Shown here one piece after another: positions 1-64,000 of a stretch of 64,000 bases of DNA; positions within the stretch are counted from its first letter, which is position 1, and each line of letters begins with the position of its first letter. Under the pieces are notes generated by a model. That model was given only the letters and a program-made list of their open reading frames with translations, made no database searches and was not told where the DNA came from. The position numbers were made by a program, and so were the translations under genes. This DNA comes from an uncultured Rubrobacteraceae bacterium (GTDB lineage: Bacteria > Actinomycetota > Rubrobacteria > Rubrobacterales > Rubrobacteraceae), in the NCBI GenBank assembly GCA_902806085.1, contig CADCVH010000098.1, forward strand, positions 1-64,000. The letters are read 5' to 3'.

Positions 1-76
1 CCCCGGACGTTTGTGTGGCGGTCGAGTATGGGTAGAAGGCGGGTGCAGACACACGAACCTAACGGAGGGACAAAAG

Positions 77-295
77 ATGTCCGAACAGTCTAGGCAGCCC
101 AAGGACAAGAACTACAACCTCATCGCCGTGCTCTACCAGTCTTCGGACAACGTCGAGTCGCTCAAGACCTACATCCAGGATGCCGAACAGGACGGCGACC
201 AGGAGCTCGCGCAGTTCTTCAACGGCATCCTCGAGAACAACTTGAAGGCAGCCCAGCAGGCCAAGGAGATGCTCGTGCCCCGCATCCAGGGCTAA
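77..295 (+). CDS. Small acidic helical protein, 72 aa
   Basis: The protein begins MSEQSRQPKD and is rich in Asp, Glu and Gln with no membrane segment. It reads as two amphipathic helices around AEQDGDQELAQFF and ends in a basic MLVPRIQG tail. The start is moved from the longest ORF (11) to the ATG at 77 because a GGAGG lies 8-12 bases upstream and the preceding residues look non-coding. I believe this is a conserved small family of Actinobacteria and Cyanobacteria of unknown role, but I cannot name a domain. It stands alone, followed by a hairpin. Confidence 0.75.
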   Translation: MSEQSRQPKDKNYNLIAVLYQSSDNVESLKTYIQDAEQDGDQELAQFFNGILENNLKAAQQAKEMLVPRIQG

Positions 296-318
296 CAAGA
301 GTAGTCTAGGTGGGTACT

Positions 319-350
319 ATCGGGCCGAGGTCCTTCGGGGCTCCGGCCCT
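319..350 (+). terminator. Imperfect GC hairpin after the 72-aa gene
   Basis: GGGCC and GGCCC arms surround a TTCG tetraloop and are followed by TTCT. It lies about 25 bases past the stop codon, which fits a factor-independent terminator with a short U tract. Confidence 0.45.
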
Positions 351-410
351 TCTCACACACACGCGTTCGGGGGTGCGCTCGGGGCGGGCCCGTGATCCGC
401 GCTGACGCCC

Positions 411-435
411 GCTCTCGTCGCAAGCCGACGAGAGC
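411..435. other. Perfect 10-bp inverted repeat
   Basis: GCTCTCGTCG and CGACGAGAGC form a perfect stem with a 5-base loop in the gap before the next gene. There is no T tract. It could be a terminator stem or a leader structure of the 95-aa gene. Confidence 0.4.
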
Positions 436-510
436 GCCGCTGACAGGAGCGACCATCCCGTCGAGGGGTTAACATGCAGCGGCGCGGGAAAGCGACTAGG
501 GAGGACGACG

Positions 511-798
511 ATGGCGAAACCCGATGATTGGATAGATCAGACCGTGATTATCGGAACCGACATGTACGGGGGGGACACGGTGGGTACGCTGGAGGAAGTG
601 AGCGACAGAGGCGTGGTCGTCCGGCACGGGATAGTCGAGGTCGAGTCTGAGGTGGCCGAGATCGAGGTGGCCGACTTCGAAGCCGATCCCGAGGGCGAGG
701 TGGTCGAGATCGAGTCCGAGATCGAATCCGAGCCCATGCTACAGTCCATCTTCTACCCTTGGGCCAAGATCAATTGGATGTACCGCCCGGAGGAGTAG
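511..798 (+). CDS. Acidic hypothetical protein, 95 aa
   Basis: An ATG preceded by GGGAGGACGACG opens a strongly acidic protein. The N-terminal half (GGDTVGTLEEVSDRGVVVRHG) has the look of a small beta-barrel fold. The middle is an Asp/Glu/Val low-complexity stretch, and the end IFYPWAKINWMYRPEE is aromatic and conserved-looking. Such a tail resembles PRC-barrel-like or LSm-like small proteins, but I do not recognise the family. There is no signal peptide or membrane helix. It appears to be monocistronic. Confidence 0.65.
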   Translation: MAKPDDWIDQTVIIGTDMYGGDTVGTLEEVSDRGVVVRHGIVEVESEVAEIEVADFEADPEGEVVEIESEIESEPMLQSIFYPWAKINWMYRPEE

Positions 799-987
799 CG
801 GGTAGGTCCCCAGACGGTGGGTGTAGAAGAGCGCGAATCTAGAGGAGCCGGTCAGCCTGGCAGCAGTCTCGTTCACCAATGGACGCAAGTGTCCGCGCGT
901 GCCTGGCACCTGCGTTACTAGCACCTCGAAGCATGCCACGCGACAAGGTCTGGCGCACCTCCAACGAATGCTGCTACACCCGACGCC
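799..987. other. Stretch without a recognisable gene
   Basis: The ORF-track entries here overlap in several frames and have no protein-like composition. I see no RNA gene or convincing hairpin. Confidence 0.4.
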
Positions 988-1152
988 TTACCTGCTCAGC
1001 ACTGCCCTCGGCGCCTCCGTTTCGTGCCCGCGTACCTCCATCGCGGGTACCACCCCGGCCAGCAGCTCCCCCCTCCCCCGCTCCTCCAAGACCTCGATCC
1101 GCGCGAGCACCTGCGCCCTTAGCCCCTTCGCGTCCAGGTCCGACCTCAGGGG
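988..1152 (-). pseudogene. In-frame coding-like continuation after the mutL stop codon
   Basis: Reading on in the mutL frame past the TAG at 1153-1155 gives 54 uninterrupted codons with G/C-rich third positions and protein-like sequence (DLDAKGLRAQVLARIEVLEE) before a TAA at 988. It does not resemble the MutL C-terminal domain. It may be the tail of a longer reading frame cut by a nonsense mutation, or a remnant of another gene fused to mutL. I do not recognise the sequence. Confidence 0.35.
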
Positions 1153-2346
1153 CTACTCGGCCGCCCGCATCCCGAGTTCGCCCGCCCTGAGGTAGCACTG
1201 CAGGAGATGCACGACCTCGGCGAGCCGCTTGCGCACCGTGGCGGAAAGGCGCCCGGGGAACTGGCCGATGGGGATCAGCTCTGTTCCCGCTTCCCCCGCG
1301 GGGACGCCGGCGCCCGGTCCGCGGTCCGGGGAGAGGGCGGCCCGGATGGTCCCGACGACGAGCGGGTAGGCGGACCGGCCTCCGCGCAGCCGCACCGCGC
1401 TCTTGGCCGGGTGCACGTTCACGTCCACCTCGCCGGGGCCGAGATCCAGGCGCAAAAACGCCGCCGGATGCCGCCCCTTCGGGAGAAGGTCGGCGTAGGC
1501 CCTCGCCACCGCCGGGGCGAAGGAGTCGGCGTCCACGACCCGCCCGTTGACCGCGACGTGCAGGTGCCGACGGGTGGGAAAGCTCACCTCAAGCGGGCTC
1601 ACGAGCCCCCACACCACCGGGTCCTCCAGCGCGACGAGGCCCCGCGCGAGCGAGAGGCCGTGGACCTGAGAAACCCTCTCGCGCAGGTCCGCCGCCGCGG
1701 GCAGCGCCAGCACGCCGCGCCCGTCCGAGCGCAGGAAGAAGCCGACGTCGGGCCGGCCCAGGGCGAGGGACTGCACGACCGTGGCAACCGCGTTCGCCTC
1801 GGCCCTCACGGTCCCCAGAAAGCCGCGCCGCACCGGCAGGTTCAGGAACAGGTCGCGCGCCTCCACGGTCGTGCCGGGCGGGTGGGAGGCGGGCCCGGCC
1901 TCCAGGGTCTCCCCGGCCAGGACCCGGACGCGGAAGCCGGGGCCTTCGGCGCCAAGTGCGTTCGTCGTCAGGGTCAGGTGGGAGACCGAGCCGATGGCGT
2001 GGAGGGCCTCGCCGCGGAACCCGAGGGACTCGACGCGGGCCAGGTCGTCGGAGGTCCGGATCTTGCTGGTCGCGTGCTCGGCGACCGCGCGCTCGGCGTC
2101 CTCGGGGGGCATCCCGTGGCCGTCGTCCCTCACCCGGATCAGGGATACCCCGCCGTCCTCGATGTCCACCCCGACGCGCGTAGCCCCGGCATCAAGGGCG
2201 TTCTCGACCAACTCCTTCACGGCGCTCGCCGGACGCTCGATGACCTCGCCGGCGGCGATCCTGTGCGCCACCTCCGGCGGCAGGACACGCACCCGGCCTC
2301 CATACTCGATCGTCTCCTCTGCAACAAATCGGGGGAAGAGCTTCAT
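1153..2346 (-). CDS. mutL: DNA mismatch repair protein MutL, lacking the C-terminal domain
   Basis: MutL is a GHKL-family ATPase that links mismatch recognition by MutS to strand processing. The N-terminal ATPase core is intact: ELVENALDAGA, DDGHGM, ATSKI and GFRGEALHAIGSV, followed by the second N-terminal subdomain ending near VDVNVHPAKSAVRL. At 397 aa it is roughly 150-250 residues shorter than typical MutL. The C-terminal dimerisation/endonuclease domain is absent after the IPIGQF stretch that normally opens it. The start at 2346 replaces the ORF start at 2559: this ATG overlaps the upstream toxin stop as ATGA, and KLFPRF leads into the family N-terminus. Translation is therefore probably coupled to the toxin gene. 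Function as a full MutL is doubtful. Confidence 0.88.
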   Translation of the reverse strand: MKLFPRFVAEETIEYGGRVRVLPPEVAHRIAAGEVIERPASAVKELVENALDAGATRVGVDIEDGGVSLIRVRDDGHGMPPEDAERAVAEHATSKIRTSDDLARVESLGFRGEALHAIGSVSHLTLTTNALGAEGPGFRVRVLAGETLEAGPASHPPGTTVEARDLFLNLPVRRGFLGTVRAEANAVATVVQSLALGRPDVGFFLRSDGRGVLALPAAADLRERVSQVHGLSLARGLVALEDPVVWGLVSPLEVSFPTRRHLHVAVNGRVVDADSFAPAVARAYADLLPKGRHPAAFLRLDLGPGEVDVNVHPAKSAVRLRGGRSAYPLVVGTIRAALSPDRGPGAGVPAGEAGTELIPIGQFPGRLSATVRKRLAEVVHLLQCYLRAGELGMRAAE

Positions 2347-2777
2347 CTGTACTCCATCGGCAGCACGACGAACCCTTCGTCTCGGGCGGCTTTGCGCAGG
2401 CGGTCGTCCAGGCACACGAACCCGGAACCGTCGACGTCTCCCTCGCACCAGCGGAGGGCAGCAGCGAGTTGGAAGCAGTCGGCGGCCTTCAATGGATGGT
2501 CTTTCGAGACAAACGAAGAAAGCAGGCGCAGGTCGTTCACGGGATCGACCTCCACCCATTCATCGGCCAGACGGTTCAGGCGGTTCCTTGCGGCATCCTC
2601 GGATTCTTCGTCCATCTCGCCCCCGCGCTTGAGCCGACTGATCGCAACCGCACATTCCGCCCATGTGCCCCACCGCACGGTCACCCCTGCATCTTCTCGC
2701 AAGAGGTCCCCGACGACCGTCGAAGGGACCTGCCGGGAGAGCGGGGGCACTACGGCCGAGCTATCCCAAAACCTCAA
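2343..2777 (-). CDS. PIN-domain ribonuclease, VapC-like toxin
   Basis: A 144-aa PIN-domain protein, the usual VapC length. It opens with FWDSSAVVPPL (first acidic residue), carries a central acidic pattern near AAISRLKRGG-type helices, and ends with the late pattern ADCFQLAAAL and GFVCLDDRLRKAA, which supplies the remaining metal-binding acids. VapC toxins cut tRNA or rRNA. The start is TTG, 6 bases after the upstream small gene, and the stop overlaps the mutL ATG. The pairing with a small upstream partner and the position between mutS and mutL argue for a toxin-antitoxin module inserted in the repair locus. Activity is inferred from motifs only. Confidence 0.8.
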   Translation of the reverse strand: MRFWDSSAVVPPLSRQVPSTVVGDLLREDAGVTVRWGTWAECAVAISRLKRGGEMDEESEDAARNRLNRLADEWVEVDPVNDLRLLSSFVSKDHPLKAADCFQLAAALRWCEGDVDGSGFVCLDDRLRKAARDEGFVVLPMEYR

Positions 2778-2783
2778 GTATCG

Positions 2784-2978
2784 CTAACGTCCTTGCTCTC
2801 GGTCTTCTAAGAGCGCTTTCAGGAGCAGGCCGTCGGGATCCTCCGGCCATGGTAGGTCCCAGAAGTCGTCCGAGATCCTGCCGGTTTTACCCCGCTTGGC
2901 ACCGCCCGAACGGATCAGGCGTCCTTTCAGACTCTGTTCTTCCGGCGTCGGGCGCGTTTCTCTCTTGGGCTGTTCCAT
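2784..2978 (-). CDS. Short VapB/Phd-like antitoxin, 64 aa
   Basis: The C-terminal half (DDFWDLPWPEDPDG and a final LLEDREQGR) resembles the toxin-binding tail of VapB/Phd antitoxins that precede PIN toxins. The DNA-binding N-terminal part normally present is missing and replaced by a short basic segment. It may therefore neutralise the toxin without strong autoregulation. The ATG at 2978 lies exactly 6 bases after a TAATAT element, so the mRNA is probably leaderless. It ends 6 bases before the toxin start. Confidence 0.65.
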   Translation of the reverse strand: MEQPKRETRPTPEEQSLKGRLIRSGGAKRGKTGRISDDFWDLPWPEDPDGLLLKALLEDREQGR

Positions 2979-2984
2979 GCTTCT

Positions 2985-2993
2985 ATATTAGCA
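2985..2993 (-). promoter_or_regulatory. Extended -10 promoter of the antitoxin, leaderless
   Basis: On the minus strand TGC-TAATAT is followed by 6 bases and then the antitoxin ATG. This puts the expected transcription start on the start codon. I see no good -35 box; the TGn extension may compensate. Confidence 0.55.
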
Positions 2994-3008
2994 TCGTCGG
3001 TAGCGATC

Positions 3009-5369
3009 TCACCCGGCAAAGTCTTTGACGCCCTCGGCTTCGAGGCGCGTCAGGATCTCACCGGCGCGGTCCGTCACCCGGCGCGGCAACCCGGCCAGCT
3101 TCGCCACGTGGACGCCGTAGGAGGAGGACTCGGCGCCCTCTTCTATCCGGTGCAGGAAGACTATCTCGCCGCCCACCTCCTCGACGCTCGCCTTGTAGTT
3201 GCGGCAGCCCGGGAGGAGCTCTTCCAGGCGCGTCAGCTCGTGGTAGTGGGTGGCGAAGAGGGTGAGGGACTGGACGTCGTCGTGCAGGTACTCGGCCATC
3301 GCCCAGGCGAGGCTCATCCCGTCGTAGGTCGAGGTGCCGCGGCCTACCTCGTCGAGGATCACGAGCGAGCGCTCCGTCGCCCCGTTGAGGATGCTCGCAG
3401 CCTCGGTCATCTCGACCATGAAGGTGGACTCGCCGCTGGCGAGCCGGTCCTCCGCCCCGACGCGGGTGAAGATGCGGTCGACGACGCCCAAGGTGGCCTC
3501 GTCGGCTGGGACGTAGGAGCCGGTCTGGGCCAGGAGGGCAACGAGGGCTACCTGGCGCAGGTAGACGGACTTGCCGGCCATGTTGGGGCCGGTGATGATC
3601 TGCAACCGCGAGTCGCCGTCCACCACCGAATCGTTCGGGACGAAGGGCGTTGCCGTGTTGTGCTCGACGACCGGGTGGCGTCCGCCCAGGACGCGGATTC
3701 CCCGCCTGTCCGTGACCTCCGGCCGGCAGTAGCGCAGCTCGGTCGCGGCGGCGGCGAAGGAGGAGACGACGTCGACGACTGCGACGGCGCGGGCGACCTT
3801 CTGGAGTTCGGGGGCGGCCTCTTTTACCGCGGCCCGGACCTCGCCGAGCACACCCCGCTCCAGCCGCTCGACCTCGTCGCGTGCGGTGAGCATCCTCGAC
3901 TCGTGCTCTTTGAGCTCCACGGTGACATATCGGGCGTTGTGCTTGAGCGCCTTGCGGTGCTGGTAGCGCTCCGGCACGGAGCCGGTGTCCTTGCCCGCCA
4001 CCTCTATAAAGTAGCCCTCGCCGTCCCGGTAGCCGACCTTCAGGCCCTTGAGACCGGTCTTCAGGCGCTCCCCGGCCTCGAAGCGGGTCAGCCACTCGTG
4101 GGCGCCGTCCCGGAAGCCCCTGGCCTCGTCGAGCTCGGCGGAGTAGCCGGGGCGTATGATCTCACCCGACTCCTCGCTGATGGCCGCCGCGATGAGCTCC
4201 CGCACCCCCGGCGGCTCCTCCATCGCCCCGAGGACGCGCCCCAGCAGGGAGCTGCCCTTCGCCGCCGGTGCCAGCGTCTCCTTTAGCGGTCCGATTGCCT
4301 CCAGCGCCCCGCGCAGCGAGAGCAGGTCGTTCGGGGAGGCCGAGAGGCGCACGATGCGCGTGGCGATGCGCTCCACGTCGGGGATGCCGCCGAGGTGCTC
4401 CCGCACCTCCTCGCGCAGCATGTAGTCCGGCACGAGCGTGTCCACGGCTTCGAGCCGCTGGCGAATGCGGCCCACCTCCAGCAGGGGACGCTCCAGCCAG
4501 CGACGCAGGGCCCGCTCGCCCATCGGGGTCTTCGTGCGGTCTACCGTCCCGATCAGCTCGTCCAGGCCGAGGTTGCGCCGCGTCGTGGCGTCCAGCACCA
4601 TCCCCGTGCCGGGGTCGTAGGGGCGGAAGGAGACGACCTGCTCCGGGGCGGCGCCCCCACGGAGGGAGCCGAGGTACTGGATCAGGGCCCCCGCGGCCCC
4701 CACGAGCGCCGGCCGCCCGTCCAACCCGAACCCCTTCAGCCCCGACACCCGGAAGTGCCTCTTGAGCGCCTGCTCCCCCGCCGACGGCTCGAACGTCCAG
4801 CGCGGGACCGGGCTTATGGTCGCCCGCACCTTCGGCAGGTTCTCGGCCGCGGTCCGCTCCGGCACGACGAGCTCCCGCGGCGCCCACCGCTCGAGCTCGC
4901 CGGCCAACTGCTCCTCGGGCACCTCGGTGCCCGTGAACTCGCCCGTGGACGCCTCGACGACCGCGACGCCGGCCCTCCCGTCGCGCACCACGAAGGCGGC
5001 CAGGTAGTTGGCCTGCCCGGCAGAGAGGACGTTGTCCTCGATCACCGTGCCAGGCGTGAGTATCCGGGTGACCTCCCGCGTGAACTGCTTGGGCTTCGTC
5101 GGGTGCTGGCGCTGCTCCGCCACCGCCACGGAATGCCCCTTGCGCAACAGCGTCGCCATATGCTCCTGCAGCGCGTGGTTGGGCACCCCGGCGAGCGGGA
5201 CACGGCCCCCCGCGTAGCCCGCGGCCTCGCGGCTGGTCAGGCGGATGGAGAGGGCCTGGGAGATCTTCTTCGCGTCCTCCTCGAAGGTCTCGAAGAAAGT
5301 CCCCACCTGGTAGAAGAGGATTGTCCCCGGCGGCAACTGCGCCTTCAACTCTGCGTAACGTCCCAGCAT
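3009..5369 (-). CDS. mutS: DNA mismatch repair protein MutS
   Basis: MutS recognises mismatches and signals through its ATPase. The mismatch-binding Phe-x-Glu lies in GTFFETF near residue 25. The clamp/lever region follows, then the ATPase with Walker A GPNMAGKS (about residue 593), Walker B LVILDEVGRGTSTYDG (about 668) and the FATHYHEL motif. At 786 aa it is slightly shorter than average, and the N-terminus begins right at the usual QYLELKA-type segment. The ATG is 6 bases after a TAGAAT box with CTGACG 17 bases further upstream, which supports this start and a leaderless mRNA. It is followed by the toxin-antitoxin pair and mutL. Confidence 0.96.
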   Translation of the reverse strand: MLGRYAELKAQLPPGTILFYQVGTFFETFEEDAKKISQALSIRLTSREAAGYAGGRVPLAGVPNHALQEHMATLLRKGHSVAVAEQRQHPTKPKQFTREVTRILTPGTVIEDNVLSAGQANYLAAFVVRDGRAGVAVVEASTGEFTGTEVPEEQLAGELERWAPRELVVPERTAAENLPKVRATISPVPRWTFEPSAGEQALKRHFRVSGLKGFGLDGRPALVGAAGALIQYLGSLRGGAAPEQVVSFRPYDPGTGMVLDATTRRNLGLDELIGTVDRTKTPMGERALRRWLERPLLEVGRIRQRLEAVDTLVPDYMLREEVREHLGGIPDVERIATRIVRLSASPNDLLSLRGALEAIGPLKETLAPAAKGSSLLGRVLGAMEEPPGVRELIAAAISEESGEIIRPGYSAELDEARGFRDGAHEWLTRFEAGERLKTGLKGLKVGYRDGEGYFIEVAGKDTGSVPERYQHRKALKHNARYVTVELKEHESRMLTARDEVERLERGVLGEVRAAVKEAAPELQKVARAVAVVDVVSSFAAAATELRYCRPEVTDRRGIRVLGGRHPVVEHNTATPFVPNDSVVDGDSRLQIITGPNMAGKSVYLRQVALVALLAQTGSYVPADEATLGVVDRIFTRVGAEDRLASGESTFMVEMTEAASILNGATERSLVILDEVGRGTSTYDGMSLAWAMAEYLHDDVQSLTLFATHYHELTRLEELLPGCRNYKASVEEVGGEIVFLHRIEEGAESSSYGVHVAKLAGLPRRVTDRAGEILTRLEAEGVKDFAG

Positions 5370-5375
5370 AGGGCT

Positions 5376-5404
5376 ATTCTACGGGGACGCTTCCTGTTCG
5401 TCAG
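5376..5404 (-). promoter_or_regulatory. mutS promoter, leaderless
   Basis: Minus strand CTGACG, 17-bp spacer, TAGAAT, 6 bases, then ATG of mutS. The expected transcription start coincides with the start codon. Confidence 0.65.
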
Positions 5405-5420
5405 CCCCGAAACGTCGGGC

Positions 5421-5615
5421 GTGGCGGGCGTGTATCCCGATCCCGTGAACGACGCCGACCCGAGGCTGTCCGGTATCCTGCTCGTCCACGCCTCCCTGGG
5501 CGCCCACCTCGCGGCGGCTGCCTGGGCACTGAGGAGGCGCAGGTTCCGGTATCTGCTGTATTCGGCCACGTTCCCGGTCGCGGTTGCCGCGTGGTTACGG
5601 AGGCCAGATCGCTAG
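5421..5615 (+). CDS. Possible small membrane protein
   Basis: The last 64 codons of the long plus-strand ORF ending at 5615 lie outside mutS. They read as a plausible protein: a short polar start, one hydrophobic helix around LLVHASLGAHLAAAAWAL, a basic loop RRRRF, and a second hydrophobic segment. A GTG at 5421 or 5445 could start it, but no good ribosome binding site is visible. It ends 4 bases inside the TerC gene on the other strand. It could equally be chance coding in GC-rich DNA. Confidence 0.3.
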   Translation: MAGVYPDPVNDADPRLSGILLVHASLGAHLAAAAWALRRRRFRYLLYSATFPVAVAAWLRRPDR

Positions 5616-6628
5616 GCCGGCCTTCCGCCGCGGGTCTTGTAGAGAGAGGCGGCGATGGAGACGGCGACGACCGTGGCGATGAAGGGCAGGGAGACCCAGA
5701 TCGGGACCTTCGCGTCGAAGAGGCCGGAGTAGAAGAACTTGGCGCCCACGAAGACGAGGACCACCGAGAGCCCGAGGCTCAGGTAGACGAAGCGGCTCAT
5801 CATGCCCGCGAGCATGAAGTAAAGGGGCCGCAAGCCCAGCACCGCGAAGGCGTTGGCGCTCCACACGACGAACACGCTCGACGTTATGGAGAAGATCGCC
5901 GGGATGGAGTCCACGGCGAAGACGACGTCCGTCGTGCCGACCATGATGATCACCGCGAAGAGCGGCGTCGCCATGAGCTTGCCGGCGTGGCGCACGAAGA
6001 ACCTGTCGCCCCTGAAGTCCTCCGTCATCGGTACGAGGCGCCGGACCAGGCGCAGGACCGGGTTGCGCTCCGGGTGGACCTCCGTGTCCCGGTGCAGGGC
6101 CATCCTGATGCCGGTGTAGATCAAGAACGCCCCGAAGACGTAGACCATCCAGCCGTAACGCTCCAGGAGCTCCGCCCCGATGGCGATAAAGAACCCGCGC
6201 AGCACGAGCGCCCCGACAATGCCCCACAAGAGCACCCTGTACTGGTAGCGCGCGGGCACCGCGAAGTACGAGAAGATCAGGGCGAACACGAACACGTTGT
6301 CCACGGACAGGCTCTTCTCGACGATGTAGCCGGTAAAGTACTCGCCCCCCCGCTCGGGTCCCGCCACCAGGAACACCAACACGCCGAAGAGCAGGGCCAG
6401 CCCGACCCAGAACCCGCTCAAAGCGGTAGCCCGCCGGAAGGAGATCTCGCGCTCCCCCCGCCCGAACACCAGCAGGTCCAGCACCAGTAAACCCACGATA
6501 AGGGCCGTGAACCCGACCCACGCCCAAAGGGGAAAAACGCTCAACGCGCCACCCCCGGACGGCGCGCTCCTCGTGGCGTTCTCGACGACCTCGCGTACCA
6601 CGGTGCTCCGGACAGCGTCATGGCCCAT
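5612..6628 (-). CDS. TerC/Alx-family membrane protein, probable manganese exporter
   Basis: A 338-aa protein with about nine hydrophobic helices and the TerC hallmarks EKSLSVDNVFVFALIF and a second acidic helix TTDVVFAVDSIPAIF. Together these form the metal-binding core. TerC/Alx proteins export Mn(II) or help load exported metalloenzymes at the membrane. The longest ORF starts at 6655 with a TTG inside the upstream riboswitch. ATG 6628 is preferred, although its GGGAG is unusually close; a GTG at 6601 after GGAG is an alternative. Control by a Mn(II)-sensing yybP-ykoY riboswitch immediately upstream fits the transport role. Confidence 0.88.
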   Translation of the reverse strand: MGHDAVRSTVVREVVENATRSAPSGGGALSVFPLWAWVGFTALIVGLLVLDLLVFGRGEREISFRRATALSGFWVGLALLFGVLVFLVAGPERGGEYFTGYIVEKSLSVDNVFVFALIFSYFAVPARYQYRVLLWGIVGALVLRGFFIAIGAELLERYGWMVYVFGAFLIYTGIRMALHRDTEVHPERNPVLRLVRRLVPMTEDFRGDRFFVRHAGKLMATPLFAVIIMVGTTDVVFAVDSIPAIFSITSSVFVVWSANAFAVLGLRPLYFMLAGMMSRFVYLSLGLSVVLVFVGAKFFYSGLFDAKVPIWVSLPFIATVVAVSIAASLYKTRGGRPA

Positions 6629-6645
6629 CTCCCTTCGGACGGACC

Positions 6646-6786
6646 GTGGATGCAAGCGCGACCACGGTCAGGTTTCCCTGCGTGGTCTCGCCCGCCGCGC
6701 CGGTACGCGACTGCCCGGCCGGGAGCACTCGGCTCCGTAATGTCGACCGGGACCACCCGCTCAGAGCGGGAGGCTACTCCCCAATG
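6646..6786 (-). promoter_or_regulatory. yybP-ykoY (Mn2+) riboswitch
   Basis: The minus-strand leader carries the conserved first loop GGGGAGTAG (revcomp of 6774-6782), a middle GTCGACATTAC (around 6737-6747), and the second conserved GGGCGAGACC (6684-6693), in the right order and spacing for the yybP-ykoY fold. Downstream, ACCACG-CAGG-GAAA-CCTG-CGTGGT can form a hairpin that may be the expression platform. This class senses Mn(II) and often controls TerC/Alx or MntP exporters, as here. A strong promoter lies just upstream. Confidence 0.88.
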
Positions 6787-6792
6787 GCGACA

Positions 6793-6821
6793 ATTTTACT
6801 TAAGAAACCCCGCACCGTCAA
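6793..6821 (-). promoter_or_regulatory. Sigma-70-type promoter of the riboswitch/terC transcript
   Basis: On the minus strand TTGACG and TAAAAT are separated by exactly 17 bp. The predicted start is near 6786, a few bases before the conserved GGGGAGTAG of the riboswitch. Confidence 0.8.
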
Positions 6822-6918
6822 CGGGGCGGCGGTCGTCCCGGGGACTTGGCCGCGGCGCTGTACGCGGGCCCCGAAAGCGGATAACTTATCGGGAGAACCG
6901 ACCAAGAGAGGGGGGCGC

Positions 6919-7848
6919 GTGGGCCCGAAGCCGGTGATCCTGGACGTAGACCCCGGCCACGACGACGCCGTGGCCCTGATGATGGCCTGCGGTTCGCCGG
7001 GGCTGGACCTCCTCGCGGTGACCACGGTCGCCGGCAACGCGCCGCTGGCGAAGACCACGCGCAACGCGCTGCGCGTCCTGTCCCTGATCGGGCACACCGG
7101 CGTGCCCGTCGCCGCCGGCGCCTCGAAGCCGCTCGGGCGCGCGCTCCGCACCGCCGAGGACATCCACGGCGAGAGCGGATTGGACGGGCCGGAGATACCG
7201 GAGGCTTCGTTCGAGCCCGACGAACGGAGTGCCGTGGAGCTCATCGCGGACACGCTCAGGGGGTCTGTGGAGCCGGTTGCCCTGATCCCGGTTGGACCGC
7301 TCACCAACGTCGCCGCGTTCCTGAAGGCGCATCCGGACCTGAAGGGCAAGATCTCGCGCGTCTCCCTCATGGGCGGCAGCATGGGCCTTGGCAACACGAC
7401 GCCGGCGGCCGAGTTCAACATCTACGTGGACCCCGAGGCCGCCCGCGAGGTCTTCGAGTCCGGCCTCCCCATTACGATGAGCGGCCTCGACGTCACCCAC
7501 CAGGCCGGCGCAGACAAAGCCCAGCGCGACCGCCTGCGGAATCTTGGGAACGTCGGGGAGGTGGTGGCCGGTTTCCTGGACTTCTTCGCCGGGACCTACG
7601 AGCGGGCCTTCGGCTTCGACGCCCCGCCCCTGCACGACCCCGTGGCGGTCGCCGCCATCCTGGAGCCGGCCCTGCTCCGGACGCGCACGATGCGCGTGGA
7701 CGTCGAGTGCAAGGGCGACCTCACCCGCGGCGAGACGGTCTGCGACGTCCGCGGCGTGACGGGCAAGCCCCCGAACGCGGACGTCGGCGTCGAGCTCGAC
7801 CGGGAGGGGTTCTTCGACCTGCTGCACGACTCGCTGAGACGCCTGTAG
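6919..7848 (+). CDS. Inosine/uridine-preferring nucleoside hydrolase family
   Basis: A 309-aa protein of the IU nucleoside hydrolase family, which cleaves ribonucleosides to base and ribose. DVDPGHDDA (residues 8-16) is the calcium-binding, catalytic signature. The central MGGS and EFNIYVDPEAA stretches and the C-terminal HDPVAVA are also typical of the family. The start is moved from 6646 to a GTG at 6919 after GAGAGGGGGG, because the earlier residues overlap the riboswitch on the other strand and lie outside the family. Transcribed alone, with a strong hairpin right at its stop. Substrate preference cannot be read from the sequence. Confidence 0.9.
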   Translation: MGPKPVILDVDPGHDDAVALMMACGSPGLDLLAVTTVAGNAPLAKTTRNALRVLSLIGHTGVPVAAGASKPLGRALRTAEDIHGESGLDGPEIPEASFEPDERSAVELIADTLRGSVEPVALIPVGPLTNVAAFLKAHPDLKGKISRVSLMGGSMGLGNTTPAAEFNIYVDPEAAREVFESGLPITMSGLDVTHQAGADKAQRDRLRNLGNVGEVVAGFLDFFAGTYERAFGFDAPPLHDPVAVAAILEPALLRTRTMRVDVECKGDLTRGETVCDVRGVTGKPPNADVGVELDREGFFDLLHDSLRRL

Positions 7849-7869
7849 GGGCGTTTCGCGGAACGCCCC
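7848..7869. terminator. Strong hairpin between convergent genes
   Basis: GGGGCGTT and AACGCCCC form a perfect 8-bp stem around TCGCGG, starting at the last base of the nucleoside hydrolase stop codon. It probably terminates transcription from either side, since the next gene is convergent. Confidence 0.6.
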
Positions 7870-7898
7870 CGCGCGGGCCGACTACCCTGCGGAACCGC

Positions 7899-9077
7899 CT
7901 ATTCTTCCAGCCTCGCCTCCCGCAGCGAGCGGACGACGAAGGCGTCGAAGCCGGCAAAGGCGCCCGCGTCTTCGAGGGAGAGATCCAGATCTGCATGGTC
8001 GATGGCCGGCGTGACGGTTACGCGGAGATCCGGCGCGACGGCGTCCAGGTTGCGGGCCTCGGAGGCCGGGAAGTACTTGTCCTGCGGGCCGGTGGCGACC
8101 TCGACGGGGGCCTCTATACGTCCCGTCCCGGCCAGCGGCGAGAACGCCTCCATATCCTCTCTAACCCCCTGGGGCAGCGCCGAGTAGAGCTCATCGAAGC
8201 GGGCGGGGTCCCTGTTGGCGAGGAGCGCGAGCACCGCCGCGGCGTCCGGCCCGAGGTCTTCGGTCCGGCGCAGGCGGAGGCCGCCTAAGGGGTTCGGGTT
8301 CTCGCGGCCGACGCCCTCGATCTCCGCTGTCAGGTCCTGCCGGTCCCGGCCGGGGGGCAACGCGACCACGACGGAGCGGGCGACGACGTAGGAGAGGAAG
8401 GGGTCGGCGTCGTGGCGGGCGAAAGAGCCGTTTTCCTCCTCGTAACGGCCGGTGGTGGCGACGTTTATCACCGTCCGGATGTCCGAGTACGGGGCGACGC
8501 CGGCCACGAGGGAGACGCGGTCGCCCACGCCCGGCCTCTCGGCGGCGAGGAGGGCGAGGGTCGCGCCGGTCGAGATGCCCACCATGGACACCTCGCCGTC
8601 CGCGGCGTCCGGCCGGTCGGAGACCGCGCGGGCGACCTCGGCGGTCTCGGCGACCGTTTCGGGGGTGATCCTGTCCACCGTCAGCCCCGGGAGATCCGGC
8701 AAGACCACGAGGTATCCGGCCCTGGCGAACCCCTCGGCCAGCCGTCGCGCCTCGGGCAGCTCCCGGCCCTCGGGGACCGTCCCGTTGACGAAGAACACGG
8801 CAGGCCACGGGCCCTCCCCCGCGGGCCTCACGACGAGGGCGGGGTTTCCGCCAACGGTCTCCTCGCCGGGACGCGGCTCGCCGCTTACGGCCTCCGCGGC
8901 CGGCGTCAGTACCGGAACGTCTAGGACGGAGGAGATCAAGAGCGCGGCCCGCGCCTGCGCGTCAACCCACGGCCAGAAGACGAACAGGGGCGCCGCCAGC
9001 GCGCCGACGAGCACCAGGAGCAAGGCGCCCCGGCGCCTCCGCCTGAACTTCTTCTCCCTCCGGACCCGAACCCGCAA
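7899..9077 (-). CDS. Membrane-anchored alpha/beta hydrolase
   Basis: After a basic N-terminus (RREKKFRRRRR) there is one hydrophobic helix (about residues 18-40), then an alpha/beta-hydrolase domain facing outward. The nucleophile elbow is GISTGA, an oxyanion-type stretch FFVNGT lies before it, and a late IDHADLDLS could supply the catalytic His. The fold is that of dienelactone-hydrolase/BAAT-like enzymes, but the substrate is unknown. TTG start at 9077 preceded by GGGAGGGG. It is followed on the same strand by no close partner and is convergent with the nucleoside hydrolase. Confidence 0.82.
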   Translation of the reverse strand: MRVRVRREKKFRRRRRGALLLVLVGALAAPLFVFWPWVDAQARAALLISSVLDVPVLTPAAEAVSGEPRPGEETVGGNPALVVRPAGEGPWPAVFFVNGTVPEGRELPEARRLAEGFARAGYLVVLPDLPGLTVDRITPETVAETAEVARAVSDRPDAADGEVSMVGISTGATLALLAAERPGVGDRVSLVAGVAPYSDIRTVINVATTGRYEEENGSFARHDADPFLSYVVARSVVVALPPGRDRQDLTAEIEGVGRENPNPLGGLRLRRTEDLGPDAAAVLALLANRDPARFDELYSALPQGVREDMEAFSPLAGTGRIEAPVEVATGPQDKYFPASEARNLDAVAPDLRVTVTPAIDHADLDLSLEDAGAFAGFDAFVVRSLREARLEE

Positions 9078-9151
9078 AGCCCCTCCCGCCGGGGACGCCC
9101 CTTCCGGCGCTAACTATGCTACGGGATCCAACCCCTGTCTATCCCACGACC

Positions 9152-9670
9152 CTAGTACGGGGTCTTCGGGACTTCTTCGGCGGCGCGGGCGTCGTACTCC
9201 GCGGCGTCCACCCTGCCCCCGGTATGGGCGGCGAGCATAACGCCGGCGCTCGGGAGCGTCCGGCTCCCGACGAAACGGTCGGGGTTCCACAGGTCGGACC
9301 GGATCAGGGCGCGGGAGCACTGCATAAAGGCCTCCTCGACGCGGACGACGAGGACCGTCTTCGGGGGCTTGCCGCGCACGTCGAACCGGCGGAGCAGGCC
9401 CGGGGCCACGGACAGCCCGGCCCTGCCGTTGACGCGGAAGGTCTCGTCCGCGCCGGGGACCAGGAAGAGCAGGCCCACGTCCGGGTTCTTCACGACGTTG
9501 CGCAGGGAATCTATGCGATTGTTGCCCCGACGGTCGGGAACGAGGAGCGTCTTGTCGTCCGCCACCTCGACGAACCCGGGCGCGTCCCCCCTCGGGGAGC
9601 AGTCGGCGCCGGCCGGCTTGCCGAAGGTGTGCCCGGCGCTGCGGCCCACCGCCGCCACCAGCCCCGTCAT
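9152..9670 (-). CDS. Pyridoxamine 5'-phosphate oxidase-like FMN-binding protein, N-terminally abbreviated
   Basis: The protein matches the split-barrel FMN-binding family typified by SPRGDAPGFV, a later NRIDSLRNV, a FLVPGADETFRVNGRA strand and the C-terminal CSRALIRSDLW. In relatives about 50 residues precede the SPRGD motif and include a strand carrying the flavin site; here only a short, unlike leader (TGLVAAVGRSAG) is present, which suggests a deletion at the 5' end. The ATG at 9670 overlaps the stop of the preceding paralogue as ATGA, so the pair is translationally coupled. Flavin binding may be impaired. Confidence 0.75.
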   Translation of the reverse strand: MTGLVAAVGRSAGHTFGKPAGADCSPRGDAPGFVEVADDKTLLVPDRRGNNRIDSLRNVVKNPDVGLLFLVPGADETFRVNGRAGLSVAPGLLRRFDVRGKPPKTVLVVRVEEAFMQCSRALIRSDLWNPDRFVGSRTLPSAGVMLAAHTGGRVDAAEYDARAAEEVPKTPY

Positions 9671-10248
9671 CGGGGTGGGTTCTCGGACGCGGCGGGTCGG
9701 AGGCCGGGGAGGCCGTCGATGCTCGCGGCGTTCTTGCGCGCCCGGTAGGCGGCCATCTTTTCCGGGCCCTTGCGCCGGGCCGAGGCGACCAACTCTTCGC
9801 GGGGGCCCACGAACTCCATGAGCGGGACGCCGAACCCGCACGAGCTCGACACCCGGTCCACCGCCACGTCCACGACGGCGCGCGGCCCCGGCAGGTCGGG
9901 GAGGAGGCGGCGCAACCCGTCGTGGGCGTCATCGCCGGGTTCGCGCGCCGTGCCCCGGCCGTAGAGGCGCACCACCCTGGCCGGGCCGTCGAAGGCGCAG
10001 AACATCAGGGTGATGCGACCTCCGGCCTCACCGCCGGCCTTGAGGTGGGCTATGGTCTCCACGCCGCCGCCGGTCAGGTCGAGCCAGGCTACCCGGTTCG
10101 CGCCGATGACCCTGAAGGTGTCGAGGCCGCGGGGCGAGACGTTGACGTGGGTACCGGGATCCGCCGGGGCTGTGGCGACAAAGAAGACCGGCTGCCCCTC
10201 GATCCAGCCGACGAACTCGTCCGGGATCTTCCCGAAGGTCTGCGCCAT
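9667..10248 (-). CDS. Pyridoxamine 5'-phosphate oxidase family protein
   Basis: A 193-aa split-barrel flavin-nucleotide-binding protein. Recognisable segments are PVFFVATAP, VNVSPRGLDTFRV, VAWLDLTGGGVETIAH and GRITLMFCAFDGPARVVRLYGRG, in family order. These enzymes often reduce F420- or FMN-linked substrates or act as heme/flavin stores; the substrate here is unknown. ATG at 10248. Its last codons overlap the start of a shorter paralogue, giving a two-gene operon of related proteins. Confidence 0.85.
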   Translation of the reverse strand: MAQTFGKIPDEFVGWIEGQPVFFVATAPADPGTHVNVSPRGLDTFRVIGANRVAWLDLTGGGVETIAHLKAGGEAGGRITLMFCAFDGPARVVRLYGRGTAREPGDDAHDGLRRLLPDLPGPRAVVDVAVDRVSSSCGFGVPLMEFVGPREELVASARRKGPEKMAAYRARKNAASIDGLPGLRPAASENPPR

Positions 10249-10407
10249 TGACTGCTCCTCTTTTCGTTCAGGAACCGGCTCTCATGCCCTCCCAATCCGG
10301 GCAGCGGGTCAACGGCGCGCGCGTTCCCTGCCGGCCCGGGCCACCGCGGGGAGGCCGGGCCACGCCCGACGACGGGATCGGTCGCTGCAACCCGGGGCGG
10401 GTATATC

Positions 10408-11289
10408 CTAGCCGACCGCGAGGGCCACGATCCCTAAGACCATGCAAGAGGAGGACAGGAGGCGGCGCCCAAGGCCTCTCTCCGCCAGCAGGCCCCCGCC
10501 CAGAAGAGTCCCGAAGAGGATGCCGATCTCGCGGGCAGGGGCGACGCGGCTCACCGGGGCGAAGACCAGCGCCGTGAGCACAAGCAGGTACGCGATGGGG
10601 CTGAGCACAGCCACGCCCAAAGTCTCGGCCCGGCGGGCCCGCCAGGCGGCCCGGATCTCCCCCCTCCTGCGCAGCGCGACCGGCAGGAGGGCGACGGTCT
10701 GCACCAGCAGGGAGCCCCAGTAGTAGAGGACGGGCGAGAGCAAGAGCTCGCCCACGGCGTACTTGTCCCACAGGGTGTAGGCGGCGATAAAGGTGCCGGT
10801 CAGCAGGCCGAAGGTCACCCCAAGCCGCCTCTCCCCCTGCGACCTCCGTCCGCCGCCCGGTTCCCAGGCCAGCAGGAACACCCCGGCGACGATCAGGATG
10901 ATGCCCGCCACGGCGACCGGCCCCGCCCGCTCTCCCAAAAGGAGGATCGCGGCCCCGCTCGCGAGCAGGGGCCCCGTGCCCCGCGCCAGCGGGTAGACGA
11001 CCGAGAGGTCCCCCACCCCGTAGCCCTTCTGCAAGGAGAGAAAATACCCGATGTGCAAGATCCCCGTGCCGACCACGAAGAGCAGCCCCACGGCGCCCAC
11101 GCGCTCCCCCCCGAAGACGACGACGCCGGCGGCCAGCGGCGCGAAGATCGCCGTCGAGAGCGCGCTGTAGAGCCAGACGAAGGCGGGACCGCTGGCGTCG
11201 CCGCTGGCGCGCTTTGCGAGAAGGTTCCAGACGGCGTGCAGAAAGCCGGAGACCAGCACCAGGCCCAGGGCAAAGAGGGTCACGGTCAT
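10408..11289 (-). CDS. EamA/DMT-superfamily transporter
   Basis: A 293-aa membrane protein with ten predicted hydrophobic helices in two EamA repeats, for example LHAVWNLLAKRAS and GLLTGTFIAAYTLWDKYAV at equivalent positions in each half. Drug/metabolite transporters of this type export amino acids or metabolites; nothing identifies the substrate. ATG 11289 is chosen over the ORF start 11334 because AAAGGAG precedes it and the hydrophobic first helix follows at once. It appears to be transcribed alone. Confidence 0.85.
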   Translation of the reverse strand: MTVTLFALGLVLVSGFLHAVWNLLAKRASGDASGPAFVWLYSALSTAIFAPLAAGVVVFGGERVGAVGLLFVVGTGILHIGYFLSLQKGYGVGDLSVVYPLARGTGPLLASGAAILLLGERAGPVAVAGIILIVAGVFLLAWEPGGGRRSQGERRLGVTFGLLTGTFIAAYTLWDKYAVGELLLSPVLYYWGSLLVQTVALLPVALRRRGEIRAAWRARRAETLGVAVLSPIAYLLVLTALVFAPVSRVAPAREIGILFGTLLGGGLLAERGLGRRLLSSSCMVLGIVALAVG

Positions 11290-11571
11290 GCTCCTTTCGG
11301 CCGGTCCCCGCCTCTGGGGAGGCGCCCTCGTCACAGCCTTTCGATCTTTCGTGTCCCCGGTGTATCGTCCCCCGAAGGTGGCTTCGGGCGGGACCGCCCC
11401 CGGTTCCCCCGTTGTCCGGCACCTTCGTCCGGGCTGGGACGGGGCCCCGCGCGGATCGAGCGCCTAGCATAGCAAGGCCGGGCAGGATCTCCCAATTACG
11501 GACCGGAGACCGCGAAAAAGACGTCGTCGGACCTCTCGTCGTCGGCCCGGTGTCGTCGCGCGACCCCGTCC

Positions 11572-11910
11572 TCACTCGTCCGCGCGGTTCGGGACCAGGG
11601 AGGCGAGCGCGGCCCCCACGAGGAGCGCGCCGGGCGGAACGAACTGCGCCGCGGAGCCCCCGAGGGACGTCTCGGTATCGTCCCGGATCCTCTCCGGCAG
11701 GCCGCGGTCGCCGGCCACGTCCACTAGGAAGGGCTGGGCGGCCACGGCCGCCGCGACGCCCAGGCCGGCGACGAGCACGAGCAGCGCACCGCGCCTCGGC
11801 TTGTCTCGGGTCCCGCCGCGCGTTCTGCCGGCGTAAACGAGCCACGCCCCTACGGCTCCCACGGCGCAGCACAGGGTCGCGGCGGCCAGGGGGCCGACGA
11901 AAGGCCACAT
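11572..11910 (-). CDS. Small membrane protein, 112 aa
   Basis: Three hydrophobic helices: residues about 5-27, 42-62 and 92-108. Between helices two and three is a soluble loop (GDRGLPERIRDDTETSLGGS). This spacing makes a small integral membrane protein with one extracytoplasmic loop. I do not recognise a family. The ATG at 11910 has no obvious ribosome binding site, so the start is uncertain. Confidence 0.5.
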   Translation of the reverse strand: MWPFVGPLAAATLCCAVGAVGAWLVYAGRTRGGTRDKPRRGALLVLVAGLGVAAAVAAQPFLVDVAGDRGLPERIRDDTETSLGGSAAQFVPPGALLVGAALASLVPNRADE

Positions 11911-11959
11911 CTACGCGGGTTACCGGGGGAAAGAAGCCGGAGAGGGCCAAGATGGCGAC

Positions 11960-12110
11960 CTAGAGGACGACGGCAAGGGGGTAGAGGAGCGCCCCGAGCG
12001 CCGCCCCCGCGCCCCCGATTACCGCTGCTGCCGTCCGCAAAATCGTCCTCCCGAGGCCGCCGTCCCGCAGTCGTTACAGTATCTTGCCTCGTTGCCGCCC
12101 GCGCATTCGT
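11960..12110 (-). pseudogene. Frameshifted zinc-ribbon plus membrane-helix remnant
   Basis: One minus-strand frame reads RYCNDCGTAASGGRFCG, a near-complete zinc ribbon, and stops shortly after. The adjacent frame then reads AVIGGAGAALGALLYPLAVVL, a clean membrane helix, to a TAG at 11960. A single frameshift would join them into a zinc-ribbon protein with a C-terminal anchor, a common small actinobacterial layout. No start codon is visible. Confidence 0.35.
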
Positions 12111-12265
12111 CAGAAGTATGAGAGGGACCGCCCGGAGGGATGAAAGCCCCCCGTCTGCGGCCTGCTCGGACCCCCACGTGACAGGGTTTATGTCTTAGTC
12201 TGCCCGTCCCTACGGTTATCCGCCGGCCCACACGTATACTCAGCGACCATGACCGGAGCAGAGAC

Positions 12266-13747
12266 ATGACGTTCGGCCCGTGGGGGGAGGCCGCGCTCGG
12301 GGCCCGGGAGGTGCTGGCGAGGGCGACCCGGCGCTCGGCGGCCGAGTGGCGCGACGCGGTGTCCGCCGGGGTGACCGATCCGGCCGCCCCCTTCCGCCTC
12401 GGCGACCTCTCGCGGGCGCAGTGGTTTCTGTGGGCGGGCGCCAACCTTGCCGCGCGGGAGCGTGCCGGCCGGGACGCGCCGCTTGGCGAGGTCCTCCCGT
12501 CGAGGGCGCTCGTGATCGGGACGCTGGCCGCCGACCTGTACCTGGGGTACGCAACGCTCGAGGAGCGGGGCAGGTGGCTGCCGGGGACCGTCAGGCAGGA
12601 GGACTGGGAGCTCGCCCACCGGCGGGGGTCCGGGCGTCTGCTCGACGCGGCGGAGGCCCTCGGGGGAACCCTGATCAAGGCCGGCCAGTTCGCCTCCTCC
12701 CGTCCCGACCTCCTCCCCGCCGCCTACATCGAAGAGCTCTCTTCCCTGCAAGACCGCGTCCCCCCGCAGCCGGCCGACGTCATAGAGGCGGCCGTGGCCC
12801 GCGAGCTGGGACGCCCGGTAGAGGAGGTCTTCTCCAGCTTCGATCGCGAGCCCGTCGCCGCCGCCTCCATCGCCCAGGTCCACCGCGCCACGCTGCGCGA
12901 CGGCCGCGCGGTGGCGGTCAAGGTCCAGTACCCGGGCATCCCCGCTCTCATCGAGGCCGACCTCGAAGCCCTTGAGTCCGTCTTCGACGCCATAGCCCGG
13001 CTGGAGCCCGACGTGCGCCTCCGGCCGATCGCGGACTACCTCCGCTGGACGCTGCCCCTGGAGCTCGACTTCGAACGCGAGGCGCGGGCCATGGCGGGCC
13101 TCCGGCGGGCGCTGGGCCACCGGGCCGACGTTGTCGTGCCGGGCGCGGTGGAGGGCATGGCCACCAGGCGCCTCCTCGTCATGGATTTTGTGGAGGGGAT
13201 CAGGATCTCCGACCGCGAAGCCATCGTCGCGGCCGGCATGGACCCCGGCGAGGTGGCCCAGCGGCTCAACGACGCCTTCGCGGAGGGGCTCTTCCGCCGG
13301 GGCGTCCTCCACGCCGACCCGCACCCGGGCAACCTCCTCGTCCAACCCGGCCCCAACGGCCCGCGCCTGGTCCTGCTGGACCACGGCCTCACCATGGACC
13401 TCGAACCGTCTTTCGTCGCCACCCTTGGAGAGACGGTCGGCGCCATGAGGGAAGGAGACATGGAAGCGTTGACCCGCTCCCTCGGCGAGACCGGGCTGCC
13501 GGTGGGCCCGGAGACCGACGTCGAAACGCTGCTCGGGGTCGTCGGCGTCCTGCTCGGCGGGGGCCGGGAAGAGGCCCGCCCGGAGCTCGGGGAGCTCGGG
13601 CGCGGCCTCGGGTCGAGCGTCGGGGATCTACCGCCCAGGCTGCTCCTCGTGGGACGCGCCATAGGCCTGCTCGACGGCATCACCCGCGCGCTCGACCCGG
13701 ACCTCGACGTGCTGGAGATCGTGGGCCGGCACACGGGGCGCTCGTAG
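12266..13747 (+). CDS. ABC1/UbiB (AarF) family atypical kinase
   Basis: A 493-aa UbiB-family protein; these protein-kinase-like ATPases act in quinone or lipid metabolism. All signature motifs are visible: KAGQ (138-141) with SSRPDLLP, the Ala-rich loop AAASIAQVH (198-206), the catalytic-fold lysine in AVKVQYPG (219), LDFEREA, HADPHPGN and the metal-binding LLDHGL. The N-terminal 110 residues are longer than usual and not recognisable. ATG at 12266 after GGAG; a TATACT box at 12235-12240 would place transcription start near 12246. No quinone-biosynthesis gene is adjacent. Confidence 0.92.
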   Translation: MTFGPWGEAALGAREVLARATRRSAAEWRDAVSAGVTDPAAPFRLGDLSRAQWFLWAGANLAARERAGRDAPLGEVLPSRALVIGTLAADLYLGYATLEERGRWLPGTVRQEDWELAHRRGSGRLLDAAEALGGTLIKAGQFASSRPDLLPAAYIEELSSLQDRVPPQPADVIEAAVARELGRPVEEVFSSFDREPVAAASIAQVHRATLRDGRAVAVKVQYPGIPALIEADLEALESVFDAIARLEPDVRLRPIADYLRWTLPLELDFEREARAMAGLRRALGHRADVVVPGAVEGMATRRLLVMDFVEGIRISDREAIVAAGMDPGEVAQRLNDAFAEGLFRRGVLHADPHPGNLLVQPGPNGPRLVLLDHGLTMDLEPSFVATLGETVGAMREGDMEALTRSLGETGLPVGPETDVETLLGVVGVLLGGGREEARPELGELGRGLGSSVGDLPPRLLLVGRAIGLLDGITRALDPDLDVLEIVGRHTGRS

Positions 13748-13752
13748 CACGC

Positions 13753-13781
13753 TTTACAGGGGGTACAAAGTCCTCTAATCT
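13753..13781 (+). promoter_or_regulatory. Promoter of the sulfotransferase gene
   Basis: TTTACA and TAATCT separated by 17 bp, starting 5 bases after the upstream stop codon. The downstream gene has its ribosome binding site 10-15 bases further on. Confidence 0.65.
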
Positions 13782-13805
13782 CTGCCCAGGCTCCTGGAGG
13801 AGGGT

Positions 13806-14792
13806 GTGCTGGGAATGGCGGTGGATCTCATCCTGTCCCGAACGGCCCGCGGCATCAAGTGGAACATCGCGCGGGCGTGGCGGAGAGCGTCGAGGGAAGT
13901 GCGGCGTATCGGCAAGGCCCCGGGCCGGTCTTCCGAAGGGGGCCCGGACCCGGCCAACCTCGTCTGGATCTTCGGCTCGGCGCGCACGGGCAGCACCTGG
14001 CTCGGGGCCATGATGGCCGACGTGAAGGGCCACTCCTGGTGGCACGAGCCGATGGTCGGCTACCTCTTCGGCCACCTCTACTTCGAGAGGTCCCGGGCGC
14101 GCAGAAGGGACGAGCACTTCGTCCTCGGCGGGGAGAGAGAGCTCTGGATAGGGCCGGTCCGCCGCTTCGTCCTCGACTCCGTGCAGACGAGGTTCCCCGG
14201 GATCGGGGGCGGCAAGTACCTGGTAGTAAAGGAGCCCCACGGCACCCTCGGCGCCCCCCTCCTGCTCCAGGCCCTGCCCGAGAGCCGCATGATCCTGCTC
14301 GTGCGCGACCCCCGGGACGTGATCTCCTCGAAGATGGACGCCGCCAGGGAGGGCAGTTGGGCGGAACGGGCCCAGAAGAGCCGCGGCCAGCAGAAAAAGA
14401 ACACCTCCGCGGACGACAGGCCGGACGCCTTCGTCAAGAGCCAGGCCAAACGCTACGTCCGTCTCATGGAGATCGCGCAGGGGGCCTTCGACGCCCACGA
14501 CGGGCCGAAGGTCCTGGTCCGCTACGAGGACCTCGTCGCCGACACCCTGAAGTCCATGCGCCGCGTCTACTCGACCCTAGGCATCCCGGCCGACGAGGCG
14601 GACCTCGCCCGTGTGGTCGAGAAGCACGCCTGGGAGAACATCCCCGCCAAGAAGAAGGGGGCCGGCACGTTCTACCGGAAGGGCGCCGCCGGCGGCTGGC
14701 GCGAGGACCTCTCCCCGGAACAGGCCAGGGTGGTCGAGAGCATAACCGCCCCCGTCATCGACCGGTACTACGCCAAAGACCGTATCCCGTAA
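13806..14792 (+). CDS. Sulfotransferase family protein
   Basis: A 328-aa PAPS-dependent sulfotransferase. The 5'-phosphosulfate loop is FGSARTGSTWL (about residues 56-66), the 3'-phosphate-binding segment is LLVRDPRDVISS, and the C-terminal FYRKGAAGGWREDL matches the family RKGxxGxW motif. The N-terminal 50 residues are basic and amphipathic and may associate with the membrane. Start: GTG 13806 directly after GGAGGAGGGT, or ATG 13815. Acceptor is unknown; it might modify a glycolipid or cell-surface sugar. It has its own promoter. Confidence 0.88.
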   Translation: MLGMAVDLILSRTARGIKWNIARAWRRASREVRRIGKAPGRSSEGGPDPANLVWIFGSARTGSTWLGAMMADVKGHSWWHEPMVGYLFGHLYFERSRARRRDEHFVLGGERELWIGPVRRFVLDSVQTRFPGIGGGKYLVVKEPHGTLGAPLLLQALPESRMILLVRDPRDVISSKMDAAREGSWAERAQKSRGQQKKNTSADDRPDAFVKSQAKRYVRLMEIAQGAFDAHDGPKVLVRYEDLVADTLKSMRRVYSTLGIPADEADLARVVEKHAWENIPAKKKGAGTFYRKGAAGGWREDLSPEQARVVESITAPVIDRYYAKDRIP

Positions 14793-14975
14793 GGGAGGCG
14801 CGGACCCCGTAGTTCCCCCCGGCGGCTACGAGGCCGGCCGGGGCTTTGGCGATGAGATCGTCTGCGCCGGGCAAAGCGTAAGAGACCCGGAGACCGAAAG
14901 ACGGATCGCGGACCAGAACCTTACAAATCGCGCCCGTGGCAACCTCGACGCCTCCTGTTCCCCGGGTACCCGAGG

Positions 14976-15893
14976 TTACTGCGCGACGGCCTGCTGGCCG
15001 GAGAGCAGCTTCGAGCCGTCCATGGTCTGGTCCGGCGGTGGAGTCCGGACGTTTACCGGCGTGCCGAAGTCGTAGTACTCGGCGACCATCTGCGTGCGCA
15101 TCGTGGCGTTCTTCTTGGAAGCGGCGGGGGACGCGGCGTTCTCCGGCACGGGGAGGGTCATGTCCAGCGCGTAGCGGCGGATGCGGTTCTGGTCGTCGAG
15201 CCACACCTCGACGGGGAGCTTGCTCGTGCCGAGCTGTTTGACTACCTCGTCTTGCGCCTCTTGCACCTCGGCTCCATGCCCGGCGGCCTCTTTCTCCAGG
15301 TCCACGATGGCCTTGTAGCGGGTCGTCCGGACGCCGCGCACCTGTGCTGTTCCGGCCTTTTCGACGGACTCGGAGACGCTTCGCAGGTACTCTAGCTGGC
15401 GCGTGGGGTCCTGCGCTTCCCCTACCTGCATCTGGCCGGGGACCGCGCCGGGCTGCTGCCCGTGCACGTCGTCCAGGCTCATCTCCACCCAGGGTTTGGC
15501 GCCGGGCATCTGCGCCACGAAATCTTTCGGCATCTTCATGTAGATGGTGTCTTCTACCTGGCGCATCTGGAAGCTGCCCATCCCGAACATCTCCGTGGTC
15601 ATGCTCGAAGCCGCGCCGGAGAAGTCCACGACGCCTTGCCCCCGCATCGTGAAGGTCATGGGCTGGTTCTGTCCGGCGTTTTCGGGGCCCGCGAGCGGGG
15701 CCGTCGTCGTTACCTCGAAGGAGGTCTTGGCGGTCTGCTCGGCGGCCGTCTCCCTGTAGGCCACCTGCACCGTCTCGACGGCGGTAGGCTTCTGCGCCTT
15801 CTCTCCGGAGGAACCCTCGTCTTCGGAAGAGCCGCACGCGCCGGCGAGCGCGACCACCGCCGTAAGCGCCAACAGGATCAGAAGTTTTCTCAT
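14976..15893 (-). CDS. LppX/LprG-like lipoprotein
   Basis: A 305-aa secreted lipoprotein: basic start MRKLLILL, hydrophobic core, lipobox LAGAC at about residues 15-19, then a Ser/Glu-rich linker. The mature part alternates strands and ends like LolA/LprG-fold proteins (YMKMPKDFVAQM, PVEVWLDDQNRIRRY), which carry lipids or sense envelope state. The start is moved from 15962 to ATG 15893, preceded by GGGAGAGG and followed by a proper signal peptide. Monocistronic. Confidence 0.85.
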   Translation of the reverse strand: MRKLLILLALTAVVALAGACGSSEDEGSSGEKAQKPTAVETVQVAYRETAAEQTAKTSFEVTTTAPLAGPENAGQNQPMTFTMRGQGVVDFSGAASSMTTEMFGMGSFQMRQVEDTIYMKMPKDFVAQMPGAKPWVEMSLDDVHGQQPGAVPGQMQVGEAQDPTRQLEYLRSVSESVEKAGTAQVRGVRTTRYKAIVDLEKEAAGHGAEVQEAQDEVVKQLGTSKLPVEVWLDDQNRIRRYALDMTLPVPENAASPAASKKNATMRTQMVAEYYDFGTPVNVRTPPPDQTMDGSKLLSGQQAVAQ

Positions 15894-16093
15894 AGCGACC
15901 TCTCCCCTAGATCGGAGCCCGCACCGACGCCCCTTACCGGAATCAACTCTGTTCACTATCACAGATCACACCCCCAGGCGCATAGGACCAGGGGACTGAT
16001 TTTCCCGACCTCGGGTATGATCGTCCCTCCCCGCAACCGGCTTTAAATCCCGTAGACTTACCCCCGACGCGGAACCGAAGAAGGAGCCCACGC

Positions 16094-16546
16094 ATGGCAA
16101 ACCTACCGCAGCAGGGCCAGCCCCTCCCGGAGATGGACCTCACGGCGGAAGACGGGAGCCGCGTAGGCCCCGACGACCTCGCCGGCCAGAAGACCGTCCT
16201 CTACTTCTACCCGAAGGACGACACCCCCGGCTGCACCAAGGAGGCCTGCGCCTTCCGCGACCGCATGGGGGACTACGGCGAGGCCGGCATAAAGGTCTAC
16301 GGCGTCTCCCTGGACTCGCCCGAGTCTCACCGTGAGTTCCGGGAGAAGTACGACCTCAACTTTCCGCTCCTCACCGACGAGGACGGCCGCGCCGCGGAGG
16401 CCCTGGGCATACTTCGCGACAACGGGGAAGTGGCGAACCGCGTCACCTTCCTGCTCGCCCCGGACGGCCACATCGCGAAGGTCTACCCTGAGGTCTCCCC
16501 GGAGACCCACGCCGACGAGATCCTCGAAGACTCCGCGTCGCTGTAG
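16094..16546 (+). CDS. bcp: Thioredoxin-dependent peroxiredoxin, Bcp/PrxQ type
   Basis: A 150-aa PrxQ/Bcp peroxidase that reduces hydroperoxides with thioredoxin. The active-site segment is FYPKDDTPGCTKEAC, with peroxidatic Cys47 and a resolving Cys52 five residues on, the atypical two-cysteine arrangement of this class. The family length and the conserved GVSLDSPESHREF and LLTDEDG stretches are complete. ATG after AAGGAG. Cytoplasmic; followed 76 bases on by a PRC-barrel protein, perhaps also a stress gene. Confidence 0.93.
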   Translation: MANLPQQGQPLPEMDLTAEDGSRVGPDDLAGQKTVLYFYPKDDTPGCTKEACAFRDRMGDYGEAGIKVYGVSLDSPESHREFREKYDLNFPLLTDEDGRAAEALGILRDNGEVANRVTFLLAPDGHIAKVYPEVSPETHADEILEDSASL

Positions 16547-16622
16547 GAAGCCCCCGGGTGGAATGGCCCGGCGCCGGGAAGGGTAAGCAGCATCCAGAGG
16601 GACAACAGAACGGGAGGCCGAG

Positions 16623-17312
16623 ATGAGCCAGAACAGCGGGGACCAGGGGCCGGGGACGGCCTATAAAGGCTACACCGTCTACGACCAACACTACGAGAAG
16701 GTCGGCAAGGTCGATGACCTGTTCGTGGACGAGAACGACCAGCCCGAGTACATCGGCGTCAAGATGGGCCTCCTGGGCACCAAGTCCACCCTGATCCCGA
16801 TAGAGCTCGTCCGGGTGAACGACCGCCGCCACCTCGTGGAGGTCGCCGCGGACGAGGCGACGATAAAGCACGCCCCGACCTTCGAAGACGACAAAGACAT
16901 CACGCCCGAGTACGAGCACGGGGTCTACGGCTACTTCGGGCTGGAGTCCCCGGTCTCGGGGCAGGAGAGGGGCACCTACGGGGGCTACTACGCCTCCGAC
17001 CCCTACCGGGACGAGGAGCTGCGGCGCTCCGTAGACACCGAATACGGGGAGCGCTCGGGGGACCCCGGTCGCCCGGCGGAGACCACCCCGCCGGGCACCT
17101 CGGGACGCAGGAACCTCGACGTCCCGCTCGACGAGCCGGGGGGCGCGGGGTCCGGGGCCAGGCCGGCGGGAGAGGGGGCCGCGGCGGCCCCCGGCGACCC
17201 GTTCGACGCCGACGCGGCGATACGCACCGGGGGGGAGAATCGCGAGGATATGGGGGTCCAGGAAGACAGGAACGTCAGGGTCTACAAGCGGGCGGCCCGC
17301 CCCGCCCGCTAG
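16623..17312 (+). CDS. PRC-barrel domain protein
   Basis: A 229-aa protein with an N-terminal PRC-barrel (about residues 13-85: GYTVYDQHYEKVGKVDDLFVDE and IPIELVRVNDRRHLVEVAA). The C-terminal half is low-complexity, rich in Gly, Pro, Glu and Asp and probably disordered, and ends in a basic VRVYKRAARPAR. PRC-barrel proteins of this layout are common in radiation- or desiccation-tolerant Actinobacteria; their molecular role is unclear. ATG preceded by GGGAGGCCGAG. No membrane segment. Confidence 0.85.
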   Translation: MSQNSGDQGPGTAYKGYTVYDQHYEKVGKVDDLFVDENDQPEYIGVKMGLLGTKSTLIPIELVRVNDRRHLVEVAADEATIKHAPTFEDDKDITPEYEHGVYGYFGLESPVSGQERGTYGGYYASDPYRDEELRRSVDTEYGERSGDPGRPAETTPPGTSGRRNLDVPLDEPGGAGSGARPAGEGAAAAPGDPFDADAAIRTGGENREDMGVQEDRNVRVYKRAARPAR

Positions 17313-17376
17313 CAGTGGCCACGGCGACCTTCCCGTCCTCCCCACAGGCTCCGGAACCCGGGTGCCGCCGCGCGTA

Positions 17377-17382
17377 TAGAAT
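17377..17382 (+). promoter_or_regulatory. -10 box upstream of the LarA-family gene
   Basis: TAGAAT, in the context GTATAGAAT, about 58 bases before the GTG start, with GGGGAGG in between. No -35 box is convincing. The leader contains the palindrome ACCGCGCTCGCGGT. Confidence 0.4.
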
Positions 17383-17439
17383 GGGCCGAACGGTAGGGGT
17401 CCAGGCAACCGCGCTCGCGGTACGGGGAGGTCGCTGACG

Positions 17440-18720
17440 GTGGAAGCGCAACTGCAGTACGGGACGGGCAACCTCAGCGTCGAGGTGCCGTCCTCCAACG
17501 TGACCGTGCTGGCGCCCAGGCCCGAGAGGGGCCTGCCCGACGAGGCGGCGGCCTTCAGGGAGGCGGTGCGTAAGCCCATCGGCTCCGCCCCCTTGAAGGA
17601 GGTCGTGGGCGCCGGCGAACGGCTCGCCGTGGTGATCCCGGACATCACCCGCGCCCTGCCCCGCGAACGCCTCCTGCCCTGGCTCTTCGAGGAGCTTTCC
17701 CACGTCCCGCCCGGGAACGTCACCATCGTCAACGGCACCGGCTCCCACCGCGCCAACACCGAGGAAGAGCTGGTGGCGATGGTCGGGCGGGATGTCTACG
17801 CCCACTACCGCGTCGTCAACCACGACGCCCACGACCCTGAAACGCTCCTCTTCGCCGGCCGGACGCCGGAGGGGCTGGACGTGTACATGAACCGCGAGTA
17901 CGTCGAGGCCGACAGGCGCGTCGTGCTCGGCTTTATCGAGCCGCACTTCATGGCCGGGTTCAGCGGCGGGTACAAGGGCGTCTTCCCGGCGGTGGCCGAC
18001 GTCGGCTCGATCATGCACTACCACAGGGCCGCGGTTATCGGCCACGAGCGCAGCACCTGGGGCGTGCTGGAAGACAACCCGACGCAGGACCAGATCCGAC
18101 AAAACGGCTCCCTCCTCCCCCTCGACTTCTGCATAAACGTGACCCTCAACCGCGAACGCGAGATCACCGGCTTCTACTGCGGCGACCCCCTCGCGGCCCA
18201 CGAGATAGGCTGCGAGGCGAGCAAATCTTCGGTGATGGTCCCCTGCGGGCACGAGTACCCCATCGTCGTCGCCACCAACGGCGGCTACCCGCTGGACCAG
18301 AACCTCTACCAGGCCGTCAAGGGCATGTCCGCGGCGGCCCAGATCGTCTCCGACGGCGGCCTCATCATCTCCGTCGCCCGCTGCAACGACGGCTTCCCCG
18401 CCCACGGCAACTTCCGAGACATGCTCCTCGAGCACGACTCCCCCGAAGCCATGCTCGAAACCATCTACGCGCCCGGCTTCTCCAAGTACGACCAGTGGCA
18501 GGTCCAGCTCTTCGCCCACATCCTGCAAAGGGCCCGCGTCGCCCTCCACAGCGAGATAGAGCCGGAAGACGTCCGCAACGTCCATCTCGAGCCCGTCGAA
18601 GACATCGCCGCCAGGATCTCCGAAGAGTTGGAGAGCATCGGCCCTGACGCACCCATAGCCATCCTCCCCGAGGGCCCGATGACCGTTCCTTACCTGGAGC
18701 ACGCGCCCGTCGGGGCGTGA
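17440..18720 (+). CDS. LarA-family (lactate racemase-like) nickel-pincer protein
   Basis: A 426-aa protein of the LarA/DUF2088 family. LarA enzymes racemise lactate or other 2-hydroxyacids using a nickel-pincer nucleotide bound to a lysine. The family motifs DITRALP, a GTGSHR histidine (about residue 105), FIEPHFMAGFSGGYKG with the candidate cofactor lysine (about 178), and the C-terminal GGYPLDQNLYQAVKGM are all present. GTG start after GGGGAGG. The cofactor genes larB, larC and larE are not in this window, so substrate and metallation are open. Confidence 0.85.
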   Translation: MEAQLQYGTGNLSVEVPSSNVTVLAPRPERGLPDEAAAFREAVRKPIGSAPLKEVVGAGERLAVVIPDITRALPRERLLPWLFEELSHVPPGNVTIVNGTGSHRANTEEELVAMVGRDVYAHYRVVNHDAHDPETLLFAGRTPEGLDVYMNREYVEADRRVVLGFIEPHFMAGFSGGYKGVFPAVADVGSIMHYHRAAVIGHERSTWGVLEDNPTQDQIRQNGSLLPLDFCINVTLNREREITGFYCGDPLAAHEIGCEASKSSVMVPCGHEYPIVVATNGGYPLDQNLYQAVKGMSAAAQIVSDGGLIISVARCNDGFPAHGNFRDMLLEHDSPEAMLETIYAPGFSKYDQWQVQLFAHILQRARVALHSEIEPEDVRNVHLEPVEDIAARISEELESIGPDAPIAILPEGPMTVPYLEHAPVGA

Positions 18721-18782
18721 AACTCACTTTACGTTGCGTCTTACTCCACCATCTCCCTACGCGAGGGTAAGATTCGGGACGG

Positions 18783-19946
18783 TCACATGAGACCGAGAAA
18801 CGCCATCAACTCTCTTGCCGCGACCGCGCCGGCGCGATTCGCGCCGATGGTGGACGCGGAGGGGCCGTAGCCGACCAGATGGACCCTCGGGTCTTTCGAA
18901 ACCTGTGTGGCTAATTTGCCGGTCATGGTTACGCCGCCGCCGGGCTCGCCCAGCATGAGCGGCGCCAGATGGTCGAGGGAGCTGCGAAAACCGGTGCACC
19001 AGAGGATGACGTCGGCACGAACAACGGTACCGTCGGGCCAGCGGACGCCGTCTTCGAGGATTTCGTCAAACATCGGCAGCCGGTTCAGCGCCCCCCTGGC
19101 TTGCATGGCCTCGATCGCGGGGGTGATCGGCAGCCCCGTTACGGAGACGACGGAATCGGGCGGCAAGCCACGACGCACCCGGTCTTCGACCATCGCCACG
19201 GCGGCGCGGCCTCGTTCCTCGGTAAAGGGGCCGGCGCGGAACTCGGGGGGCCTCCGGGTGACCCAGGTCGTGGTGGTGACGCGCGAGACCTCGTCGAGCA
19301 ACTGTACCGCCGAGATACCGCCGCCGACGACGATCACGTGCCGGCCGGCGAACTCCTCCGCCGTTCGATAATCCCTGGTGTGCAGCTGCCTGCCCCTGAA
19401 TCGGCCCGCGCCGGGATATTCCGGGATGTACGCGGTTTCCCAGGTGCCCGTGGCGTTGATCACCCCGCGGGCCGAGAAGCCGCCCCTATCCGTTTCGATC
19501 CTCAACCGCCCGCCGCGATCGCAAACGACCTTGACCTTCAGCGGCCGATACACGGGGAGGCCGAAAGCCTCCTCGTAGGCCGCGAAATACCGCGGCACCG
19601 CGACGCTTGCCTCCACCTCCGCGGCATCGGTGTCGACCGCCTCGGAAAACCGCATCCCCGGCAGATCGTGGATGCGGTTGACGGTGCTCAGCTTCAGCGA
19701 GGGCCAGCGGAACTGCCAGGCGCCGCCCGCCCGTGGCGACTGATCCAGCACGACGAATCCCCGGTTCGGCGCCAGCCCGCGCTTCTGGAGGTGGTACGCC
19801 GAGGACAGGCCGGCCTGGCCGGCCCCGATGACGACGATGTCGGTCTTGAGCGCCAGATGTGATGCTTGTGATGCCGGCGTGGGCGTAGAGGTAGGCCCGG
19901 GCGGCCTCGAGGTATTGGCGTCGTCTGAAGGGTTCCTCGTGCCCAT
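18783..19946 (-). CDS. CzcO-like FAD/NAD(P)H-dependent flavoprotein
   Basis: A 387-aa two-dinucleotide-domain oxidoreductase. The FAD-binding GAGQAGLSSAYHL (about residue 40) and the NAD(P)H-binding VVGGGISAVQLLDE (about 200) are intact, with an ATG motif (VINATGTW) between them and ILWCTGF near the end. Relatives include the CzcO group and flavin monooxygenases, but the lack of the FxGxxxHxxxW fingerprint argues against a Baeyer-Villiger enzyme. The N-terminal 33 residues are Pro/Ser/Thr-rich and may not be translated. No clear ribosome binding site. Confidence 0.82.
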   Translation of the reverse strand: MGTRNPSDDANTSRPPGPTSTPTPASQASHLALKTDIVVIGAGQAGLSSAYHLQKRGLAPNRGFVVLDQSPRAGGAWQFRWPSLKLSTVNRIHDLPGMRFSEAVDTDAAEVEASVAVPRYFAAYEEAFGLPVYRPLKVKVVCDRGGRLRIETDRGGFSARGVINATGTWETAYIPEYPGAGRFRGRQLHTRDYRTAEEFAGRHVIVVGGGISAVQLLDEVSRVTTTTWVTRRPPEFRAGPFTEERGRAAVAMVEDRVRRGLPPDSVVSVTGLPITPAIEAMQARGALNRLPMFDEILEDGVRWPDGTVVRADVILWCTGFRSSLDHLAPLMLGEPGGGVTMTGKLATQVSKDPRVHLVGYGPSASTIGANRAGAVAARELMAFLGLM

Positions 19947-19967
19947 CGTAATGCGGCCCGACCGTGC

Positions 19968-21083
19968 TCAGCCGCTGACGCCTCCCTCCAAGAATCGCGT
20001 CAGGCGCAGGTGAACGCCCTCGTCCTCGTCGATGACGTAGTAGGCGCGGTCGTTGTCCGCGATGGCGAGCCCCTCGACGCGCGGCAGGCCCGGGAACTCG
20101 CGGACGAACTCGCCCCTTAGCTCCCCGGAGTGGGCGTCCTGGGGCATGGCGCAGCGGAAGTGGGTGGCGACGGTCTCCCGGCCGCCGGGGTAGTCCTCGA
20201 TGAGGACGCTCTGCTTGTCGCGGCTGTCCACGTTGCCGGTTACCAGGTGCAACTCTTCGCCGTCTTCGGTGGGATGTAGGGCGAGGTCGCGGACGCCGGC
20301 GATGTCGCCGCCCTTGCCGACCGCGTCCACGGTCCAGAAGCCCAGGATCTCGGGCAAGCCGTCCCTCTCGAAGAGGCGGTCGATGCCTTCGATCTCTGCG
20401 AGGACGGGGCGGCCGTTCGCGGCGGTCGGGAAGCGGAGGCCGAGGAGCAGGGAGCCGTCCTGCCGGAAGGCGGCGCCTTCTACGTTGATGGGGTAATCGT
20501 CCTCGCGCACGAGGCCCGACCACTTCTTTTCCTCCTTCTTGCCGCGCTTTATGGTGGCGTCTATGAGGGCCTCGCGGGCCTTTTTACCCAGCGGGACGAG
20601 CTCGATCCCGTGTTCTTTGAAGGCGTCGTTGACGACGCGGTGGAGGGCAAAGCTGCGGCGGGCGACCTCCAGGTCCATCGCCGGGTCTTCTGTGACCTGC
20701 TCGACCTCGGCCTCGTGGAAGCGGGCGACGAAGCCCCTCTTGGGTTGCAGGGGGCCGGACTTGCTGCCGAAGTGGGAGCCAAGGATGTAGACCGTGCCGC
20801 TTGCGTGGTCCCGCGTGATCGCCTCCGCGTCCTCGGTCTTGCCGGCGTCCCCGGTCACGCGGGCGTGCAGGCGCTCTATCTCCCAGCCCTCGTCCTGCGG
20901 GGAACCGCGGCGGTGGCCGATGGCGGCGACGCAGTCCTCGATCTTGCCCTCGTCCAACACCGCCCAGAACCCGAGGTCCCACCCCTGGGACTCCAGCAAC
21001 GCCTCGTCCTCCATGGCCAGCAACCCCGAAGCCTCGTTCGGGTGCAAATTGAGGTCCATCTGAAACAGCCCGTCGTCCGCCAC
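19968..21083 (-). CDS. DUF3616-like beta-propeller protein
   Basis: A 371-aa soluble protein with repeated strand patterns such as NVEGAAFRQDGSLLLGLRFP and VEGLAIADNDRAYYVIDEDEG. These recall DUF3616/phytase-like propellers whose function is unknown. A central basic helix (KRGKKEEKKW) interrupts the repeats. The start is moved from 21146 to GTG 21083, which has GGGAGG six bases upstream; the earlier ORF residues are Cys-rich and unlike the rest. It ends 22 bases before the flavoprotein gene on the same strand, so the two may be cotranscribed. Confidence 0.72.
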   Translation of the reverse strand: MADDGLFQMDLNLHPNEASGLLAMEDEALLESQGWDLGFWAVLDEGKIEDCVAAIGHRRGSPQDEGWEIERLHARVTGDAGKTEDAEAITRDHASGTVYILGSHFGSKSGPLQPKRGFVARFHEAEVEQVTEDPAMDLEVARRSFALHRVVNDAFKEHGIELVPLGKKAREALIDATIKRGKKEEKKWSGLVREDDYPINVEGAAFRQDGSLLLGLRFPTAANGRPVLAEIEGIDRLFERDGLPEILGFWTVDAVGKGGDIAGVRDLALHPTEDGEELHLVTGNVDSRDKQSVLIEDYPGGRETVATHFRCAMPQDAHSGELRGEFVREFPGLPRVEGLAIADNDRAYYVIDEDEGVHLRLTRFLEGGVSG

Positions 21084-21218
21084 GCATATCCTCCCTGTAC
21101 AAACAGTCCCCCATACTACGCGAACGGGGCAGCAGAGTTCCGCCACTGATTACCGTCACGGGGTTCCGGGGTTACAGAATGTTGCAATAGTGTTTCGGCG
21201 TGTTACATTCTCCTGATC

Positions 21219-21686
21219 TTGTTAAAGCTTCTCTCCAACAAGGCTTTCGTGGCCGCGTTTCTCGGGTTGCTGGTAGCCGTGCTCGCATTGTTCTTGCTAG
21301 AGGACAGGGCGGAGCCGCCGGAGGCCGTGGCAGATGTCGTCCCCGTGCGGCACTCGGACATAACGGAGACCCCTCGGGTTCCTAACGGTGGTTCGGGGAG
21401 AACGGACGCGCGCAGCATGGTCGCCTCGTACTACGCGAGCGTGCTCGAGGGGAACCCGACGGCCAGCGGCGAGCCATACGAGCCGCAGCGGTACACGGCG
21501 GCGCACAAGGGCCTGCCCCTGGGCACGGAGTTGAGGGTGGCCTACGGCGGCGAGGCCGTGGAGGTAGTCGTCAACGACCGGGGGCCTTACGTCGAGGGGC
21601 GGGATATCGACCTGTCGCTGGCGGCGGCAGAGGAGATCGGGCTGACCGCCTCCGGCATCGCCCCGGTCCGGGTAACGGTGCTCTAG
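21219..21686 (+). CDS. RlpA-like double-psi beta-barrel protein, membrane-anchored
   Basis: A 155-aa exported protein: an N-terminal hydrophobic helix (about residues 9-28), a variable linker, then an RlpA-type double-psi beta-barrel with ASYYASVLEGNPTASGEPY, FTAAH-like YTAAHKGLPLGTELRV and VNDRGPYVEGRDIDLS. The Asp of NDRGP is the catalytic residue proposed for RlpA lytic transglycosylases, so it probably trims peptidoglycan. The TTG start has no ribosome binding site; TTGCAA-16-TACATT lies just upstream (21182-21209), so the mRNA may be nearly leaderless. Confidence 0.8.
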   Translation: MLKLLSNKAFVAAFLGLLVAVLALFLLEDRAEPPEAVADVVPVRHSDITETPRVPNGGSGRTDARSMVASYYASVLEGNPTASGEPYEPQRYTAAHKGLPLGTELRVAYGGEAVEVVVNDRGPYVEGRDIDLSLAAAEEIGLTASGIAPVRVTVL

Positions 21687-21722
21687 AGCTTTCGGCACGC
21701 TTCGAGCCTTTGGCCCTCGCTT

Positions 21723-22205
21723 TCAGTTTTTCAGAAAGTCGAGCACGAGGCCGTTGAACACCCCGGGCCGTTCCATGTTTGGCAGATGGGCCGTGCCGGC
21801 CATCACGGTCTTTCGCGCGTCGGGTAGTTCTCTCTCGAGCAGGTCGGCGGCGGCCAGGATCCTCGGCCGGTCTCCCTCGCCGACGAGGACGAGGGTGGGG
21901 ACTTGTACCTGTGAGAGGCGGGAGACGGCCGGTCTCTCGGGTTCCAGTTCCTCGCCCAGCTCGAGGGTCGAGGGCTTCGTTCTTCAGGGCGATCAGGTTC
22001 ATCTCCCTTACGAGGTCGCGCACGGCCGGGGCCGCGGCGTCGGGGCCGCGGCGGGGCCCTTCCACCCACATCCTGACCTCCAGCTCCGAGACCCTTTCGA
22101 GGTCTCCGGCCCCGTCGGCGGCGACCAGCTCGTCCCACTCCTCGGGCGGTCCTTCGTCGAACTCGAAGCCGCCGATCTCGCCTCGTCTCGTATGGCAATG
22201 CTAAG
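21723..22205 (-). pseudogene. Alpha/beta hydrolase, 5'-truncated and frameshifted
   Basis: Joined across one frameshift near 21970, the minus strand reads as the second half of an alpha/beta hydrolase: a cap region GGFEFDEGPPEEWDELV and VREMNLIALKNEALDP, then (other frame) LELGEELEPERPAV, VPTLVLVGEGDRP with the acid, AGTAHLPNMERP with the catalytic His, and a stop at 21723. The first half with the nucleophile serine is missing: similarity ends near 22195, just before a divergent LysR fragment. Clearly non-functional. Confidence 0.75.
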
Positions 22206-22274
22206 CCCGCCTCAAGAGTAAATCCAACGAATTTTCGTGATCTCTGGCATCTCGAATGGTGACGGAGGAATCGT

Positions 22275-22661
22275 ATGGAACACGGGCAACTCGGGACGTT
22301 TACGGCGGTGGCGAGGGATCTCAGCTTCGCCCGCGCGGCCGGCGAGTTGGGTTACGTGCAGTCGGCGGTGACGGCCCAGGTGAAGGCCCTGGAGAAGGAA
22401 CTCGGCGTGCCGCTCTTCGACCGGCTGGGCCGGCGGGTCGTGCTCACGGAGGCGGGGAAGGACCTGCATGGCTACGCGGCGAAGATGTTGGACCTCTCCG
22501 AGGAGGCGCGGGCCGCGGTCTCGCGGGGGAGCGGCGGGGTGTCCGGCACGCCCTCGGGTAACGGTACCGTTATAGAAAAATCGTACTGCGAGAATATGAG
22601 CGGCGGTTGCCCTCCCGGTCGGCCTGACCCGAAAATCGTAGGGTCTTCGGTGCCTTCCTAG
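22275..22661 (+). pseudogene. LysR-type regulator, only the DNA-binding end remains
   Basis: Residues 1-80 are a good LysR helix-turn-helix (TFTAVARDLSFARAAGELGYVQSAVT, then LEKELGVPLFDRLGRRVVLTEAG) and linker helix. After RAAVSRG the sequence becomes Gly/Ser/Pro-rich and unlike the effector domain, and the ORF stops at 128 aa instead of about 300. It is divergent from the broken hydrolase, which was probably its target. Confidence 0.75.
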
Positions 22662-22746
22662 CGAACCGTCGCCAAGGGCCCACGCAACACACAGGTCTAC
22701 CGTGTGCCAGGGGTCTTCTTCGGAGACCGCTTTTCGGAAGTCGGCG

Positions 22747-23958
22747 TCAGCGGGCGGGCGCCCCGCCCGCCGGGAGGCTCACCTCGACGCGCGTCCCCTC
22801 GCCCGGGGACGAGTCCACCGAGCAGATCCCGCCCAACAACGACGCGCGTTCGGCCATGTGGGCGAGCCCCCCGCTTTCCTCCGGGCCCGTCGACTTCTCA
22901 AAACCCCGCCCGTCGTCCTCGACGGCCCCCACGACCCTCTCCCCCTCGACGACCACCGACACGCTTATCTTGGCCGCCCCGGAGTGGGAGGCGGCGTTGC
23001 GCACCGCCTCGCGCAGCACGAGGAACAGCTGCTCGCGCGCCTCGTCGGGGATCGCCCCCTCGTCGCCCGCCACGCTCAGCCCGCGGGCCACCCCAGGCGG
23101 GACCAGATCCGAGAGCATCTCGGAGAGCGCCGCCCTGAGATCCTCCCCGACCTCCTCGCCCCTCAGCGCCCGGGAGAGGTCGCGGGTCTGGCCCATGGCC
23201 TCCAGGGTCATCCGCTTGGCGAGCCCCAGCTTCTCGGCCGCCCTCTCGGGGTCGTGGTCCTTGAGGGCCTCGTGGAGCTGGAGGCTCTGGTGGACCACGG
23301 CCATGGCGTGGGCGACCCGGTCGTGCAGCTCGCGGCTTATGACCCTGCGCTCGTGGGCCCTGACGCGCGCCTCGGCCTCGCGGCGGCGGGAGCGCTCGTG
23401 CTCGATCTGGTCGGCCACCAGGCGCGCGAGCACCGCCACGAAGCGGGCGTCATGTTCCCGGAGGGTGGGGTCGGGGGAATGGCTCAGGGCGCACAGCGTG
23501 CCGTAGAGGCTGCCGTCGGAGAACCGGATGGGCACCCCCACGTAGGAGCCGATGCGCGCCTCGCCGGTCACGTCGAGGCCCCTCACCCGCCCGTCGGCGC
23601 CGGCGTCGGGGACGACGCTCGGGAGACGCCCCTCCGTCAGCAGCCGGCAGAAGGTGTTGTCCAGCGGTATGCTCCCGCCCTCCCGCCAGCCGAAGGAACC
23701 GCCGTCGCCGACCAGCCTGCGGAACACCATCCGCCGCCGGTCGAACTGCGAGACGAAGGCGACGTCCATACCCAGTTCGTCCTTGACAGCCGCCAGCGCC
23801 CGCCCCAGGGTCTCCGGGGTGCGCTCGGAAGCGACACCGAAGGCGACATCCGAGAGCCTGGCCAGCTTCTCGGCGTCTCCGTCGTGGTCTAGCTGCAAGG
23901 CGGTCCCCCTTTCCCGAGCATTACCAGGCGCGAGCCTCTTCCACTCGCGCGTAAGCAT
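22747..23958 (-). CDS. GAF-domain sensor histidine kinase, NarL-partner type
   Basis: A 403-aa cytoplasmic kinase. A GAF domain spans about residues 30-180 (DVAFVSQFDRRRMVFRRLVG, LPSVVPDAG, YVGVPIRFSDGSLYGTLCA). The dimerisation/phosphoacceptor HisKA_3 helix carries the histidine in SRELHDRVAHAM, and an HATPase_c domain follows (LREAVRNAASHSGA, VEDDGRGF, GLAHMAERASLLGG). No membrane helix. The usual LuxR/NarL response regulator is not adjacent, so it is an orphan here. ATG 23958 is preceded by a weak AGGA. Confidence 0.88.
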   Translation of the reverse strand: MLTREWKRLAPGNARERGTALQLDHDGDAEKLARLSDVAFGVASERTPETLGRALAAVKDELGMDVAFVSQFDRRRMVFRRLVGDGGSFGWREGGSIPLDNTFCRLLTEGRLPSVVPDAGADGRVRGLDVTGEARIGSYVGVPIRFSDGSLYGTLCALSHSPDPTLREHDARFVAVLARLVADQIEHERSRRREAEARVRAHERRVISRELHDRVAHAMAVVHQSLQLHEALKDHDPERAAEKLGLAKRMTLEAMGQTRDLSRALRGEEVGEDLRAALSEMLSDLVPPGVARGLSVAGDEGAIPDEAREQLFLVLREAVRNAASHSGAAKISVSVVVEGERVVGAVEDDGRGFEKSTGPEESGGLAHMAERASLLGGICSVDSSPGEGTRVEVSLPAGGAPAR

Positions 23959-24010
23959 CCTACTAGAAAACCGCCCCTTGCTTCCTATTCACCGGGGTGC
24001 GCGGAGGGCC

Positions 24011-24034
24011 CTTCCAGGACGTGCGGTAAAGAGG
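24011..24034. repeat. Dispersed intergenic repeat, copy 1
   Basis: CTTCCAGGACGTGCGGTAAAGAGG resembles the copies at 33417-33435 and 36652-36672 (core AGGACGTRCGGTRARTAGG, allowing a few mismatches). It lies upstream of the histidine kinase. Confidence 0.4.
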
Positions 24035-24093
24035 GCAAAGATGGGGGCCGGGGCATGGCGGCCCGATCGAGGGGCATCCCGCGGACCGGTCGT

Positions 24094-24111
24094 CCGCCCT
24101 CTTGAGGGCGG
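24094..24111. other. Perfect 8-bp inverted repeat
   Basis: CCGCCCTC-TT-GAGGGCGG in the gap between the histidine kinase and the L11-like gene. A possible terminator stem for the leftward L11 transcript, without a T tract. Confidence 0.4.
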
Positions 24112-24166
24112 CTAGAGAGCACGACCCTTCGACGATTTCCCGCCAGGGGACGTACGTGGCCTCCGT

Positions 24167-24200
24167 GGCCTGCCGCCCGGTGCGCCCCAGGCGGCAGGCC
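24167..24200 (-). terminator. Strong hairpin after the L11-like gene
   Basis: GGCCTGCCGCC and GGCGGCAGGCC form a perfect 11-bp stem with a 12-base loop, 9 bases past the stop codon of the L11-like gene. There is no clear U tract. Confidence 0.5.
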
Positions 24201-24209
24201 GCCGGCGGC

Positions 24210-24653
24210 CTACCCTCGGCCGTCCACCCGGATGCCCATGCTCCTCGCCGTGCCCGCGACCACCCTCATCGCGCCCTCCAGGTCGGCGGCGTTCAGGTCG
24301 GGCATCTTGGCCTCGGCCACCCTCCTGAGTTGCTCCGCGGTGACGGAGCCCGCGGCCTCGCGCCCCGGCTCCCCGGACCCCTTCCCGAGCCCGGCAGCCT
24401 CGCGCAGCAGGGCCGCCGTGGGCGGGGTCTTGGTCACGAAGGAGAACGTGCGGTCCTCGTAGACGGTGACCTCGGCGGGTACGATCGTGCCCGCCTTATC
24501 CCTCGTGGCGTCGTTGTACTGCCTCACGAACTCGCCGAGGCTCAAGCCGTAGGGCCCGAGCCTCGTGCCCACCGGGGGCGCGGGCGTCGCCCTCCCGGCC
24601 TCGAGCTCCATCTTCACCTTCGCGAGCACCCTCTTGCCCCTGCGCCTTCCCAT
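24210..24653 (-). CDS. Diverged ribosomal protein L11 (uL11) paralogue
   Basis: L11 forms the GTPase-associated centre with 23S rRNA and is the contact site of thiopeptide antibiotics. This 147-aa protein covers both L11 domains: ELEAGRATPAPPVG with the N-terminal proline segment, VYEDRTFSFVTKTPP, then GSGEP, KMPDLNAADLEGAMR and TARSMGI of the RNA-binding C-terminal domain. Unlike the housekeeping gene it stands alone, away from nusG and rplA, and is diverged in the drug-facing loop (VGTRLGPYG where VGPALGQHG is usual). ATG 24653 after GGAG replaces the GTG at 24680. A MerR-type promoter drives it. Confidence 0.88.
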   Translation of the reverse strand: MGRRRGKRVLAKVKMELEAGRATPAPPVGTRLGPYGLSLGEFVRQYNDATRDKAGTIVPAEVTVYEDRTFSFVTKTPPTAALLREAAGLGKGSGEPGREAAGSVTAEQLRRVAEAKMPDLNAADLEGAMRVVAGTARSMGIRVDGRG

Positions 24654-24707
24654 CTTCTCTCCGATCCTTTCGGGGTCCACAACCGGCGTGGACGAACGTC
24701 CGAAGAG

Positions 24708-24738
24708 AGCGTAGAGTCTCCGGTAACCGGAGAGTCAA
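24708..24738 (-). promoter_or_regulatory. MerR-type promoter with operator palindrome in a 19-bp spacer
   Basis: Towards the L11-like gene (minus strand) TTGACT at 24733-24738 and TACGCT at 24708-24713 are separated by 19 bp rather than 17. A perfect palindrome TCTCCGGT-A-ACCGGAGA (24717-24733) fills the spacer. An over-long spacer holding the dyad is the hallmark of promoters that MerR-family activators untwist when they bind their signal. Confidence 0.8.
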
Positions 24739-24751
24739 GCGAAAGGCCGCC

Positions 24752-25744
24752 GTGGAGGAAAAAGAAGACGGTCTGTACAAGATTGGGGAGATCTCGCGGT
24801 TGAGCGGCGTCTCGGTGAAGACCATCCGCCACTACTCCGATGTGGGCGTGCTCCCTCCTTCGGGGGTTACCGAGGCGGGCTACCGGATGTACTCGGGGGC
24901 GGATCGCTCGCGATTGGAGCTGGTGCGCACCTTGAGGGCCGCGGGGTTCGACCTGCCGACCGTAAGGCGCCTCCTCGAGGGGGACGTGGACCCTTCGGAG
25001 GCGCTCGGGCTCCAGGCGGAGGCCGTGGACCTCCAGCTCAGAACCCTGACGCGCCGCCGCGCGCTCCTGCGGTCCGCCCTGGGCGGGGTAGGAGGCCCGG
25101 GCGCCTCCTACCCCGACCGGGCGCGGGCGCTGGGTCTGCTGGAGGCGAGGGAGCGGGAGGCCTTCCTGGCCGAGCACCTGAGGAGGGGCTTCGACGGGGC
25201 GCCCTTGGACCCGGACACGGAAGCCTGGTTCTGGCGGGGGATCGTCTCGGGGATGCCCGACGAGTTGGACGAGGGGCAACTGGAGGCGTGGGCGGAGCTG
25301 GCGCGGCTCGCCTCCGACGGGACATTCGTCGAGGCGATCCAAAAGCAGACGCAACCGGTCCGGGAGGCGGCCGAGGGGGGTTTCGATCCCGCCGGTTGGA
25401 ACAGGGCCACGAAAGCCGCGTTCGACGAAGCCGCGCGGGCCGTGCGGGAGGGACGCCCGCCGACCGGGGCGCGCGAGCAAGGCGTGGTGGCGGACTGGGT
25501 CGGGGCCTCAGCGCGGGCCTTGGGCAGGCAAGACGACCCGCGCTTTGCCGGGTGGATTCTCTCCCACTACGAGCGGACCCACGATCCGCGCATGGAGCGC
25601 TACTGGGAGCTGATGGCCACCATCAAGAGGTGGGAGTACGACCCGGCCGTCGCGGAGGCCTACCGGTGGCTCATCGAGGGACTGCGCCGGCGGATCGCGG
25701 AAAGCCGGCGCGCCGACGCCGAGGGGCGTGCGACCCCCGACTAG
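24752..25744 (+). CDS. MerR-family regulator with large C-terminal effector domain
   Basis: A 330-aa MerR protein. The winged helix-turn-helix (KIGEISRLSGVSVKTIRHYSDVGVLP and YRMYSGADRSRLELVRTLRAAGF) is followed by a dimerisation helix and a helical C-terminal domain of about 200 residues (FDPAGWNRATKAAFDEAARAVREGRPP, then DDPRFAGWILSHYERTHDPRMERYW). The latter is reminiscent of drug-sensing helical domains such as TipAS, but I cannot equate them. GTG start after GAAAGG. It is divergent from the L11-like gene, whose promoter holds the presumed operator, and probably activates it. Confidence 0.88.
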   Translation: MEEKEDGLYKIGEISRLSGVSVKTIRHYSDVGVLPPSGVTEAGYRMYSGADRSRLELVRTLRAAGFDLPTVRRLLEGDVDPSEALGLQAEAVDLQLRTLTRRRALLRSALGGVGGPGASYPDRARALGLLEAREREAFLAEHLRRGFDGAPLDPDTEAWFWRGIVSGMPDELDEGQLEAWAELARLASDGTFVEAIQKQTQPVREAAEGGFDPAGWNRATKAAFDEAARAVREGRPPTGAREQGVVADWVGASARALGRQDDPRFAGWILSHYERTHDPRMERYWELMATIKRWEYDPAVAEAYRWLIEGLRRRIAESRRADAEGRATPD

Positions 25745-25946
25745 ATTCGCGGACAGCCCTAGACGGATCCGCCGGCCGGGGGTACCGCCCTGCGCGCCCG
25801 TTACGAGGCTGCGCCGATCGTCTTTGAGGTCTTGCACGCTGAACCTGATGACGACGAACTCCTCCTCGATGTCGACGCCGTCGAGGGTAATCGTCGCGTC
25901 GTCCGTTGTCTGGGTCCGGTTCACCTTCTCTCCCGAGCCGGGTTCC
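25742..25946 (-). pseudogene. Fragment resembling an extracytoplasmic anti-sigma-like domain
   Basis: The minus strand reads EKVNRTQTTDDATITLDGVDI followed by EEEFVVIRFSVQDLK, a strand-rich pattern seen in the external domains of DUF4179/DUF4352-type anti-sigma-like proteins. It has no start, is bounded upstream by a stop at 25947, and runs into the end of the MerR gene. Probably a residue of a deleted gene. Confidence 0.35.
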
Positions 25947-26601
25947 TACGGGCCGCTCGTCGACACTATTGTAATCTCCGTAGCATCCCCTACCTCCCGC
26001 GGCGTGCCCCGTAGCACTTTGGGTGCCAACGCACCTACCGTTGTCAAACGCACTTGTTCACCCGAGCGCGGAAGGCACAAAAGGGCCGCCGAGTATGCGA
26101 AATGGGCCGATGTCGCGAGGCCGCACAATTCGCTTCGGCCCATCCTCGCAGCGCCGAAGGCTCCGGGATCGGCAACCCGATCGGTGACGATCGCGGGACG
26201 TTTTCTGCCACCCGGGCGTCGGATATGTGTGGTGTCGGCTATGGCTAGGTTTGGCCTGCACGACCTGAGCGCCCCTTTCCGCCACCCTCATTGTCAGACG
26301 TTGCCCGACGAAGGAGACCGCTCGCGGACCGCGCCGCCGGGTAAGGATGCCTGAGCCTTGGGGCGAACCTTGCGGCTCTGGAGGCTAATCGGCTATTGCG
26401 CCGCCTGTTAGGTTGGCGACCGTGGCCCGAGGATCTGGCCCTCCGACGCTGCACGCGAGGACGCTCGTCGGCGTATCCGCCTCCGTTTCGTCGCCGGAGA
26501 TGGGTCTCCGGAGGAAGTCCGCGCGGGTCTTCTTTAAAGACCCTAGTCTTAAAGACCCTAGTCGCGCGGCGAATCGGCGTTGGCCGCTTCGATCTCCTCG
26601 T
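25947..26601. other. 655-bp stretch without a gene; contains repeats
   Basis: No ORF here looks like a protein. It holds a long imperfect inverted repeat (26096-26150: TGCGA, TGGGCCGA and their complements) and a perfect tandem 15-bp repeat at its end (26534-26563). Lower GC patches suggest non-coding or decayed DNA. Confidence 0.45.
26534..26563. repeat. Tandem 15-bp direct repeat
   Basis: TTAAAGACCCTAGTC occurs twice head to tail, 38 bases beyond the stop codon of the AraC-family gene. Confidence 0.7.
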
Positions 26602-27501
26602 TCAGGCTCCTTGCCGCAGGAGGGAAGCCTTGAGGTTTTCGGCGTCGCGAAGGGGCGGCGCGCCGAAGAGGCGTCCGTACTCGCGGCTGAACTGAGAAGG
26701 GCTCTCGTAGCCGACGCTGAAGCCCGCTGCGGCGGCGTCGAGCGAGGAGCCCAGGATCAGGCGCCGGGCCTCCTGCAGCCTGAGGCGCTTCTGGTACTGC
26801 AGCGGGCTCATGGAGGTGACGGCCTTGAAGTGGTGGTGCAGCGCCGAAGAGCTCATGCGGGCCTCCGACGCCACGGTCTCCGCGCGGAACGGCTCGCGGT
26901 AGTGGGTCTTGATCCAGCCGATCGCCCGGTTGACCTGTCCCAGTTTGCCGTCGGTGAGGGCGATCTGCCTTAGCGTCCGGGCCTGCTCCCCGGTCAGAAG
27001 CCGGTAGAGGATCTCGCGCTCCACGAGGGGCGCCAGGACGCCCACGTCCCGTGGCGCCGCGAGCAGCCGGAGGAGCCGGACGGCCGCGTCCAGAAGGTCT
27101 GGGTCGGCCGGGCTCAACGTCAGGCCCGGACCCGAACGCCGGCCGTTCGGCGCGTCCAGGCCCGCTTCGACCAGCAACTCGCCGAGCACGGCCACGTCGA
27201 GATCTAGCCGGAAGCACAAATAGGGTGTCTGCGGGTCGGCCTCCAAGACCTGGCCGACCACCGGCAGGTCGACCGAGACGACCAGGTACTGGTCCCGGTC
27301 GTAGAGGTAGACCTCTTCGTCCAGCAGCACGCGCTTCTTGCCCTGGGCGACGATACAGAGGGCCGGCTCGTGGAGCGTGTGCAGGGGTTCTGTCGGGTGC
27401 GAGGCACGGATCACGGAAAGTCGCGGTATCTCCGTCGGGCGGACGCCGTCTTCGGTGGCGTACCGGCCGAGCAGCGAGGCCAGCTCGTCTTGTTGGTTCA
27501 T
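26602..27501 (-). CDS. AraC-family regulator with N-terminal cupin domain
   Basis: A 299-aa regulator of the YqhC-like AraC_N group. A cupin-type effector domain occupies about residues 25-170 (PALCIVAQGKKRVLLDEEVYLYDRDQYLVV), then two AraC helix-turn-helices (ETVASEARMSSSALHHHFKAV and AAGFSVGYESPSQFSREYGRLFG). This group commonly controls an adjacent aldehyde or short-chain reductase. A short-chain dehydrogenase lies divergently 340 bp away and is the likely target. ATG at 27501 preceded by GGGAGAGGG. Confidence 0.9.
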   Translation of the reverse strand: MNQQDELASLLGRYATEDGVRPTEIPRLSVIRASHPTEPLHTLHEPALCIVAQGKKRVLLDEEVYLYDRDQYLVVSVDLPVVGQVLEADPQTPYLCFRLDLDVAVLGELLVEAGLDAPNGRRSGPGLTLSPADPDLLDAAVRLLRLLAAPRDVGVLAPLVEREILYRLLTGEQARTLRQIALTDGKLGQVNRAIGWIKTHYREPFRAETVASEARMSSSALHHHFKAVTSMSPLQYQKRLRLQEARRLILGSSLDAAAAGFSVGYESPSQFSREYGRLFGAPPLRDAENLKASLLRQGA

Positions 27502-27840
27502 TCTCCCTCTCCCGTCAGGCGCGAAAACGTCGTGATCACGATCCTAATGTAACGTCTCTGGACCCAACGCAGCCGTCCAAACACCGCAATACCGGAAAAT
27601 CGTGCAAGAATCGCGCAACTTTGATCGATCCCTCGCCGCCTTCGGGACCTATCGTAAGGCTCGTGACCGATTTCTACCGGCGCCGAAGAGAGGGGACGCC
27701 ACTAGAAGCAAAGGTGCGGTTGCCGGGCCCTGTCGCGTTTCCCGAAGCGCTCCCGTCGCACCCCTTCCACGCCCCGATGCAACCTTCGAAAGCGGTAACA
27801 CCGGGGAAAACGAGCAAACCGGCCAAGGAAGAAGGCAAAG
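27502..27840. other. Divergent control region between AraC regulator and SDR gene
   Basis: 339 bp without a protein-like ORF. TGCAAGAATCGCGCAACT near 27605 is the only motif I would test as an AraC-type half-site pair. No terminator or RNA structure is obvious. Confidence 0.35.
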
Positions 27841-28575
27841 ATGCCAGATACAGAAGGAAAAGTCGTGGTCGTCACGGGTGCCAGCAGCGGGATCGGCGAG
27901 GCCATCGCCACCGAGCTCGGCAAGGCCGGAGCTACGGTGGTGCTCGGGGCGCGTCGGCTCGACCGGCTCGGGGCGACGGTCGCGGGGATAGAGGCCGCGG
28001 GCGGGACGGCGCGCGCCCGCAAGCTCGACGTCACCGTACGCGAGGACGTGGAGGCTCTCGTCGCCGAAGCCAACGAAGAGTTCGGCCGCGTGGACGTCTT
28101 GGTCAACAACGCCGGGGTTATGCCCCTCTCGCCCCTGCGGGAGCTCAAGGTCGACGAGTGGGACCGCATGATCGACGTCAACGTGCGCGGCGTCCTGTAC
28201 GGTATCGCAGCCGTCCTGCCCATCATGGAGAAGCAGGGGCACGGCCACGTGATCAACATCGCCTCGATCGGCGCCCACAGGGTCTCGCCGACCGCCGCCG
28301 TCTATTCCGGGACCAAGTTCGCCGTCTGGGCGATCTCAGACGGGCTGCAGCAGGAGACGGACACGCTCAGGGTCACGGTCGTCTCGCCCGGGGTGGTTAC
28401 CTCAGAACTCGCCGAAAGCATCACCGACGAGGCGACCCGCGGCGTGATGGCCGAGTACCGCCGGGTCGCCATAGGACCGGACGCGATCGCCCGGGCCGTG
28501 ATCTACGCCATGGAGCAACCCGAGGACGTGGACGTGCGCGAGATCATCATCGGCCCGACGGCCAGCTCCAACTGA
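27841..28575 (+). CDS. Short-chain dehydrogenase/reductase
   Basis: A classical 244-aa SDR. The cofactor loop TGASSGIGEA (residues 12-21), an Arg-rich segment after beta-2 (GARRLDRL) that favours NADP, NNAG, and the catalytic Ser/Tyr/Lys in INIASIGAH and AVYSGTKFA are all present. The closest style is the YdfG/clavulanate-dehydrogenase-like group that reduces 3-hydroxyacids or aldehydes. ATG preceded by AAGGAAGAAGGC. Probably under the divergent AraC regulator. Confidence 0.9.
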   Translation: MPDTEGKVVVVTGASSGIGEAIATELGKAGATVVLGARRLDRLGATVAGIEAAGGTARARKLDVTVREDVEALVAEANEEFGRVDVLVNNAGVMPLSPLRELKVDEWDRMIDVNVRGVLYGIAAVLPIMEKQGHGHVINIASIGAHRVSPTAAVYSGTKFAVWAISDGLQQETDTLRVTVVSPGVVTSELAESITDEATRGVMAEYRRVAIGPDAIARAVIYAMEQPEDVDVREIIIGPTASSN

Positions 28576-28622
28576 TTTCCGACGATCAGGCCCCAAGGGC
28601 AACTCGTAGAAGGGCCTGCATG

Positions 28623-29426
28623 CTAGCTCAACACGTCCCGACGGACGAAGACGGCCCACGCGGCCAGTAGGGAGACGCCGGCCCAGGCGGCGCTGACCCA
28701 CACGGACGCGACGATCGGGGCCCAATCGATGGGCTCGCGCATGAGGTTCAGCCAGGCGGAGAACTGCTCCGTCAGGAGGTAGGGGTCCAAGACGCCGCCG
28801 AGGCCCAAAGAGGAGACGAGTTGCAAAAGCAGGATGAGCACCACGCCGCCGACCACGGAGGCGACGCTGTTCTGGGTTGCGACGGAGAGCAGGAGGGCGA
28901 AGGCGGCGAGGGCCAGCAGGGGCAGCGCCACGAGGCCGGCTCCGAGCACGATCAGGGCGAGCACCTGACCTACCGGGATCGGCGCCCCCCCGAGCCCCGC
29001 GAGCGGCCGGAACCCAATGGCCAGCCACCCGGCCGCCAACCCCACCCCGACGAACACCCCGACCACGGCCAGGGTGTAGAGTCCCACCGCCGCCGCCTTC
29101 GACCAGAACAGCCCCGAGCGCCCCACGCTGCGCCCCAGAATCGTCTTTAGCGTGCCACCCGAGACCTCGCCGGCGACGGCGTCCCCGGCCACGAGCACCG
29201 TCAGCAGCGGCAGTAGCACCACCGACCCGAACGCCAGGGTGACGAGCGGTATTACCAGCCCGTTCCCAAGCAATTGGGCGGCGAACGGCGCCTCCCCCGC
29301 CTCCGGCCCGCCCCCGATGATCTCCACGGCGGCCAGAAAGACGAGCGGCACCAGCGCCGCCGACCCGAGCCCGAGAAACGTCCGCCGCTGGCGCAGCAGC
29401 TTGAAGACTTCCCAACGGACCATCAT
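28623..29426 (-). CDS. ABC-2 type transporter permease
   Basis: A 267-aa membrane protein with six hydrophobic helices typical of ABC-2 permeases: KLLRQRRTFLGLGSA before helix 1, a VAGDAVAGEVSGGTLKTIL signature after helix 2, and a long final helical pair. The start is reset from 29777 to the ATG pair at 29426/29423, which overlaps the stop of the ATPase gene as AATGATG. It forms the membrane half of an exporter with the upstream ATPase. Confidence 0.88.
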   Translation of the reverse strand: MMVRWEVFKLLRQRRTFLGLGSAALVPLVFLAAVEIIGGGPEAGEAPFAAQLLGNGLVIPLVTLAFGSVVLLPLLTVLVAGDAVAGEVSGGTLKTILGRSVGRSGLFWSKAAAVGLYTLAVVGVFVGVGLAAGWLAIGFRPLAGLGGAPIPVGQVLALIVLGAGLVALPLLALAAFALLLSVATQNSVASVVGGVVLILLLQLVSSLGLGGVLDPYLLTEQFSAWLNLMREPIDWAPIVASVWVSAAWAGVSLLAAWAVFVRRDVLS

Positions 29427-30409
29427 TCCCCGCCACCTCCGGGGGACCCGCCCTCCGTGAGCCGCAGGAAGAGGTCCTCCAGGCCGGCCCGCTCGGGTAC
29501 CAGGGCCCGCACCTCGACGCCCGCCTCGACGAGGGCGCGCACCACCGGTCCCGCGCCCTCCGGCCCGGTCGTCAGCCGGATCTCTCCGGGCTCCCCTTCG
29601 CCGTCGGCGTTGCGTATCTCGGCGCCCAGGCCGGGGGCCATCAGCGCCCGGCGCGCCGCTTCGGGGTCGTCGGTGAGGAGCCGGTATCCCGGGCGGCCCT
29701 TGGCCCCTTCGAGGACCTCCCGCAGGCCGCCTTCGGCCACCAGGCGGCCCCGGCTTACCACGGCGACCCGGTTGCACAGTTGCTCGATCTCGGACAGCAG
29801 GTGGCTGGAGAGGAAGATGGTCAGCCCCTCCCCGGAGAGCCTGCGCACCAGGGCCCGTATGTCGCGCATCCCCGCCGGGTCCAGGCCGTTCGTCGGCTCG
29901 TCTAGTACGAGGAACTCCGGCTCCCGCAGGAGCGCGGCGGCTATCGCCAGCCGCTGCTTCATCCCCTGGGAGTAGGCCCTTACTTTGTCTTTGGCCCGCC
30001 CCGTAAGCCCCACGGTCTCAAGGACGCCTTCTATCGGCGGGCTGCCCTTCTTGCGCCGGTCGGCGGCGGCCAGGAGCCGCAAATTATCGCGGGCGGAGAG
30101 GTACTCGTAGAGCCCCGGGGCCTCGACGGAGCCCGCCACGCCCGCGCGCGTCTGCGGGCCCGCGGCGGGCCGGCCGAAGAGCCGGATCTCCCCCGAAGTC
30201 GGGCGGACGAGGCCGAGAACAGCGCGTATCGTCGTGCTCTTCCCGCTCCCGTTGGGCCCGAGAAAGCCGTACACGTCGCCCCTGTTTACGGTAAGGCTCA
30301 GGTTCTCGACCGCGACGAAGGAGCCGAACCGCTTGGTAAGCCCGCGCACCTCCAGGGCCGGGGCCCCGGAGGTCGCCGGGGCCCCTTCGGGTTCGGGCGC
30401 CGCGCTCAA
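29423..30409 (-). CDS. ABC transporter ATPase
   Basis: A 328-aa ATPase: Walker A GPNGSGKS, Q-loop region GSVEAPGLYEYLSARDNL, signature YSQGMKQRL, Walker B FLVLDEPTNGLDPAG and H-loop SSHLL, with a C-terminal regulatory extension. It is of the DrrA/CcmA type that pairs with ABC-2 permeases. The TTG at 30409, 4 bases after the upstream gene, is taken as the start because earlier ORF residues overlap that gene; no strong ribosome binding site is visible. Cargo is unknown. Confidence 0.88.
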   Translation of the reverse strand: MSAAPEPEGAPATSGAPALEVRGLTKRFGSFVAVENLSLTVNRGDVYGFLGPNGSGKSTTIRAVLGLVRPTSGEIRLFGRPAAGPQTRAGVAGSVEAPGLYEYLSARDNLRLLAAADRRKKGSPPIEGVLETVGLTGRAKDKVRAYSQGMKQRLAIAAALLREPEFLVLDEPTNGLDPAGMRDIRALVRRLSGEGLTIFLSSHLLSEIEQLCNRVAVVSRGRLVAEGGLREVLEGAKGRPGYRLLTDDPEAARRALMAPGLGAEIRNADGEGEPGEIRLTTGPEGAGPVVRALVEAGVEVRALVPERAGLEDLFLRLTEGGSPGGGGE

Positions 30410-30413
30410 AGGG

Positions 30414-31691
30414 CTACCGGAGTCCCCGGGCCGCCCGCTCGAGCTCCGGGGCCGGGATGCTGCCGGCGAGGGCGTACGAGACCCCGTTATCGCTCCACAC
30501 CAGCGCCGTCCCGACCGGGGTCGAAAACTCCCGCGCCTCAACCCCGCCGCCGAGGTCCACGGTCGGGAGCTGCAGGGCGTCGCCCGTCCCACCCATCTCG
30601 CCGCCCTCGGGTATCGCCGCCCCCGGTATCGCCTGCGGTGTCGCGGCGCCCTCACCGGGCTCCTGCGACAGGACTATCGTTCCCCAGCCCGAGCCGTAGG
30701 CGAGAACCACCCCGCCGCCGGGCGTCAGGTACGTGCCCTCCAGGGAGCGCTCACCCGGCACCTCCCCGAGCCGTCGCACCCCGAAGTTCACGGACTCCCG
30801 GGCTTTCCCGACGCCCGCGACCTCCCGAACCCCGCCGGCCGGGCCGCCTTCGCGCTCCCCGTTCGGGGCCCGGAACTCCGGGTGCTCGCGGTCCGGCTTG
30901 AGGGGCAGCACCTCCGCGCCCGGCGGGGTTTGCAGCTCGAAGCGTTCGGCGGGGACGGGCCCGGGGTCGAAGCCGGAGACCTCGTAGGAGAGCACCGGCT
31001 CCTCCCTCCCGTCGGCGAAGAGCAGGAACCGCAGCGGCAGGTAGGTTTCGGAGTCTACGAGCGCCTGCGCCCGTGAGACCAGCGTGGAGTTCGGCTGCTT
31101 CGGGGTGAGGGTGAGGACGTGGGCCCCGCGGCCTTCCAAGGTCGTCGGCTCCGCCTGGTCGAGGTTGCTCGTCTCCCCGAGTTTGGCGAGCATCTTGTCG
31201 ACCTCCGCCGGGCTCACCGCCTCCCCTGTCTCCTCGGGCCGCGGGTCGCCGTCCGCCCTGCCGGCGCGCAGGGTGTTCGTCGCGCCGTCGTAGAAGGAGA
31301 CCTTCTCGCCGTCCTTGACGAAGACCTTGTCGCCGTTCTCTCCGAGGAGATCGGCCCGGGCGCGGTCCTCGCCGCCGTACCACACGCGGGCGGTCCGCGG
31401 CGCGGAGGCGAGGGCAGGGCCGCTCTCTGCCCCGCCCGCCATCGAGTCGAGGAGTTGCGTGGGGACGAGTTCCTGCTCGACCGTCACGGTGGCGCCGAAC
31501 TCGGGGGGGTCGTCGGCGGCCAGGGCAACCCTGGCGAGGAGCTCGGCGTCCGAGAGCTCCTCCGGCGCGGCCTGGGACGCGGAGATCCGCGTCCCGAGAA
31601 ACACGGCCGCCAACGTCACCAAAGCCGCGACCCCAAGGACCAACACCAACAACCGAGCCGGCTTCCGCCCTGCCCTCGCGTCACTCGCCAT
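30414..31691 (-). CDS. Membrane-anchored LolA/RseB-like protein
   Basis: A 425-aa protein with an N-terminal signal anchor (RLLVLVLGVAALVTLAAVFLG) and an external beta-rich domain. The LolA-type pattern runs from ARVWYGGEDRARADLLGENGDKVFVKDGEKVSFYD to YLPLRFLLFADG and ends near VLSYEVSGFDPGPVP. A second domain of about 130 residues follows. Similar proteins are encoded with ABC-2 exporters in Actinobacteria and may bind lipid or sense envelope stress. ATG 31691 is selected over 31850 because AGGAGGATCACGG precedes it. First gene of a three-gene operon. Confidence 0.82.
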   Translation of the reverse strand: MASDARAGRKPARLLVLVLGVAALVTLAAVFLGTRISASQAAPEELSDAELLARVALAADDPPEFGATVTVEQELVPTQLLDSMAGGAESGPALASAPRTARVWYGGEDRARADLLGENGDKVFVKDGEKVSFYDGATNTLRAGRADGDPRPEETGEAVSPAEVDKMLAKLGETSNLDQAEPTTLEGRGAHVLTLTPKQPNSTLVSRAQALVDSETYLPLRFLLFADGREEPVLSYEVSGFDPGPVPAERFELQTPPGAEVLPLKPDREHPEFRAPNGEREGGPAGGVREVAGVGKARESVNFGVRRLGEVPGERSLEGTYLTPGGGVVLAYGSGWGTIVLSQEPGEGAATPQAIPGAAIPEGGEMGGTGDALQLPTVDLGGGVEAREFSTPVGTALVWSDNGVSYALAGSIPAPELERAARGLR

Positions 31692-31879
31692 CCGTGATCC
31701 TCCTAGCCGACGGCCCCAACCAGGGGCACGCCCGACACGTTTAATTTCCGGTATGCGTGTATACGCGCGGTGACGGACGTGGGTTTCGCCAGCGGGCCCA
31801 GCGACCCGAAAACCCATACGGTCCAGGGCTCCACGTCGGCGTTCGTCCACAGGGAAAGGACGGTCTCGATCGAGAGGCT

Positions 31880-32119
31880 CATCGCGTATCCTTCTTGCGC
31901 TTCCGCGAGCAGACCGGCACGACCCCGCTGCGATGGCTGCACGGCGCCCGAATACGCCAGGCCCAACACCCGCTCGAAACCACGGGCCATCCCGTCGAGC
32001 GGATCGCTGCCCGGGTAGGGTTCGGCTCCCAGACGACCTTCCGCGACCGTTTTAAGAGGATCGTCGGCACCAGCCCGCAGGCCTACCGCCGCGCGTTTCG
32101 GGGTTCACCAGCGCGCTGA
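31880..32119 (+). pseudogene. Remnant of an AraC-type (GlxA-like) regulator
   Basis: The last 75 codons of the ORF read as an AraC helix-turn-helix end: RFREQTGTTPLRWLHGARI, then PVERIAARVGFGSQTTFRDRF and VGTSPQAYRRAF. Upstream residues do not match, and the DJ-1/PfpI-like domain of this group is missing, so only the C-terminus remains. Confidence 0.65.
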
Positions 32120-32302
32120 CCTTGCGATCCGTTGTGCGTGGCAGGCGACGGGTACTGCGACAACTCGGCCTACTCCCGTCGCGAAGCAGCCCGCGGTAGG
32201 GGACGCACAGACGTAACCCGGCGCTAGGAATTCCGGGAACCCTCTCGGGGCAAAGCTCCGAGAACTCCTACCTTCTCCGAGCTTCGGTGGATAAGGACGC
32301 GC

Positions 32303-33097
32303 TTACGGTCTTGGCGCCCAGGCGCCCACCATCTCGGGGGCCTTGCCCACCCCGCCTGAGGCCACCATCTCCTCGCGCAGCCTCCCGGCCAGGGTCTCGA
32401 CGCCCACCTCCTCGGCCGTGGCGATGCCGAACCTTTCCACCAGCGGCAGGAGTGTCCTCAGCGTCTCGGCGGCGAACTCGTACCCGCCCCACCGCGGCTC
32501 CCCGCCCACCGGCGCGTTCAGCTCCATCCTCGGTTCCGGCAGCCCCGCTTCCAGGAACGCGCCGCGGAGCTTGAAGCCCATCTCGGTCTCCACGCCCGCC
32601 CGCTCCAGGGCGGCCGCGATCCAGCCGAGCGCGTTATCCCACAGCGGCGTGGGCGGGAAGGCGACCATCGAGCGGGACGTGACGTTGTACTCCTGGCAAG
32701 CGACGATGCCGCCGCCTCGCACCATGGCGGCCACCGAGCGCAGCGTTTCGGCCGGCTCCGGCTGGTGCATGAGCACGAGGCGACCGCGGCGTCGAAGCCG
32801 CGGTCCGGCCCCAGCGCGCCGGCGTCGCCCTCGACGAACGTGACGTTGGTCGAGCCGGCCTGGAGGGCACGGGCGCGCCCTCTCGAGCACCTCGGGGTTG
32901 CTGTCGACCCCGACCACGCTGCCCGAAGGTCCCACCATCTCGGCGGCCAGGAGCGCCACGCCACCCGCCCCTGCGCCGACGTCGAGGACCCTCATGCCCG
33001 GCCCGAGACCCGCCTGCTCGAACAGGCGCCGCGTGAAAGGCGCGTAGAGGCCGGACTGGCGGATAAGGCGCTCGATCTCGGCCTCGCTCCGGCCCAT
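32303..33097 (-). CDS. SAM-dependent methyltransferase with an internal compensated frameshift
   Basis: A 264-aa class I methyltransferase with SAM motif I VLDVGAGAGGVALLAAEMVG and an N-terminal MGRSEAEIERLIRQSG lead. From about 32880 to 32790 the reading frame shifts by one base: the expected STNVTFVEGDAGALG and FDAAV (motif II) lie in the next frame, while the annotated frame gives a run of Arg/Gly/Pro. A second shift restores the frame at RLVLMHQPEPAETLR. The ORF is open throughout, but about 33 residues including the adenine-binding acid are scrambled. ATG 33097 is preferred over 33301. Confidence 0.7.
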   Translation of the reverse strand: MGRSEAEIERLIRQSGLYAPFTRRLFEQAGLGPGMRVLDVGAGAGGVALLAAEMVGPSGSVVGVDSNPEVLERARPCPPGRLDQRHVRRGRRRRAGAGPRLRRRGRLVLMHQPEPAETLRSVAAMVRGGGIVACQEYNVTSRSMVAFPPTPLWDNALGWIAAALERAGVETEMGFKLRGAFLEAGLPEPRMELNAPVGGEPRWGGYEFAAETLRTLLPLVERFGIATAEEVGVETLAGRLREEMVASGGVGKAPEMVGAWAPRP

Positions 33098-33284
33098 AGC
33101 GCAAGCATCGCCCGTTCTCCCGACCGTCGGCCCGGTCCCCCCGGCCGGTGCGCCTTCGTCCGCGTTCAATACCCTGCCCTTCCCTAGCCATCGGGGCAGC
33201 CTACCCTCGAGGTGGGGCGCGGCGTATCGTCCAAAGAGCGTATTCTTGGAACCTCCTCGGCGAACTTCCGATAACGGCCCTTCT

Positions 33285-33418
33285 CTAGGGCTTGTCCGCA
33301 AAGCCTCTAACAGTGGCGTCGGGTGGCGACCAGGTACGAAAAGCGGGCCGAGAATTGCCCAGCTATGCTGGTGTTGGCCGTCACCATTCTATGGCTGCGG
33401 TTTGCGGACACGTCCTAG
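33285..33418. mobile_element. MITE-like element, about 134 bp
   Basis: CTAGGGCTTGTCCGCAAAGCC at the left end and CGGTTTGCGGACACGTCCTAG at the right end are inverted repeats matching at 17 of 21 positions. The interior has no ORF. Such TGTCCGCAAA ends occur in IS5-like elements, so this is probably a non-autonomous derivative or solo remnant. No clear target duplication is visible. Confidence 0.55.
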
Positions 33419-33435
33419 GACGTACGGTGAATAGG
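33417..33435. repeat. Dispersed intergenic repeat, copy 2
   Basis: AGGACGTACGGTGAATAGG abuts the right end of the MITE-like element and matches 36654-36672 at 18 of 19 positions. Confidence 0.55.
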
Positions 33436-33497
33436 GGCGGGAGGGAGGCCCGAGGCGCTCCCGAAGGACGCCCAGGCCCGTGTTCCTTCTACTGGCT

Positions 33498-34070
33498 CTA
33501 GGAGCGGGCGACGGCGCTTTCCTCCGCCGCCTCCTCCTCCGGGGCGCTCTCCGGCACCCCCACGAACGTCACCTGCAGCGTCGCCCACAGCGACGAAAGC
33601 ATGAAGGCGAAGGCCCCGATCGTCGCGGCCAAAAGCGCTATCTGCACCACGATGAGGGCCGGAATCAACAGGCCTTCCCGGGCCACGGAGGTGGTGGTGA
33701 TCTTCAGCGCGTCGAAGAGGACGGCCGGCGCTATGGCGGCGAAGCCCCCGAGGGCGGTGAGGCGGATCAGGGAGATGAAGTGCGGCCCCTCGACCCCCCG
33801 CTGGATCCTCTCGCCCAGGCCGACGGCCGCCAGAAGTAGCGCCAGGATCCCGGCCGACGCCTCTATCACGGACATCGTGAGCCACACCCCGGCGGTGTTG
33901 ATGGCCTCGAGGTGAGCGAGGGTCCCGAAGTCCCTGCCCAGGATGCCGAAGGCCAGCATGCCCACGAACGCCGCCAGCCCCACCGCGACCCCGAACCACG
34001 GACGCAGCCGGTCGGCGGGATGGACGTACTTCATGATCGGCTGGTCCGGCAGGTGCGAACTCCGGGGCAT
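33498..34070 (-). CDS. Membrane protein, about four helices, 190 aa
   Basis: Hydrophobic helices lie near residues 26-46, 60-82, 105-125 and 137-160, and the C-terminus is acidic (ESAPEEEAAEESAV) and presumably cytoplasmic. No family motif is recognised. The start is reset from 34121 to ATG 34070, which has GGAGGGAAGC directly upstream. The next gene upstream on the same strand is another small membrane protein 86 bases away, so the two may form an operon. Confidence 0.7.
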   Translation of the reverse strand: MPRSSHLPDQPIMKYVHPADRLRPWFGVAVGLAAFVGMLAFGILGRDFGTLAHLEAINTAGVWLTMSVIEASAGILALLLAAVGLGERIQRGVEGPHFISLIRLTALGGFAAIAPAVLFDALKITTTSVAREGLLIPALIVVQIALLAATIGAFAFMLSSLWATLQVTFVGVPESAPEEEAAEESAVARS

Positions 34071-34156
34071 GCTTCCCTCCTCGAAAGGCGAATATTTGAA
34101 CGCGCTTGGGCGGATCGGCAACCGAGAGGCCGAAACGGGAGCTACGGTAGGCCCCC

Positions 34157-34663
34157 TCAGTCGACGGCGCCGGCCCCGGAGCCCGGCTCCTTGGCCGGCA
34201 GGCCGCGGTCCGTGGCCTCCAAGCCCGGGATCAGCCCCTGGCTCGCCGAGACCCCGAACATCATCGCCACCACCGTGAAGACGATGGCCACCCTCCCCAT
34301 CCTCCGCGCCCCCAAGACGTACGCGATGATCCCAAGGAACGCCCCCAGGGAGGCCATGGGGATGGTGTTGAGGTAGGTGGGGTCCCCCGCGATGCCCGTG
34401 GCGAGGACCGCGCCGACGAGGCCCATGAGGATCCCCGTCACCGCCGCGGCCCCCCCGAACAACGGGCCCGTGCGCTTGAGCGCCTCGGCCTCCTCGCGCA
34501 CCTCCTCGCCGCCCGGCCGCCCCTGTGCGCTCCCGTCTTCGTCCCCGCCCCCTGGCCGGTCCGCGTTGCGGCGCGTGGCCTCGCCCGTGACGCGGGCGAA
34601 GACCGGCACCGCCACGAGCGCCACTATCGCCATAAGGACCAGAGACACCACCGCTATGCTCAA
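34157..34663 (-). CDS. Membrane protein, 168 aa
   Basis: One N-terminal helix (IAVVSLVLMAIVALVAVPVF), a charged loop of about 45 residues rich in Gly, Asp and Glu, and three further helices in the second half (AVTGILMGLVGAVLATGI, MASLGAFLGIIAYVLG, VAIVFTVVAMMFGV). Family not recognised. The TTG at 34663, with GGAGGAAGA at good spacing, is preferred over the GTG at 34687, whose GGA is adjacent to the start. It precedes the 190-aa membrane protein. Confidence 0.65.
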   Translation of the reverse strand: MSIAVVSLVLMAIVALVAVPVFARVTGEATRRNADRPGGGDEDGSAQGRPGGEEVREEAEALKRTGPLFGGAAAVTGILMGLVGAVLATGIAGDPTYLNTIPMASLGAFLGIIAYVLGARRMGRVAIVFTVVAMMFGVSASQGLIPGLEATDRGLPAKEPGSGAGAVD

Positions 34664-34764
34664 AACAGATCTTCCTCCATCACCCACTCCTTCGCCCGAA
34701 AGTTCGGCCGGTTACCGAGCATCCGGCGTCGCCATCTCCACAACAGGCGCCCTCTTTCCAAAGC

Positions 34765-35022
34765 CTAAACGCCGCCCGTGGACGGATGAGACCGAGAGGC
34801 GGCATCTACCTCGAACGCGACCTCTTCCAGCACCGCTTCCAGATACCCCGCAACCTTCGCCCGTCCCTCGAGGCGCGCCCGTTCCGCCGCGTCCCTCAGC
34901 CACGCGAGGCAGGCCTCGTTCTCCGGGCTCAAAAACTCGGCCCCTTCAAGCTTCCCAAGGACGGCACCCTTCTCCCATCTGCCGCGGCCTGCCCGCAGCT
35001 TGGCCTCTCTTGCATCCACCAC
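34765..35022 (-). CDS. Small charged protein, 85 aa
   Basis: A Lys/Arg/Glu-rich helical protein (AREAKLRAGRGRWEKGAVL, AERARLEGRAKVAGYLEAVLEEV) with no membrane segment or known motif. The GTG start follows an AT-rich segment (GAATCATTTTGTCATATT) that probably contains a promoter shared with the divergent regulator gene at 35175. Nothing identifies its role. Confidence 0.5.
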   Translation of the reverse strand: MVDAREAKLRAGRGRWEKGAVLGKLEGAEFLSPENEACLAWLRDAAERARLEGRAKVAGYLEAVLEEVAFEVDAASRSHPSTGGV

Positions 35023-35174
35023 AATATGACAAAATGATTCAAAATCAACAAAACTAAAGTGAAATGTGTCAGAATTGGGCCGAAAGGTGCAGCGAGCTCT
35101 CCGAAAGAGAAAGACGTATCCTGGGGCGCATCGGGCGCGGCAGGGTCATCCTAAGAGGCGGGAACGGAGGAAAC

Positions 35175-35939
35175 ATGGAAAACGCCGGAGGCACGGCGCG
35201 GGAGCCGGGGCTGTTGGGGGCCGAAGACGTCGCGGGCCTGGTGGGGGTCAAGGAGACCACCGTCTACAGGTGGTGCAGGGAGGGGAAGCTTCCGTGCCTG
35301 AAGGTCGGCAAGCACTGGCGCGTCAGACGCGAGGCGCTGGAGGACTTCCTCAAGAGCAGCGAGCGCGGGGTGACGTTGGCCGGGCAGCTGGGCTCCTTCT
35401 TGCGCGTGCCCGACAGCGTGCTGGCCATAGCCCAGAACGTCGACATTCTGCGCCGTCTCGACGCCGCCTTCTTCCGGGTCGGGGAGGCGGGGGGCGGGTT
35501 GCTGGTCAAGTTCTACGGCGGGGAGAAGGATCCCGCTGACGAATTGCGCGCCAGCCTGGAGGAGAACGGCCTCGGGGCCGGCCGCCTGGAGCGGGAGGGG
35601 CGTTTTCTCATGCGGCCCGAGACGGATCCCCTAGAGGGCGGGCGGGGAGACGCGCTGGGTCGGATTCTCGAGGAGGAGACCGAGAAGGGCCGCACCGTGT
35701 GGGCCTCCTTCGACTGGGCGTTACAGGTCGACTTGGAGACTGCCTTGGAGCAGAAAGGGAGGCTAAACGAGCTCGTAGACGCCCGCCAGCTGGTGGTAAA
35801 GACGGCGGCCATAGAGGAGGCGATAGACGAGTGGGGGCCGGCCCAGCTCAGGCGGGCCCAGTCTGCGCACGCGGCGATCATCCTGGCCTCCGAAAGCGGG
35901 CTTTTCTTGAGCCGCGCGACGCCGATGCCGCCCTCTTGA
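35175..35939 (+). CDS. Excisionase-type DNA-binding regulator with MEDS-like domain
   Basis: A 254-aa protein. Residues about 12-60 are a MerR/excisionase helix-turn-helix (LLGAEDVAGLVGVKETTVYRWCREGKLPCLKVGKHWRV). The remaining 180 residues form an alpha/beta domain (AQNVDILRRLDAAFFRVG, LLVKFYGGE, GRTVWASFDWALQVDLETAL, LVVKTAAIEEAIDEW) that resembles the DcmR/MEDS sensory domain; I hold this weakly. ATG 35175 after GGAGGAAAC replaces the ORF start 35064. No target gene is adjacent except the divergent 85-aa protein. Confidence 0.75.
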   Translation: MENAGGTAREPGLLGAEDVAGLVGVKETTVYRWCREGKLPCLKVGKHWRVRREALEDFLKSSERGVTLAGQLGSFLRVPDSVLAIAQNVDILRRLDAAFFRVGEAGGGLLVKFYGGEKDPADELRASLEENGLGAGRLEREGRFLMRPETDPLEGGRGDALGRILEEETEKGRTVWASFDWALQVDLETALEQKGRLNELVDARQLVVKTAAIEEAIDEWGPAQLRRAQSAHAAIILASESGLFLSRATPMPPS

Positions 35940-36186
35940 GGGTCTGGAGAGAAACACGATCCCGGCGAGGCGCGACCTTCGTAGAAGCCCCTCAGGAGAG
36001 ACTGCCTGAAAAAGGCGTGGGCTGCCGGTTACGCTCCGCGGCATAGGAAGCAGAAGGTACCCGACCGACCTGTCCGACGGGAGAAGCGTTCATCCACGCT
36101 GCGATGAGGCGGCTGATGGCGAGGAGGCTGGCGCGTGCGTGAGAATTTTCAGACGGTCTCAGGACGAAGTTCGCGGGATCGTTCCT

Positions 36187-36576
36187 CTACGACGTTCGGT
36201 TAATAGAGGACCGGTCGAAGGTCCTGCCGACGGCGAGCCCCGCCAGCGCGCCGACGCCGAGCATGCCGAAGGCGGGCGCGCCGAGCAACAGGACGGGCAC
36301 CACGCCCGCCACGAGGCCGGCGAGAGCCCCCCTGGTGGCGCCCTTCCCCCGGCGGGAGGGCACGGAGACACCCCCCTGCCCGAGCAGCACCGCCCCGAGC
36401 AGGACGCCGGCGACGATGCCGAGGGCCGAATCCAGCAGGAAGGGCACGAAGCCGATCCCGGTAAAGAAGGAAAACCCGAACAGCAGGCTCGGCACCGTCT
36501 CGAACCCCAGCAGGACACAGGCGGCCAACGTCACGACGGCCTCCCTGCTGCCAACCCCTGAACTCCCGGTATTCAC
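36187..36576 (-). CDS. Small membrane protein, 129 aa
   Basis: Four hydrophobic segments: VVTLAACVLLGFETVPSLLFG, a second through FVPFLLDSALGIVAGVLLGAVLL, then LAGLVAGVVPVLLLGAP and FGMLGVGALAGLAVG, with a basic loop SRRGKGATRG between. Family not recognised. The long ORF upstream to 36927 is not protein-like and contains a dispersed repeat, so the GTG at 36576 is taken. No ribosome binding site is visible; a TATACA box lies 11 bases upstream. Confidence 0.6.
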   Translation of the reverse strand: MNTGSSGVGSREAVVTLAACVLLGFETVPSLLFGFSFFTGIGFVPFLLDSALGIVAGVLLGAVLLGQGGVSVPSRRGKGATRGALAGLVAGVVPVLLLGAPAFGMLGVGALAGLAVGRTFDRSSINRTS

Positions 36577-36653
36577 TTCGACGGCAGTGTATAGCCGATG
36601 ATCGCCAACTTCTGAGCACTTCGTACGCAAGGCCTCCCGAAAAGGCCCCTTCA

Positions 36654-36672
36654 AGGACGTACGGTGAGTAGG
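36654..36672. repeat. Dispersed intergenic repeat, copy 3
   Basis: AGGACGTACGGTGAGTAGG, 18 of 19 identical to the copy at 33417-33435. Preceding CCCCTTCA also resembles the copy at 24011. Confidence 0.55.
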
Positions 36673-36886
36673 CTCGGTCAGCCGCCACGGAGATACGGCG
36701 ACTACTCGGGATTCGTTATGTACCTGGGCGTCCCCCGGGAGGTCGTGGCCCCTTCGACAGGTCGATGCGCCGCACCCTCTCGTTCTCTTGCAGCTGACCG
36801 ACCACCCGGGAGGACGATTCTTCCCCCGCCTTCGTCCCCCCGGCCGGTAAATCGTACGACGGCCATGCTCCTCGAACCCGCGGTTC

Positions 36887-36915
36887 TTTACATACCTAGT
36901 GTTGCTATGTATAAT
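36887..36915 (+). promoter_or_regulatory. PadR-gene promoter with overlapping operator palindrome
   Basis: TTTACA and TATAAT with a 17-bp spacer. A perfect inverted repeat TACATA-N11-TATGTA (36889-36911) spans both boxes, and ATGT/ACAT-type half-sites are typical of PadR operators, so autorepression is likely. Confidence 0.8.
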
Positions 36916-36979
36916 GCTGCTATGCACACTCGGACGAGTTCATTAGCGCCGCGCGACGCGTGAAATGGTGGAGAAAATC

Positions 36980-37366
36980 ATGGAGATCAACAAGGACCTG
37001 ATGGCCGCTTCCTCGACCCCGATCGTGCTGGCGATCCTGGCCGAAGAGGACAGCTACGGCTACGCGATTCTCCAGCGAGTTCGGGAGTTGTCCGGGGGGC
37101 GCATGGAGTGGACGGACGGGATGCTCTACCCCGTTCTGCATCGGCTCGAGCGGCTCGGCCACGTCGAGGCGCGGTGGGAGGTCGCGGAGAGCGGTCGTCG
37201 TCGCAAGTACTACCGGATCACGTCCCGGGGCCGGGCTCAGCTCGCGGAGGAACGCAGGCAGTGGCAAGCGGTGGACGCCACGCTACGGGGCATCTGGCAG
37301 GCGCTCTCCCCATCCGCTCCGGCCGGCCACCCGGCGTCGGCCGCGCAACCGCCGCAGGGAGCCTGA
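36980..37366 (+). CDS. PadR-family transcriptional regulator
   Basis: A 128-aa PadR winged helix protein: IVLAILAEEDSYGYAILQRVREL, WTDGMLYPVLHRLERLGHVEARWE and KYYRITSRGRAQL are the family core, followed by a short C-terminal helix and a disordered tail. The ATG at 36980 has GGTGGAG six bases upstream and gives the usual MEINKDL start; ATG 36965 is the alternative. A palindrome over the promoter suggests autorepression. The two following membrane protein genes are probably in the same operon. Confidence 0.9.
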   Translation: MEINKDLMAASSTPIVLAILAEEDSYGYAILQRVRELSGGRMEWTDGMLYPVLHRLERLGHVEARWEVAESGRRRKYYRITSRGRAQLAEERRQWQAVDATLRGIWQALSPSAPAGHPASAAQPPQGA

Positions 37367-37368
37367 CG

Positions 37369-38748
37369 ATGCCGGATCCAGGTGACGGGGTATCGCTCGA
37401 GGAGCAGATCGACCAGTGGCGGGGCTACCTCCGCCGCCGGCAGGCGATCCACCCCGTCGATGTGGCGGAGCTGGAAGACCATCTGCGCGAGCAGGTGGCG
37501 GTCCTGGCCGACGCGGGGCTCGCCACCGATGAAGCGTTCCTGGTGGCGGTGAAGCGCATGGGCGACCTCGACGCCCTCTCGCGGGAGTTCGCGCGCGAGC
37601 ACTCGGACCGCCTCTGGAAGCAGCTCGTCGTCGTCCCTTCTCACGATTCCGGGGACAAACGGGCGCGGGCCCGAACGGATGCCATCGTCGCCTTCTGTCT
37701 TGCGGGGGCGGCGGCCGCGGTCATCAAGGTGCCGGCGCTCTTCGGGATCCAATTGGACGGGAACGACGGCTTCTACGCCCGCAATCTGAGCCTCTTCGTG
37801 CTGCCCCTCCTTACCGGCTATTTCGTCTGGAAACGGCGGGTCGGCACCGGTACCCTGCGCTGGCTGGCCTTGGCGTTCGTCGCGGCGGGTGTATTCGCCA
37901 ACGTCTATCCCTTCGGAGGTAACCTGGGCGGCAACACCGAGGCGCTCACGGCGCTGCACCTGCCGATCGCGCTCTGGCTGGTGGTGGGCATCGGGTACGC
38001 CGGCGGCCGCTGGAGCCAGGTCGGGGGCCGCATGGACTTCATCCGGTTCTCGGGCGAGCTGTTCATCTACTACGTCCTGATCGCCCTCGGCGGCGGCGTT
38101 CTCACGGCGTTCATGGCGATGATCTTCCAGTCCATCGGGATCGACGTCGAGCCCTTCTTCGAGTCGTGGCTGCTGCCGTGCGGCGCTATAGGGGCCGTCG
38201 TGGTCGCCTCCTGGCTGGTGGAGGCCAAGCAAAGCGTGATCGAGAACATGGCGCCCGTGTTGACGCGCCTCTTCGCACCCCTTTTCGCCGCCGTGCTGGT
38301 CACGTTTCTGGGGACCATGCTGTGGACCGGAAGCGGGGTCGGTATCGAGCGGAACGTGCTCATCGCCTTCGACCTGCTCCTGGTGGTGGTCCTCGGCCTT
38401 CTGCTCTATTCCGTCTCCGCCCGGGACCCCCGGTCGCCCCCCGGCGCCTTCGACGTGGTGCAGGTCGTGCTGGTGGTCAGCGCGCTACTAGCCGACGCGG
38501 TGGCGCTGTGGGCCATCGCCGCGCGCATCACCGAGTTCGGCTTCAGCCCGAACCGCGTGGCCGCCCTGGGCGAGAACGTGATCCTTCTGGTCAACCTGGC
38601 GTGGTCCGCCGTGCTCTACATCCGCTTTCTGAGGGGGCGCGGATCGTTCACGAGCCTCGAACGGTGGCAGACGGATTACTTGCCGGTCTACGCCGTGTGG
38701 GCGGCGATCGTCGTGATCGTCTTTCCGCCGGTGTTCGGGTACACCTGA
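37369..38748 (+). CDS. Permease-prefix-domain membrane protein, 459 aa
   Basis: The soluble N-terminus (EEQIDQWRGYLRRRQAIHPVDVAELEDHLREQV, then AVKRMGDLDALSREFAREHS) is a permease prefix domain 1 as often encoded just after PadR genes. It is followed by ten or so hydrophobic helices in the style of DUF4153 proteins. ATG 37369, two bases after the PadR stop and behind GGGAG, indicates translational coupling. Such PadR-linked membrane proteins are thought to respond to envelope stress or drugs; the role here is unknown. Confidence 0.85.
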   Translation: MPDPGDGVSLEEQIDQWRGYLRRRQAIHPVDVAELEDHLREQVAVLADAGLATDEAFLVAVKRMGDLDALSREFAREHSDRLWKQLVVVPSHDSGDKRARARTDAIVAFCLAGAAAAVIKVPALFGIQLDGNDGFYARNLSLFVLPLLTGYFVWKRRVGTGTLRWLALAFVAAGVFANVYPFGGNLGGNTEALTALHLPIALWLVVGIGYAGGRWSQVGGRMDFIRFSGELFIYYVLIALGGGVLTAFMAMIFQSIGIDVEPFFESWLLPCGAIGAVVVASWLVEAKQSVIENMAPVLTRLFAPLFAAVLVTFLGTMLWTGSGVGIERNVLIAFDLLLVVVLGLLLYSVSARDPRSPPGAFDVVQVVLVVSALLADAVALWAIAARITEFGFSPNRVAALGENVILLVNLAWSAVLYIRFLRGRGSFTSLERWQTDYLPVYAVWAAIVVIVFPPVFGYT

Positions 38749-38792
38749 TCTCCTCCGCCGTTGTCGGGAGGAGCGAAGATAAGGAGATAACG

Positions 38793-39197
38793 ATGAGGGA
38801 CCACAAGTACCGATTCGCCGTCGGCGTTGCGCTCGCGGCGGCATTCATACTCGCCTGGCTGAGCCTCGGCGTTGGCGTCATCGGGAAGGACGGGGACCCC
38901 GCCAACCTGATGTATTTCGGGGTGCTCGCCGTCGGGCTCATCGGTGCCGTCGTCGCGCGCTTCCGGCCACACGGAATGGCACGCGCGTTGTTCGCGACGG
39001 CGCTCGCCCAGGGGTTGGTCGCCGCGATCGCGCTGGCCCTCGGGTTGGGCCTCCCGTGGAGCCCGCCGGTCGAGATCTTGGGGTTGAATGGGTTCTTCGT
39101 CGCGCTGTTTCTTGGATCGGCCTGGCTGTTTCGGAATGCCGCGCGGGAGCACCCCCCCGCGGGCGCAGGGCCGGAGGACGGAAGAATAGCAGGCTAG
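38793..39197 (+). CDS. Four-helix membrane protein, 134 aa
   Basis: Helices at about residues 8-27, 38-54, 64-85 and 96-113 with a short polar tail ending in PEDGRIAG. ATG preceded by AAGGAGATAACG, an excellent ribosome binding site. Family not recognised. It follows the PadR-linked membrane protein by 44 bases and is probably the last gene of that operon. Confidence 0.75.
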   Translation: MRDHKYRFAVGVALAAAFILAWLSLGVGVIGKDGDPANLMYFGVLAVGLIGAVVARFRPHGMARALFATALAQGLVAAIALALGLGLPWSPPVEILGLNGFFVALFLGSAWLFRNAAREHPPAGAGPEDGRIAG

Positions 39198-39672
39198 ACC
39201 GTCAGCTTCTCGTGTGGGCCGGGGCACCGATCCACCCTGACTTTACACAAGAAGGCCGCTCGGCATAGGACCGAGGCAATGCGTACCTGCGAGAACCGAA
39301 CCAGCGCGAAGTTACTGGCCCGTCCGTGGCGTCCGCGGGGACCGCAGGGGGAGCGGTACGGGCTACAACGTCTTCGAACGTCCCCTTCTTCCGGGACCCT
39401 TCGCGGATGGGAGGTTCGGCGTGCCCGACGAGACGACGTCCGCGGCGGGCGGATAGCCCCCTGGCTGCCCCCGCGGCCGAACCGCGCGGCCAGGGCGGCC
39501 TTTCGTCTGCCCGTGTACCTCTACCGGACATCTCGCGCCCGGCTCCGTCGGCTGTCGAGAGACCCTCCCTTGAGCCCGCCATCCGCGACCGGGGTGGGTT
39601 TACGGTCTGGTCCTGAGGCCCGGTAGTGAGATAGGAGAGGCAGCGCGCCGGATGGCATCGAGAACCAACCGC
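39198..39672. other. 475-bp stretch without a recognisable gene
   Basis: ORFs on both strands are Arg/Pro-rich shadows. I find no promoter, hairpin or homologous fragment that I would defend. Confidence 0.4.
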
Positions 39673-40130
39673 CTACCTGGCCCCGCGGTAGGTGAGGTCG
39701 AAATCGGTCTCCCACGTCAGCCCGTCCGGCGCCTTCTCCCAGCGGCCGGAGATCGTGTCGCCGTCGACGCCGATCGTCGCGGTGAAGCGCTGCGCGAACG
39801 GCTCACCCTCGCGCCAGAGCTTCCACCGCCCGTCTCCGATGCTCATCTGGTATACGCGGCAGACGCCACGCTCGTCGGAGCAGAGTTGGAAGTAGGTCCC
39901 GTTCGCCGCGTCGCAGCCCATGATCGAGCCGCCGTCGGGCGCCCCGGGCGTGTTCACCGTCGAGCGCTGCACCAGGTGCGCCCCCGAGTCGTGCCATTCG
40001 ATCGTCGCCCGGGCCTCGCCCGGGCCTCGCCCGGCCACGGCGGCCCGTCCGGGGGCTTGGCCTCGAGGGTCCACTCGCCGACCAGCGGCTCGAGCCGCTT
40101 GAGCGCCCCCTGTGCGGTTGGCTGGCCCAT
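39673..40130 (-). pseudogene. DUF1579-like protein disrupted by an 11-bp tandem duplication
   Basis: From ATG 40130 (GGAGAGGAG upstream) the frame reads QGALKRLEPLVGEWTLEAKPP and then breaks. The rest, TIEWHDSGAHLVQRSTV, MGCDAANGTYFQLCSDERGV and DGDTISGRWEKAPDGLTW to the stop at 39673, lies in another frame. The break is at an 11-bp tandem duplication (40006-40027); removing one copy restores one frame exactly, giving PGEARATIEWHDSG. The restored protein, about 148 aa, looks like the small lipocalin-like DUF1579 family. Confidence 0.82.
40006..40034. repeat. 11-bp tandem duplication causing a frameshift
   Basis: CGCCCGGGCCT occurs twice, followed by a third partial copy CGCCCGG. The period of 11 is not a multiple of 3 and shifts the frame of the surrounding gene. 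Confidence 0.9.
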
Positions 40131-40599
40131 CGCATCGCTCCTCTCCCGTCGGCGATCGTGCGGTGCTGACGCCCGTGCAAGGTTCGTAGCGCCCATACGG
40201 GACATGGTTCGAGGAACCGGTCCGTTCCCGTCGGCGCGGCCGCAACGCCTCGCGGAACAAGCGCGCGGCGTTGCCTATCTCGTACCCTCATCGTGGCACG
40301 CCCGGCACCTTCCAACCATCGCGCCGGCGCCAAGGCGGCCGAAGGCCGCCGGGCCAGAGGAGGAAGGTGATCGGGGCGCCCAGCCGGAACCAGGGGGAAG
40401 CGTCGCTGCCGGGTTTCCGCTCCGCCGTAGCGCCCGCCCTCCCCCTCGCCGCCCTACCCAGCGCCCGTATCCTACAAGCCCGTCCCCTACCGGACCGGGG
40501 CCGGGCGGACTTGCGAAAACCTACCTTCCACGAGGTTGGTCGAACAGGGGCAAGGGAAACTCGGAGCCCACAAGGATGATGGGCGCAAAGGGAACTATC
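40131..40599. other. Stretch without a recognisable gene
   Basis: Between the broken DUF1579-like gene and the ProX-like promoter I see only out-of-frame, Arg/Pro-rich ORFs. Confidence 0.4.
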
Positions 40600-40629
40600 T
40601 TGACGCGAGGCGTCGGGCGGCGTTACGCT
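40600..40629 (+). promoter_or_regulatory. Promoter of the ProX-like gene
   Basis: TTGACG, 18-bp spacer, TACGCT. The predicted start near 40636 lies downstream of the TTG that opens the longest ORF (40536), so that TTG cannot be the start on this transcript. A GGGGAGG follows at 40671. Confidence 0.6.
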
Positions 40630-40685
40630 GCACACGCCAAAGGCGGGAAGGCCCCTCGGGCGGGCCGAGCGGGGAGGAAACGGCG

Positions 40686-41570
40686 ACGAAGACGGGCTGC
40701 AAACTCTGGGCGGCGATCCTCGCGCTCGCGTTGGGCGTCCTCGCCCCGGCGGGCTGCGGCCTCCCCGGTCAGGACGAGGTGCTCAGGCTCGGCAACATAG
40801 GCTGGGACGAGAACGTGGCCGTCTCGAACCTGACGAAGGTCCTCCTCGAGGACGAGCTCGATCACGAGGTCGTCGAGATCCGCACGTCGGAGGACCTAGA
40901 CTCGACGTACCGGGACGTGGCGAGCGGCGAGCTGGACGCGTTCCAGGATGTGTGGCTGCCCAACCAGGATGCCCTGCTCGACCGGGCCGCCGAAGACGTG
41001 GAGCACCTCGACCCATGGTTCCTGGGCGAGACCAAGCAGGGCATGGCGGTCCCGGCCTACATGGACGTGAGGAGCATCGACCAGCTCGACGGCACCGAGG
41101 CGCGGTTCATCCTGGGCATCGAGGGGAGCTCGGTGATGATGCGGGAGGTCGGTGGGGAGGTCATCGCGGCTTATGGCCTCGAGCAGAGGCTCGTGGAGGG
41201 TCCCACCGCGGGCATGCTCGCCGAGGTCGAGCGCCTGTACACCTTCAGGGAGGATTTCGTCTTCCTCGCCTGGTCGCCGCACTGGATGAACCTGAGGTAC
41301 GAGATCAGGTACCTGGAGGACCCCAAGGGCGCCATGGACAAGACCAACAACCCGGCCGAGTGCTCGACGATCGTGAGCGAGGATCTGCGGGAGGAGGACC
41401 CCGTGGCCTACGCGCTCATGGACGCGGTGGCCCTCACCGAGGATCAGATCAACGGCCTGGAGCAGGCGATCAACGAGGACGGCGACCCGCTCGCGGGCGC
41501 GAGGCGGTGGGCCTCGAAGAACCGGAAGGTCGTGCGGCCCTGGATCGAGGCCGCGAGGAACGCCCGGTAA
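40686..41570 (+). CDS. ProX/OpuAC-like glycine betaine-binding lipoprotein, start codon reads ACG
   Basis: A substrate-binding lipoprotein for quaternary amines. A lipoprotein signal (KLWAAILALALGVLAPAGC) leads into RLGNIGWDENVAVSNLTKVLLED, then FQDVWLPNQDALL and a second lobe (FLAWSPHWMNLRYEIRYLEDPK) with the aromatic residues used for betaine binding. Where a start is expected, 8 bases after GGGGAGG, stands ACG-AAG rather than ATG-AAG; no in-frame ATG/GTG/TTG lies between the promoter and the signal peptide. Either ACG is used inefficiently or the start was lost by a T-to-C change. No permease or ATPase genes are adjacent. Confidence 0.75.
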   Translation, partial: TKTGCKLWAAILALALGVLAPAGCGLPGQDEVLRLGNIGWDENVAVSNLTKVLLEDELDHEVVEIRTSEDLDSTYRDVASGELDAFQDVWLPNQDALLDRAAEDVEHLDPWFLGETKQGMAVPAYMDVRSIDQLDGTEARFILGIEGSSVMMREVGGEVIAAYGLEQRLVEGPTAGMLAEVERLYTFREDFVFLAWSPHWMNLRYEIRYLEDPKGAMDKTNNPAECSTIVSEDLREEDPVAYALMDAVALTEDQINGLEQAINEDGDPLAGARRWASKNRKVVRPWIEAARNAR

Positions 41571-41755
41571 CCCCCGCGCGCCATGAAACAAGGCGCCACA
41601 GAGGCATCGGGCCACCTTCGGTCCGATCGCGTATCGTCCCGGGTATGATCCCAGCAAACCCCGCCACAGACCCCGCGACCCGTAGGCAGCATCTGGCTGG
41701 CGGAAGATAGCCGCCTCAATATGTTTTGTGGTAGAAGCGGTCTTCGGCGGGCCGG

Positions 41756-42397
41756 TCACCGCGCGAGGCTCCTGACGGCGACGACGTTGTCGGTGACGGT
41801 GACCCTCTGTCCGTTCGGGCCGGTTGCCTCGCGCTCGCGGGCTTCGAGCCTTTCGGTGCGCCATCCGTCGGGGCTCAGGTCGAGCGGGGCCAACGTCTCC
41901 TCGGGGTAGGCCCACGAGCTGGGGCTGACCGAGGCGTGGTCGACGATCAGCAGGAGGCCACCGGGCGTCACAGCGCCCGCCGCCTTTTGCAGGACTCGGA
42001 CGCGTGGAAACTCAATCGGCGAGTGCAGGTACTGGGCGGAGACCAGGTCGAAGGCGCCCGGGGGGAGGGCGACGGCGAGGTCGTGCCGCCGGAAGTCGAT
42101 GCGGTCGGCGACGCCGGCCGTGGCCGCGTCCGCCGCCGCCCTATCGAGGGCCGTGGTGGATACGTCGACGGCGGTCACCCTCCAGCCCCGCCGGGCGAGC
42201 CAGATCGCGTCGCCCCCTTCGCCGCAGCCGAGGTCCAACGCGGTGCCCGGACGCAGGCTTCCCGCGATGTCGACCAGGACGGGGTTCGGCCTCCCGCTCC
42301 ACACGCGTTCGCGCCCGCGGTAATGGTCCTCCCAGAACCGCTCGGCCTCCACGTCGCCACGGCCTTCTCGATGCTCTGCGTGAAGCTCGTCGCCCAA
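41756..42397 (-). CDS. Class I SAM-dependent methyltransferase
   Basis: A 213-aa methyltransferase: ERFWEDHYRGRERVWSGRPNPVLV lead, motif I ALDLGCGEGGDAIWLARRGW, VTAVDVS, then FDLVSAQYLHSP and PGGLLLIVDHASV. This type is known in Actinobacteria as the C-terminal half of bifunctional thioredoxin-reductase-like/methyltransferase proteins, and the remnant of such a reductase lies just upstream. TTG start with AGGAGG 8 bases before it shows it is translated separately here. Substrate unknown. Confidence 0.85.
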   Translation of the reverse strand: MGDELHAEHREGRGDVEAERFWEDHYRGRERVWSGRPNPVLVDIAGSLRPGTALDLGCGEGGDAIWLARRGWRVTAVDVSTTALDRAAADAATAGVADRIDFRRHDLAVALPPGAFDLVSAQYLHSPIEFPRVRVLQKAAGAVTPGGLLLIVDHASVSPSSWAYPEETLAPLDLSPDGWRTERLEAREREATGPNGQRVTVTDNVVAVRSLAR

Positions 42398-42527
42398 CGT
42401 TGTGCCTCCTCTGCATCGCTGTCCTTCTCTGCTGTTTCGTGCCGGGGGCGGGGCCTAGGGGCGGAGGAGCGCCGCACGACGGCTGCGCGCCCGCGGACCG
42501 TGACGGCGTTCGCCGAGCACCCACGCG

Positions 42528-42553
42528 CCGTGGCCGCGGGCCGTGGCCGCGGG
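42528..42553. repeat. 13-bp tandem duplication
   Basis: CCGTGGCCGCGGG occurs twice head to tail inside the broken reductase remnant. The period shifts the reading frame. Confidence 0.85.
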
Positions 42554-42722
42554 CCTTCTCCCGCCCTACCCGCAGCAGCTCTGCCGGGTCCGTGCCGTCG
42601 CGGGTGAGGAACCCGTGGACCCCCGAGGCGGGCGCGTTGCGCGGCAGGCCGGCATCGACGACCAGCGCCGAGCGCCGCGTCCGAACCGGCATCAGCGCGC
42701 CGCCGAACACCACGACGTCGTA
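42528..42722 (-). pseudogene. Remnant of a thioredoxin-reductase-like flavoprotein
   Basis: The minus strand reads YDVVVFGGAL, then MPVRTRRSALVVDAGLPRNAPASGVHGFLTRDG and PAELLRVGREKA. This is the N-terminus of the NAD(P)/FAD oxidoreductase normally joined to the downstream methyltransferase, but the GxGPAGL part of the FAD loop is deleted. After about 60 codons the reading ends at a 13-bp tandem duplication, and the rest of the enzyme (over 200 residues) is gone. Confidence 0.7.
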
Positions 42723-42928
42723 CGTTGCGGGACCTCATCCTTCCGTAGTGCCCGTCCTTCCTTTTGCGCCCCTGGGACGATGTTTTGTCGCGTATCCAGT
42801 ATCGAGGGTAGGTATCGACCCGCAAAGTGTGGATATTCGGGTTTTGTGGGACGATCTTCGGTAGTATCACGGGCGAAAGGCCGTCGGCGTCGGTCGCCGC
42901 GGCCGCCCACCGAAGCAAGGAACGGGTT

Positions 42929-43837
42929 TTGGGCGCGAGAAGGGTTCCGGGCGGACGGGACGGCGGGCTGCCCGTCCGCACATTCGAGGCGGTGCCAGGG
43001 GTGCCGCCCGTGAGCGTTCTGAGGTCCCCCCGCCATGGGCCTCACCGGGGCGAGCCGCCGGGACGAGCCCACACCCACGACTTCCTAACACTCGCCTACT
43101 TCGATGGGGGCGGCGGTTCGCTGCGGCTGGGGCGGCGGGAATGGGTGGTGGAGGCGGGGGACGCGTACGTTATCGCCCCGGGCGAGGTAATAGGGGGCGG
43201 CTTCGAGGGGGTCGAGGGTTGGAGGGTATTCTTCCCGGCCGAGGTCCTGGGGGACCGGGCCCCGGGCGCCTTCCTCTCCTGGCGCGCCCACCCGCTGCTC
43301 TTCCCCTTCGTGGGGGGCGAGGCCGGGGGGGCGCAGCGCCTGAAGGTGCCGCCCGAGGATCGGGCCTCGTGGTCCGGACGCTTCGCGGCCCTCGACGCCG
43401 AGCTCCGCGCAAGGCGGGACGGCTACCGGGAGGCGGTCCTCTCGCACCTGACGCTGCTCCTCGTGGAGGTGTCGCGCCTCGCGGCGGACGTCGTGGGCGA
43501 CCTCAGGCTCAGGGACGAACCCCTGCTCGCCGGTGTCTTCGGCTTCATCGAGGAGCGCTACCGGGAGCGGATCTCGCTCAGGGACGTGGCCAGGGCGGTA
43601 GGCCTCTCGCCGGGGCACCTCACCACGGTCGTCGGGCGCAAGACGGGGAGGACGGTCCTTGGGTGGATCACCGAGCGCCGCATGGCCGAGGCGCGGCGCC
43701 TCCTGGTCGAGACCGACCTGTCGGTGGAGGAGGTCGGTCGCAGGGTGGGATACGGGGACGCTGGCTACTTCGCGAGGACCTTCGGGCGCGCCCACGGCAC
43801 CACCCCGCTCGGCTGGCGTCGCGCCGCCCGCCCGTGA
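42929..43837 (+). CDS. AraC-family regulator, cupin type
   Basis: A 302-aa regulator. The N-terminal cupin-like effector domain contains HTHDFLTLAYFDGGGGSLRLG and AYVIAPGEVIGGG; the C-terminal two helix-turn-helices are RISLRDVARAVGLSPGHLTTVVGRKTG and SVEEVGRRVGYGDAGYFARTFGRAHG. The TTG at 42929, with AAGGA upstream, is chosen; the longest ORF from 42827 adds an unlikely N-terminus. It is divergent from the broken reductase and the methyltransferase, which may have been its targets. Confidence 0.85.
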   Translation: MGARRVPGGRDGGLPVRTFEAVPGVPPVSVLRSPRHGPHRGEPPGRAHTHDFLTLAYFDGGGGSLRLGRREWVVEAGDAYVIAPGEVIGGGFEGVEGWRVFFPAEVLGDRAPGAFLSWRAHPLLFPFVGGEAGGAQRLKVPPEDRASWSGRFAALDAELRARRDGYREAVLSHLTLLLVEVSRLAADVVGDLRLRDEPLLAGVFGFIEERYRERISLRDVARAVGLSPGHLTTVVGRKTGRTVLGWITERRMAEARRLLVETDLSVEEVGRRVGYGDAGYFARTFGRAHGTTPLGWRRAARP

Positions 43838-44346
43838 ACCGGGGTGCCGGGCTTCCCTCTAGCCGGCGGCCCTCGCCCGTAAAGGGCCGCCATCCCGAGG
43901 TGAGGGCGGGGCCTGCGAGTCGATCGGGCCCCTCTCACCAGGAGACGATGTCCTCGCCGCGGGAGAGGAGCCAGGCGACCGCAAGCCGCCGTTACCGATG
44001 GTTGTTCTTATCGTTACCTGATCGTCACCCGGTCTCCGCATGGTGCCAACCACAGAGCAACCGGGGAGTCCGGGGGCCAAGACGAAAGGGGCAGGCGATG
44101 AGACGGACGGCGATCTTGGTTATGACGGGGACGGCAGCAACGTACTTACCGTCCACAGAGACCACCACTCGGCATCTTGCCTACCACCGGGAGCATCTCG
44201 CCGTAGTCCCGATGGCCCCCTGAACGCTAGCTTTAGCGTAGACGCTCTGGCAGCGGCACAGGTGTTCCTCGTCGATTACCCGTCGCCGTGGGCTTTCGAC
44301 AGCCCCGGTCCACTGGCCGGGTAATGGGCCCCAGCCTCCAGAGATC
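43838..44346. other. 509-bp stretch without an intact gene; aldo-keto reductase trace
   Basis: On the minus strand near 43936-43985 the reading LAVAWLLSRGEDIVSW followed by a stop matches the end of an aldo-keto reductase helix (LAWLLSRGEDIVPIPGT in the family), so a gene was probably lost here. A short ORF with a good ATG (44098-44223, MRRTAILVMTGTAA) follows a weak GGGG but ends after 41 codons and is not annotated as a gene. Confidence 0.4.
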
Positions 44347-44772
44347 TCACCGCCCCGCCGCAGCCTCCACGTCCTTGACGAGGACGCGCCCACCGGAGCC
44401 GGTGCCCTCCACGCCCGTTGGGTCCACGCCCAACTCCTTCGCCCGACGTTTCGCTGCGTCGGTTACCTCAGGTTCTTCCTGATGGTCCTGCCGGGCCTCC
44501 GTCGAGGCTTCCGGGACGTCGCCGTCGCCGCCTTCCGCCGTCTCGGCGGTCACGAAGCCCCCGTTCTCGTCGTGGGGGTGGTCTTCGGCCTCGTCTGGGC
44601 CGGCGTCGGGCGTCGCCAGCCGTTCTTCGAGGAGGGCCAAGACCTCTCGGTTCGATTCTGCCTGGTCCTCGCGCGCCTGCTCCACGGCCCTGGCGAGCTT
44701 CTCGTTCTCTTTGCGGAGCTTCTTTAGTTCTTTGGCAAGCTCATTTACGGCCTTGTCCATCTTTTTCGCCAC
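44347..44772 (-). CDS. Coiled-coil protein with a C-terminal E3-binding-like domain
   Basis: A 141-aa protein in three parts: a basic coiled coil (about residues 4-52, NELAKELKKLRKENEKLARAV), an acidic disordered linker, and a 40-residue C-terminal domain VTDAAKRRAKELGVDPTGV, then GTGSGGRVLVKDVEAAA. This end is the peripheral-subunit (E3)-binding fold of 2-oxoacid dehydrogenase E2 subunits, here with no lipoyl or catalytic domain. Similar small domains also occur in nucleoid proteins, so DNA binding is an alternative. GTG start. It lies 63 bases after leuD on the same strand. Confidence 0.75.
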   Translation of the reverse strand: MAKKMDKAVNELAKELKKLRKENEKLARAVEQAREDQAESNREVLALLEERLATPDAGPDEAEDHPHDENGGFVTAETAEGGDGDVPEASTEARQDHQEEPEVTDAAKRRAKELGVDPTGVEGTGSGGRVLVKDVEAAAGR

Positions 44773-44835
44773 GCCCTCAACCGCCTCTCGTAGACCGGCA
44801 ACGCCCGGAAGGATGACACAGCCGGGGCGCCGGGG

Positions 44836-45423
44836 CTACAGCACGCTCGGCAGGTACGAGGGCCTGGACTTCTCGAAGGCTTCGAGGTCCTCCTCGTGGG
44901 TGAGCGTCAACCCGATGTCGTCGAGGCCGTTGAGCAGGCGGTAGCGGGCGAAGTTGTCGAAGGCGAAGGGCTCCTCGAAGCCGGGGGCCTTCACGACGCG
45001 GCCTTCGAGGTCGACGAAGACCTCCGTCTCGGGGTCCTCGCGAGCCTGTTCTAGCAGCTCCTCTACGGCGTCCTCGGAGAGTTCCACGGCCAGCAGGCCG
45101 ATCTTGGCGCAGTTGTTTTTGAAGATGTCGGCGAAGGACGGGGCTATGACGGCGCCGAAGCCGTAGTCCTGGATGGCCCAGGGGGCGTGCTCCCGGCTGG
45201 AGCCGCTCCCGAAGTTCTGGCCGGCGAGGAGGACGACCGCGCCCTCGTGCTCGGGCTTGTTGAGGACGAAGTCCGGGTCCTCGCGCCAGGCGGAGAACAG
45301 GAACTGGCCGAAGCCGGTCCGCTCTATGCGCTTGAGGGCGTCGCTAGGCACGATCTGGTCGGTATCGACGTCGTCCCACCCGAGCGGCAACGCCTTGCCT
45401 TCTACCTTCTTTACGGCCTCCAT
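44836..45423 (-). CDS. leuD: 3-isopropylmalate dehydratase small subunit
   Basis: LeuD forms isopropylmalate isomerase with LeuC in leucine biosynthesis. The 195-aa protein carries the swivelling domain: DVDTDQIVPSDALKR, FVLNKPEHEGAVVLLAGQNFGSGSSREHAPWAI with the substrate-loop GSGSSREHA, and FADIFKNNCAKIGLL. Family length is normal. The ATG at 45423 shares its bases with the leuC stop (TAATG), showing tight coupling; the longer ORF-track entry in this frame is a shadow of leuC. Confidence 0.96.
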   Translation of the reverse strand: MEAVKKVEGKALPLGWDDVDTDQIVPSDALKRIERTGFGQFLFSAWREDPDFVLNKPEHEGAVVLLAGQNFGSGSSREHAPWAIQDYGFGAVIAPSFADIFKNNCAKIGLLAVELSEDAVEELLEQAREDPETEVFVDLEGRVVKAPGFEEPFAFDNFARYRLLNGLDDIGLTLTHEEDLEAFEKSRPSYLPSVL

Positions 45424-46826
45424 TAGAGCACCTCCACGGGTACGCCGAGTTCGGACGGGGAGGCGAACCTTCCCATTACGGCCGTCGCCGCGGCCACGGC
45501 CGGGCTGACCAGGTGTGTCCTGCCGCCCTTGCCCTGGCGTCCCTCGAAGTTGCGGTTGCTCGTCGAGGCGCAGCGCTCGCCGGGCTGCAGGATGTCCGGG
45601 TTCATCCCGAGGCACATCGAACACCCCGCGTTGCGCCAGTCGAAGCCGGCCTGCGTGAAGACCTCCATGAGGCCCTCCTCCTCGGCCTGCTTTTTGACGC
45701 GCATCGAGCCAGGCACGACCATCGCCCTGATGCCCTCTTTCACCTTCTGGCCCTCCAGCACCTTCGCGGCGGCGCGCAGGTCCTCTATGCGGGCGTTTGT
45801 GCAGGAGCCGAGGAAGACGGTGTCCACCTCTATCTCCCTGATCGGGGTCCCGGGTTCGAGGTCCATGTACTTGAGCGCGCGCCGGTGGCCGTCGTTCTGG
45901 GGCTCCGGGACGGCGTCGTCGAGGCCGACGGTCTGGGCCGGGTTCGTCCCCCAGGAGACGTAGGGCGCGAGCTCCTCGGCCCGAATCACGACCTCCTTGT
46001 CGTACCCGGCGCCCTCGTCGGTGCGCAAAGCCTTCCACTCCTCGACGGCCCGGTCCCACTCCTCGCCCTTCGGGGCGTACTCGCGGCCCTCGAGGTACTC
46101 GAAGGTGGTCTCGTCGGGGGCGACGAGGCCGGCCCTCGCACCCCCCTCTATGGACATGTTGCAGACGGTCATGCGGCCCTCCATCGAGAGCGAGCGGACC
46201 GCCTCGCCCCGGTACTCGATGACGTGCCCGACCCCGCCGCCCGTGCCGATCCTGTTCAGGATGCCGAGCATGAGGTCCTTGGCCGTCACGTCCGCCGGCA
46301 GCTCGCCCTCGACGGTTACCGCCATCGTCTTCGGGCGGCTCTGGGGGAGGGTCTGGGTCGCCAGGACGTGCTCGACCTCGCTCGTGCCGATGCCGAACGC
46401 CAATGCTCCGAAAGCGCCGTGGGTCGCCGTGTGGGAGTCGCCGCAGACGATGACGAGGCCCGGCTGGGTGAGGCCCGTCTCGGGGCCTATGATGTGGACG
46501 ATGCCCTGGCCGAGGGCGCCCCACTTGTTGAGTGTGACGCCGAACTCCTCGCAGTTGTTCTCGAGCGCCTCCATCTGCTTTTTGGAGACCTCGTCCTCTA
46601 TGGGCATACCTACGGGCGTGGTCGGCACGTTGTGGTCCATGGTGGCGTAGGTGAGGTCGGGCCTACGCACCTTGCGCCCCGCGAGCCTCAGGCCCTCAAA
46701 GGCCTGCGGGCTCGTCACCTCGTGGACGAGGTGCAGGTCCACGTAGAGCAGGTCGGGCTCCCCTTCCGCGCTCCTGACGACGTGCTTTTCCCATACTTTC
46801 TCTACGAGCGTCTTCGGCCTGTCCAT
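45423..46826 (-). CDS. leuC: 3-isopropylmalate dehydratase large subunit
   Basis: LeuC is the aconitase-like subunit that isomerises 2- to 3-isopropylmalate with a [4Fe-4S] cluster. The cluster cysteines are visible in GSCTNAR (about residue 340) and in [10 protein letters not shown] (about 400). Substrate and cluster neighbours include MDHNVPT and [15 protein letters not shown]. At 467 aa it is full length. ATG after GGAAGGAACGCG, 20 bases past the upstream methyltransferase, so it may be read as part of a four-gene transcript. Confidence 0.97.
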
Positions 46827-46845
46827 CGCGTTCCTTCCCGTCGTA

Positions 46846-47532
46846 TTAATATTCTGCCTTCTTGCGGCCCCCGTAGACCGCGAAGCGGTGGTCCTCGTGC
46901 CGGCATCGGACGCCCTCGAACCCGGCGTCCTTCAGCCAACGTAGCTGGTCGGCCAGGGTCGCGTTCTTGTCCGCCCTCATGCGCCTGAACGCGGCGGCGA
47001 GGTCCTCCTCCGAGGCGCCGGCCTCGCGCACGCGCCGGAGCCACCACTCCTCGTAGCGCGCCTCCTCCTGTGGCGTCCCGCCGAGCACCTGGTCCATGTT
47101 GACGAAGTGGCCGCCCTCGACGAGCGAGCCGTGGACCTTCTCGAAGGTCTCGCGCTTGTCCCCGTCCGTGAGGTGGTGGATGGAGAGCGCCGAGGCGACG
47201 AGGTCGTAGCCGGCGGGGAGGTCCTTGCGGGCAAAGTCCATCACGCGGAACTCGAAGCGTCCCGGCTCGTGGGCGAAGCGCCGGCGCGCGACGCGCAGCA
47301 TCTCCACGGAGAGGTCGACGAGCGTGACCTTCGCCCGCGGAAACCGGCCCGCGATCACGGCACTCAAGAGCCCCGTCCCGGCCCCGAGATCCAGGACCCT
47401 TACCGGCTCATCCTCCCCGAACGGTAAGCCCTCCAGCAGGGCGGCGTAGAGCGCGTCGAGGCCCGGCACGAGCCGCCGGCGGGCCCCGTCGTAGCCGCCG
47501 GCCGCCTCGTCGAAGAGGGCCCCGACGCTCAC
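46846..47532 (-). CDS. Class I SAM-dependent methyltransferase
   Basis: A 228-aa protein: motif [32 protein letters not shown], then [16 protein letters not shown] and a C-terminal [25 protein letters not shown] similar to tellurite-resistance/UbiE-like methyltransferases. GTG start overlapping the stop of the upstream methyltransferase (GTGA), so the two are coupled. Substrate unknown. Position directly before leuC may mean cotranscription rather than a leucine-pathway role. Confidence 0.88.
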
Positions 47533-48314
47533 CCGGCCCCCCCGGAACGGGCCGCCGTCATGTTCAACCTTACGTAGTCGAGGAGCGGGTCGCCGTCTAC
47601 GGACGAGATCTCCTCCGCCACCGCTCCCGCGAAAGGCTCCCTCTCAACCTCCGGCAACTTCTCCAGATGCCCCCCGAGGACGACGGTCGCGAGGAAACGC
47701 GCCAGCTCCCCGACCGACCCGAACCGCGTCGGCTCCTCGTGCAGCCAGGTCTCGACGCCCTCGAACCCGGCGGCCTCCAGCCGCTCCCTCGTCTCGCCGG
47801 CCCCGGCGTAGTTCTTGTCGTCGTCCCAGCCCTCGAAAGAGGAACGGAAACGCTCCCGCGACATGACCTCCCGCGTGGCGCGGGTCGCCCTGGAGATGTT
47901 CCCCTCGCCGCCGCACTGGGCCGCCAGCCGCCCACCCGGCTTCAGGGCGCCCGCGAGGCGCCCGAAGAGGCGGCGGTGGTCTTTTATCCAGTGGAACGTG
48001 GCGGTAGAGAAGACCAGATCCACGGGCTCCTCGACCTCCAGCTCCAGCAAATCCTGGTGCTCCACCCGCACCCGCGACTCCCCCGCGAACCTCCCGCCCG
48101 CAGCCTCCACCATCGCCCGCGACCCGTCGACCGCCAGCACCGTCCCCCGCGGCAACCTCTCCAACAGAAGCCCCGTCACCTTCCCCGTCCCGCACCCCGC
48201 GTCGATAACGTCCTCGTCGCCCCTCAAGTCCACGTGCCCCAGGAACTCGGCCCCCCACCGCGTCTGCGGGGAAGAGAGCCCCTCGTACGCGACGGCGTTC
48301 CACTCGCGCGCCAA
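47529..48314 (-). CDS. Trans-aconitate methyltransferase-like protein
   Basis: A 261-aa methyltransferase resembling Tam: WNAVAYEGLSSPQTRWG start, motif I VIDAGCGTGKVTGLLLERLP, AVDGSRAMVEAA, and VFSTATFHWIKDHRRLFGRLAGALKPGGRL. Tam methylates trans-aconitate, a by-product that inhibits aconitase; LeuC is an aconitase relative encoded in the same run of genes, so an anti-inhibitor role is conceivable but unproven. TTG start; divergent from the IclR gene with a palindrome between them. Confidence 0.85.
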   Translation of the reverse strand: MAREWNAVAYEGLSSPQTRWGAEFLGHVDLRGDEDVIDAGCGTGKVTGLLLERLPRGTVLAVDGSRAMVEAAGGRFAGESRVRVEHQDLLELEVEEPVDLVFSTATFHWIKDHRRLFGRLAGALKPGGRLAAQCGGEGNISRATRATREVMSRERFRSSFEGWDDDKNYAGAGETRERLEAAGFEGVETWLHEEPTRFGSVGELARFLATVVLGGHLEKLPEVEREPFAGAVAEEISSVDGDPLLDYVRLNMTAARSGGAG

Positions 48315-48334
48315 GCTAGGGCCGCCCCTTGTTT

Positions 48335-48366
48335 TGTTTCAACATGTGAGACACAATGTTTAACAT
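48335..48366. promoter_or_regulatory. Probable IclR operator
   Basis: TGTTTCA-ACATG-TGAGACA is an inverted repeat with one mismatch, followed by the perfect palindrome ATGTT-T-AACAT touching the IclR start codon. It sits between the IclR gene and the divergent methyltransferase-leuCD run. Confidence 0.6.
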
Positions 48367-49071
48367 ATGGACAGTATAGGAGAAGCGCGGGTTGGGGGCA
48401 AGAGCGGGGTTGGGGTTTTGGACAAGGCGGTTGGGATTCTATCCTTTCTGGCCGAGGGCGGGCCGGCGACTCTGGCGGGGGTGGTGCGGGGGACGGGGTT
48501 GGCGCGTCCGACGGCGTACCGGCTGTTGTCGGCGCTGGAGGCGCACGGGCTGGTGGCGCGGGAGGAGGGGCGGTACTACCTCGGGCTGCGGCTCTTGAGT
48601 TGGGGGGGAAGGGCGGTGGGGTCGGCGCTGGTCGGGGCCGCCATGCCGGTGCTCGAGGCGCTGCGGGACAGGACCGGGGAGAGCACGCAGCTCTACGTGA
48701 AAGAGGGGGACCGCCGGGTGTGCGTGGCCTCGGTGGAGCGGACGGGCGGGGGGCTGCGGGACGCGGTGCCCGTGGGGGCGGTGCTGCCGCTGGGGCACGG
48801 TTCCGGGGGTAGGGTGCTTCTGGCGTGGTCGGAGGGTGCGGAAGCGCCGGATCTCGCGGAGACCCGGGCCCTGGGGTGGGCGGAGAGCGTGGCCGAGCGG
48901 GAGGCCGGCGTGGCGAGCGTCAGCGCGCCCGTCCTCGGCCCCGACGGGGGCTTGAGGGCGGCGGTGTGCGCCAGCGGCCCGGTCTCGCGGCTCGGCGAGC
49001 ACCCGGGGGAGAGGCTGGCGGGGCTGGTGGTGGAGGCGGCGCGGGAGATACAGGAGGCCGGGGTCCGCTAG
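48367..49071 (+). CDS. IclR-family regulator, NdgR/LtbR-like
   Basis: A 234-aa IclR protein. The winged helix (VLDKAVGILSFLAEGGPATLAGVVRGTGLARPTAYRLLSALEAHGLV) is followed by the GAF-like effector domain (GESTQLYVKEGDRRVCVASVE, VPVGAVLPLGHGSGGRVLLAW, SVSAPVLGPDGGL). IclR regulators of this size next to leuCD are the actinobacterial NdgR/LtbR group that controls leucine and other amino-acid genes. Here two methyltransferase genes separate it from leuC. ATG lies at the end of an 11-bp palindrome, suggesting autoregulation. Confidence 0.88.
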   Translation: MDSIGEARVGGKSGVGVLDKAVGILSFLAEGGPATLAGVVRGTGLARPTAYRLLSALEAHGLVAREEGRYYLGLRLLSWGGRAVGSALVGAAMPVLEALRDRTGESTQLYVKEGDRRVCVASVERTGGGLRDAVPVGAVLPLGHGSGGRVLLAWSEGAEAPDLAETRALGWAESVAEREAGVASVSAPVLGPDGGLRAAVCASGPVSRLGEHPGERLAGLVVEAAREIQEAGVR

Positions 49072-49182
49072 GGCGGTATGCGGGGGTGCCGGGTGCCTGC
49101 GAACCGCGCGGTCTCGCCGCGACGGCCGGGGTTTGTGGGCCGTCGCTGGCGGCGTGTGCTACGGCGGCGGGCGCTTACGGTC

Positions 49183-49285
49183 GCGCTGCGCAGCAAGAAG
49201 GAGATCTCGGGCCTCAGGCGGGCGGGGGACCTCGTCGCCCGTGCTCTCGCCCTGATCCGCCCCCGCGTTCGCGCCGGGGTCGGGC
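49183..49285 (+). pseudogene. Fragment of a methionine aminopeptidase-type gene
   Basis: LRSKKEISGLRRAGDLVARALALI and RPRVRAGVG match the first helix region of methionine aminopeptidase/pita-bread enzymes (family: KSPEEIEKMRRAGRLVAEAL). Nothing of the catalytic part follows. Confidence 0.5.
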
Positions 49286-49412
49286 TCGGCTCAAGGTGCT
49301 CGGCCAGGAACGCTTCGGTCGGCGCCCATCCCGGTACGACGGCGGCGGGGTGCAGGTTGACGAGGTCCAGCAGGGCCGGCAGATGGGTCCGCTCGTAGGG
49401 TAGTACGCGCAA
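49280..49412 (-). pseudogene. N-terminal fragment of a GNAT acetyltransferase
   Basis: MRVLPYERTHLPALLDLVN and AAVVPGWAPTEAFLAEHLE resemble the first 45 residues of a GNAT-type protein (TTG start with AAGGGG upstream). The rest is missing; the similarity ends where the aminopeptidase fragment begins on the other strand. Confidence 0.5.
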
Positions 49413-49546
49413 GATAAGTTCCCCTTCCCGGTAACGGTCGGAGTCCAGGCCGCACCGGGGGAGGACGCGCGTGTTCGATGGTGCCGCGTCAGATCACGCC
49501 GGCATCCTAACCCCCGTCCCCGCGGGCACAACCCGCGCGAGGGGCG

Positions 49547-51190
49547 TCACGCCAGGCGGCGTTGGTACAGCCTCTCAAGGGCCGGCTCCCCTGAGCCGTC
49601 GAGGGTCGCCTTCTCGAAGGTGATGGTGGCGCCCGGGCCGTCGAGCTCCAGGGTGGCGACCTGGTTGTCGAAGAAGGGGGCGTCGTGGGTGAGACGCCAG
49701 TTGAGGTCTTCCCTCCCGACCCCGGCCAGGCGGGCGAGCAGGCGCCCGGCGAGGGCGGCACCGCCGTTCCAGGCGGCGGACTGGAGGCGGGACTTTTTGC
49801 CGGGGAGGGCGTTGCGCAGGGGGGAGCAGACGGCCTGGTAGATCCGGCTGATGGCCTTCGTGTTCTGGAAGCCCGCTTCGGCGAGGTAGCCGTGGTGGAC
49901 GTCGCCGGAGAGCACCTGGACGGTCGAGGGCGGGTCGCCCTTGCGGCCGGCGGCGACGCTCTTCAGGAGTTCGGCCATCTTCGTGAAAGAGTCGTGGAAC
50001 GAGGCCCAGTGGTCGAGGTCCTGGGAGCGGCGGAGGTCTTCGGCCCACTTCGCGGCGCGTTCGCCCCAGGCGCCGGCGCAGAGCCTCTCGTTCCAGGCCT
50101 GGAGGTGGTGCATGCCGGGTCCGAGCATCACGGGGAGGGAGGTGCCGAGGAGGAGGTGGTCGAAACCGCCGGTTGCCCTGTCCTCTATCCAGGACCATTC
50201 TTCCGCGTCGACCATGGAGCGGTTCCCCTCTTCCAGCACCCTTCCGCCCCGGGAGTCTACGACGAGCAGCCTGACGTTACCGAAGTCGCGGCAGAAGCTC
50301 CAGCGCGCCACCGTGGAGTCCCGGTGGGATCGGTGGGCGGCTTCCCGCAGGAGCGGCCAGGCGTCGTCCGCGGCCACTATATCGGCGTACAGGTCGTTGT
50401 CCTGCAACTCCCCCGGGGGCAGGTTTCCGAGGTGCTGGTAGACCAGGTACGAGACGTGGCCGCCGGCGATCTGGTCGTTCCAGTAGGGTCGGTGGCGTAT
50501 CTCTTCCAACCAGGCGGCCGAGACGTTCCAGTCGTCGCCTACCTCGTGGTCGTCGAAGACCATGGCCGAGGGGACGGTGGAGAGTAGCCAGCGGATCGCG
50601 GGGTCCCCCCAGACGTCCCGGTACAGACGGGCGTACTCCTCGAAGTCCGCGACGACCTCGCCCGGGGCGTGGTTAGTGTCGCGCCGGGAGCGGATGAACT
50701 CCAGGGCGTCGAAGGGGGGTTTGTGAGCGTAGATCTGGTCCCCCAGCAACACCAGGGCCTGGGGCAACTCTTCGGCCGGCTCGTCGCGCAGCCTCATCGC
50801 CGTGGCGTACAGGGCGTCCACCCCAAGGCCCCTGGAATCTTTCGAGAGGTCCAGGGTGTACGGCGCCTCGTGGGGTGCTGCGATGCGGCACGAGCCGAAG
50901 ACGAGCTTTACAACCTCGCCGTCTTCCGCCGTGCGGACGACGCTCGGCGGGAAGGGGGAACCGGGCTCCGGCCAGGCCTTTCTCCCGTCGAGCCCGACCT
51001 CGTACTCGTAGGTCTTCCCGGGATCCAGGCCCGTTACGTGGACCAGGGCGTAGTGGTGGTCCCCGACGCGGAAGGTGGGCGTCGAGCAGCCCGGGACCTC
51101 GACCTGGCAGGGCGCGTCCGTCTCGACCCAGACGGTTGCCTCGGACGCGTCGGCGTGGCGCAGCAGGGGTCCCAGGACGAGCTCAGGCAC
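49547..51190 (-). CDS. PhoD-like metallophosphatase, cytoplasmic type
   Basis: A 547-aa PhoD-family protein. An N-terminal fibronectin-like domain (ATVWVETDAPCQVEV, LVHVTGLDPGKTYEYEVGLDG) precedes the metallophosphatase core with ALVLLGDQIYAHKP, MVFDDHEVGDDWN and VQVLSGDVHHGY. These hold the metal ligands. No Tat or Sec signal is present, unlike secreted alkaline phosphatase D, so it probably acts inside the cell on an unknown phosphoester. GTG start with a poor ribosome binding site. Confidence 0.88.
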   Translation of the reverse strand: MPELVLGPLLRHADASEATVWVETDAPCQVEVPGCSTPTFRVGDHHYALVHVTGLDPGKTYEYEVGLDGRKAWPEPGSPFPPSVVRTAEDGEVVKLVFGSCRIAAPHEAPYTLDLSKDSRGLGVDALYATAMRLRDEPAEELPQALVLLGDQIYAHKPPFDALEFIRSRRDTNHAPGEVVADFEEYARLYRDVWGDPAIRWLLSTVPSAMVFDDHEVGDDWNVSAAWLEEIRHRPYWNDQIAGGHVSYLVYQHLGNLPPGELQDNDLYADIVAADDAWPLLREAAHRSHRDSTVARWSFCRDFGNVRLLVVDSRGGRVLEEGNRSMVDAEEWSWIEDRATGGFDHLLLGTSLPVMLGPGMHHLQAWNERLCAGAWGERAAKWAEDLRRSQDLDHWASFHDSFTKMAELLKSVAAGRKGDPPSTVQVLSGDVHHGYLAEAGFQNTKAISRIYQAVCSPLRNALPGKKSRLQSAAWNGGAALAGRLLARLAGVGREDLNWRLTHDAPFFDNQVATLELDGPGATITFEKATLDGSGEPALERLYQRRLA

Positions 51191-51298
51191 CCGCGCCGCC
51201 GCGGATCCCTACGCCATCTACGCTTCCCACCCGCGCCCTCCTTCCCATCGCAGGCCGCAAGCATACACCGTCCGGCCCGCCTCACCCACGCTCCCGTA

Positions 51299-51304
51299 TA
51301 GAAT
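51299..51304 (+). promoter_or_regulatory. -10 box upstream of the SDR gene
   Basis: TAGAAT (context CCGTATAGAATT), about 72 bases before the start codon. No convincing -35 box. Confidence 0.35.
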
Positions 51305-51376
51305 TGCGCCGCTGGGTCGAACCCGGGCGGCGGTGGCGCCGGGGTTCGGCGGGGGTCACCGACGGGGAGGATGCAG

Positions 51377-52123
51377 ATGCCTGACACCAGGCTGGCTGTC
51401 GTTACGGGGGCGTCGTCCGGGATCGGGGCGGCGACGGCGCGGGCGCTGGCACGGGGCGGCTTCGAGGTCGCCCTCGGCGCCCGGCGCGGGGACCGCATCG
51501 AGGCCCTGGCCGCCGAGATCGGGGGGCACGCCAGGGAGCTCGACGTAACGGACGCCGGCTCGGTAGAAGGGTTCGCCGCGTGGACGGAGGGGCTCGGCGG
51601 CGCGTCGGTGCTCGTCAACAACGCGGGCGGGGCGAAGGGGCTCGAGCCGGTAGCGGAGATGCACGAGGAGCGCTGGCGCTGGATGTACGAGGTAAACGTG
51701 CTCGGCCTCGCGATGATGACGAAGGCGCTCCTGCCGCAGGTCCTCAGGTCCGGCAGCGGCCACGTGGTCATCATCGGCTCGGCGGCGGGGACCGAGGCTT
51801 ACGCCAGGGGCGCCGGCTACGCCGCGGCCAAGTTCGGGGCCCACGCCGTCTTCGGCAGCCTGAGGCTGGAGCTCCTCGGCGAGGACGTGCGGGTCACCGA
51901 GGTCATGCCGGGGGCGGTGCGCACCGAGTTCGGCCTCGTGCGCTTCGAGGGCGACGAGGAGAAGGCCGAGGCGCCGTACAAGGGCATCACGCCGCTCACC
52001 CCCGACGACGTCGCCGAGTGCGTGCGCTGGGCCGTCACCCTCCCCCCGCACGTCAACGTGGACCGCCTCGACGTGAGGCCGGTGCGGCAGGGCGCCGTCA
52101 CCCTCTTCGCCCGCGACGAATGA
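51377..52123 (+). CDS. Short-chain dehydrogenase/reductase, YdfG-like
   Basis: A 248-aa classical SDR: TGASSGIGAATA, GARRGDRIEALA favouring NADP, LVNNAGGAKG, the Ser in IIGSAAGTEA and the catalytic GYAAAKFGAHAV. The VMPGAVRTEF stretch and overall length fit the NADP-dependent 3-hydroxyacid dehydrogenase (YdfG) group. The second ATG at 51377 is chosen: the first, at 51371, directly abuts GGGGAGG while the second has six-base spacing. Ends at a terminator ahead of trpS. Confidence 0.9.
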   Translation: MPDTRLAVVTGASSGIGAATARALARGGFEVALGARRGDRIEALAAEIGGHARELDVTDAGSVEGFAAWTEGLGGASVLVNNAGGAKGLEPVAEMHEERWRWMYEVNVLGLAMMTKALLPQVLRSGSGHVVIIGSAAGTEAYARGAGYAAAKFGAHAVFGSLRLELLGEDVRVTEVMPGAVRTEFGLVRFEGDEEKAEAPYKGITPLTPDDVAECVRWAVTLPPHVNVDRLDVRPVRQGAVTLFARDE

Positions 52124-52135
52124 GAAAGGGGGCGG

Positions 52136-52167
52136 CGGGGCCACGGGTGGGACCGGGGGCCCCGTTT
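52136..52167 (+). terminator. Terminator after the SDR gene
   Basis: CGGGGCC and GGCCCCG arms with a 15-base loop, then TTT. It overlaps the upstream edge of the trpS promoter. Confidence 0.5.
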
Positions 52168-52175
52168 GCTAGAAT
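52167..52175 (+). promoter_or_regulatory. Extended -10 promoter of trpS, leaderless
   Basis: TGC-TAGAAT followed by 6 bases and the trpS ATG. The predicted transcription start is the A of the start codon. Confidence 0.65.
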
Positions 52176-52181
52176 CGGGCG

Positions 52182-53174
52182 ATGCGGGGCAGACAGAGAG
52201 TATTCAGCGGGACACAGCCGAGCGGCAGGTCCCACCTGGGGACGTACCTGGGGGCCTTGAAGAACTGGGTCTCTGTGCAGGATGACTACGACTGCTTTTT
52301 CTGCATCGTGGATCTGCACGCGCTGACCGTGCCGCAGGACCCCAAAGTCTTGCGGGCGAACGTGCGCGAGATGGCGGCCCTCTACATGGCGGTCGGCCTC
52401 GACCCGGAGAAGTCCATCATTTTCCGCCAGAGCCGGGTCTCCGAGCATGCGGAGCTCTCCTGGCTCCTAAACTGCGTGGCGAGGGTCGGCGAGCTCTCGC
52501 GCATGACGCAGTTCAAGGACAAGGCGCAGAAGGGCGGGGCCGACTCCGCGAGCGTCGGGCTCTACGACTACCCCGTGCTCCAGGCCGCCGACGTCCTCCT
52601 GTACAACGCCCACCTCGTGCCCGTGGGGGAAGACCAACGCCAGCACCTGGAGCTCATGCGGACGCTCGCCCGGCGCTTCAACGGGCTCTACGGCGAGACC
52701 TTCGTGGTGCCGGAGCCCATGATCCTGGACGTCGGGGCCAGGGTGATGGCCCTCGACGACCCCACGAGCAAGATGAGCAAGAGCGCGCCCACCCCGGCGG
52801 GCTACGTGGAGCTATTGGACGAGCCCGACATCATACGGCGCAAGATCCGCCGCGCCAGGACAGACTCGGGCTCCGGGGTGGTTGCCTCCCCGGAGAAGCC
52901 CGCGATAGCGAACCTGCTGAACATCTACGCCGGGCTTACGGGCCTCCCCGTCCCCGAGATCGAGGAGCGATACCGCGGCAAGGGCTACGGCGACTTCAAG
53001 AAGGACCTCGGCGAGGTCGTCGTGGAGACCCTGGCCCCCATCCGGGAGCGCGCGCTCGAACTCCTGGACGACCCCAAAGAGCTCGACAGCCTCCTGGAGT
53101 CCGGCGCCGAGAGGGCCCGCGAGGTCGCCCACGCCACCCTGCGCGACGCCTGGACCAGGATGGGCCTGGACTAG
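52182..53174 (+). CDS. trpS: Tryptophanyl-tRNA synthetase
   Basis: TrpRS charges tRNA-Trp. The 330-aa class I synthetase has the HIGH-type motif PSGRSHLGTYLGAL (residues 13-26) and the KMSKS loop TSKMSKSAPT (about 200-208). Tryptophan-pocket segments (FCIVDLHALT, VGLYDYPVLQAADVLLY, PVGEDQRQHLEL) are normal. ATG 52182 lies 6 bases after a TAGAAT box with no ribosome binding site, so the mRNA is leaderless. No T-box or trp attenuator is visible. Stands alone. Confidence 0.96.
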   Translation: MRGRQRVFSGTQPSGRSHLGTYLGALKNWVSVQDDYDCFFCIVDLHALTVPQDPKVLRANVREMAALYMAVGLDPEKSIIFRQSRVSEHAELSWLLNCVARVGELSRMTQFKDKAQKGGADSASVGLYDYPVLQAADVLLYNAHLVPVGEDQRQHLELMRTLARRFNGLYGETFVVPEPMILDVGARVMALDDPTSKMSKSAPTPAGYVELLDEPDIIRRKIRRARTDSGSGVVASPEKPAIANLLNIYAGLTGLPVPEIEERYRGKGYGDFKKDLGEVVVETLAPIRERALELLDDPKELDSLLESGAERAREVAHATLRDAWTRMGLD

Positions 53175-53205
53175 TGGACCGTAAGGGCCGGGTGCCGGGA
53201 AGACT

Positions 53206-53949
53206 TTGACGCCCCTCGTCCTCGTGCCGGGGCTCCTGTGCGACGGGCGGCTGTGGCGCCACCAGGTCGAGGGCCTCGCGGACCTCGCGGGCCGGGTCTT
53301 GGCTCCCGAGGTAACCGGCCAGGACTCCATAGCGGGGATGGCGCGCGGCATCCTCGAAGCCGCCCCCGAACGGTTCTCGCTCGCGGGCCTCTCGATGGGG
53401 GGCTACGTCGCTTTGGAGGTCGTGCGGCAGGCGCCGGACCGCGTCGAGGCGCTCGCCCTGCTCGACACCTCGGCCAGGCCCGACACCCCGGGGCAAACCG
53501 GGGCGCGGCTCGCGCTCATCGAGCTTGCCCGGGCCGGCCGGTTCGACGAGGTGTGGCGCGCGCTCCTGCCGAAGATAGTCCACCCCGACCGGGTCGGGGA
53601 CCCCGGGATCCGGCTCGCCGTCAGGGAGATGGCCCACGCCGTCGGCCCGGGGGGTTTCGAGCGGCAGGAGCGCGCGATCATCGGCCGTCCCGACAGTCGC
53701 CCCAGCCTGCCGGCCATCTCCTGCCCGACCCTCGTCCTGTGCGGGCGGGACGACGCCCTCACGCCCCCGCACCTGCACAAAGAGATCGCCGACGGGATAC
53801 CGGGGGCACGCCTCTGCCAGATCGACCGCTGCGGCCACCTCTCCACCCTCGAACGCCCGGAAGCCGTCACGCGCGCCATGCGCTCGTGGCTCGAATCCCC
53901 CCGGCTCGACCCACGAGCGCCTGCTAAGAGTCGAGGGGTGCTGGGGTAG
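53206..53949 (+). CDS. Alpha/beta hydrolase
   Basis: A 247-aa alpha/beta hydrolase: LVLVPGLLCDGRLW with the oxyanion region, nucleophile GLSMGG (about residues 61-66), the acid in LVLCGRDDALTPP and the His in IDRCGHLSTLERP. The layout resembles MenH/epoxide-hydrolase-like carbon-carbon hydrolases and esterases; substrate unknown. TTG start behind GGGAAGA, 31 bases after trpS, so it may be read from the trpS transcript. Confidence 0.87.
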   Translation: MTPLVLVPGLLCDGRLWRHQVEGLADLAGRVLAPEVTGQDSIAGMARGILEAAPERFSLAGLSMGGYVALEVVRQAPDRVEALALLDTSARPDTPGQTGARLALIELARAGRFDEVWRALLPKIVHPDRVGDPGIRLAVREMAHAVGPGGFERQERAIIGRPDSRPSLPAISCPTLVLCGRDDALTPPHLHKEIADGIPGARLCQIDRCGHLSTLERPEAVTRAMRSWLESPRLDPRAPAKSRGVLG

Positions 53950-54006
53950 GCCCCGGGACGACGGCTATACTGCGGGCGACGCAGGCCATCCGGCACCAGG
54001 GGACAG

Positions 54007-55692
54007 ATGCGACGCCTCAGAACCACGCTCGACCGCATAGACCGCAAGGGCTACGGCGCGTACAAGGACCTCGCCGGCTCCTTCGAGTTCGACGGCTTCA
54101 CGCTGTTTATCGACAGGGTGCAGCGCGACCCGTTCGCCCCGCCGTCCCTGATCCGGGTCCGGACGAAGGGGAACCGCTTCGATCTCTCCCTCTTCGAGAA
54201 CCCTGTTCGGCGGGTCGCTTTCGAGGACTTCCTGACGCGGGGGGTGGACCGGGCCGTCCGCGAGGTCGTGCGCGGCGATCGCGGCTCGGGCGGCAGCGGG
54301 AGGGTCGAGATACAGACCCCCTCCCAGAAGATCCTCCCCCGCACCTCGATGGTCGTGGCGAGGGATTTCGTCGAGGCGAGGATGGCCGTCGGTCTTCCGG
54401 CCCGGGGACGGAGCGTTGACGGCAGGGCGGCCCGCGCCGTGCTGCTCGAAGAGCTGCCTGAGGTCATCGGGCGGGTGCTGACGCCGGAGAGCCTCGATGG
54501 GGATAGGGCGAGGCTGCACGTCGAAACGGTGGAAGACGCGAACCACCTGCGGGGCTTCCTCCCCTCCCTCGGCCTCGTGGCGTTCGTGGCGGACGGGGCG
54601 GTGCTGCCGCGGGAGAGCGGGGCGAGCGACCGGCCGTTGGGGGAGGGCGCGGTGCGTTTCGAGAGCCCGGCGCCATTCCGGGTCGGGGTGGAGCTTCCCA
54701 ACCGGGGCGCGGTAACCGGCATGGGGATACCGGAGGGCGTTACGCTCATCGTCGGGGGCGGGTTTCATGGGAAGAGCACGCTGCTTTCGGCGCTTTCTTG
54801 GGGGGTATACGACCACGTACCGGGGGACGGGCGGGAGCTCGTGGTGGCGCGGCCCGACGCGGTAAAGGTCAGGGCCGAGGACGGCAGAAGTGTCGCGGGG
54901 GTGGACATCTCGGCCATGATCGGGGAGCTGCCGGGTGGAAGGTCTACCGGGGGTTTCTCCACCCCGAACGCCTCCGGCTCGACCTCCCAGGCGGCGAACA
55001 TCGCGGAGGCGTTGGAGGTCGGCACCTCCCTGCTCCTGGTGGACGAGGACACGAGCGCCACGAACTTCATGATCCGGGACGAGCGCATGCGCGAGCTCGT
55101 CCGCCGCGAGCCCATCACCCCGTTTATAGACCTCGTGCGCCCGCTGCACGCAGCGATGGGCGTCTCCACCATAGTCGTCGTCGGCGGGGTCGGCGACTAC
55201 CTGGAGGTGGCGGACCGCGTGATCCTGCTAGAAGACTACGCCGCCTCGGACGCCACCCAGCGGGCGCGCGAGGTCGTCGGGCGCTTCCCGCCCCGCGCCC
55301 CCCTCGAAGACAAGAAGATGCGCAGGCCGAAGCCCCGCCGCCTGCGGGCCTCGTCCCTGGACCTCCGTCGCGGGAAGCGGGAGGCGGCCAGGGGCCGGGG
55401 CCTCCACACGGTCGAGCTCGGGCGGGAGCGGGTGGACCTGTCCTCCGTGGAGCAGCTCGCCGAAGCGGGCCAGACGGAGGCCGCGGCCCGCATCATCGGC
55501 CGGTTCGCGAACGGCGGCGACAGGGAGATCGGGGGGGCGGTCGGGGAGGCGTTGGCGGGCGTTTCGGGGGACGGCCTAGAGGCTTTGGGCCAGTTCCGGG
55601 GGCATCCGGGGGAGATGAGCCTGCCGCGGGCGCAGGAGGTGGCGGCGGTGTTGAACAGGTTTCGCGGGCTCGCAGTGAACCCGGAGACGTAG
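54007..55692 (+). CDS. ABC-class ATPase of the PF09818 type
   Basis: A 561-aa protein of the predicted ABC-class ATPase family. An N-terminal domain (LRTTLDRIDRKGYGAYKDLAG, FTLFIDRVQRDPFAPPS) precedes the nucleotide-binding core with Walker A VGGGFHGKSTLL, a signature-like SGSTSQAANIAEALE and Walker B LLLVDEDTSATNFM, then a helical C-terminal extension. It has no membrane domain and is a soluble nucleic-acid-associated ATPase by analogy with a trypanosome RNA-editing relative. The role in bacteria is unknown. ATG 54007 behind a weak GGGGA. Confidence 0.87.
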   Translation: MRRLRTTLDRIDRKGYGAYKDLAGSFEFDGFTLFIDRVQRDPFAPPSLIRVRTKGNRFDLSLFENPVRRVAFEDFLTRGVDRAVREVVRGDRGSGGSGRVEIQTPSQKILPRTSMVVARDFVEARMAVGLPARGRSVDGRAARAVLLEELPEVIGRVLTPESLDGDRARLHVETVEDANHLRGFLPSLGLVAFVADGAVLPRESGASDRPLGEGAVRFESPAPFRVGVELPNRGAVTGMGIPEGVTLIVGGGFHGKSTLLSALSWGVYDHVPGDGRELVVARPDAVKVRAEDGRSVAGVDISAMIGELPGGRSTGGFSTPNASGSTSQAANIAEALEVGTSLLLVDEDTSATNFMIRDERMRELVRREPITPFIDLVRPLHAAMGVSTIVVVGGVGDYLEVADRVILLEDYAASDATQRAREVVGRFPPRAPLEDKKMRRPKPRRLRASSLDLRRGKREAARGRGLHTVELGRERVDLSSVEQLAEAGQTEAAARIIGRFANGGDREIGGAVGEALAGVSGDGLEALGQFRGHPGEMSLPRAQEVAAVLNRFRGLAVNPET

Positions 55693-55752
55693 CAGACGGC
55701 GGCGGCTGTTATTATTAACAGGATTTTCTAAGGGAGGATCCGCGGAAGCCAG

Positions 55753-56523
55753 ATGAGCGAACACGGTATCGAAGAGACCGGTAGCGAGGAGACCACGCCG
55801 TCCTGGTTCAGGATGAAGGCCGTGTTCGTGCACCTGTACACGGCCAGCGGGGCCGTGCTAGCGCTCCTGATGCTCGTCGCCGCCTTCCAGGGCGAGGCCG
55901 TCGAGGCTTTGTGGCTTATGTTCTTCTCCCTCCTGATAGACAGCACGGACGGCCTGCTCGCGAGGCGTTTTCGGGTCAGCGAGGCGCTCCCCTTCTTCGA
56001 CGGGGCGCTCCTGGACAACATCGTGGACTACATGACCTACGTCTTCGCCCCGATCGTGCTGCTGTGGAGCGAGGGCTACCTGCCCGACGGGAACGCCGGC
56101 ATCGTGCTCGCCTCGCTGCCGCTCTTGGCGTCGAGCTACCAGTTCTGCCGGGTGGACGCCAAGACCGACGACCACTTCTTCCTGGGCTTCCCGAGCTACT
56201 TCAACGTCGTGGCGTTCTACGCGATCGTGTTCGGGCCGGGGCCGGGGGCGCTGGCGGCGGTGCTCGTGGCGTGCTCGTTCCTGGTCTTCGTGCCCATCCG
56301 TTACGTCTACCCGACGCGCACGGCGGTCTTCAGGAGGCTCTCGCTCACCCTCACCGCGCTCTGGCTGGGGAGCTACGCGGCGATCCTGTGGCAGATGCCC
56401 GACCCGCACCCGCTGATCCTGGCCTTCTCGCTGCTCTACCTGTTCTACTACTTCGGCCTCTCCCTCTACCTCTCGGCCAAGATGCTCGAAGCCCGCCGCA
56501 TGGAGGAGCAGCCCGAGGGGTAA
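55753..56523 (+). CDS. Phosphatidylcholine synthase-like CDP-alcohol phosphatidyltransferase
   Basis: A 256-aa membrane enzyme with about eight helices. The CDP-alcohol motif DSTDGLLARR followed by FFDGALLDNIVD matches Dx2DGx2ARx8Gx3Dx3D. Outside the motif, FVHLYTASGAVLALL, VDYMTYVFAPIVLL and YQFCRVDAKTDDHFFLGFPSYFN are the specific signature of bacterial Pcs, which makes phosphatidylcholine from CDP-diacylglycerol and choline. Pcs is best known in Proteobacteria. ATG 55753 after GGGAGGATCC (long spacing). Confidence 0.82.
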   Translation: MSEHGIEETGSEETTPSWFRMKAVFVHLYTASGAVLALLMLVAAFQGEAVEALWLMFFSLLIDSTDGLLARRFRVSEALPFFDGALLDNIVDYMTYVFAPIVLLWSEGYLPDGNAGIVLASLPLLASSYQFCRVDAKTDDHFFLGFPSYFNVVAFYAIVFGPGPGALAAVLVACSFLVFVPIRYVYPTRTAVFRRLSLTLTALWLGSYAAILWQMPDPHPLILAFSLLYLFYYFGLSLYLSAKMLEARRMEEQPEG

Positions 56524-56533
56524 ACCCGGTCAC

Positions 56534-56550
56534 GCCGCTTCGCGGCCTTC
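56534..56550 (+). terminator. Terminator after the Pcs-like gene
   Basis: GCCGC-TTC-GCGGC stem followed by CTTC. Nearly the same sequence (CACGCCGCTTCGCGG) recurs at 61127-61142 behind another gene. Confidence 0.45.
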
Positions 56551-56664
56551 TCTGCACGCCCCGGCCTCGCCCCCGCTCCCTGCATTCTGGCTTCTTGGTG
56601 CCGCTGACAGCCGGCGGCTGATAACCTTTTCGGGAAGATTCGAATAGATACAGGAGGAGCAGGC

Positions 56665-57714
56665 ATGGCGTTGAACGAGGCGTTGTTGAAGCGTTTGATC
56701 GAGACGCCCGGGGTGCCGGGGCGGGAGGAGCAGCAAAGGGCCATAGCCCGCGAGGAGCTCGGCGCCCTCACCGACGAGGTCCGCACGGACCCCATGGGCA
56801 GCGTCATCGGCACCAAGAACGGCGACGACGACGTGCGCGTCATGGTCGCCGCCCACACCGACGAGATCGGCTTCCTCGTCAAGCACGTCGACGATAAGGG
56901 CTTCCTGAGGTTGCAGACTCTGGGCGGGCACGACCCGGCGAACATGGTCTCCCAGCGCGTCGTCGTCACGACCGCGAACGGCGAGACGTTCAGGGGCGCG
57001 CTCCAGCCCCAGCGCAAGCCGCCCCACATCGCCACCGAGGCGGACAAGAAGCCGCCCAAGGCGGACGAGTTTTTCGTCGACCTCGGGATGCCGGCCGACG
57101 AGGTAAAGGAGAAGGTCCGCGTCGGGGACTACGCGGTCATGGACCGCACCCTGGAGAAGACCGGGGCCAACTACGTCGGCAAGGCGATGGACGACCGGGT
57201 CGGGGTCTTCGTCATGTACGAGGCGCTCCGGGCCATGGGCGGCCACGAGGCGACCGTGTACGCCGCGGCGACCTCCCAGGAGGAGGTGGGCCTGCGCGGG
57301 GCCGCCGCGAGCGGGTCGGCGCTTCAGCCCACCGTCGTCGTGGCGCTCGACGTGACGCTGGCGATGGACATACCCGGCGGGGGGAACGAGAACGAGATCA
57401 GCGCTTTAGGCAAGGGCGTGGCGCTCAAGATCATGGACGGCTACTCCATAAGCCACCCGAAGCTCGTCGAGCACTTCCGAAGCATCGCCGAGCGCGAGGG
57501 CATCCCGCACCAGATGGAGATACTCCCCTTCGGCGGCACCGACGCCGGCGGCGTCCAGCGCCTGCACGGCGGCATCCCGGCCATCACCCTCTCCATCCCC
57601 TGCCGCTACGTCCACACCCCGAACGAGATGGTGAACGAGGAAGACGTCCAGGCCGCCATAACCCTCCTCGCCCGTTTCCTGGAGGAGGCCCACACCGGGG
57701 ACTACGCGCTCTAG
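56665..57714 (+). CDS. M42-family aminopeptidase
   Basis: A 349-aa glutamyl aminopeptidase/cellulase M-type metallopeptidase. The metal ligands and catalytic acids are visible in AAHTDEIGFLVKHV, DDRVGVFVMYEAL, TSQEEVGLRGA, VVALDVTLAMD and the C-terminal HTPNEMVNEEDV; GGTDAGGVQ is also typical. These dodecameric cytosolic enzymes trim peptides from the proteasome or other proteases. ATG preceded by AGGAGGAGCAGGC. Monocistronic. Confidence 0.92.
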   Translation: MALNEALLKRLIETPGVPGREEQQRAIAREELGALTDEVRTDPMGSVIGTKNGDDDVRVMVAAHTDEIGFLVKHVDDKGFLRLQTLGGHDPANMVSQRVVVTTANGETFRGALQPQRKPPHIATEADKKPPKADEFFVDLGMPADEVKEKVRVGDYAVMDRTLEKTGANYVGKAMDDRVGVFVMYEALRAMGGHEATVYAAATSQEEVGLRGAAASGSALQPTVVVALDVTLAMDIPGGGNENEISALGKGVALKIMDGYSISHPKLVEHFRSIAEREGIPHQMEILPFGGTDAGGVQRLHGGIPAITLSIPCRYVHTPNEMVNEEDVQAAITLLARFLEEAHTGDYAL

Positions 57715-57925
57715 GGCCCGTCCCGTGGACCCCGCGCGCGCCGTAGAATAGAACGGGACGGAGTTCCTGCTCGCCCTCGGCCGCGCGGCGGGTGCCGGGG
57801 AGCGCGACGACGGACGCGTCCGGTGGGTTATCGGCAACTGCCCCATCGACTACCACAACGCCGTCGTCGCGGCCGACCTGTCACCGGGGGAGGCCGACGG
57901 CGCGGTCCTGGCCTCCAGGGAGAAG

Positions 57926-58507
57926 ATGCGGGAGCTCGGCGTGCCGGGCTCCTGGCACGTCGGGCCCTCGATGCGGCCCGCGGACCTCGGCGACCGGCTC
58001 GTCGCCCGCGGCTTCGAGTACGCCGGCGACGACATCGGGATGGCGATGGACCTCTCCGCCCTCCCCGAAGCGGCGACGCCGGACGGGTTCGTCGTCGAGC
58101 GGGTGCGGGACGAGGCGGGGCTCGCGGCTTGGGTCGAGACGCTCGGCTCCGGGTTCGGGGAGAGGCCCGTCGAAGCCGGGTGGGTCGGGGAGGCGTACCG
58201 CCGGATCGGCTTCGACGATGAGGGGCCGCTGCGCCACTTCCTCGGGCGGCTGGACGGCGAGCCCGTCGCGACCTCGACGCTCTTCCTCGGGGCCGGGGTC
58301 GCCGGGGTCTACTTCGTCTTCACGGTGGAGGGGGCGCGGCGGCGCGGTGTAGGGGCGGCGATCACCCTCGCGGCGCTAAAGGAGGCCGGGAATCTCGGGT
58401 ACGATATGGGGGTGCTGGGCTCTTCGCCGATGGGTTACCGGGTGTACCGCGGGCTCGGTTTCGAGGAATTCTGCAGGATCGGGATCTACGAGTGGCGACC
58501 GTCGTAA
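57926..58507 (+). CDS. GNAT-family acetyltransferase, coding likely begins further upstream
   Basis: The acetyl-CoA-binding core is in the second half (VYFVFTVEGARRRGVGAAITLAALKEA with the R/Q-x-x-G-x-G/A loop, then GYRVYRGLGF). The first half (GVPGSWHVGPSMRPADLGDRL) is typical of a GNAT subgroup. That subgroup has about 55 more N-terminal residues, which are present in frame from 57758 (FLLALGRAAGAGE, NAVVAADLSPGEAD) but without any ATG, GTG or TTG; 57758 itself reads ACG and lies 8 bases after a TAGAAT box. The ATG at 57926, with GGGAG upstream, is the first standard start. Confidence 0.75.
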   Translation: MRELGVPGSWHVGPSMRPADLGDRLVARGFEYAGDDIGMAMDLSALPEAATPDGFVVERVRDEAGLAAWVETLGSGFGERPVEAGWVGEAYRRIGFDDEGPLRHFLGRLDGEPVATSTLFLGAGVAGVYFVFTVEGARRRGVGAAITLAALKEAGNLGYDMGVLGSSPMGYRVYRGLGFEEFCRIGIYEWRPS

Positions 58508-58528
58508 CGCGCCCCGGCACGGGCGCGT
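58507..58528. terminator. Strong hairpin after the GNAT gene
   Basis: ACGCGCCC and GGGCGCGT form a perfect 8-bp stem with a 6-base loop, beginning at the last base of the stop codon. Confidence 0.5.
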
Positions 58529-58556
58529 CAGTGGTTCGACATAGTGGGGTGATAGC

Positions 58557-60035
58557 GTGGGCGACGAACCGAACCTCTCACCGGCCGCCTTCGGGCGGTC
58601 TTTCCGGGCCTTCCTGGAGGCGGCGGTGGCGGGGCAGGAGGTCGAGGAGCCGCCCTTCGTCGTCCGCCTGAGGGGCCATCTCGGCGCCGATCCCCGGGGG
58701 CTGCCGATCCTGTCGGAGCAGTTCTCCGCCATAGAGCACCCGAACGTGCAGGCCGCGCTCGACGCCTGGGTCTCCGCGGACGGACGCTCGGCGGACCTCC
58801 TAGGCATGTCGGCGGAGCAGAAACGCTACCAGGGGCTCGGGTTCTCCGACCTGATCACGCCCCCGGGCGGCGGCCTCATGGGCGACCGCGCCCCGCGGCC
58901 CGGCCCCGTGGACTACGTGAACGTGCCCGTCGCCCACGGCCGGGTTCGGGCCTGCGTGCAGCACGGTCTGTACCTGCTCGGCGACGGCGAAGGACCGCTC
59001 GCCGTCCTCGTGAGGAGCACGGGAGAGCACCACGGCCCCGTGCCCCAGATCCACATCGAGGTGATGTCCGCCGAGCCTGAGACGGCGTCGGCGTTCCTGG
59101 CCGAGATCCGCGCCGGCATGCTCCTGCACAACGTCTACCGGGGCCAGTTGCTCTCTTTGGGAAACCCGCACGGGCCCTTCGGCGAGGGCGGGGCGATGGT
59201 CGAGTTTCTGGCCATCCCGGAGATAGAGCGGGACGCGGTCGTCCTTCCCGAAGGGGTGCTCGAACGCGTCGAGCGCCACACGGCCGGTTTCGCCGCCCAC
59301 GCAGGCAAGCTCCTGGCAGCGGGCAGGCACCTAAAGCGCGGCCTGCTGCTCCACGGCCCGCCCGGCACCGGCAAGACGCTGACGGCCATGTACCTCGTCG
59401 GACGGATGCCGGGCCGGACGACGCTCGTGCTCTCGGGCGGCAGCTACGGCCTCGTCTCCCCCACCTGCGAGCTCGCCCGGAACCTGCAGCCGTCCATGGT
59501 CATCCTCGAAGACGTGGACCTCGTCGCCGAAGAGCGCGGCATGGGGCCGATGGGCGAGAACCCGCTCCTCTACGAGCTCCTCAACGAGATGGACGGCCTC
59601 GCCGAGGACGCGGACGTGATCTTCGCCCTCACCACCAACCGTCCCGACCTGCTCGAACCCGCCCTCGCCGCGCGTCCGGGGCGCATAGACCAGGCTACCG
59701 AGATACCGCTCCCGGACGCCGGGTGCCGGCGGCGCCTGATCTGGCTCTACGCCAAGGGCCTCGACCTGCGCCTGGAAGACGCAAAGACGGTCATCGACCG
59801 CACCGAAGGCGTGAGCGCCTCCTTCATAAAGGAACTCCTCCGCCGCGCCACGCTCTTCTCCGCGGAAGCGGGCGAAGACCTCGTCGTGACGGACGCCCAC
59901 GTCTCCGAAGCCTTAGACGAGATGCTCCTGGCCGGAGGCACGCTCACCGTGCGCCTCCTCGGCGGCGGGCCACCGCCGTCCGAAGCCTCGCCGGAATGGT
60001 ACGAGGAAGGGCCGCCTGGCGGTGGCCTCGGGTAA
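58557..60035 (+). CDS. AAA-family ATPase
   Basis: A 492-aa protein. The N-terminal 240 residues form an unrecognised domain ending in a linker (PEGVLERVERHTAGFAAHAGKL). The AAA module has Walker A HGPPGTGKTLTAMYLV, Walker B SMVILEDVDLVAEERG, sensor-1 FALTTNRPDLLEPAL and the arginine finger ARPGRID, plus a helical lid. It resembles FtsH/Cdc48-type ATPases without protease or membrane parts. Probably a remodelling ATPase of unknown client. GTG start behind GGGGTGATAGC. Confidence 0.88.
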   Translation: MGDEPNLSPAAFGRSFRAFLEAAVAGQEVEEPPFVVRLRGHLGADPRGLPILSEQFSAIEHPNVQAALDAWVSADGRSADLLGMSAEQKRYQGLGFSDLITPPGGGLMGDRAPRPGPVDYVNVPVAHGRVRACVQHGLYLLGDGEGPLAVLVRSTGEHHGPVPQIHIEVMSAEPETASAFLAEIRAGMLLHNVYRGQLLSLGNPHGPFGEGGAMVEFLAIPEIERDAVVLPEGVLERVERHTAGFAAHAGKLLAAGRHLKRGLLLHGPPGTGKTLTAMYLVGRMPGRTTLVLSGGSYGLVSPTCELARNLQPSMVILEDVDLVAEERGMGPMGENPLLYELLNEMDGLAEDADVIFALTTNRPDLLEPALAARPGRIDQATEIPLPDAGCRRRLIWLYAKGLDLRLEDAKTVIDRTEGVSASFIKELLRRATLFSAEAGEDLVVTDAHVSEALDEMLLAGGTLTVRLLGGGPPPSEASPEWYEEGPPGGGLG

Positions 60036-60126
60036 GCAGGACACCAGACCAGCCCGAAGGCCCGCGCTACGCCTATCGGCCGATACGGTAGCATAGGTGC
60101 TTCGGCAAGCGAACGAGGGGAAACGC

Positions 60127-60648
60127 ATGGCCCAGAAAAGCTACGACAGCCCGCCGGAGATGGCGCTAAAGCCGGGCTACGACTACCACGCCGTCATCGT
60201 CACGAGCAAGGGAACCGTGAGGGTGCGGCTCTTCGCGGAGGAGGCCCCCGAGACGGTGAACAACTTCGTCTTTCTAGCGCGGGACGGCTACTTCGACGGG
60301 ACGACCTTCCACCGGGTCATCAAGGACTTCATGGTGCAGGGCGGGGACCCGACGGGGACGGGCGCGGGCGGGCCCGGGTACAAGATCCCGGACGAGTTCC
60401 ACGCCGAGCTCAGGCACGACAGGCCTGGCGTCCTCTCGATGGCGAACGCGGGGCCGAACACGGGCGGCTCGCAGTTCTTCATCACGCACGTGGCGACGCC
60501 GTGGCTCGACGACCGGCACGCCGTCTTCGGCGAGGTCGTCGAGGGGATGGACGCGGTGAACTCCGTTCCGGAGCGGGACCCGCAGCGCGCCCGGGAGCCG
60601 GGCGAGACGATCGAGCGCGTCGAGATCGAAGAGGTCCCGAAGGGCTGA
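60127..60648 (+). CDS. Cyclophilin-type peptidyl-prolyl isomerase
   Basis: A 173-aa cytoplasmic cyclophilin that catalyses proline isomerisation. The active-site and signature residues are in [20 protein letters not shown] and [18 protein letters not shown]; the family [15 protein letters not shown] precedes them. No signal peptide. ATG 60127 with GAGGGG upstream is used instead of the ORF start at 60097. Confidence 0.93.
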
Positions 60649-60742
60649 GGCCCCTTCTCCCGCGTGGGTGCGGATTTACAGCCAGCCCCCGCGGGTAAGC
60701 ACTACCCTCGCCGGAGACCGTAACCCCAACGAGGAGGGTCGC

Positions 60743-61126
60743 ATGTCCAAAGAAGTGGCGGACAAGTTCGTCGAGGCCCTGTGGAAGCTCGAGGAGGACA
60801 GGGACGTCGAGGCCCTGGTCGAGTTGCACACCGAGGACTGCGACGTGGGCAACGTAGCGGTGCCCCGGACCTTCTCGGGCCACGACGGCCTGCGCCAGTT
60901 CTGGACGAGCTACCGCGACACCTTCGGCAGCATGAAGAGCGAGTTCCGCAACGTCTTCGCCGACGACGCCGGCCACGCCGCCCTGGAATGGACCACCTCA
61001 GGCGACGCCAACGGCAAGGACGTCTCCTACGACGGCGTGAGCCTGCTGGAGATAGAAGACGGCAAGGTCAGCCGCTTCCGCGCCTACTTCGACCCCCGCA
61101 CCGTCACCGAACAGGTGGTCAGTTAG
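60743..61126 (+). CDS. SnoaL/NTF2-like protein
   Basis: A 127-aa cone-shaped NTF2-fold protein: FVEALWKLEEDRDVEALVELHTEDC, FSGHDGLRQFWTSYRDTFG and VSLLEIEDGKVSRFRAYFDP, a standard SnoaL-like domain. Members are polyketide cyclases, isomerases or binding proteins; no catalytic assignment is possible. ATG 60743 with GAGGAGGGTCGC replaces 60668. Ends at a terminator. Confidence 0.85.
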   Translation: MSKEVADKFVEALWKLEEDRDVEALVELHTEDCDVGNVAVPRTFSGHDGLRQFWTSYRDTFGSMKSEFRNVFADDAGHAALEWTTSGDANGKDVSYDGVSLLEIEDGKVSRFRAYFDPRTVTEQVVS

Positions 61127-61129
61127 CAC

Positions 61130-61145
61130 GCCGCTTCGCGGCTTT
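61130..61145 (+). terminator. Terminator after the NTF2-like gene
   Basis: GCCGC-TTC-GCGGC stem followed by TTTC, nearly identical to the hairpin at 56534. Confidence 0.5.
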
Positions 61146-61225
61146 CAGCACGCCGCCTCTCGCCGCGGTTGTTCTGGTAGCCGCGGAGCGCCGGGCTGAC
61201 AAGCGGAGGCGTCAGCCGGAGCGTA

Positions 61226-61843
61226 CTACGCGGGCCCGCCGGCCCGCGCCGGGGGCCAGAAGCGGACGAGGGCTTCGCCGATGATGTCGTCCTCCGGGAC
61301 GGGGCCGAAGAAGCGGGAGTCGAAGGAGCCGGTACGGTTGTCGCCCATCATGAAGTAGTGGTTTTTGGGGACGGTCACGGGGCCGAACGAGCAGGTCTTC
61401 GGGTAACCGGGCTTGCAGGGGTCGTTCTTTACGTAGGGCTCTTCGAAGGGTTTGCCGTTGATGGAGAGCTCTCCGTTGCGCAGCTTTAGTTCGTCTCCGG
61501 GGAGGCCGATCACGCGCTTTATCAGAGGTTCTTCGCCGGCTTGTTGGTTTTCGAAGAGGGGTGTGTCGGCCTGCTGGGGCTCGAAGAGGGCTATGTCGCC
61601 GCGTTCGGGGTCTTTTATGTCGTAGGCGAGCTTGTTTATTAGCAGCCGGTCGTTGGTGCATCCCTTGCAGCCGTGCAGCGTGGGATCCATGCTCGAAGAG
61701 CCGACGAAAAAGGGGGCCGCCACCACCGGGCGGACGAAGCCGAAGACGAGGGCGAAGGAGATCAGGAGTATCACCGGTATCTCCAGGACGGTCCTCAGCG
61801 CGGCCTTTCGCCGGTCGGCCCGGGTCTCGCGCTGCCCGCTCAA
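61226..61843 (-). CDS. lepB: Signal peptidase I, second copy
   Basis: A 205-aa type I signal peptidase that cleaves Sec signal peptides outside the membrane. One N-terminal helix (PVILLISFALVFGFVRPVV), the catalytic serine in SSSMDPTL, the general-base lysine in LIKRVIGLPGDEL, and MGDNRTGSFDSRFFGPV. A Cys pair (HGCKGC) after the serine and another (NDPCKPGYPKTC) in an insert may form disulfides. TTG start one base after the stop of the tandem paralogue. Confidence 0.92.
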   Translation of the reverse strand: MSGQRETRADRRKAALRTVLEIPVILLISFALVFGFVRPVVAAPFFVGSSSMDPTLHGCKGCTNDRLLINKLAYDIKDPERGDIALFEPQQADTPLFENQQAGEEPLIKRVIGLPGDELKLRNGELSINGKPFEEPYVKNDPCKPGYPKTCSFGPVTVPKNHYFMMGDNRTGSFDSRFFGPVPEDDIIGEALVRFWPPARAGGPA

Positions 61844-61844
61844 G

Positions 61845-62429
61845 CTACAGCAGCCCGATCCTGTCGAGCGGCCAGAAGCGCAAGAATGCTTCGCCTTCTA
61901 TGTTCTCCTTCGGAAGGGGCCCGAAGACCCGGGAGTCCGCGGAGTTGGCGCGGTTGTCCCCCATCACCCAGACGTGATCCTTCGGGACCGTGACCGGGGC
62001 GAAGAAGCTCCTGTCGGGGAACTTCTTGTTCGTGAAGGGCTCCCTCTGGCGTTCCCCGTCGACGATGAGGCGGCCGTTGCGGACCGAGACCCTGTCCCCG
62101 GCGACGGCGACGACGCGTTTGATGAGGTCCTCGTCCTCGTTGTCGACGCTCTGGAAGACGACGATGTCGCCGGGTTTCGGCTCCGTAAAGCGGTAAATGA
62201 ACTTGTTGACCAGCACGCGGTCGTTGATCTGGAGCGTCGGGATCATGCTCCCCGAGGGGATCCAGAAGGCCTCGACGACGAACGGCCGCACGAAGCCGAA
62301 GACGAGGGCGAAGGAGACGAGCAGGATGACCAGGTACTCGAGGGCCCCGCCGCCCTTTTTCTTGGGGGTCCGGCGCTCCTCTTCTGAGGTCCGGAATTGC
62401 TCATCTTCGTAGTACGGCTTCTCGGGCAT
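61845..62429 (-). CDS. lepB: Signal peptidase I, first copy
   Basis: A 194-aa signal peptidase I: cytoplasmic charged tail (EERRTPKKKGGG), one membrane helix (YLVILLVSFALVFGFVRPFVV), catalytic serine in IPSGSMIPTL, lysine in LIKRVVAVAGDRV, and VMGDNRANSADSRVFGPL. It lacks the cysteines of its neighbour, with which it shares the helix sequence SFALVFGFVRP, so the pair is a recent-looking tandem duplication. ATG 62429 is preferred over TTG 62456; no ribosome binding site is clear. Confidence 0.92.
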   Translation of the reverse strand: MPEKPYYEDEQFRTSEEERRTPKKKGGGALEYLVILLVSFALVFGFVRPFVVEAFWIPSGSMIPTLQINDRVLVNKFIYRFTEPKPGDIVVFQSVDNEDEDLIKRVVAVAGDRVSVRNGRLIVDGERQREPFTNKKFPDRSFFAPVTVPKDHVWVMGDNRANSADSRVFGPLPKENIEGEAFLRFWPLDRIGLL

Positions 62430-62481
62430 GAACACTAAGAATAACCCACGGGGCAAGGAACGTCGGAAAACCCAGTGCCCG

Positions 62482-63249
62482 CTAGAAGAGGCCGAGGGCC
62501 TCGGAGAAGAGGCGCAGGGCGACGACCACCATGAAGACCCCGAACCCGACCCGCAGCTTGCCCTCCGGCATCCAGTCGCGCAGGCGGACGCCCAGGGGAG
62601 CCCCGACCATCGACCCGACGATAAGCGGCGGCAGGCTCAGGAGCTGCTCGGGATCGCGGAAGCCCGTGGCTATGTAGCCCGCCGCCCCGACCAGGCCGGT
62701 GAACATCACGACCGCGAGGCTCGTCGAGACGGCCCCCTTCGTGGTGAGCCCCATCCCGAGCACCATCAGGGGGACCATCATCACCCCGCCCCCCACCCCG
62801 ACCAGCCCCGAGAGCGCCCCGATAAAGATCCCGGCCAGAAAGACGAGCGGGAGCGCCACCTTTCTGCCGGATTCGAGGTTCCCGCGGCCCTTGGCCGTGG
62901 GGTAGGCGAGCGCTATGAGGAGCGTGGCGAAGGAGATCTGGACCACCGTCTCCGGGGAGACGCGGCTTATCGCCACCCCGATCAGGGACGAGGGCGCCAC
63001 CGTAAGGGACAGGATGCCGGCCGTTCTCCAGTTCACCGGGTCGTCGCTCCTGGCGTTGCGGATGGTGCCCGAGAGCGAGCTGAAGACGATGATGACCAGG
63101 CTCGCGGCGACGGCCTCCTGGATCTCCCACCCCCCCGCGTACACCAGCCCCGGCACGAACACGATCCCGCCGCCCACCCCGACGAGCCCGGAGAGGACCC
63201 CGCCGACGACCCCGATCACGCCCAGGAGCAACAACTGCAAGATATCCAC
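62482..63249 (-). CDS. TauE/SafE-family membrane protein
   Basis: A 255-aa protein with eight helices and the duplicated family signature SGLVGVGGGIVFVPGL (residues about 20-35) and SGLVGVGGGVMMVPLM in the second half. TauE/SafE (DUF81) proteins export sulfite or other organosulfur anions. GTG start exactly 6 bases after TAGAAT, so it is leaderless. No sulfur-metabolism gene is adjacent. Confidence 0.9.
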   Translation of the reverse strand: MDILQLLLLGVIGVVGGVLSGLVGVGGGIVFVPGLVYAGGWEIQEAVAASLVIIVFSSLSGTIRNARSDDPVNWRTAGILSLTVAPSSLIGVAISRVSPETVVQISFATLLIALAYPTAKGRGNLESGRKVALPLVFLAGIFIGALSGLVGVGGGVMMVPLMVLGMGLTTKGAVSTSLAVVMFTGLVGAAGYIATGFRDPEQLLSLPPLIVGSMVGAPLGVRLRDWMPEGKLRVGFGVFMVVVALRLFSEALGLF

Positions 63250-63255
63250 CGCCCC

Positions 63256-63261
63256 ATTCTA
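63256..63261 (-). promoter_or_regulatory. -10 box of the TauE/SafE gene, leaderless
   Basis: TAGAAT-N6-GTG on the minus strand, the same arrangement as at mutS and trpS. Confidence 0.55.
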
Positions 63262-63286
63262 GCGAAGGATTCCCGGGCCGCTCTCT

Positions 63287-63907
63287 CTAGGCCGCGGAGC
63301 GGGACCTCCGCCAGCGCCAGAAGAGGTAAACCACGGCGACGATGAACGCCAAGGCGACCGCGTAGTCCAAGTAGTGGAGAAAGTCCCCGATCCTCTCCCA
63401 GTTCTCCCCGAGCACGTACCCGAGGTAGGTCAGCGCGAAGACCCACGGGACGCACCCGAGAAAGGTGTAGACGCTGAACTTGGCGAAGTTCATCCTGGCC
63501 GTCCCCGCCGGGAAGGAGATGAACGTGCGCACGACGGGCAAACAGCGGGAGACGAAGACCGTGAACTCGCCGTATTTGTCGAACCACCCCTCTGCTATGT
63601 CCAGGTGGTGCGCCCTCACGCCGACGTACTTGCCGTAGCGGAACCACAGCTCGCGCCCGCCCCACAGCCCGATAAAGTACGCCACCCACGAGCCGACCAG
63701 GTTGCCCAAGACCCCGGCGGCGACGGCGGCGGTCAGGGTCATCCTGCCCTCGGAGACGAGGTAGCCGGCGAAGGGCGATATGGCCTCGGACGGTATCAGG
63801 ATGCCCATGCTCTCGAGCAGCATCAGCACGAAGACCGCCGGGACGCCGTAGCCGCCGATGGTCTCCGTCACGAAGTGTATGAGCGGTGCGAGGATCGCTT
63901 CGAGCAC
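63287..63907 (-). CDS. DedA-family membrane protein
   Basis: A 206-aa DedA protein with the family pattern of re-entrant and membrane helices: LLESMGILIPSEAISPFAGYL with its acidic residue, GNLVGSWVAYFIGLWGGRELW, and CLPVVRTFISFPAGTARMN with the conserved arginine. DedA proteins flip lipid carriers such as undecaprenyl phosphate or phospholipids. GTG start; TAGCTT lies 7 bases upstream and may be its -10 box. Separated by 37 bases from the TauE gene on the same strand. Confidence 0.92.
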   Translation of the reverse strand: MLEAILAPLIHFVTETIGGYGVPAVFVLMLLESMGILIPSEAISPFAGYLVSEGRMTLTAAVAAGVLGNLVGSWVAYFIGLWGGRELWFRYGKYVGVRAHHLDIAEGWFDKYGEFTVFVSRCLPVVRTFISFPAGTARMNFAKFSVYTFLGCVPWVFALTYLGYVLGENWERIGDFLHYLDYAVALAFIVAVVYLFWRWRRSRSAA

Positions 63908-63956
63908 GAGGGGGAAGCTAACACCTACCCGGCAAGATTTCCACCGGCGGGCTCCG

Positions 63957-63992
63957 CCGGCTGCCCCCCCGGCTACCCCCCCGGCTACCCCC
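63957..63992. repeat. Three 12-bp tandem repeats at the window edge
   Basis: CCGGCTRCCCCC repeated three times, upstream of the DedA gene. The array continues toward the window end. Confidence 0.7.
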
Positions 63993-64000
63993 CCCGGCGC

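Follow-up and report, generated by a model that had tools for sequence, protein, structure and literature searches.

Among the described manganese riboswitches of the yybP-ykoY class (RF00080) are those of E. coli mntP and alx and of L. lactis yoaB, and the control of TerC proteins by such riboswitches of the ON type has a precedent (PMC9603457). The coupling of a riboswitch to an upstream open reading frame (uORF) is likewise precedented, in the B12 riboswitch of M. tuberculosis ppe2 with its uORF uPPE2 (PMC11260477), which is the nearest precedent for the arrangement reported here. Our search of the open-access literature for a leader ORF associated with a yybP-ykoY element found none. We analyzed a stretch of 64,000 nucleotides (the window) from an uncultured member of the Rubrobacteraceae, a family whose genus Rubrobacter is described as comprising highly radiation-resistant members (PMC8146576); the Mn/Fe ratio is presented in PMC13251893 as a proposed determinant of radiotolerance. 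We consider it likely that the translation of a short leader ORF in the window is controlled by a yybP-ykoY manganese riboswitch, and that terC is translated from an overlapping TTG through stop/start coupling.

A yybP-ykoY Type Element Upstream of terC

Read along the minus strand, the promoter TTGACG-17-TAAAAT is followed by GTCGCCATTGGGGAGTAGCC; a multibranched, GC-rich part leads to GGGCGAGACCACG, and a further structured part to AAGGGAGATGGGCCATG and the TerC frame (Table 1). A preliminary description of this DNA had proposed that a TerC gene is preceded by a riboswitch of the yybP-ykoY type and the promoter belonging to it, and both the RF00080 match (E 1.2e-8) and the assignment to the Alx subfamily (TIGR03718) support it; the promoter and the two conserved loop motifs are found where it had placed them. 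The protein scores 405.2 bits against a curated cut-off of 246.4 and covers positions 2-302 of the 303 in the profile; it is of the Alx type and probably exports Mn2+.

At gathering thresholds, an Rfam scan of the entire window matched no family. A permissive scan placed the full RF00080 model at 6694-6794 on the minus strand; the score was 37.1 bits, where the gathering cut-off is 45. The outcome of the model check proposed in the preliminary description, in which the lack of a match was to count against the class, is therefore divided: the match stays below the curated cut-off, yet its E value is low. No copy in the family passes the gathering score, a threshold which is a curation setting and not a biological defining feature. 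In a scan of the whole genome (4.4 Mb) the site is the sole credible copy (E 2.8e-8), and RF00080 matches were obtained in 10 of 101 related genomes, all of them under the cut-off.

A consensus structure computed from 18 Rubrobacteraceae loci, without reference to Rfam, contains the helices 12-14/138-140 (P1.1) and 21-23/131-133 (P1.2) together with junction helices, and has GGAGTA and GAGA as its facing loops, in agreement with the yybP-ykoY layout of PMC6754395. Changes on both sides are seen in 9 of the 20 consensus pairs, and the first pair of P1.1 occurs as U-A (10 sequences) or C-G (seven). The L1 sequence GGGGAGTA and the L3 sequence GAGACC occupy the facing loops between P1.1 and P1.2; because the loci were chosen partly by these two motifs, their constancy is not independent evidence. 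The fold of 6792-6600 was better than that of 199 of 200 shuffles (z -3.3). A covariance model of the family (R1) gives the site, which is one of its 18 training sequences, a score of 107.7 bits. Of 40 family genomes, 21 yield matches to this model, some of them at loci outside its training set (L067, L078, and L082). The element lies upstream of a manganese homeostasis gene. We regard it as real and its identity as an aptamer of this class as near certain, and from the class Mn2+ would be its ligand (PMC9603457, PMC6754395).

The promoter is one of only two promoter-like sites in the 3.5 kb that were scanned, where shuffled sequence would give 0.1. Since a -10-like box lies at a nearly constant distance from L1 among the relatives, the transcript should begin a few bases 5' of the aptamer. 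On the plus strand, a divergent nucleoside hydrolase gene (IU_nuc_hydro, 9e-102) occupies 6646-7848; its longest ORF overlaps the riboswitch region, and with its domain beginning near 6934 the true start is probably at about 6919.

Table 1. Features of the riboswitch and terC region, in window coordinates.
Feature	Position	Strand	Basis
Promoter TTGACG-17-TAAAAT	6793..6821	-	10/12 consensus matches
yybP-ykoY type Mn2+ riboswitch aptamer (predicted)	6682..6794	-	RF00080 match, family model R1, covarying canonical consensus fold
Loop L1, GGGGAGTAG	6774..6782	-	sequence
Loop L3 side, GGCGAGACC	6684..6692	-	sequence, consensus fold
P1.1 (3 bp)	6783-6781 (TGG) with 6685-6683 (CCA)	-	consensus fold
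Anti-aptamer hairpin, L3 strand GGCGAGACCACG with CGTGGTCGCGC	6656..6692	-	fold; swap test p<=5e-5
Anti-sequester helix, GACCGTGG (6669-6662) with CCACGGTC (6649-6642)	6642..6669	-	swap test p<=5e-5; compensated versions in relatives
Ribosome-site hairpin around AAGGGAG, GGTCCGTC (6645-6638) with GATGGGCC (6629-6622)	6622..6645	-	fold; swap test p 0.04
Shine-Dalgarno AAGGGAG	6629..6635	-	7 nt from ATG 6621, 0 nt from ATG 6628
26-codon leader ORF MTLSGAPWYARSSRTPRGARRPGVAR, ATG 6621, stop TGA 6543-6541	6541..6621	-	SD-led, overlaps terC start in 15/18 loci
terC (Alx subfamily), predicted start codon TTG, sharing TTGA (6544-6541) with the leader ORF stop	5612..6544	-	TIGR03718; frame closed upstream in L030, L042

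A Leader ORF Overlapping the Probable Start of terC

The preliminary description noted a ribosome binding site abutting an ATG, and this is indeed the case (AAGGGAG directly followed by ATG at 6635-6626). A second ATG seven bases on was overlooked, however, and with it a leader ORF for which the Shine-Dalgarno sequence (SD) is correctly spaced. This ORF is out of frame with terC and lies 3' of the aptamer, with its stop codon overlapping the likely start of the main gene, an arrangement of the ppe2 type.

An SD-led leader ORF in another frame extends across the terC start in 15 of the 18 riboswitch-preceded terC loci of the family, with an overlap of exactly four nucleotides in 14 (TTGA, GTGA, or ATGA) and of eight in one. 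The ORFs have 15-53 codons, and their starts lie 44-158 nt from that of terC; in the 14 loci with the four-nucleotide overlap these distances are all 2 mod 3, so that insertions and deletions have kept the frame. In the three loci where the leader ORF is missing (L040, L043, and L044) the ribosome site of the riboswitch feeds terC directly, and the TerC tree, the root of which is not fixed, suggests separate losses (L043/L044 and L040). For comparison, 18 of 266 leader genes in two genomes (243 kb of the genome under study and 400 kb of a second, G012) carry a similar overlapping ORF; this background of about 7% is approximate, the genes having been predicted by a simple script whose start picker did not return the terC of the window among its matches. 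Both terC genes of G012 were picked up. Compared with this background, the frequency in the riboswitch loci gives a Fisher p of 2e-13 (1e-10 after manual collapsing of clades), and we regard the leader ORF as well supported by comparison.

A conserved functional leader peptide was considered and rejected, as sequence and length vary freely and only the frame, the SD and the overlap persist; beyond the nearest relatives the peptides are dissimilar. A GGGGG stretch situated 7-8 nt before TTG 6544 may allow terC to start independently.

Competing Helices in the Expression Platform

Three mutually exclusive helices, absent from the preliminary description, are located between the aptamer and the SD (Table 1). 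In a swap test, strands were exchanged between species, using sequences that are related to each other. The exchange strongly weakened both the anti-aptamer hairpin (-22.0 versus -18.4 kcal/mol) and the anti-sequester helix (-16.3 versus -13.8 kcal/mol), and weakened the ribosome-site hairpin slightly, which lends the latter weak support; three control combinations of strands gave no significant result. Compensated versions of the anti-sequester helix occur in relatives as GGCCGCGG:CCGCGGCC, GGCCGTGG:CCACGGCC, GGCCGCGA:TCGTGGCC, and GGTTGTGG:CCGCAGCC. Taken as a comparative result, the alternative helices appear well supported.

In model energies, which leave out tertiary structure, the mean anti-sequester pairing was computed at 0.03 and rose to 0.50 once L3 was held in the aptamer; with the RNA folding before the SD is made, it reached 0.90. 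Imposing the anti-sequester helix made the initiation region cheaper to open: at the window locus the computed cost fell from 12.0 to 5.8 kcal/mol, and in the mean of the 18 loci from 11.3 to 7.6 kcal/mol, four relatives among them showing no such fall; the accessibility of the SD heptamer alone did not differ between the two computed states.

The mechanism we propose builds on the elements brought out by sequence and comparison, namely the aptamer, the promoter, the leader ORF with its conserved overlap and the covarying alternative helices. In the absence of Mn2+, the anti-aptamer hairpin would capture the aptamer's L3 strand, and the downstream strand CCACGGTCCGTC could therefore cover the site at which ribosomes bind for the leader ORF (OFF). 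With Mn2+, the aptamer would hold P1.1 and L3, and the released GACCGTGG would pair with CCACGGTC and weaken the ribosome-site hairpin (ON), a direction that we take, like the ligand, from the riboswitch class (PMC9603457, PMC6754395). Ribosomes finishing the leader ORF at TTGA would then initiate terC, a coupling for which ppe2 serves as the model (PMC11260477).

Alternative Explanations

The leader ORF could instead be a general translational feature of terC in the Rubrobacteraceae, for example by boosting weak starts, with no relay from the riboswitch. Five of seven second terC paralogs that have no riboswitch carry an SD-led ORF of 12-46 codons with a one-nucleotide overlap at the terC ATG, and the overlap is also shared by four loci (L033, L049, L034, and L035) whose riboswitch platform is of another kind, the L3 side (ACUUCCGGCUUGU) there pairing directly with ACGAGCCGAAGGAGU or a close variant and hiding the SD; a leader ORF specific to the riboswitch is thus not supported, and coupled leader ORFs may be a terC habit of the family into which the riboswitch was plugged. 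We nevertheless find the absence of any relay rather doubtful, as the ribosome-site hairpin of the riboswitch covers the site of the leader ORF and not that of terC, so that, barring independent initiation of terC, the signal has to pass via the leader ORF. The two readings do not wholly exclude each other, and a tentative combination of them seems to us a possibility worth stating: stop/start-coupled leader ORFs would be an old, lineage-wide layer of terC control, found with either of two manganese riboswitch platforms or with none, and the riboswitch would act on a pre-existing translational relay and not on the start of the exporter itself.

A regulation by transcription termination, intrinsic or by Rho, would make the anti-aptamer hairpin a terminator and the helices at the ribosome site secondary. 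In many relatives (L010, L046, L045, L012, L043, L036, L031, and others) a run of U4-U7 follows this hairpin and gives it the look of an intrinsic terminator; in L009, an actinobacterial copy that is more distant and precedes an exchanger-like gene, a textbook terminator is present, and the E. coli mntP leader is described as being under Rho as well as riboswitch control (PMC11647493). However, the run of U is missing from the window as well as from its two nearest relatives, neither a scan nor inspection by eye finds a terminator in the platform of the window, and the anti-sequester helix covaries, all of which makes termination an unlikely explanation for this locus. The same helix may have been a terminator first and now act mainly as an anti-aptamer; with the loss of the U run in the clade of the window, the translational switch would remain. 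Still less probable is that TerC begins at ATG 6628, the start codon of the preliminary description, with an N-terminal extension of 28 residues and an out-of-frame ORF arising by chance. The terC frame in the window is open back to 6655, and between 6628 and 6545 its third-position GC exceeds that of the leader frame (0.86 vs. 0.69, over a short stretch). Against this, the SD abuts this ATG with no spacer, TerC/Alx homology (TIGR03718) begins near 6532 only, and the overlap recurs among the 18 loci; moreover, the frame is stopped in several other loci that still keep the SD and the overlap, and in the two nearest relatives, L030 and L042, whose TerC proteins are 95-96% identical and where a stop eight codons above the counterpart of TTG 6544 coexists with a retained SD, ATG, and TTGA. 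ATG 6628 is thus probably not the terC start, and the remark in the same description that translation control or a downstream start was likely proves right, the likely start being at 6544. In the Rubrobacteraceae, annotated terC starts may wrongly have been placed at the site where ribosomes bind for the leader ORF.

Riboswitch Copies at Other Genes

The riboswitch of the family is also present in front of other genes. In L082 (G012:C3; contig match 67312-67430, R1 E 1.3e-9) it lies directly 5' of a gene for an ECF-type sigma factor (Sigma70_r2, 5e-19), which suggests an Mn2+-gated control of a regulator rather than of a transporter. Exchangers of the Na_Ca_ex family are preceded by it in L010 (1077-1530) and L012 (1530-1709): in the latter the ribosome site of the riboswitch serves the gene start directly, and in the former a short ORF of 70 codons is chained to one of 20 through GTGAGTAA, the chain closing on the exchanger start with TTGA. 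L003, L007, and L067 retain riboswitches 5' of apparent exchanger remnants, the downstream gene looking decayed, and in L003 and L007 a riboswitch also precedes a UspA-like gene. A shorter TerC-family gene with its own SD follows the riboswitch in L078 (1513-2575), where the counterpart of the leader ORF ATG reads ATA and its frame ends with TAG directly before the ATG.

Comparison With Known Systems

If the proposed relay holds, it would extend riboswitch-gated overlapping leader ORFs from one experimental case, the B12 riboswitch of ppe2, to the widespread manganese class, with a layout that is conserved across a family and whose every Rubrobacteraceae copy found here is missed by the Rfam cut-off. 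The element shares with E. coli mntP and alx and L. lactis yoaB the L1 sequence GGGGAGTA, the L3 sequence GAGAC and the layout of P1.1, P1.2 and junction, as well as a target of the terC family and a P1.1 that competes with a downstream hairpin; it differs from known RF00080 examples in a score under the gathering threshold and a P1.1 of 3 bp. While the switch of mntP turns on the translation of the gene itself, the three-helix platform here feeds an out-of-frame leader ORF. The protein belongs with the family TIGR03718 (R_switched_Alx, 405 bits), the name of which already refers to riboswitch control, and departs from that family in general by a probable TTG start across which a leader ORF ends. 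As in ppe2, the riboswitch would act on a uORF that is SD-led and out of frame and has a stop sharing four nucleotides with the main start (AUGA in ppe2, TTGA here); unlike ppe2, an OFF switch for B12 of an unrelated RNA class that has been experimentally shown at one locus, the present case concerns the Mn2+ class, a probable ON switch and sequence evidence from across a family.
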